Notes: generated from the letters alone by a model not told the origin. Numbered from the stretch's first letter, positions 1 through 23,199 are shown. The stretch is 23,199 nt of DNA from a virus (IMGVR_UViG_3300032011_000139:1-23199); one strand, 5' to 3'. Translations and numbers: made by a program.

Positions 1-285
1 GGAACTTGGCAAAGTTGGGATGGTTCAAGTGTTTTATATATGAATTATAGTGACGATGGAGATACATTTTATAGAATGTCTGATACGCCTGACGGTAAAG
101 AAGTAGCAGAAGGAAGTTTTACACTTGAAGAAAAGTACATATATGTTCAAAAAAGTGATGATGAATATAGATTATTATTCTATCTTAAAGGTATGCAAAT
201 GGTAGTAATGAAACCATCTTCAGCAGGAGGTCCTGGTCAAGCATGGTTATTTACAAAAGTAAGTGATTACGGATTAAGTAAGTAA
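1..285 (+). CDS. Lipocalin-like protein, 3' fragment (5' end outside window)
   Basis: The frame is open from base 1, so this is the C-terminal 94 residues of a longer gene; the first in-frame ATG at 40 is probably internal. The fragment begins G-T-W and continues as short alternating beta strands ending in a W-L-F-T-K-V strand. This pattern resembles bacterial lipocalin-like domains, in which a GxW motif opens an eight-stranded barrel for a small ligand. In Bacteroidetes these are often lipoproteins, but the N-terminus is not visible. A tRNA-like element follows after 16 bases. The fold assignment rests on pattern only; it could be another small beta-barrel. Confidence 0.6.
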   Translation, partial: GTWQSWDGSSVLYMNYSDDGDTFYRMSDTPDGKEVAEGSFTLEEKYIYVQKSDDEYRLLFYLKGMQMVVMKPSSAGGPGQAWLFTKVSDYGLSK

Positions 286-301
286 TCAACTATAAAAATA
301 T

Positions 302-443
302 TGCCCAGTAGAGCAGTAGGTAGCTCACTCTGGCTTAACCCGGCGCGAAGTGGATCATAAACGTAATGTGAAACTTGTAATAGATACGATCGTGAAAAGC
401 AAAGGGGTTAGAGAGGTCGCAGGTTCGAGTCCTGCCTGGGTTA
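302..443 (+). tRNA. tRNA-like element with about 70 extra bases in the anticodon arm
   Basis: The two ends look like a tRNA. There is an acceptor stem TGCCCAG (302-308) against CTGGGTT (436-442, first pair U-U, second G-U) with discriminator A443. The D arm is GAGC-AGTAGGTA-GCTC (311-326). The T arm is GCAGG-TTCGAGT-CCTGC (419-435), preceded by AGGTC as variable loop. CTCTG (328-332) can pair with TAGAG (409-413) as an anticodon stem, but 76 bases lie between them instead of 7. Within that stretch AACCC (337-341) can pair with GGGTT (405-409), competing with the stem. No group I core motif is evident and the insert is too short for one. The anticodon cannot be assigned. It may be an interrupted tRNA, a decayed tRNA or another structured RNA. 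Confidence 0.55.
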
Positions 444-463
444 ACTAATAAATTAAAAAGGTT

Positions 464-790
464 ATGGCAGCAGAAAAAAGAGGTGATACAGGTAAATTAG
501 AATATGACTTTCCTACTCATGGAGTATGTGAAGTACAGATGAATGATGACGATTGGTATAGAGTTACTAGTAGAGACTTTAGATCGTTTGATGGTCCTAG
601 AAGAATAACTCTTCCAGATTATACAAAGCATAAAGATGTTCAAGTACCAATGACTACATATGATTATGATGGTCCTGTCTATATGTGGGCTACTAACACT
701 CCTGTATACTATCCTAAAGGGACTCGTAAGGTGTTAATGACAGAAGAGAGCATCAAAGAGAGAGAAGAGTTAAATAAAGCAAGAGGATGA
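464..790 (+). CDS. Hypothetical phage protein, 108 aa
   Basis: The family is not recognised. The 108-residue product is acidic and rich in aromatic residues and short hydrophilic turns (many D, Y, W, P), with no signal peptide or membrane segment, so a small soluble beta-rich protein is likely. The C-terminal 20 residues are charged and probably helical. The ATG follows AAAAAGGTT, a leader seen before several other genes in this region. It starts 20 bases after the tRNA-like element, and its stop overlaps the next gene (ATGA), so it is probably first in a three- or four-gene operon. Confidence 0.75.
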   Translation: MAAEKRGDTGKLEYDFPTHGVCEVQMNDDDWYRVTSRDFRSFDGPRRITLPDYTKHKDVQVPMTTYDYDGPVYMWATNTPVYYPKGTRKVLMTEESIKEREELNKARG

Positions 791-1005
791 TAAAGTATCC
801 AGACATAGTAGCGGTATATAAACTATCAGATAGAGCTAATGCTAAGAAGTTTATGAAGATCTTTAAGAATACTTTAATAGATAAAGTAATAGATAATAAG
901 TCTAGATCAATACCTAAAGGAGCTAAGATAGTAGACTTAGGAGTAGGAAAAGACTTTAAAAAGAAATGGAAAGATAAGCATAAGATTTATACTTTAACTA
1001 AATGA
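787..1005 (+). CDS. Hypothetical small basic protein, 72 aa
   Basis: No family is recognised. The protein is strongly basic, with about a quarter of its residues lysine, especially in the last 20 (KKKWKDKHK). It contains no cysteine. The composition would suit a nucleic-acid-binding or ribosome-interacting small protein, but that is inference only. It is translationally coupled on both sides: its ATG overlaps the upstream TGA (ATGA) and its own TGA overlaps the ATG at 1002 in the same way. Confidence 0.7.
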   Translation: MIKYPDIVAVYKLSDRANAKKFMKIFKNTLIDKVIDNKSRSIPKGAKIVDLGVGKDFKKKWKDKHKIYTLTK

Positions 1006-1103
1006 GAAAAGTATACATATGGTTAAGAGTATTCTTTATTAGGATACCAAAAGAAATAAAGTACAAGCTTCAAGAGATGTACGATATGGAATATTTTAAA
1101 TAA
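1002..1103 (+). CDS. Hypothetical 33-aa peptide
   Basis: This short ORF begins in an ATGA overlap with the upstream gene and ends 7 bases before the next ATG, so it fits neatly into the operon. The first half (MRKVYIWLRVFFIRIP) is amphipathic and hydrophobic-basic; the second half is charged and ends in EYFK. It could be a small membrane-associated peptide. Support comes only from spacing and overlap; no homologue is recognised. Confidence 0.5.
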   Translation: MRKVYIWLRVFFIRIPKEIKYKLQEMYDMEYFK

Positions 1104-1110
1104 ACAAGTT

Positions 1111-1869
1111 ATGATAATAGATAATTTTAAACCTAATTTAACTCCAAGGGAGGTAATAGAGAGTGGAGCTTTTGGAGGTAGTTACTTCGGAGAAGAGAAC
1201 TTAAGCGGTGATACTCAATACTGTCATCTATTTAAAGATCATTTCGATGGGTTAGATAGAAGCTTATACGAGGGAGAGAAGTACTCTCCTAAGAAGAATA
1301 AGTATAAAGTAAGGAGTGGAATGGACTATAAGTACTGGTCTGATAATAATTGGATGCATGAAGATGATCCATATGGCTGGTTCGAATGGTATTGTAAGTA
1401 TTCCAGTGGTAGAAGACATAGCGATGATGATAGGCAGATTAAAAGGTGGCAAGACTTCTGTGGTATAAATGGTAGATGGAGAAAGGTCATATATAGAAAG
1501 ATATATGAGAGTAAGAGTTGGGACGTAAGTCCAAGAATACAACAATCATTACTACATTGGGGTTATAGAGTTAACGAAGAAGACTTTATTAAATGGCAGA
1601 AGAGTACAAATCATAAATTAATAACAATAAATAAAAAGGTTATGTGTATAAACGGAGCAATATTTGAGTACGAAGATGAATTAGATTATCTTACAAAGAA
1701 GTCCAAGGAGTTAAAAGGTTGGGGCTTTGATATGGATGGGTTGAGGGAGAGTGAGGGGGCGCTTTCCTCTCTCGACCGAAGGTCGCCACGCGCAATTTCA
1801 ACCAACCTTACCGAAGAAGAGTGGTGTAGTTATGCCGGTATGCCTTCACCATCGGCATATATAGATTGA
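1111..1869 (+). CDS. Uncharacterised conserved protein with PYGWFxWYC / GRRxxDDxRQIxRW motif, 252 aa
   Basis: The N-terminal 170 residues have a distinctive pattern. LTPREVIESGAFGGSYF lies near residues 10-26, DPYGWFEWYCKY near 85-96, GRRHSDDDRQIKRW near 100-113, and a tryptophan-rich LLHWGY end near 147-152. From memory, this combination occurs in an uncharacterised family found in large phages, algal viruses and algae; its function is unknown. Dense invariant W, R, D and Q residues suggest an enzyme or binding fold rather than a structural protein. The last 45 residues are unlike the rest. They are low in aromatics and encoded by a GC-rich stretch (about 1735-1810) with stem-loop potential, so the true domain probably ends earlier. 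ATG178 (1642) has the same AAAAAGGTTATG context as real starts and could initiate a shorter product. Confidence 0.75.
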   Translation: MIIDNFKPNLTPREVIESGAFGGSYFGEENLSGDTQYCHLFKDHFDGLDRSLYEGEKYSPKKNKYKVRSGMDYKYWSDNNWMHEDDPYGWFEWYCKYSSGRRHSDDDRQIKRWQDFCGINGRWRKVIYRKIYESKSWDVSPRIQQSLLHWGYRVNEEDFIKWQKSTNHKLITINKKVMCINGAIFEYEDELDYLTKKSKELKGWGFDMDGLRESEGALSSLDRRSPRAISTNLTEEEWCSYAGMPSPSAYID

Positions 1870-2118
1870 TGTAATAAATAATGTCTGAGGTATAGTAGAC
1901 TTTGGTCAATACTCTATATCAATCAATCTTAGATCTTATGAGAGAGAACCTCTTAGATATATTAGATAGAGGGTATAGGTATATACTTACAATGAAGCCT
2001 ATTATAAACGTTAAGTGTATATATTCATATATAGATATACACATATAATCATATAAAGATATATAATGTTATATAGAATAAACCGGTATGATCGTATAGA
2101 ATACAGAAAGAATATAAC

Positions 2119-2148
2119 AGGGGCGTGTACCTCCCTACCCTTTTTTTT
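2119..2148 (+). terminator. Possible intrinsic terminator
   Basis: AGGG at 2119-2122 can pair with CCCT at 2138-2141, immediately followed by a run of eight T (2141-2148). The stem is short and the loop is long (15 bases), so the case rests mainly on the G-run / C-run / T8 arrangement and on its position between the 1111-1869 gene and promoter A. Confidence 0.35.
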
Positions 2149-2163
2149 CTCTATATAGTCGAT

Positions 2164-2182
2164 ATCGATAGGCCGAATCGAT
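2164..2182. repeat. ATCGAT inverted repeat
   Basis: ATCGAT (2164-2169) is repeated at 2177-2182 with AGGCCGA between. The two copies can form a 6-bp stem with a 7-base loop, and flanking ATAT sequence can extend it imperfectly. The element ends about 30 bases upstream of the -35 of promoter A, where it could be an operator or an RNA hairpin. No regulator is identified. Confidence 0.4.
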
Positions 2183-2212
2183 GGATATGCCGGAAAATAA
2201 CTTAAAGAATAG

Positions 2213-2241
2213 TTGCCTTTCCGAGTTATTCTTCGTATATT
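2213..2241 (+). promoter_or_regulatory. Promoter A, sigma70-type, TTCCGA-spacer family
   Basis: The -35 is TTGCCT (2213-2218), the spacer is exactly 17 bases and begins TTCCGA, and the -10 is TATATT (2236-2241). The element matches promoter B (3536-3564) almost base for base, including the TATTCTTC that ends the spacer. It lies 21 bases upstream of the ATG at 2263. Conservation between two unrelated downstream genes supports a functional promoter, probably read by the host's housekeeping polymerase early in infection. Confidence 0.75.
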
Positions 2242-2262
2242 TAATGTATAAAAGGTTATAGA

Positions 2263-2463
2263 ATGAAAGAGTTCTTCAATAAAGGCTTGTGGTATCTTAT
2301 TATTACCTCAGTACTTATAGTAGGTACGGCCTTACTTATGTTATTAATTGATCTATCAGTACATGGGCTATATATGGTATTAAAGTATCCGCTACATACG
2401 ATCATCATCTCAGGTGGTCTTCTTATAGTAGTAATAATATATCATCTATATAAGGAAAAGTAA
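2263..2463 (+). CDS. Small two-helix membrane protein, 66 aa
   Basis: Two hydrophobic stretches, residues 9-31 (LWYLIITSVLIVGTALL...) and 44-61 (LHTIIISGGLLIVVIIY), are separated by a short polar turn and capped by a basic HLYKEK tail, typical of a small inner-membrane protein. No family is recognised; holin, superinfection exclusion and host-membrane remodelling are all possible. It has its own sigma70-type promoter directly upstream, which suggests early expression and argues against a late lysis role. The ATG is preceded by AAAAGGTTATAGA. Confidence 0.7.
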   Translation: MKEFFNKGLWYLIITSVLIVGTALLMLLIDLSVHGLYMVLKYPLHTIIISGGLLIVVIIYHLYKEK

Positions 2464-2717
2464 ATGCCTACTATGGTCACTCTTATGGCCGTCTGACATC
2501 ACACTGATATAACACTGACAGTATAGTTCCCTTAGGTGTACGTTACCATATTGCTCTGCCCATACCTATCTGTATATTTCTTACGATTTTTAGTGATATA
2601 GGTTATATATATTTATATATTTATATATAGTATTATTACTTAACCGTACTTATAGAGGTACCTATTGTCGTTCTTATTGTGCTATCTATCGTAGTATTGA
2701 GGACTCTGATGTTAAAC
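2464..2717. other. Convergent intergenic region, no gene seen
   Basis: These 254 bases lie between the ends of two converging genes (plus strand to 2463, minus strand from 2718). No ORF of useful length is visible on either strand. The region holds three CTGA-centred repeats at 11-base spacing (2491-2522), a long TATATATTTATATATTT tract (about 2603-2629) and the 8-bp palindrome AGGTACCT (2656-2663). No clear hairpin-plus-T terminator is seen. Confidence 0.5.
2491..2522. repeat. Three CTGA direct repeats at 11-base period
   Basis: CTGA occurs at 2493, 2504 and 2515, so the copies sit on the same face of the helix. The units read roughly gtCTGACATCA, caCTGATATAA and caCTGACAGTA. Such one-turn phasing resembles small operators or iterons, but three short units could arise by chance and no binding protein is known. 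Confidence 0.35.
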
Positions 2718-2873
2718 TTAGAAATATCTCCAAGTTAACTTAATTATTCCAAGGTAAATATTAACCTCAGTCCAATCTTCGTCATCGAAAGCTCCATCTC
2801 TATCTCCTTTTGGGAAGTAAGTGGCTCCTATTAGGAATCCATCTCCTAATCCAGTAATTCTAAAATCATCCAT
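2718..2873 (-). CDS. Hypothetical 51-aa protein, minus strand
   Basis: Read on the minus strand, ATG at 2873 opens a 52-codon ORF ending at TAA 2718. The start is preceded by AATAAAAAATAAAGGTT, the same A-rich GGTT leader as the plus-strand genes at 464 and 3587, which is the main reason to believe it. The product begins MDDFRITGLGDGFLIGATYF, is acidic in the middle (DRDGAFDDEDW) and ends KLTWRYF. It looks like a compact beta-rich soluble protein. It is the only minus-strand gene supported in the window and is divergent from the gene at 2993. Function is unknown. Confidence 0.6.
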   Translation of the reverse strand: MDDFRITGLGDGFLIGATYFPKGDRDGAFDDEDWTEVNIYLGIIKLTWRYF

Positions 2874-2992
2874 AACCTTTATTTTTTATTATTACTATAA
2901 TATAAGAACTTTTACAATGGGATCCTACTAAATACGGGGATTTTTTTTCCAAAAATTTTTTTATATATGGGGTTTTCTTCTATTTATAGGAA
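2874..2992. promoter_or_regulatory. Divergent AT-rich promoter region
   Basis: This 119-base gap separates divergent genes and should hold both their promoters. On the minus strand, TTCTTATATTA (about 2896-2906) matches the spacer end and -10 of promoter B and lies about 25-30 bases before the minus-strand ATG; a good -35 is not obvious. On the plus strand, the sequence before 2993 contains two T-rich runs (2941-2961) and TATTTATAGGAA next to the ATG. The exact promoters are not resolved. Confidence 0.4.
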
Positions 2993-3436
2993 ATGAAACC
3001 TATAGATCCACAATCTTTGTTTAATCTCTTCGAAGTAGGCGATGAAGAAGTCTATGAAGAGCATAATGTAACAGACGTACTACAAAATCCATACGTTTTA
3101 ATGAGTATGGTCGTAAGAGGTGTGGAGAATTACAAGCTTCTTGACAAGTTATACCTAAGAAACCATAAAAAACACTACCAAGACGTTAGAGAAGACGTAA
3201 AGTTCAAGTATTTTTCTAAATTATTCAGTTATTTAAGTAGAATTGACGTAAATAAGTTCGAAACTAAGTATACTATCACGGAAAACTACGATATAGTCAA
3301 GGTAAACGTTCTACTAAACGAGTTATTGTCCTATTTTGAGGGTATTGAGTATTATGAGAGGTGTGCAGTAATAAAAAAGTACATAGATCTCATATATGAC
3401 GATCCTAAAGTTATACTACCGGATAATTTAATATAA
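2993..3436 (+). CDS. Hypothetical phage protein, 147 aa
   Basis: The family is not recognised with confidence. The protein is soluble, probably mostly helical and mixed-charge, with an acidic N-terminus (EVGDEEVYEEHN) and regular heptad-like hydrophobic spacing from residue 40 to the end. There is no signal peptide and no metal-binding cluster. It starts just after TATTTATAGGAA; the AGGA four bases before the ATG is the closest thing to a Shine-Dalgarno sequence nearby. It is followed after 6 bases by a tiny membrane ORF, with which it may be co-transcribed. Confidence 0.7.
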   Translation: MKPIDPQSLFNLFEVGDEEVYEEHNVTDVLQNPYVLMSMVVRGVENYKLLDKLYLRNHKKHYQDVREDVKFKYFSKLFSYLSRIDVNKFETKYTITENYDIVKVNVLLNELLSYFEGIEYYERCAVIKKYIDLIYDDPKVILPDNLI

Positions 3437-3442
3437 AACTCT

Positions 3443-3523
3443 ATGATTTTAGTAAAAGTAGTGGGGATATTGGCCATTGGTTGGTTCATTATGAACAGGT
3501 TGTTCAAATATCTTGATAAATAA
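3443..3523 (+). CDS. Tiny single-pass membrane peptide, 26 aa
   Basis: The ORF encodes MILVKVVGILAIGWFIMNR followed by a short basic LFKYLDK tail: one transmembrane helix with positive cytoplasmic residues, close to the minimum for a membrane peptide. It starts 6 bases after the upstream stop and ends just before promoter B (3536). The position between a gene and a promoter, and the clean TM-plus-basic-tail pattern, support it; no homologue is recognised. Confidence 0.5.
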   Translation: MILVKVVGILAIGWFIMNRLFKYLDK

Positions 3524-3535
3524 AAGGGGAAACAG

Positions 3536-3564
3536 TTGCTTTTCCGATATATTCTTCTTATATT
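3536..3564 (+). promoter_or_regulatory. Promoter B, sigma70-type, TTCCGA-spacer family
   Basis: TTGCTT (-35, 3536-3541), a 17-base spacer beginning TTCCGA and ending TATTCTTCT, then TATATT (-10, 3559-3564). It lies 22 bases before the ATG at 3587. It differs from promoter A at only a few positions across the core. The TTG of the -35 could be read as the start of a longer ORF, but the match to promoter A shows that these bases are promoter, not coding. Confidence 0.75.
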
Positions 3565-3586
3565 AAGGTATATTAAAAAAACGGTT

Positions 3587-3895
3587 ATGACATATCAAGA
3601 AAAAATTAAAGAATCTAAGAAAATTCACAAATCTATTACTTCATTAAGAGTAAAAGAAGAAATCAAAGTTACCTATGGAGTAGATAGAAATGGTAAACCA
3701 GCAGAGTATACCATAAGAGCTTATAAAGGGTTTAGAGAAGAAAGTAATTATGCTATAAGTGAGTCTAATAGCTTTATGGGGAGATCAATGAATGTAGATA
3801 AGGTGACTAATACTATGCTTAAGTGTTATTCATTCGATTTGATGAATCAAAGAACTACTTATAACTTCCCTTTGTACTTATTAAAGGTAGTATAA
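3587..3895 (+). CDS. Hypothetical 102-aa protein
   Basis: I start this gene at ATG 3587 (MTYQEKIKESKK) instead of the in-frame TTG at 3536. The intervening bases are promoter B, and the ATG carries the local AAAAAAACGGTT leader. The product is basic at the N-terminus (EKIKESKKIHKSITSLRVKEEIK), then mixed, with a VDRNGKPAEYTIRAYKGFREE stretch that looks like beta strands and a tail rich in N, T and Y. There is no membrane segment or known motif. Its own promoter suggests early expression. Function is unknown; a small nucleic-acid- or host-protein-binding factor is possible. Confidence 0.7.
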   Translation: MTYQEKIKESKKIHKSITSLRVKEEIKVTYGVDRNGKPAEYTIRAYKGFREESNYAISESNSFMGRSMNVDKVTNTMLKCYSFDLMNQRTTYNFPLYLLKVV

Positions 3896-3903
3896 CCAAA
3901 GTC

Positions 3904-4170
3904 ATGATATTACCTCAGCACATACAGTCCCAGATCTACGATTTTATATCCCATAGATTCAGAGACATTACTATAGATAGATACTCTATGGACACATCAG
4001 ACTGGAATCTATCCGTTACCGGTAAGTATTCATTTATCGTTAATATAAGAAAAGGATACCCTATAGGCGTTATGGTGTCGGAGATAGCTAATCAAAAACA
4101 TACTGAGGAAGCTTTCTATAATAGAGAAGCGTTAGAAATTGAATTAAATGATAATATAAAATATGATTAA
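3904..4170 (+). CDS. Hypothetical 88-aa protein
   Basis: A small soluble protein with a helical N-terminus (LPQHIQSQIYDFISHRF) followed by alternating strands (ITIDRYSMDTSDWNLSVTGKYSFIVNIRKGYPIGVMVSE) and an acidic tail. The helix followed by strands resembles small host-takeover proteins of phages, but no family is recognised. It overlaps the following lipoprotein gene by 8 bases, so the two are probably co-translated from the transcript begun at promoter B. Confidence 0.65.
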   Translation: MILPQHIQSQIYDFISHRFRDITIDRYSMDTSDWNLSVTGKYSFIVNIRKGYPIGVMVSEIANQKHTEEAFYNREALEIELNDNIKYD

Positions 4171-4789
4171 ACTACTAGATAAAATTTCGTGGCAACTTTG
4201 CGCGTTTTGCGCGGCGAGCGCGGTGCTGTTCTTTAGCTGTACTGTCGATGACCTCACTTCTTCCCCTTGTATCGATGGAGATTGTGATGCAGAGATGGTA
4301 TTACCGGGTTATTTAGATGAAAATGGTTATCGTCATATCGATTTAGACTTTACCGGAGAGTATTTACCTTGGTTTCAAGTAGATGTCTTTGCAGATAAGG
4401 TACTACCTCAATATGAATATAACGGAGTACAGCCGGTAGAAGCTAGATTTGATAGCGATACACATTGGACTATTGGAGATTCTTTAATGGTAACCGTAAA
4501 TAACTACAATCCTTTCCAAGGACCTTATGATTATAACGGTAATTTACTTCCAAATTCCTCTTATGATATCATTCTAAATCAGTTTGCAGGTATAAAAGTT
4601 AATATAGTTCAGGGTACTAGTATTTATTTTTCCGATGATCACGATCGTTTAAGGTCAAAAAGGATAGTTGGACCAATTCCTCCAATGGCTCAAAACGATA
4701 CTATTACACTTTATATGGAGGTATATTGGGAGGGAGTTGGTAATTCCGTAATAAAAGACCATTATTTTGAAAAATTTATTGTGGAATAG
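4163..4789 (+). CDS. Predicted phage-encoded lipoprotein, 208 aa
   Basis: The N-terminus is a signal peptide: basic start (MIKLLDK), hydrophobic core (LCAFCAASAVLFF) and lipobox ending FFSC, with Cys26 as lipid anchor. Residues after the cysteine are T-V-D-D, resembling the acidic lipoprotein export signal that sends Bacteroidetes lipoproteins to the cell surface. The mature part (about 180 residues) is acidic and beta-rich with many Y, N and D, and has no recognised catalytic motif. Phage lipoproteins often block adsorption or DNA entry of related phages, so superinfection exclusion is a reasonable inference. A short GC-rich burst (about 4198-4228) encodes the signal core, unlike its AT-rich surroundings. 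The gene overlaps the upstream ORF. Confidence 0.75.
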   Translation: MIKLLDKISWQLCAFCAASAVLFFSCTVDDLTSSPCIDGDCDAEMVLPGYLDENGYRHIDLDFTGEYLPWFQVDVFADKVLPQYEYNGVQPVEARFDSDTHWTIGDSLMVTVNNYNPFQGPYDYNGNLLPNSSYDIILNQFAGIKVNIVQGTSIYFSDDHDRLRSKRIVGPIPPMAQNDTITLYMEVYWEGVGNSVIKDHYFEKFIVE

Positions 4790-4818
4790 TTGATCTTCCG
4801 AAAAAAAATCATTATCTT
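4790..4818 (+). promoter_or_regulatory. Promoter C, sigma70-type, divergent member of TTCCGA-spacer family
   Basis: TTGATC (-35, 4790-4795), exactly 17 bases beginning TTCCGA, then TATCTT (-10, 4813-4818). The first 14 bases (AGTTGATCTTCCGA) closely match promoters A and B. The rest of the spacer is A-rich and differs. It lies just after the lipoprotein stop and about 90 bases upstream of the HD-domain gene, so the leader would be long. Confidence 0.6.
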
Positions 4819-4839
4819 AATTATATATTAAGAATTAAA

Positions 4840-4847
4840 TATAAATA
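4840..4847 (+). promoter_or_regulatory. T4-type late promoter box TATAAATA
   Basis: An exact copy of the T4 late promoter -10 element, TATAAATA, 62 bases upstream of the HD-domain gene, in a 120-base AT-rich leader (4790-4909). The window encodes a gp55-like late sigma factor, which in T4 reads this element. In DNA this AT-rich the eight bases can occur by chance. Confidence 0.35.
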
Positions 4848-4909
4848 AATACTTAATTATATTAATAATATAAGAAAAATATAATAATATAACAAATAAT
4901 TAATCTAAT

Positions 4910-5644
4910 ATGACATTAAAGGCGGAGAAAATCCATTCGAATTACGATAAACATCTTAAAATTATAGATACTTACTTAGGTGATCGTAAAGAATCATGTA
5001 AAAAGCTTATAGAACACTTGGGCGAAGCCTATATTATGGCACCTGCTAGCGGTAAATCATGGCATCATAATGCTTTTGCCGGTGGTTATATCGATCACGT
5101 TAACAGGGTAGTTGAGTTTAGTATTAAACAGATGAGACTTTTCAAAGAGATGGGTGGTACTATAGATTTTACAGAAGAAGAATTGGTATTTGCTGCTTTA
5201 TTCCATGACCTTGGTAAGATAGGTGATGGAGAAAAAGAAAACTATATACCTCAGACCGATAAATGGAGGCAGGATAAGTTACATGAAATGTATACTTACA
5301 ATCCAGAGCTTGGATTTATGTTGATACCAGATAGGTCACTGTTTATATTACAAAAATTTGGTATTAAAGTATCTAAAAACGAGTTCTTAGGTATCAGATT
5401 ACACGATGGTGTGTTCGATAAAGCTAACGAAGCGTACTTCTTTAGTAACGTACCGTCATCCAGAATGAAAACCAACATAGTATTCGTACTTCATACGGCT
5501 GATTTCTTAGCCTCTAAGGTAGAGTATGATAAATGGCTTTCAGATGGTGGTGATACCTCACCGAAAACAAAAAAAACTAAGTCCTCTACGGGTAAACGGG
5601 TGAATTCCTCTCAAGGACTTAAAAACATGTTAAATAAACTATAA
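4910..5644 (+). CDS. HD-domain phosphohydrolase
   Basis: The metal-binding pattern of the HD superfamily is visible: H63 in GGYIDHVNRV, the H99-D100 doublet in ALFHDLGKIG, a later H165-D166 in RLHDGVFD, and D198 in VLHTADFLASK. The enzyme should hydrolyse phosphate esters in nucleotides or nucleic acid; the layout recalls YhaM-like 3'-5' exoribonucleases and HD proteins of T4-like marine phages. The N-terminal 50 residues are helical. The last 30 are a Lys/Thr/Ser-rich flexible tail (KTKKTKSSTGKR) that could contact nucleic acid. The stop overlaps the next start (TAATG). The substrate cannot be told from sequence. Confidence 0.85.
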   Translation: MTLKAEKIHSNYDKHLKIIDTYLGDRKESCKKLIEHLGEAYIMAPASGKSWHHNAFAGGYIDHVNRVVEFSIKQMRLFKEMGGTIDFTEEELVFAALFHDLGKIGDGEKENYIPQTDKWRQDKLHEMYTYNPELGFMLIPDRSLFILQKFGIKVSKNEFLGIRLHDGVFDKANEAYFFSNVPSSRMKTNIVFVLHTADFLASKVEYDKWLSDGGDTSPKTKKTKSSTGKRVNSSQGLKNMLNKL

Positions 5645-5955
5645 TGAATATAACTTTATACATAATAATCGGTTTTTTAGTTGCCATTTCGGGAACTTTA
5701 GTGTATCTTATTAGAAACCTTATGGTGAAAGTAGAAAAATACGAAGATGTTACAATAGATCAAGCACAGTATCTTCAGAGTATTTCTAATATCATAGGGG
5801 AATCTAACAAACACTTACAGAATCTCGACGAAAAGGGGGTCTTTCAATCAGATGATGAAGTTGGTGAATTTTTTAACCAAATGAAAGCAGTACAAGACGA
5901 ATTGAATAGGTACATGCTCCCAGATAACTATGGCAAGGAAGAGAGCGAAAGCTAA
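5644..5955 (+). CDS. Membrane-anchored small protein, 103 aa
   Basis: One N-terminal transmembrane segment (residues 3-25) is followed by an 80-residue cytoplasmic region that looks helical and acidic (KVEKYEDVTIDQAQYLQS..., DEKGVFQSDDEVGEFFNQMK). The shape is a membrane-tethered coiled coil. I recall similar proteins next to late sigma genes in marine T4-like phages, without a known function. Its start overlaps the HD gene's stop, and its last 26 bases overlap the sigma factor gene, so the three should be made together. Confidence 0.7.
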   Translation: MNITLYIIIGFLVAISGTLVYLIRNLMVKVEKYEDVTIDQAQYLQSISNIIGESNKHLQNLDEKGVFQSDDEVGEFFNQMKAVQDELNRYMLPDNYGKEESES

Positions 5956-6634
5956 TTACTTTACAAGAGAGACAGAAGAGTACATTGTAAGGTTTAATGA
6001 ATCGGAAGATCAAGACTACAGAAGTAAGATCTTTACAGATCACATTTATTACCCATTTTATAAACTAGCAGAAAACATAATTCATACATTTAAGTTCTAC
6101 TACACAGATGTAGATAAAATAGAAGACTTAAAGCATGAAATAGTCTCAGTATTATACGAAGAGAAGATAATGAAGTTTGATCCTACTAATGGAGCAAAAG
6201 CTTACTCTTATTTTGGTACTATTGTTAAAAGGTGGCTGATAAACTACAACAATAAGAACTATAAAAAATTAAAACAGATAGGTCAGTTCGCTGATATGGA
6301 GGACTCCTATAAACAGGCGTATGCTGTTGACCACGCTTATGGTAAAACCTTAAGTGACTTTATAGATATATGGGTTGATGAAACCTACCTCATAATAGAC
6401 GACTTATTTATTAAAGAACAAGATAAAAAAATAGCAGATGCTGTTTTAACTATTTTTAAAACTAGACACGATTTAGATATTTTTAAGAAAAAGGCTCTTT
6501 ATATATACATTAGAGAAATGACAGATTGCGATACACCTAACCTAACTAAAGTAATAAACGTACTAAAAGTTAAGTTTAAAGAAAAGTACCAAAAAAGCTA
6601 TGATTTAGGATTATTAACTAATAAGTCTCAATAA
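5930..6634 (+). CDS. 55: Late transcription sigma factor, T4 gp55-like
   Basis: The product (234 aa) carries a sigma region 2-like core at residues 83-107: FDPTNGAKAYSYFGTIV followed by KRWLINYN. This matches the gp55 family's F-D-x..A-x-x-Y-F-x-T-I-x-x-R/N signature used to bind core polymerase and melt the -10. The basic N-terminus (MARKRAK) and lysine-rich C-terminal part (FKKKALY, KVKFKEKYQKS) fit DNA and clamp contact. T4 gp55 is shorter (185 aa). It would redirect host RNA polymerase to late promoters, and it sits directly before the tail-gene run. It overlaps the upstream membrane-protein gene. Partner genes gp33 and gp45 are not in the window. Confidence 0.8.
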   Translation: MARKRAKANYFTRETEEYIVRFNESEDQDYRSKIFTDHIYYPFYKLAENIIHTFKFYYTDVDKIEDLKHEIVSVLYEEKIMKFDPTNGAKAYSYFGTIVKRWLINYNNKNYKKLKQIGQFADMEDSYKQAYAVDHAYGKTLSDFIDIWVDETYLIIDDLFIKEQDKKIADAVLTIFKTRHDLDIFKKKALYIYIREMTDCDTPNLTKVINVLKVKFKEKYQKSYDLGLLTNKSQ

Positions 6635-6637
6635 GTC

Positions 6638-6652
6638 TATTTATATATAAAA
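6638..6652 (+). promoter_or_regulatory. Possible late promoter, AT-rich box
   Basis: TATTTATATATAAAA lies 4-18 bases upstream of the ATG at 6657, in the only gap between the sigma factor gene and the tail operon. A near copy occurs before 17403. If it is a promoter, the leader would be very short. It may instead be an A/T-rich translation leader, as used by Bacteroidetes. Confidence 0.35.
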
Positions 6653-6656
6653 CATT

Positions 6657-7025
6657 ATGAGTTTAGATAAAGAAATATTTAAGGGCAAAACCTTATCTGA
6701 CCTCTTCGGTGAAATATACGATAACTCAAAAGAGACTAAATCACAAGTAAAAGGGCTTATAGCTGAACTAAAACCTTTAATTGAGAATATAGGCGACGCT
6801 ACTTTACTAGTACCGATGATAAAGGAGTACATGGAGATAGGTGTTAAAAATGATGAACACCTCATCAAACTAGCTACTGTAATACAGAGGTTAGAAATAG
6901 CAGCTTCTAAGGGAGAGACGGGGGAATTCGACCTCTCCGAACTACAGGATTTATTAGAAGAGTCTGAACAAGCACAAGAAGAAGTTAAAGATATAGGAAC
7001 CACAGAAGAAGGTAACGAAGAATAA
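6657..7025 (+). CDS. Conserved-looking acidic phage protein, 122 aa
   Basis: A helical, acidic protein. Residues 1-80 contain IFKGKTLSDLFGEIYDNS and VPMIKEYMEIGVKNDEHLIKLA, a pattern I associate with unannotated genes near the baseplate cluster in marine T4-like phages. Residues 95-122 are a low-complexity acidic tail (ELQDLLEESEQAQEEVK). It is the first gene after the late sigma factor and is separated from the spike gene by two bases, so it is likely a late virion or assembly protein. An assembly chaperone is possible; no direct evidence. Confidence 0.6.
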   Translation: MSLDKEIFKGKTLSDLFGEIYDNSKETKSQVKGLIAELKPLIENIGDATLLVPMIKEYMEIGVKNDEHLIKLATVIQRLEIAASKGETGEFDLSELQDLLEESEQAQEEVKDIGTTEEGNEE

Positions 7026-7027
7026 AT

Positions 7028-8140
7028 ATGTTTTCTCCTAATTACTTAGTACCAGAAGAATCATCCCTACAGGGAACATTTGCAGCTAGAGTTGCTCACG
7101 TAGTTCTAGATGAATCAGACGAGATGTATTCTGACTATGGTAAGCAAAATTCTATAGGATGTATATTCTATATACCTATTGGAGTAGATTATGAAAAAAA
7201 AGATTTAAGAGATCTACCTTTTGCTAAACCCCTAGACAGCTCAGTAAGAAGGTACCCTTTAAATGAGGAGATAGTATTGATCACATCAGCACCCAGTAGT
7301 ATATTGACAGATAGAGATAAATCAGCTTACTATACTAGAATAGTTTCTATCTGGAACAACCCTAATCATAACGCTTTTCCTGCTGGTGATGACTTAGAGC
7401 TGGGATACAACATTGACGAGCAAAGAGTATCACCCCTGCAACCTTTTTACGGAGATGTAATACTAGAAGGTAGGTCGGGACAGACTATAAGGTTCGGAGG
7501 AGAAGAACATCCAAAAAACATATATACTAAAGATGATAATAAAGGAAAACCTTTTATTATTATATCTAACGGCCAGGTACTTAAGACCGGTGGTAACGAC
7601 TTTACTGAGGAAGATATAAATAAAGACGACTCAACCATCTTTATAACCTCAGATCATACGGTACCATTAAAGCAGTCTAGAACTAAATATAAAGCAGCCG
7701 ATATAGAACCTACAGATGCAAGTAAGTATAAAGGAAAGCAGATAATACTTAATAGCGGTAGGCTTTATTTTAACAGCAAAGATGAAGATATATTATTTTC
7801 TGCAAAAGAATCTTTCGGAGTAACAGCTAAAGACATTAGTCTTGATGGAGACAAATATGTTGCTATTGATGCTAAAAAAATACTCTTAGGAGAAAAGGCA
7901 AGATTATATGAATCGCAACCTGTAATATTAGGTGATAGTTTAGAGTACTTATTAGATGACTTATTTAACGCTTTGAAGGGAGTAAGTAGAGCAATGGCTA
8001 AAGCACAAGCAGGAGGAAAGCCTGTAACTTCTTTAATGAAAGAAGCACCTAAGCTAAGCGGAATAGTAAGACAGCTTAAAAGAAGGATTAATCCAAGTGG
8101 TAAATCTGATTTAAAATCTAAAAAAACATTTACTGAGTAA
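7028..8140 (+). CDS. Baseplate central spike-like protein (gp5/VgrG-type candidate)
   Basis: Three parts can be seen in 370 residues. Residues 1-130 look like an OB-type beta domain (GTFAARVAHVVLDESDE, NSIGCIFYIPIG). Around 142-158 lies GDVILEGRSGQTIRFGG, a motif I associate with spike or hub proteins of marine myoviruses. Residues 244-292 show short strands in register (ILFSAKESFGVTAKDI, LDGDKYVAIDAKKILLG), like the trimeric beta-helix needle of gp5/VgrG. The C-terminal 80 residues are helical and basic. No lysozyme domain like that of T4 gp5 is present. The position just before the wedge genes fits. The stop overlaps the next ATG (TAATG). Confidence 0.6.
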   Translation: MFSPNYLVPEESSLQGTFAARVAHVVLDESDEMYSDYGKQNSIGCIFYIPIGVDYEKKDLRDLPFAKPLDSSVRRYPLNEEIVLITSAPSSILTDRDKSAYYTRIVSIWNNPNHNAFPAGDDLELGYNIDEQRVSPLQPFYGDVILEGRSGQTIRFGGEEHPKNIYTKDDNKGKPFIIISNGQVLKTGGNDFTEEDINKDDSTIFITSDHTVPLKQSRTKYKAADIEPTDASKYKGKQIILNSGRLYFNSKDEDILFSAKESFGVTAKDISLDGDKYVAIDAKKILLGEKARLYESQPVILGDSLEYLLDDLFNALKGVSRAMAKAQAGGKPVTSLMKEAPKLSGIVRQLKRRINPSGKSDLKSKKTFTE

Positions 8141-8961
8141 TGCCACACGGATTATTAAAAGAATTTAAAAGTAACTTATCAGGTATAGTAGCTATGGCCT
8201 TAGGAAGATTAGAATCCTATGCTATAGAGTATGCTACTAGAAAGGTTAACGAAATAATTAATGCATTAAGAGATAAGTGTCCTCCACCTGCTGTACTTAA
8301 TCAGTTGAGTAAAACAGTAAATAATATTAGAAAAGTAATAACTAAGGTAGATAGTAGAATAGATAAGTTTGCACAGATACCTAAGAAATTAGATAAACCC
8401 ATTAAAGGAGGTAAAGTAGCAGTACAAATACTATCACACCTACCAGTACCATCAGCAATAGGTACACCACCAGGTCCTGCTGGAGGGTTAATACTAGCAG
8501 TAAAAACAGGAAAGATACAAACTCTATCAAGTCTATTAGTATGGACTAGAAAGATGGTTGAAGTGTTAGAAGATGATCAAAAAGCAATTAAACTTCTAAT
8601 AGAAGATAGTAATACTATTTTTAGCCCAATAAAGCAAAGGCTAGATACTATTGATAGACTTCTACAGAGATGTGCTGAGAACCCAGATCTTTCACAAGAC
8701 GATAGAGATAAGATACTTGAAGGACTAAATGTACCAAGGAAAGGTACTTTAGAACCTACCTCATACACAGGTCAAAACGGTAGAGTTTATAACATAGAGG
8801 TAATACAAGATATAAACGCTCCAGCTATAGCTCCAAAAAGGATTGCAATAGCTAAAGACTTTAGGGGAATAGTAGTTTTAAAAGGAGAATCTTCTTTTGC
8901 TAGCGACCCTCAAGTACTGATTGACGAATTAAAATTAAGAATTGACAACCAACTTCCATAA
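8140..8961 (+). CDS. Helical structural protein, 273 aa
   Basis: No family is recognised. The first 100 residues and residues 125-190 look like long amphipathic helices (RLESYAIEYATRKVNEIINAL, QLSKTVNNIRKVITKVDSR). They are divided by a Gly/Pro-rich hydrophobic segment, residues 105-122 (VPSAIGTPPGPAGGLILA), that might insert in or pass through a membrane. The C-terminal 60 residues are beta-like. Translation is coupled to the spike-like gene. A needle-tip, hub or tape-associated role is possible, since the helix / hydrophobic loop / helix design recalls proteins that enter the host envelope, but this is inference. Confidence 0.55.
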   Translation: MPHGLLKEFKSNLSGIVAMALGRLESYAIEYATRKVNEIINALRDKCPPPAVLNQLSKTVNNIRKVITKVDSRIDKFAQIPKKLDKPIKGGKVAVQILSHLPVPSAIGTPPGPAGGLILAVKTGKIQTLSSLLVWTRKMVEVLEDDQKAIKLLIEDSNTIFSPIKQRLDTIDRLLQRCAENPDLSQDDRDKILEGLNVPRKGTLEPTSYTGQNGRVYNIEVIQDINAPAIAPKRIAIAKDFRGIVVLKGESSFASDPQVLIDELKLRIDNQLP

Positions 8962-8978
8962 CTTAACTATTTATTAAT

Positions 8979-9431
8979 ATGAAGACTAATGAACTTAGAA
9001 AACTTATAAGAGAAGAAGTAAAGAAAGCAGTTAAAGAAGAGTTACAAGATATGCTCAACGAAGCAGTAAAATTTGCTAGTACTCCGAATAAGACTGGTGT
9101 AGGTAATTCCTACAGACCAATTACTCAAAAAGACATAAAGAGAACCTGGTCTACTGGCCCTCTTAACCCTGGAACTATTCCTTTAGAAGAAATGCTCCAG
9201 CAAACTAAAAAATCAATGACAGGTGAAGACTACAATAACGTAGTATCTTCAGACTCTTCTATGGTTAGAAAACCTAACTTTGCAAGCGGTATGGCAGCTA
9301 ATATGGGTATGACTGAAAACTCAGGACCTAAAGCCGGTATAGATATAAGCAAATTAGATTTTGTAAAAAATGCAAAAGCAGTATATGATATGTCTATGAA
9401 GAAAGATAAACAAAAAGGCGGAATGATATAA
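8979..9431 (+). CDS. Small virion protein with N-terminal coiled coil, 150 aa
   Basis: Residues 1-30 (LRKLIREEVKKAVKEELQDML) form a strongly charged amphipathic helix of a kind common at the N-terminus of phage structural and scaffold proteins. The rest is polar and low in hydrophobics (many N, S, G and M), probably flexible, with a basic C-terminal KKDKQKGG. It is preceded by TATTTATTAAT immediately before the ATG and followed after 2 bases by the gp25-like gene. Function is unknown; an assembly factor or minor baseplate part is likely from context. Confidence 0.6.
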   Translation: MKTNELRKLIREEVKKAVKEELQDMLNEAVKFASTPNKTGVGNSYRPITQKDIKRTWSTGPLNPGTIPLEEMLQQTKKSMTGEDYNNVVSSDSSMVRKPNFASGMAANMGMTENSGPKAGIDISKLDFVKNAKAVYDMSMKKDKQKGGMI

Positions 9432-9433
9432 TT

Positions 9434-9844
9434 ATGGCGTTTGAGATAAAAAAAATTAACCCGTTAGACTTAACTCCTAGTAAAGGAGTTGGAGTATCTT
9501 TACCGTTTTCAGGGAATGCAGTATTTAATACAACCTTTGAAACTAAAGATGCTATAAAAGCTAATTTGATTAATTATTTTTTAACAGCTAAAGGTGAACG
9601 TTACTTTAACCCTTCTTTTGGAGCAGGATTAAGAAACTTATTATTTAGTAATATAGATGAATCAACTTTAGATGAAATTAGAATAAATATCTTGGATGAT
9701 TTAGAAAAATTCTTTCCTAGAGTACAGGTTACAAGTTTAGAGTTGATACCACAAACTGACAGTAATACTATAGTTTTCAGTATGAAATACGCAATAGCTG
9801 ATTCTAACATATCTGATGAAGTAGTAATAAATTTTAACAAGTAA
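9434..9844 (+). CDS. 25: Baseplate wedge protein, gp25-like (GPW/gp25 family)
   Basis: The family signature is clear: residues 51-75 read TAKGERYFNPSFGAGL followed by RNLLFSNID, the T-x-x-G-E-R-x-x-x-P-x-F-G motif of T4 gp25 and P2 gpW. The length of 136 aa matches the family (T4 gp25 is 132 aa). In T4, gp25 forms the wedge core with gp6 and gp53 and touches the sheath-initiating ring. The gp6-like gene follows with overlapping stop and start (TAATG), the same neighbour order as in many T4-like phages. Confidence 0.92.
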   Translation: MAFEIKKINPLDLTPSKGVGVSLPFSGNAVFNTTFETKDAIKANLINYFLTAKGERYFNPSFGAGLRNLLFSNIDESTLDEIRINILDDLEKFFPRVQVTSLELIPQTDSNTIVFSMKYAIADSNISDEVVINFNK

Positions 9845-11652
9845 TGGCACAAGAAAGAATAGTAAAATATATTAATAAGAATTTTGATGACTTTAGGTCA
9901 CAACTTGTAGAGTATGCTAAAAGCTACTTTCCTGATACTTATAATGACTTTGACGCTACCTCTCCCGGTATGATGTTTATTGAAATGGCATCGTATGTTG
10001 GAGACGTACTATCATTCTACCAGGATACACAACTACAAGAAACTTTTTTAACTTATGCAAAAGATCCCAAAAATCTTTTTAACCTAGCATACATGATGGG
10101 ATATACTCCAAAAGTTACCGGAGTATCTGAAGTAGATATAACTATAACTCAAACAGTAAATGCTAACGGATCATACTTACCTACCTGGACTGCAGCAGCA
10201 GCACTACCAGCTAACTCAGTAGTTAAAGCATCAGATGCATCAGCTACTAATTTTATTATTCAAGACCCGGTAGACTTTCAATTTAGTAGCTCTTATAACC
10301 CTACTATAGTTGAAATAGCTACTTTAGACGGAAGCAATAATCCTGCAACCTTTAAACTAACTAAGACAGTTAAAGCATTTTCCGGTAAAGTAAAAAGTAA
10401 AACGTTTTCAGTAAGTAATGCAGAGAAATTTAAAACACTAACTATATCTGATGATAATATAGTTCAGGTATTAGAAGTAACAGGTAGTAGTACCGGTGAT
10501 AGTTATTTTGAAGTTCCTTTCTTAGGACAGGATACAATCTTTGATGACGTATCAAACAGCAGCTCAGACTCAAACAATGTTCCTTATGTTTTAGCACTTA
10601 AAAAAGTACCTAAAAGATTTGTAGCTAGATTTAGATCTAATGGTAATTTAGACCTTCAATTTGGAGCCGGAACATCAGATAGCGATGATTCTGTTATTTT
10701 ACCAGACCCTACTAATGTCGGTAGCGGTACCAACCAGGGGATAAATAGAATAGACTACGCTTATGACCCCTCCAACTTCACGTATAGTAAAGCTTACGGA
10801 GTCGCCTTAAACGAAGGAGTTACAGTAAAGTATTTAGTAGGAGGAGGAGCAAGCTCTAACGTACCAGCAGGAACTATAACAAATAAGAACTCTATAGTAC
10901 CTACTCGAGGAACATTAGCTTCTTTATCTTTTACAAACGAAAGACCAGCTGCAGGAGGAAGAGATGGAGACTCAGTAGAAGAATTAAGAGAAAACTCTCT
11001 TAGGTCGTTTAGCGAACAAAGTAGAGCTGTAACACTACAGGACTATACTGTTAGAGCTTTATCACTTCCATCTAAGTTTGGTAGCATGGCTAAAGTATAT
11101 GCTACTCAAGACGAATTAACAAATACTAATACAACAGATGCTATAGTTGATAATAATCCATTAGCACTTTCACTTTATGTATTAGCCTACGATAACGATA
11201 AAAAACTTACTTCGGCAACATCAACCTTGAAAACTAATCTTAAAACCTATCTAGCTGAATATATGATGATATCAGATAGTTTAAACTTTAAGGATGCTTT
11301 TGTTGTTAATGTGGGGATAAATTACGATATTATAGTAAGACCTAATTTTGCAGGTCGAGATGTTCTACTAAACTGTAACTTAGCACTACAGGATTATTTT
11401 AATATCGATAAAAGAAATATTAACCAAACTATTAATATATCAGAACTATATCTTATATTAGATAAAATAAAAGGAGTACAGACAGTACAGAATATAGAAA
11501 TTATAAATCTAAATGGCGGTAACTATTCACAATATGGATACGACATCGAAGGAGCAACTAGAAATAGTATAGTATACCCTTCTTATGATCCATGTATATT
11601 TGAAGTAAAGTTTCCTAATGCAGATATTAAAGGAAGAGTAATAACAAGATAA
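9844..11652 (+). CDS. 6: Baseplate wedge protein, gp6-like (baseplate J family)
   Basis: 602 aa against 660 in T4 gp6. The N-terminal FDATSPGMMFIEMASYVGD segment (residues 37-55) with SFYQDTQLQETFL matches the opening of gp6/baseplate-J wedge proteins. Residues about 370-405 (GGRDGDSVEELRENSLRSF, then RAVTLQDYTVRAL) match the J-like core in which an R-A-V-T-x-x-D-Y motif is typical. The C-terminal part (NVGINYDIIVRPNFAGRD) is the usual alternating-strand domain. gp6 dimers join the wedges into the inner baseplate ring and drive its change of shape on contraction. It is coupled to the gp25-like gene. Confidence 0.9.
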   Translation: MAQERIVKYINKNFDDFRSQLVEYAKSYFPDTYNDFDATSPGMMFIEMASYVGDVLSFYQDTQLQETFLTYAKDPKNLFNLAYMMGYTPKVTGVSEVDITITQTVNANGSYLPTWTAAAALPANSVVKASDASATNFIIQDPVDFQFSSSYNPTIVEIATLDGSNNPATFKLTKTVKAFSGKVKSKTFSVSNAEKFKTLTISDDNIVQVLEVTGSSTGDSYFEVPFLGQDTIFDDVSNSSSDSNNVPYVLALKKVPKRFVARFRSNGNLDLQFGAGTSDSDDSVILPDPTNVGSGTNQGINRIDYAYDPSNFTYSKAYGVALNEGVTVKYLVGGGASSNVPAGTITNKNSIVPTRGTLASLSFTNERPAAGGRDGDSVEELRENSLRSFSEQSRAVTLQDYTVRALSLPSKFGSMAKVYATQDELTNTNTTDAIVDNNPLALSLYVLAYDNDKKLTSATSTLKTNLKTYLAEYMMISDSLNFKDAFVVNVGINYDIIVRPNFAGRDVLLNCNLALQDYFNIDKRNINQTINISELYLILDKIKGVQTVQNIEIINLNGGNYSQYGYDIEGATRNSIVYPSYDPCIFEVKFPNADIKGRVITR

Positions 11653-11653
11653 A

Positions 11654-12784
11654 ATGGCAGTATATAAAATATTTCCCGAACAAGATACTTTTATCTATAC
11701 TCAAGTAGTAACCGGTAATGCTGGATACGATGAGATATTAGAAATAGGTGGTTATAATATACAAAACATTGGACAGTCTTCAAGAGCATTGATACAGTTT
11801 AAAACTTCTGAAATAGTAAACACTGTTAACAGAACTATAGCAACTGGATCTTGGAGCGCTAGCTTAGATTTATCACTAGCATCTGGGTATGAAAATCCTG
11901 CAACACAGTCCATATATGTTTACCCTTTAGCCCAGCAATGGGAAGGAGGAGTAGGAAAATTTGGAGACGAACTAGGATCTTCTTTAACTTCACAAAGTGC
12001 TGATAAATCAGGCTGTTCTTGGAGATATAGAAAAGCAGAAGAAACCGATGCATGGACATTAACTAGCTTTCCTACCGACGTTACTGGCTCTTATAATGGT
12101 ACTTACCCTGGGGGAGGTAGCTGGTTCTCTGCTTCAAGTGCGACTAATTTAGAAGCTACTCAAAGCTTTGGATTAAACGATCAACTTGATCTAAGCGTAG
12201 ATGTTACAAAAGCAGCTAAACTACACTACTCAGGAACGTTAAACAACTATGGTTATATTATTAAACTTCAAGATAGTTTAGAGTTTAACCTTTCAGCTTC
12301 ATTACTTAATAAGTACTATAGTAGTAATACTAATACTATATACCCTCCATCCTTAACATTTAAATGGGATGATAGCTCTTATAATACCGGTAGTTTAACC
12401 TTACTATCTTCGTCAGAAGCTATATGTCAAGTATCTAACAATAGAGGTGAGTATGCAGATATAGGTAAGACAAGATTTAGACTATCAGCTAGACCGATTG
12501 CTCCTCCTAGAATATTTACAACAGGATCTATATATAAAACTAATTATGCACTACCTTCTGGTTCATTTTACGGACTACAGGATGCATATACAGAAGAAAT
12601 GGAAATACCTTTTGATACAAGCTTTACTAAGGTAAGCTGTGACTCAACTGGTCCCTTTTTTGATGTATATATGAGCGGTCTTCAACCTGAAAGGTATTAT
12701 AAAATATTAATAAAAAGCACATTAGACGGTACTACATCAGTATTTGATAATGACAATATATTTAAGGTAGTTAGAAATGGCTAA
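11654..12784 (+). CDS. Beta-rich baseplate/tail structural protein, 376 aa
   Basis: The opening MAVYKIFPEQDTFIYTQ and a DNRLRE-like jelly-roll pattern in residues 1-120 (RALIQFKTSEI..., SIYVYPLAQQWEGG) suggest a beta-sandwich of the kind seen in many phage structural proteins. The rest alternates strands with Gly/Ser-rich turns and repeated TGS triplets. There is no catalytic motif. It occupies the position after gp6, where T4 has gp7, but does not look like gp7. It overlaps the next gene by 8 bases. A peripheral baseplate or fibre-attachment role is likely. Confidence 0.55.
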   Translation: MAVYKIFPEQDTFIYTQVVTGNAGYDEILEIGGYNIQNIGQSSRALIQFKTSEIVNTVNRTIATGSWSASLDLSLASGYENPATQSIYVYPLAQQWEGGVGKFGDELGSSLTSQSADKSGCSWRYRKAEETDAWTLTSFPTDVTGSYNGTYPGGGSWFSASSATNLEATQSFGLNDQLDLSVDVTKAAKLHYSGTLNNYGYIIKLQDSLEFNLSASLLNKYYSSNTNTIYPPSLTFKWDDSSYNTGSLTLLSSSEAICQVSNNRGEYADIGKTRFRLSARPIAPPRIFTTGSIYKTNYALPSGSFYGLQDAYTEEMEIPFDTSFTKVSCDSTGPFFDVYMSGLQPERYYKILIKSTLDGTTSVFDNDNIFKVVRNG

Positions 12785-13139
12785 AAAATATGACATAAGG
12801 ATACAAAAGACAGTATTAAATAAAGATCAATTTGACAAAGCAGTTGATACTTCATTTAAAACCTTTGTTACAGTACCTGATGAAACAGATGAAATAACTA
12901 TATCTGAGTTTTTTAACTTATATGAAAAACTATATTATGATATACCGGTAGAAGGTGAAGTTAATTCACATGAGTTTTTAGTTATTGAAAGCGGTAAATT
13001 AGTAAACTTAGAGCAAGACACAACAGAAATACAACCATTATTAGATGAAATAACTACTCTAAGACAGAGAGTATTAGATCTAAATAGTGATATAATAGAG
13101 TTACAAACAGAGAATTTGACCAACGATGCCACAGACTAA
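12777..13139 (+). CDS. Small structural protein with C-terminal coiled coil, 120 aa
   Basis: Residues 1-80 form a compact mixed domain (YDIRIQKTVLNKDQFDKAV, FFNLYEKLYYDIP). Residues 83-115 (TEIQPLLDEITTLRQRVLDL, then NSDIIELQTEN) have leucine/isoleucine heptads typical of a trimeric or dimeric coiled coil. The gene overlaps both neighbours (8 and 14 bases), so it is made together with the 1004-aa wedge-like protein and probably binds it or its predecessor. No named family is recognised. Confidence 0.6.
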   Translation: MAKKYDIRIQKTVLNKDQFDKAVDTSFKTFVTVPDETDEITISEFFNLYEKLYYDIPVEGEVNSHEFLVIESGKLVNLEQDTTEIQPLLDEITTLRQRVLDLNSDIIELQTENLTNDATD

Positions 13140-16100
13140 CTATAAAGTTAACCTTATTGACCCAGAAGGGCTGGAAACCTACTCTGCTAAAGATACAGAT
13201 ATAGTAGATTCTTTTACTATCAACTCTGAATTTCAAGCTTTTGAGAATAAAATTGAATTTCATGTATACAGTCTTGACGGAGTACTTCTAACATCAGATT
13301 TTGGTTATAATCGTCAATCTTATTTAGGATCAAGTCAACAGGACCCTAACGGTAAGATTCTTGAAATGTGTATTGATCCTGTAGAGGATATACAAAAGTA
13401 TGGTTTTTCTTCCGGCGACGTTAAAGTAGTTTATAACTTTATAGACGACCTTTACACAGAAAATAAAATAGCTGTTCAATTCTTTATAGAAGAGATATCA
13501 GAAGATAGAACTGAATTAAGATTACTAACTAATCAAATACCTGATTCAAATGTAGTTGAGACTACAAACAAAATTAAAGAAGAACTTGCATCGACTTCAT
13601 ATTTAAACGACTTCAGAGTAAACCCCGGTAATAATGATCTACTTATAGGAATTAATATAGATATACAGCCCTACAGAGATTTTAGCTCAGTAGTAGTAAA
13701 GTTATATGAACCCCTTCCTGAACAGTACGAAATAAAACAATCACTTACTATAGATAGAGTAGTATCCGATTCATTAGGGTATGAGATATTAGGTGAAACT
13801 ATTCCTGATGAAATTAAAATACCGTACTTAAAAGGGCCGAATTATAACGTAGAAGATATTAAAGGAACCACAGTTCCTACCCCTTACTTTAATTATAACG
13901 AATTATTTTCTTTCCCTACCAATCAGACCTATAGACAGTTAAACTCTTTATTTGCAGAAAAAAGTATTGAGTTAAGCGTTGATTATAATGATTTCACTAA
14001 CTACGTACAGTTTAGTTCTGTAAAAGAAAGAATAGAAAACTTTCAATATAAACTAAACCTAGTTACATCTTATCAAACCTCCTACTCAGCTTCATTAAAC
14101 GCTAATAATAATGCAGCCGGAGTAACAGGCAGCTTAGACTACTTCAAGACAAGGATAGATAACATACTTAAGAACTTTGATCATTTTGACAGACACCTAT
14201 ATTACGGAACAGGATCATACTCTTGGCCTAAACAAGCACCGTATAATGAGCCTTATATAGTTGCTACAGGTTCTGCAACAGCTTCTGTAGCTAACCTAAT
14301 AGAAAGTGCAAGTTTATATGATGATACTAATAACTCAAGACTGGTAAATACCATACCTGAATTTTTAAAAGAAGATAGCGAAAATGCTAAATATCTTTTA
14401 TTTACAGATATGATCGGCCAGCACTTTGACAACCTATGGGTGTACACAAAAGCATTATCGGATAAGTACGATAACGATAATAGACCTAATAGAGGTGTAC
14501 CAAAAGGGTTAGTAGAAGAAGTACTAAGAAACTTTGGTGTAAAACTATACTCTAGTAATAGATCAATAGAAAATTTATTTGCTAACTATACAGGAGAGTT
14601 TTATCAAACAGGGTCTGAAAGTTTAAAAGCAACCGGATCGTGGGGACAGGGTACTTACCTAATAAGTGCTTCTAATTCTCCTATATCAGAAGACTTATAC
14701 AGAAAAGAAATATATAAACGTATTTACCACAACTTACCGTTACTTCTTAAATCTAAGGGTACCGAACGAGGAGTACGAGCACTAATTAATACTTTCGGTA
14801 TACCTTCGTTAAATACAAGCGGTTCCATGGGAGGCTTGTTGGTAAGGAGTTATGGGGGTAACAATACTACAGCAAGTGTTAACTTAGGTTTAGATTTTGC
14901 TAATACATCATCAATAGGTAAAATAAAACTAGACAATACAGGTAGTACAACTACCGGTAATACTCTATCTCAATATTCTTCTATAATTCAAAGAGACGGA
15001 ATATATGATAAGTATAGCGATGATATTCATACAGTAGATATAGGATACTCTCCTATAGATGTAATAAACGATAAAATATTTGATTTTTATACTAAAAGCG
15101 GAAGCTTTAATATAGATAACTTTATAGGGGATCCTAATGCTGCCTACTCAAGTAGTTACTCTGACCTAGACTCAGCTTCATTCCAAGCAATGAGTCATAT
15201 TATTACACACCCTACAGGAAGTGATGATTATGGAGACTTTGTAAGGATATTAAAGTTTTTTGATAATGTATTATTTAAAAGCATAAAAGACTTTATACCT
15301 GCAAGATCTAACGTTAATACGGGTATAATAATTAAGCCCCATGTACTTAACAGAAGTAAAATAAAACAAGTACAAGCTACTAGTAATCAACCAAAGACTG
15401 GTATTAGCTCTAACTATGGAGATAATATGCAGATTACTGGTTCAATAGAAATACTACAGTTAACCGGTAGTTCTGGAGGTTCTTTCGGTAATATTGGTTT
15501 AGAGCAAGTAATTCCTTTAACTGCTAGCTATACCGAAAGTGTAATGACACCAGACGGACTAAGATCTAAAACTTACCACAATCATGAAGAAGCTAGATAC
15601 GATGGAGAATTGTCTGGTAGTATACTATTTCCGGTAGTTAAACCCGGTGAGTTAAATGATGAAAACATTTTTAAATACGAAAATCCTAACGTAATTCAAT
15701 ACAAAGTAATTGATTTTGACGATATGTTAGTACCGCCTACTCCTACACCGACCCCAACAGTTACCGTGACTATGACTCCTACACCGACAGTACCGGTAGT
15801 TACTCCATCTAAAACTCCTCCTGTGACCCCATCATCATCTGATCTTGGATTAGAAGACTGTTGGAGAATTGTAAGATGTACTGATGAAGCTATATTCTAT
15901 GCACCTAAATTTAGAGGCTGTATTAACGATTCTATTTCAGTATTGAGTCATAACTTCCACGTTGGTGACGTTGTACAATTCTTTAATTTCTCTGTAGGAA
16001 ATGAAGCTTGTCCTGGAGGCACAACTTACTGTGGAACTATTGAAGGAGCAGCAACAATTAGCCCTACAGCATTAATATCACATGATGATCAAATAAGTGG

Positions 16101-16140
16101 AGGCGATCCATGTGGAAATGAAACTTACTGTACAGAATAA
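13126..16140 (+). CDS. Large baseplate wedge-like protein with TP linker and Cys-rich C-terminal domain, 1004 aa
   Basis: Residues 1-860 look like a large baseplate/tail protein. Around 524-561 lies LYRKEIYKRIYHNLPLLL followed by KGTERGVRALINTFGIPS, resembling the K-G-T-x-x-G-x-x-x-L-I-x-x-x-G-I-P motif of P2 gpI / gp7-type wedge proteins. T4 gp7 is of similar length (1032 aa). From about 870 a Thr/Pro linker ([19 protein letters not shown]) leads to a C-terminal domain of about 98 residues with seven cysteines. Six of them line up with the C-terminal domain of the protein at 20567-21415, including VGDVVQF and TTYCGTI. The domain would be displayed at the baseplate rim. The wedge call is moderate; the shared C-domain is clear. 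Confidence 0.7.
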   Translation: MPQTNYKVNLIDPEGLETYSAKDTDIVDSFTINSEFQAFENKIEFHVYSLDGVLLTSDFGYNRQSYLGSSQQDPNGKILEMCIDPVEDIQKYGFSSGDVKVVYNFIDDLYTENKIAVQFFIEEISEDRTELRLLTNQIPDSNVVETTNKIKEELASTSYLNDFRVNPGNNDLLIGINIDIQPYRDFSSVVVKLYEPLPEQYEIKQSLTIDRVVSDSLGYEILGETIPDEIKIPYLKGPNYNVEDIKGTTVPTPYFNYNELFSFPTNQTYRQLNSLFAEKSIELSVDYNDFTNYVQFSSVKERIENFQYKLNLVTSYQTSYSASLNANNNAAGVTGSLDYFKTRIDNILKNFDHFDRHLYYGTGSYSWPKQAPYNEPYIVATGSATASVANLIESASLYDDTNNSRLVNTIPEFLKEDSENAKYLLFTDMIGQHFDNLWVYTKALSDKYDNDNRPNRGVPKGLVEEVLRNFGVKLYSSNRSIENLFANYTGEFYQTGSESLKATGSWGQGTYLISASNSPISEDLYRKEIYKRIYHNLPLLLKSKGTERGVRALINTFGIPSLNTSGSMGGLLVRSYGGNNTTASVNLGLDFANTSSIGKIKLDNTGSTTTGNTLSQYSSIIQRDGIYDKYSDDIHTVDIGYSPIDVINDKIFDFYTKSGSFNIDNFIGDPNAAYSSSYSDLDSASFQAMSHIITHPTGSDDYGDFVRILKFFDNVLFKSIKDFIPARSNVNTGIIIKPHVLNRSKIKQVQATSNQPKTGISSNYGDNMQITGSIEILQLTGSSGGSFGNIGLEQVIPLTASYTESVMTPDGLRSKTYHNHEEARYDGELSGSILFPVVKPGELNDENIFKYENPNVIQYKVIDFDDMLVPPTPTPTPTVTVTMTPTPTVPVVTPSKTPPVTPSSSDLGLEDCWRIVRCTDEAIFYAPKFRGCINDSISVLSHNFHVGDVVQFFNFSVGNEACPGGTTYCGTIEGAATISPTALISHDDQISGGDPCGNETYCTE

Positions 16141-16149
16141 TAATATAAT

Positions 16150-17358
16150 ATGGCAGGAATAACAACAGACAATTTTATTATTACTAACCCGGGACTAGCC
16201 GGAGTTAGGCTTTTATTTGGTACAAGTAGTAACCAGGGTAAAGTACAGGGTATAATAGCAAGTACTACAGACTGTAATCAAAATAACTATGCTGCTGAAT
16301 TCGAAGCTTTAGAAGTATTTAATATATTTAGCACACCTTTTCCTATAGCAAGCAGACAGGCTAAAACTAACCACTATTATTTTGAAATACACCCACCAGT
16401 TGCATTTGATACAGGTTCAACTACTACTCCAACTATCTGTAAAGATACAACGTTTGTACCTTCTACTGTAGTTGACTTTACTAATAATGTCTATAACGTA
16501 ACATTCAATAGTGATCAAGAGTTGAGATCTTCTCAATTTCAATTTGTAGTAGATAGTAATAATTCTGGTTCAAGCACTAGACCATCTAACATACAAGCTA
16601 TATTAGCAGATACCGCTGTAACAGCATCAGTACAGGATTCTAACTATTCTTCGTTAGCAGTCATAAGAGGAAGATATGAAGGAGCAAAAACAGATGCAGC
16701 TGATTACGGTATATCACCTTCAATTGCAGCTGAGTTAAAAGACGGAGCTATATACGATTCAAGTATTTCTTCTTCAACTATTTGTGCTCAAGCTTTTGAT
16801 GAAAGACCTAATAAAGAATTCTTCTTTGTACCTACACAAGATTCAGCAACTAGAGTCGATTCTGGTTCTGTACAGTATAGTAATCCTAACTATAGGTATA
16901 TAACTCTTGTAAAAGGAAATATTGCAAGTAATAATGCAGCCACAACAGGTTCTATGTTATACCTTAATTTTAATACAGCATCAGCAGGAGTAGCTATAGG
17001 AGATTATCTTCAATTATTTGGAACTACTGCTGGCGGTGGACCTACTTTTTATAATAGAGGAATAGAATTTGTAAAGGTACTAGGTTTAACACAACACAAC
17101 GACTCTGTAGTTAGCGCATCAGTTAAAAGAAATGCAATAAAAGATCAATTTGATAGTACTATTCCTTTTGGTACTACTTCTACTCCTAGCTCTGTTGGCT
17201 TCCATGTAAGACATGTAAAAGGAGATGAAATATACCAAGCTGAAGGAAACAAACTATTTAAAGTAACAGATAAGAAATTATATAACTACGATACAGAAGA
17301 AGTATTTTTTGTAGGTGAAGAAGGGTATATTTTGTATCCTTTTGGTAGTTGTAACTAA
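16150..17358 (+). CDS. Virion structural protein, 402 aa, family unknown
   Basis: A beta-rich, Ser/Thr/Asn-rich protein with no signal peptide. It contains repeated short strand-turn units (FQFVVDSNNSGSS, ITLVKGNIASNN) and a C-terminal part with FHVRHVKGDEIYQAEGNKLF and LYNYDTEEVFFVGEEGYIL. Such composition is usual for baseplate-attached or fibre-hinge proteins. Four cysteines are scattered rather than clustered. It lies 9 bases after the wedge-like gene in the same operon. Function is not assigned; gp8/gp10-like or fibre-connector roles are possible. Confidence 0.6.
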   Translation: MAGITTDNFIITNPGLAGVRLLFGTSSNQGKVQGIIASTTDCNQNNYAAEFEALEVFNIFSTPFPIASRQAKTNHYYFEIHPPVAFDTGSTTTPTICKDTTFVPSTVVDFTNNVYNVTFNSDQELRSSQFQFVVDSNNSGSSTRPSNIQAILADTAVTASVQDSNYSSLAVIRGRYEGAKTDAADYGISPSIAAELKDGAIYDSSISSSTICAQAFDERPNKEFFFVPTQDSATRVDSGSVQYSNPNYRYITLVKGNIASNNAATTGSMLYLNFNTASAGVAIGDYLQLFGTTAGGGPTFYNRGIEFVKVLGLTQHNDSVVSASVKRNAIKDQFDSTIPFGTTSTPSSVGFHVRHVKGDEIYQAEGNKLFKVTDKKLYNYDTEEVFFVGEEGYILYPFGSCN

Positions 17359-17376
17359 TAAAAGTTTAAATTAATA

Positions 17377-17389
17377 TATTTATATAAAA
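17377..17389 (+). promoter_or_regulatory. Possible late promoter, AT-rich box
   Basis: TATTTATATAAAA lies in the 44-base gap before the gene at 17403, one of the few non-coding gaps in the tail run. It nearly repeats the box before 6657 (TATTTATATATAAAA). It would allow separate late expression of the distal tail genes. The evidence is repetition and position only. Confidence 0.35.
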
Positions 17390-17402
17390 GAATAAAACAA
17401 AA

Positions 17403-18062
17403 ATGGGATACTTAAATAATGGCGTTGTAACCGTTGACGCAATATTAACGAAGAAAGGAAGAGAACTACTAGCAAGAGGCGATGGTTCTTTTAAGATTAC
17501 TCAATTTGCTTTATCCGATGATGAAATAGATTATACACTATATAATCCTTCTCACCCATCAGGATCTCAGTATTATGGGCAGGCTATAGAAAATATGCCT
17601 CTATTAGAAGCTTTTCCTGATGAAACTAAATCATTAAAATATAAGCTAGCAACTCTTCCTAGAGGTACTTCAAAACTACCATTACTAGAAACTGGATATG
17701 CTAGTATTGTACTTAAACAAGGAGGTTCATTAGCAATAACTCCTCAAACATTAAACTACCTAGGAGCTACTTCTACTTTTGAAAGTGGGGGATATACTGC
17801 TACTATAGCTGATGTGAGGGTACTTTCAAGCTTAACAGGTGTTGGAATAAACACAGAAGAAGCTGAGACATTAAATTCAACACAAACGATTGGAACTAAT
17901 GTATCTAAGACTGTAATAGGAACTTCTATTAATTTAAGAGCCACTACAGTGAATACTTTATTTGGAACCAAAACTAAACTTCAGACTACTATTCAAATTA
18001 TAGGTAGAGATTCAGGAGCAAGAGTTACTATTCCTATTACAATTAACAAAGTAAATAACTAA
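17403..18062 (+). CDS. Conserved marine-phage structural protein, 219 aa
   Basis: The N-terminal half has a strongly patterned sequence: LTKKGRELLARGDGSFKIT, FALSDDEIDYTLYNPSHP and YYGQAIENMPLLEAFPDE (residues 16-74). I recall this pattern from unannotated structural genes in uncultured marine myoviruses. The conserved acidic/aromatic core suggests a defined fold. The C-terminal half is Thr/Ser-rich beta sequence ending in ARVTIPITINKVNN. It follows a possible late promoter and precedes two related structural genes. It could be a fibre-attachment or baseplate rim protein; the exact role is unknown. Confidence 0.65.
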   Translation: MGYLNNGVVTVDAILTKKGRELLARGDGSFKITQFALSDDEIDYTLYNPSHPSGSQYYGQAIENMPLLEAFPDETKSLKYKLATLPRGTSKLPLLETGYASIVLKQGGSLAITPQTLNYLGATSTFESGGYTATIADVRVLSSLTGVGINTEEAETLNSTQTIGTNVSKTVIGTSINLRATTVNTLFGTKTKLQTTIQIIGRDSGARVTIPITINKVNN

Positions 18063-18066
18063 GAAG

Positions 18067-19065
18067 ATGTCGTATAAAAGATTTGATAACGAAGACGTAG
18101 TAGTAAGTGCAGAATCTGTAACGGCTCCTTGCTGGAGTAATAACGTAGTTAATTTACAGGTATTCGAACTTAACTCTACACAAACTGCTGCTTCCAGCGG
18201 TAAGTACTATTATAACGTATATAATACAGGATCAGAAGTCGCTAACTCAGCAATACAGTTTTCTGTAGCTCATGGAAATAAATTAGGTTTAGGAGCACCA
18301 TTGTATGATACTTCAGTAACAGGTAAATCATATAGCTCTACAGTTTATGGTCAATTTAGAACCTTGATTTTTGGAGATGAAGATACTAACTTTACATTTG
18401 CCTCTGGTACTGCAACCCGTACCCCTGAAAACGTTTTATTTGTTTCAGTAGAAAGAGCAAGATACAAAGAGAAAATATTTCCAGGTTCTTTATTCTTAAC
18501 ATTAACAGGTTCTACAGGTAATCCTTTGCATCTAGTAGATAACAGCTTAACATCGTCGACAGATACTTTTGTTGATTCCGGAAGGGTATATTCTATATAT
18601 TCTGGTTCTGGACCTGGAGGTGTTACAAACTCAACTGTAGAGTATGGAAAATTATTTCCTGATGTAGGTATAATAGCACTAGACGGAGATTTACTTTCTT
18701 CTAGTAACGTTGTAGCAATAAATGGTACTGCATCTAACTGGTCTACAACAGTAGCTAACAATCAGTTTTTTAAAGCAATTGATACAGGAAGTAGTTTTAA
18801 GCTACGTTCTGAAGAGACAGTATCTTCTAATTATGTATTTATTAGAGCCAGAAATGCTGAGTTTAACTATTCAAATAATCCATCAAACATAACAGGATCG
18901 GGAGAATTGAGACATAGTGTAATGATTGATAATCCTCAATCTTATGTTACAGCTGTCGGCCTATATAATGATAATAACGACCTGCTTGCAGTAGCTAAAC
19001 TATCTACTCCTTTGATAAAAGATTTTACAAAAGAAGCACTATTAAGGGTCAAACTTGATTATTAA
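18067..19065 (+). CDS. Structural protein with shared C-terminal module, 332 aa
   Basis: The protein is beta-rich and Ser/Thr/Gly-rich throughout, with several TGS triplets and one cysteine near the N-terminus. The last 40 residues (YVTAVGLYNDNNDLLAVAKL... ending LLRVKLDY) clearly match the end of the next protein (YITSVGLYNDAQELIAVGKL... ending VKIKLDI). The two therefore share a C-terminal module, or are anciently duplicated with diverged N-terminal parts. The module may be the docking or trimerisation end. The gene is 4 bases from each neighbour. Confidence 0.6.
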   Translation: MSYKRFDNEDVVVSAESVTAPCWSNNVVNLQVFELNSTQTAASSGKYYYNVYNTGSEVANSAIQFSVAHGNKLGLGAPLYDTSVTGKSYSSTVYGQFRTLIFGDEDTNFTFASGTATRTPENVLFVSVERARYKEKIFPGSLFLTLTGSTGNPLHLVDNSLTSSTDTFVDSGRVYSIYSGSGPGGVTNSTVEYGKLFPDVGIIALDGDLLSSSNVVAINGTASNWSTTVANNQFFKAIDTGSSFKLRSEETVSSNYVFIRARNAEFNYSNNPSNITGSGELRHSVMIDNPQSYVTAVGLYNDNNDLLAVAKLSTPLIKDFTKEALLRVKLDY

Positions 19066-19068
19066 TGA

Positions 19069-20031
19069 ATGAGCGCTTGGAAAAAATTAAATCAACAGGA
19101 TGCCTTTGTTACAACTTATGTAGCTAAAAAATCTCACTTTGTTAGTGCGAGTAACTATACATTTTTTTATACTGATAAAAACCCTGTTAAGTATTATGCA
19201 GCTGAAAGATTAGAAGGTAATATATACTACCCTACTGGTAGTGATTTATTCTCTGGTTCTTATAAACCTTTGGTTCATAGAAGTCTTGAACAGCTATACT
19301 ATAAAAGCTATCAAAGCAGTTCTGGTACCATTACAGGTTCATTTGCTGAAGATTCGGGATCATATAATAACTACGACCACTATTTAGAGTCGTCCTTTTC
19401 AGATTCAGGATCTAGATTTTTATCAGGATCTCTAGCGATGGTATATTGTATACCTCAAAAATCTTTTGGTACTCATATTGAGCCTTTATCTTTTAGATTT
19501 GATCCTTCACAAGGGTCTTTTAATGCACAAAGTTTTTATATAAGAGTTCAAGATGATTATATTAGTGCAAGTTACTTTGAAAGAAACGCTTACGGGTATT
19601 ACGGAGGTCTAGAACCTATAATAGATGATGGAGAAGGTAACTTAATGATATCTGGTTCATCTAAAAATAGAGTAGGTAATATAATATACTCTCATGGTCA
19701 AGTTATACTGACCGACCAAGATGTAGCTCAATTCATGATAGCAAGTCAGTCGGCAAATATATCTTGGAAATCAAATCAACCTATTTATACATATAACTAC
19801 GACTGTAAGATTTCTGATGACGAATTTAACCATACTCTAAATCCAACAGCTCTTACCGGTTCAGATAACCGAATGAGAAATAATGTAACGGGATCAGCAT
19901 TTGTCCCTTATATTACAAGCGTAGGATTATATAATGATGCACAAGAATTAATAGCAGTAGGAAAGCTTGGTCAGCCTCTACCTAAACCTGCTAACACTGA
20001 ATTGACCGTAAAGATAAAATTAGATATATAA
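19069..20031 (+). CDS. Structural protein with shared C-terminal module, 320 aa
   Basis: It begins MSAWKKLNQQDAFVTTYVAKK and is very rich in Ser, Tyr and Gly, with many SGS/TGS turns separating short strands, as in fibre or baseplate-peripheral proteins. The C-terminal 40 residues are homologous to those of the upstream protein (GLYNDxxxLxAVxKL, then K-x-K-L-D at the end). The start at 19069 was chosen over the overlapping ATG at 19065, which is in another frame. It probably pairs with the upstream protein in the same substructure; no named family. Confidence 0.6.
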   Translation: MSAWKKLNQQDAFVTTYVAKKSHFVSASNYTFFYTDKNPVKYYAAERLEGNIYYPTGSDLFSGSYKPLVHRSLEQLYYKSYQSSSGTITGSFAEDSGSYNNYDHYLESSFSDSGSRFLSGSLAMVYCIPQKSFGTHIEPLSFRFDPSQGSFNAQSFYIRVQDDYISASYFERNAYGYYGGLEPIIDDGEGNLMISGSSKNRVGNIIYSHGQVILTDQDVAQFMIASQSANISWKSNQPIYTYNYDCKISDDEFNHTLNPTALTGSDNRMRNNVTGSAFVPYITSVGLYNDAQELIAVGKLGQPLPKPANTELTVKIKLDI

Positions 20032-20032
20032 A

Positions 20033-20560
20033 ATGGCAAGTTTAACTTTAAGAAACGTAAAAGGTGGAGCTCTAACTCATACTGAGGCAGATCAAAACTT
20101 TGGTACTTTATTTGTATCGGCTTCTATTACAGGAAGCGGCGGTAACCTATTATTATTTTCTAGAGGTTCTGGTAGTACTGCTTTTGCAACAGGAAGTGGA
20201 GCTATAACTGCATCTATGAATTTAAACCTACAGCATATAACAAATGTAGGAGCTACAACAACTAAAGACATTACAGCTAATAACTTTATTACAACATCAG
20301 ATAAAAGATTAAAGTCTGAGATAGAGCCAATAGCAAATGGACTAGAAATAATAAAACAGTTTTCTTCTTATACCTATAATAAAGAAGGTAAAGCAGATGC
20401 AGGTTTCATTGCTCAAGAAGTACAAGAGTCTATTCCTTACTCAGTTCATGAAAATGATCTAGGAATGCTTACTATGAATGATAGGCCTATATTAGCTCAC
20501 CTTCATAAAGCTATACTAGAATTAGAAGAAAGAGTAAAGGAATTAGAAGGAAAAGAATAA
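20033..20560 (+). CDS. Minimal tail fibre/spike with S74 intramolecular chaperone, 175 aa
   Basis: Residues 89-175 are a peptidase S74 (endosialidase-type chaperone) domain: TSDKRLKSEIEPIANGLEII, then YTYNKEGKADAGFIAQEVQ, then a C-terminal helix with heptads (LAHLHKAILELEERVKELE). In the known family this domain trimerises, folds the upstream fibre and cleaves itself off just before a Ser-Asp at S89-D90. Here the passenger is only about 88 residues of Gly/Ser/Thr-rich beta sequence, far shorter than usual, so the released product would be a stub fibre or tip. The first residues (LTLRNVKGGALTHTEADQNF) look like a tail-attachment motif. It directly precedes the TP-linker proteins. Confidence 0.85.
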   Translation: MASLTLRNVKGGALTHTEADQNFGTLFVSASITGSGGNLLLFSRGSGSTAFATGSGAITASMNLNLQHITNVGATTTKDITANNFITTSDKRLKSEIEPIANGLEIIKQFSSYTYNKEGKADAGFIAQEVQESIPYSVHENDLGMLTMNDRPILAHLHKAILELEERVKELEGKE

Positions 20561-20566
20561 CATGAT

Positions 20567-21415
20567 ATGGCCGTTCGTACTGATGGAGCTTTCAACATGT
20601 TTTCAGCTAGTGCTGAAGACACTCATTCTATAGAGTTTAATCTATCGAAATCGTTAGCTACCATTATGAACTCAGTTACAGGTAGTTCATTTAACGAATT
20701 TATATCTGCTTCTTTATATCCCCACTACGACCCCTCATATGCCGGCAACGTTCAAGACCCTGTTATTAGTTATGTATCAGCTTCATTACAGTGGAGAAAC
20801 TATCCACTAACTCCTACTCAAACACTAACACCTACTCCTACAAAAACCCCTACATCTACTCCTACCGGAACTCCTGCAGTAACTCCTACGAATACTGCAA
20901 CAATAACACCAACACCTACCCCTACTGTGTCTCCACCAGTTACACCTACTAACACAGCTACATCTACTCCTACTAGAACTGCTGATGTAACCCCTACTCA
21001 AACTCCTACTAATACGCCGACTATATCTGATACTCCTACGAATACCCCTACGAATACCCCTACCCAGTCTCCAACCGTCACACCGACAATATCAGATACA
21101 GCAACCCCTACACCTACTCCTACCGTATCAGGAGGACAAGAAAGATGGGAGGTAAATTTATGTAGTGCAGGTAGTCCAGGAGGAACTATACACTATTTAT
21201 CTAAGACACAGTATTGTGATGGAAGTAGTTTAGCTATAATACCAGATGGTAGTTTTAGTAATGGTGATTACGTACAGTTTAGATTAAATATTGCTGGTTG
21301 CGGAGGTGCCACATATTGCGGGCAGATATCAACAGTTGCTAATGGAAGCATAACAGGATTAATAAGCACATTAACTAAACCGTCAGATTGTACTGCTGCA
21401 ATGTGTACCCAATAA
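20567..21415 (+). CDS. TP-linker fibre/adhesin with six-Cys C-terminal domain, 282 aa
   Basis: Three modules. Residues 1-80 are an anchor domain ([27 protein letters not shown]) shared with the next gene. Residues 81-188 are a Thr/Pro repeat linker ([20 protein letters not shown]) that should be extended and may be O-glycosylated. Residues 189-282 form a beta domain with six cysteines, with NGDYVQF, ATYCGQI and TGLIS motifs. The same domain ends the 1004-aa baseplate protein. The design suggests a baseplate- or fibre-attached adhesin with the Cys domain as binding head, but no target is known. Start at 20567 because it aligns with the paralogue's N-terminus. Confidence 0.7.
20807..21130 (+). 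repeat. Thr/Pro-coding repeat tract in the 20567 gene
   Basis: About 108 codons of short ACN-CCN repeats with N, S, V, I and A interruptions. Synonymous codons are mixed (ACT, ACA, ACC, ACG; CCT, CCA, CCC, CCG), so repetition is stronger in protein than in DNA. Confidence 0.85.
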
Positions 21416-21421
21416 AAAAAT

Positions 21422-23199
21422 ATGAGTTTTACAGTACCTACAGGAAGTAATTTTAATATGTTTACAGCTAGTTTAGCTGATACTCATTCTGTACAGTATA
21501 ATGTATCAAGATCTCTTGAAGGAATAATATCAGCATTTTCTGCTTCCTCTTTTAATGATTTTATATCGGCTTCTAAAACTGATGATTTTGGTGATGGAAC
21601 TTTATCTGGGTCTTTATCTGCATCTTTAGTAATATCTTCTTCATTTCAATTTAAAGGCTTTCCTGTAACCGCTACCCCTACAATGACAGCAACAGTAACA
21701 CCGTCTGTGACTGCTGGTGCTTCTGCTACACCAACCCCTACTATATCAAACACACCTACACCTACTAGTACCGTAACCCCTACCGTGACAGCTCCTGCTA
21801 CTGCTACTCCTACGAATACTCCGACTAATACTGTAACTCCAACAACTACTGCAACAGTAACCCCTACTATATCTTTAACTGCAACAGTAACCCCTACGAA
21901 CACCCCTACAAATACTGTTACTCCTACTCCTACAGATCCACTAGATAGTACTAATGTAAGAATATCTGTAAGTGCTTCTTCTGCTTGTAACTCAGGAGAA
22001 GGAACATCAGCTGTAATAACTATATTTGATCAACCTAGTTTACAGAACGGAGATGTACTTTATTCTTCTTCTAATGCTTCTTCAGTAATAACATTTAGCC
22101 ATTTACAAACTAAACTATCTACCGGAGCCAATACTATATTTATGGCTTCAGCCAGCGTTGTGTACACACTAAACGTTACTGGATCTCCTGTAACTAACTC
22201 TACTTATGTTTTATCTACAGGAACTTGCCCTACCCCGACTCCTACCCCAACCATAACTCCTACCAAGACACCAACTAATACTCCTACGAGCACAGTAACC
22301 CCTACCAAAACTTCTACTGCAACTCCATCAGCAACTGCTACTAATACTGCTACCCCGACAGTCACTCCATCTCCTTCTAATCCTTTAGATGCTTCTAACT
22401 ATAGATTAGCAACTAGTGCCTCAGCAGCTTGTCATACCGGAGAAGGTCCTTCAGTTGTTATAGCTATATATGATGCCGATCAACCATTAGAAACTGGTGA
22501 ACTATTGTATGAGAATTCTGGAGGTACAGATAAATGGACATTTGCAGAATTACAAGCTCTTGTTACATCATCAGCAAATACTTTATTTGTACAATCAGGA
22601 AGTATAGTCTATACAGTAAAGCATAATGAAGCAGAATCAGCAGCATTTGTATCAGGATCAGGTGCATGCCCTACCCCTACACCAACTCCAACAGCTAGCC
22701 CTACAGCAACAGCTACTCCAACACCAACTGTTACCGCTACAGTAACTCCAACAAACACTCCTACTAACACTGTAACATCAACAGTCACACCAACCAACAC
22801 CCCTACCAATACTGTTACCGCAACAGTAACTCCTACTATATCTTTAACAACGACAATTACCCCTACCGGTACCCCAACCAATACGCCTACCAACACCGTA
22901 ACTCCTTCTGAGACTCCCACTAACACTGTAACACCGACTGTTACACCTACAATATCTGATACTCCTACTGCAACACCAACCGTTACACCAACTGAAACAG
23001 CTACATCAACTGTAACTCCAACCAATACCCCTACTAATACAGTTACACCTTCTGAGACTCCAACCCTTACTCCAACCAAATCTGATACAGCAACTCCTAC
23101 TCCTACAACAACTGCTACAGTAACTCCTACTATATCTGATACACCGACTAATACTCCTACAGCAACTATTACGCCAACAATATCTGATACGCCAACTGA
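21422..23199 (+). CDS. Large TP-linker adhesin with repeated 97-aa domains, 3' end outside window
   Basis: I read ATG 21422 through at least 592 codons without a stop; the last two bases begin another codon, so the gene continues. Residues 1-80 are the anchor domain shared with the upstream gene (FNMFTASLADTHSVQYN, SSFNDFISAS, QFKGFP). Linker TP1 spans 81-171. Domain D1 (172-269) and domain D2 (320-416) are homologous, each with two cysteines, a C-x-x-GEG motif and a C-P-T-P-T-P-T exit. TP2 (270-319) lies between them, and TP3 (417-592+) contains [13 protein letters not shown] and TPTISDTPT units. It looks like a beads-on-string adhesin. The antisense ORFs here are artefacts of the repeat. 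Confidence 0.75.
   Translation, partial: MSFTVPTGSNFNMFTASLADTHSVQYNVSRSLEGIISAFSASSFNDFISASKTDDFGDGTLSGSLSASLVISSSFQFKGFPVTATPTMTATVTPSVTAGASATPTPTISNTPTPTSTVTPTVTAPATATPTNTPTNTVTPTTTATVTPTISLTATVTPTNTPTNTVTPTPTDPLDSTNVRISVSASSACNSGEGTSAVITIFDQPSLQNGDVLYSSSNASSVITFSHLQTKLSTGANTIFMASASVVYTLNVTGSPVTNSTYVLSTGTCPTPTPTPTITPTKTPTNTPTSTVTPTKTSTATPSATATNTATPTVTPSPSNPLDASNYRLATSASAACHTGEGPSVVIAIYDADQPLETGELLYENSGGTDKWTFAELQALVTSSANTLFVQSGSIVYTVKHNEAESAAFVSGSGACPTPTPTPTASPTATATPTPTVTATVTPTNTPTNTVTSTVTPTNTPTNTVTATVTPTISLTTTITPTGTPTNTPTNTVTPSETPTNTVTPTVTPTISDTPTATPTVTPTETATSTVTPTNTPTNTVTPSETPTLTPTKSDTATPTPTTTATVTPTISDTPTNTPTATITPTISDTPT
21662..21937 (+). repeat. Thr/Pro-coding repeat tract TP1
   Basis: About 90 codons between the anchor domain and domain D1. 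It includes two [12 protein letters not shown] units and a TVTPTISLTATVTP segment that recurs in variant form in TP3. Codon choice varies from copy to copy. Confidence 0.85.
22229..22378 (+). repeat. Thr/Pro-coding repeat tract TP2
   Basis: About 50 codons joining D1 to D2, starting right after the last cysteine of D1 (CPTPTPTPTITPTKTPTNTPT) and ending in VTPSPS before NPLD of D2. Confidence 0.85.
22670..23199 (+). repeat. Thr/Pro-coding repeat tract TP3, runs off window
   Basis: At least 176 codons after the last cysteine of D2. Units such as [13 protein letters not shown] (twice in a row near the start, again later), TPSETPT and TPTISDTPT recur with substitutions, suggesting growth by duplication followed by drift. 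Confidence 0.85.

Follow-up and report, generated by a model that had tools for sequence, protein, structure and literature searches.

Bacteroidota housekeeping promoters have the consensus TTTG / TAnnTTTG, with elements at -33 and -7 (PMC2483708). The early promoters of phage T4 carry a consensus that extends beyond the sigma70 elements, its extra part unexplained (PMC2988021), and the PeSL cassettes of T4-type phages couple an early promoter with a terminator stem-loop (PMC4503421). Our literature searches returned no description of a promoter set in T4-like phages that infect Bacteroidota.

We analyzed a 23,199-nt stretch of viral DNA (IMGVR_UViG_3300032011_000139:1-23199), here called the window. 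Among isolates, the nearest to it is immuto, a Flavobacterium phage of 160 kb (identity 56% for the baseplate and 60% for the HD protein), and its clade is a large, mostly uncultured T4-like group, probably with marine Bacteroidota hosts; we infer the window phage's own host from this isolated relative. Contig G007 shares the window's first 5,501 bases with 4 differences, and therefore the two together represent about 42 kb of practically one phage. As relatives, we used eight related contigs, which are fragments, with G004 covered to 40 kb. Promoter positions are numbered by setting the last T of the -10 element as -7. Near the start of the window, a tRNA-like gene (301-445) has a complete cloverleaf only without about 67 nt in its anticodon arm; ARAGORN reports a tRNA-Leu(tag) there when introns are allowed and nothing when they are disallowed. 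The insert is conserved in G007, G001, G008 and G002 (100-86% identity), indicating that it is not a recent accident.

The pattern TTGNNNTTCCGAN11TATNTT occurs exactly at 2213-2241, 3536-3564 and 4790-4818, always on the + strand; the window holds no further exact copy, and none appeared in 100 dinucleotide shuffles. When up to 3 mismatches were allowed, there were 12 matches, compared to 3.9 expected. The match extends upstream to AGTTG in all three copies, and the genes behind them start at 2263, 3587 and 4910 on the coding strand. The preliminary description's three promoter copies are thus borne out, each exact and each before a gene. The features are as follows.

2211-2241, + strand: promoter copy 1, with AGTTG at 2211-2215, TTCCGA at 2219-2224 and the -10 element TATATT at 2236-2241; predicted start near 2248, ATG at 2263
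2263-2463, + strand: small gene behind copy 1, 66 aa, membrane protein-like, no family match
3534-3564, + strand: promoter copy 2, with AGTTG at 3534-3538, TTCCGA at 3542-3547 and the -10 element TATATT at 3559-3564; predicted start near 3571, ATG at 3587
3587-3895, + strand: gene behind copy 2, 102 aa, no assigned function
4788-4818, + strand: promoter copy 3, with AGTTG at 4788-4792, TTCCGA at 4796-4801 and the -10 element TATCTT at 4813-4818
4910-5644, + strand: HD-domain phosphohydrolase gene behind copy 3 (Pfam HD, 2.5e-5; PHROG 5889, 6e-15)
5679-5709, + strand: doubtful fourth match, AGTTGCCATTTCGG...TATCTT, within the gene at 5644-5955, with the sigma-like gene about 220 nt downstream

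All three copies recur in related genomes. The copy 1 site is found again at 21103 of G007, and an orthologue of its 66-aa gene (MKEFFNKGLW...) lies behind the same promoter in G001 and G002. Counterparts of copy 2 precede orthologous genes in G001 (46731), G002 (85812) and G008 (53071); a TTG listed as the start of the 102-aa gene, at 3536, falls within the copy 2 promoter and is unlikely to be the true start. Copy 3 begins at the preceding gene's stop codon, has an AU-rich leader of about 85 nt and is found, at exact spacing, in each of the 69 relatives that we examined. Its -10 element continues into a palindrome, CTTAATTATATATTAAG (4813-4835), that is kept in many close relatives and could be an operator or a leader structure. 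Conservation of the match at 5679-5709 may reflect coding alone.

The sites belong to a much larger set. Across the window and the eight contigs, the coding strand carries the frame AGTTG-N20-TAT[AC]TT 115 times and the opposite strand never, a count that includes orthologous sites of near relatives, so that the sites are not all independent. The spacing is sharply defined, as the same search with N19 or N21 returned only 3 and 1 forward and 0 and 2 reverse matches, respectively. An ATG usually follows 5-33 nt downstream, and an ATG-started reading frame begins within 40 nt of 75% of the family sites and 90% of the immuto sites, compared to about 20-22% of random positions. The window and G007 (42 kb) contain 11 sites, all on the coding strand, one of which (window 5679) lies within a gene. 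The preliminary description named a lack of further genomic copies as grounds against a promoter family; many copies exist in G007 and the relatives, so that objection falls away, and the 115-to-0 strand count and the position of the sites before genes support the family.

Immuto and the third lineage, G012, share this frame (29 forward and 2 reverse sites, and 29 and 0, respectively) with different spacers, indicating that the frame is general to the clade while the spacer element is specific to the window's lineage. Many of the sites precede small genes without assigned function. The genes for ssb, Hsp20, groES and thioredoxin also have AGTTG promoters, and consequently the set is not purely early. 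Beyond the -35 and -10 elements, G(-25), T(-28), TTC at -16 to -14 and an A-rich stretch at -42 to -38 are enriched. An RNA element was rejected, as a Rfam search returned no match and the window lineage has no hairpin excess.

We found that TTCCGA, which the preliminary description took as the conserved spacer sequence, is just one variant of an element whose constrained part is T(-28)..[TC]G(-25)[AC], typically TTCTGA in the window's lineage. In the window and G007, positions -28 to -24 read TCTGA (three times), CCTGA, TCTGG, TTCGA, TCCGA (three times) and TTAAA (once). With the in-gene match excluded, the box [TC][TC][TC]G[AG] is present in 9 of the other 10 sites, the remaining one having TTAAA. 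Across the window and the eight contigs, G occupies -25 in 92 of the 115 sites, even though the search left that base free, which upholds the earlier claim that the spacer is conserved beyond what the -35 and -10 elements need. Copy 3 has 25 non-redundant orthologues, of which 23 keep G(-25) and 23 keep T(-28), while -27 and -29 vary freely. The persistence of these two bases as their neighbors change points to selection on particular bases rather than to recent copying.

The box is almost always accompanied by both other elements. When the box was fixed as the query, AGTTG was found in 50 of the 67 forward matches and in none of the reverse ones; when AGTTG and the box were both fixed, 52 of 53 occurrences had TATATT, TATCTT or a variant differing by one base at the expected distance downstream. 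The full composite of AGTTG, box and -10 element occurs in 81 viral stretches, whereas 257 Gb of bacterial genomes gave only two exact matches. The surroundings of these two match no related-phage protein, so they look like chance, and one reads as within coding sequence. The box is therefore a phage feature, and we rejected a host promoter with the same spacer element. The box is also absent from G012 and from immuto, which infects Flavobacterium, indicating that it is not a need of every host polymerase. A division of the sites into early ones that have the box and middle ones that lack it is only suggestive: the groES and Hsp20 promoters are without the box, but the ssb promoter has G(-25).

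The preliminary description likened the -35 and -10 elements to the classic sigma70 form, but only TTG (G at -33) and TAT[AC]TT are fixed. The second half of the -35 element varies and the -10 element is TATATT or TATCTT, not TATAAT, which rules out classic E. coli boxes. The layout is closer to the Bacteroidota sigmaA promoter, with a TTG ending at -33, TAnnTT at -12 to -7 and N20 between AGTTG and the -10 element. The match is imperfect, with three differences: the phage sites read GTTG (within AGTTG) rather than TTTG; their TAnnTT is invariant and followed by TA or AA rather than TG (TTAA/TTTA compared to TTTG); and their composite with the spacer element is practically absent from bacterial genomes. 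Immuto's TATATTTAGG is nearer to TAnnTTTG than the -10 element of the window lineage. A multisubunit RNA polymerase gene was searched for in the phages and none was found, with positive controls, and we rejected that source of transcription; a search for single-subunit polymerases was likewise negative, but so was its control, and the outcome says little.

Together, these data support an explanation in which the three elements are probably genome-wide pre-replicative (early or delayed-early) promoters that would be read by the host RNA polymerase and that carry a lineage-specific extra element. The host enzyme with its main sigma would read the -33 and -7 elements, the phage promoters would be optimized past host needs as the T4 early promoters are, and the -28/-24 element would add strength or lineage-specific control via a further contact. 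We favor host-read promoters with a phage-specific added element because of the near-Bacteroidota layout, the failure to detect a multisubunit polymerase, MotA or AsiA, the phage-only box and the parallel with T4 early promoters. Gene position, together with the undetected multisubunit polymerase, lends indirect support to use by the unmodified host enzyme when infection begins. As in T4 (PMC2988021), a T4-like phage has repeated promoters before non-structural genes, probably read by the host polymerase, with a consensus that extends past the host elements and an A-rich stretch upstream of the -35 element. Unlike in T4, the host-type elements come close to the Bacteroidota -33/-7 form, the added conservation makes up a defined element at -28 to -24, and TTC stands at -16 to -14 with no TGn extended -10.

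The spacer may be contacted by the host polymerase or by a phage protein; the preliminary description proposed an activator, a repressor or a phage-modified sigma as the extra factor. A phage transcription factor unrelated to MotA/AsiA, or a phage-modified RNA polymerase, could read -28 to -24 together with the host -33/-7 elements, a possibility that we hold tentatively. A housekeeping sigma usually tolerates looser spacing than the very rigid spacing of the phage sites. The phage-only distribution fits a phage factor, while the rigid geometry is just as compatible with a single RNA polymerase complex that reads all of the elements.

A MotA/AsiA-like arrangement, in which a phage activator on AGTTGnnnTTCTGA (-37 to -24, centered at -30, strictly about -30.5) recruits the host polymerase to middle-type promoters, appears unlikely. 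The position of the box resembles that of T4 middle promoters, where the MotA box is centered at -30: it ends 11 bp before the -10 element (12 +/- 1 in T4), and AGTTG and CTGA are separated by one helical turn. The lineage-specific spacer element and the essentially phage-only composite would also suit such an activator, and many of the genes behind the sites are small and unknown, which does not. However, the sequence differs from that of T4, the TTG at -33 is retained rather than replaced, immuto has the -33/-7 frame without the box, and the spacing is fixed where T4 boxes tolerate +/-1 bp. Moreover, neither the MotA DNA-binding domain (PF09158) nor AsiA (PF09010) was found in five relatives, three of them fragments, while T4 was positive, which speaks against both proteins as the readers.

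It is improbable that the spacer is only a copying trace, left by promoter cassettes multiplied by recombination in the manner of PeSL and read by no protein. Each lineage does have its own spacer theme (TTCTGA in the window group, ATTAAAAGAG in G012), and immuto has features that recall the cassettes (PMC4503421). Most of its 29 frame sites fall at 60-77 kb, where small unknown genes follow one another, each with its own promoter, and some of these promoters overlap a terminator-like hairpin. These sites carry TATATTTAGGTAT after the spacer and no TTCTGA, and the annotated start is about 60 nt after the first A of the frame. Strong terminator-like hairpins occur in about 29% of immuto spacers, compared to 12% of random positions, and overlap the -35 element; examples over the -35 element and spacer are at 33320, 37293, 64497, 67960 and 70241. 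Because the hairpins overlap promoters, the same stretch may serve both as the end of one gene and as the beginning of the following one. The window-group spacers, in contrast, have no hairpin excess (mean z -0.1, 7% strong hairpins), a difference from PeSL cassettes, and G(-25) and T(-28) persist in divergent orthologues of one promoter while adjacent bases change.

Equally poor is the case for a repressor operator that overlaps a host-type promoter and shuts early genes off. The element does sit between the -35 and -10 elements, so that a protein bound to it would obstruct RNA polymerase, and its conservation is confined to the lineage, but repression would not require a register as strict as the one fixed to both elements in 52 of 53 cases, and no repressor candidate was identified.

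The structural genes are preceded by a different motif, found clade-wide in immuto and the relatives: [AC]TATTTATA, which on the coding strand reads as the T4 late element TATAAATA in reverse complement. The three window elements differ from the T4 late (gp55) promoter, which has a TATAAATA-type -10 and no -35, in having a -35-type box together with TATATT or TATCTT. In immuto, the structural half of the genome holds 17 of 27 late motifs but 0 of 29 AGTTG sites (Fisher 9e-8). The corresponding features of the window are listed below.

2980-2988, + strand: late-type motif CTATTTATA, before the gene at 2993-3436
5930-6634, + strand: candidate gp55-like late sigma, with sigma region 2 and a C-terminal helical domain
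6637-6645, + strand: late-type motif CTATTTATA, before the gene at 6657-7025, at the start of the structural block
17376-17384, + strand: late-type motif ATATTTATA, before the gene at 17403-18062

A possible small gene on the minus strand (2718-2873) has the AAAGGTTATG start context of the forward genes, and the structural block ends in two proteins with long TPTxTPT-type threonine/proline repeats (20850-23199).

The product of 5930-6634 is probably a late sigma factor of the gp55 type, on weak but concordant evidence. Pfam Sigma70_r2 matches 18 of 32 members of its family (best 0.011), a profile that T4 gp55 itself matches with an E-value of only 0.087, and 14 of 32 members match the PHROG 'late sigma'. 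Its profile match to gp55 is collinear (E 0.0058, probability 6%), and its top fold matches are mostly sigma factors, none significant. The protein is annotated as hypothetical in immuto. We infer a pairing with the late motif, such that structural genes would use [AC]TATTTATA instead of the AGTTG promoters, probably with this sigma. That such a phage-encoded sigma directly recognizes the AGTTG composite is very doubtful: it is encoded nearby, its C-terminal helical domain could read the -35 element and the rigid three-element spacing suits a single protein, but it is 60-94% identical in immuto and relatives, which lack the box, a gp55-like sigma is better paired with the distinct late motif of the structural genes, and no sigma region 4 match exceeded the cut-off in four genomes.

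The G at -25 is a single base kept across divergent relatives, outside the usual sigma contacts, and offers a sharp, testable prediction. If a phage factor or a modified polymerase does read the element together with the host -33/-7 elements, a large uncultured phage group would be taking over the Bacteroidota polymerase by a new means. The two predicted classes, AGTTG-N20-TATATT and [AC]TATTTATA, can be searched for in metagenomic contigs, where they would mark the early and late genes of this abundant uncultured group.
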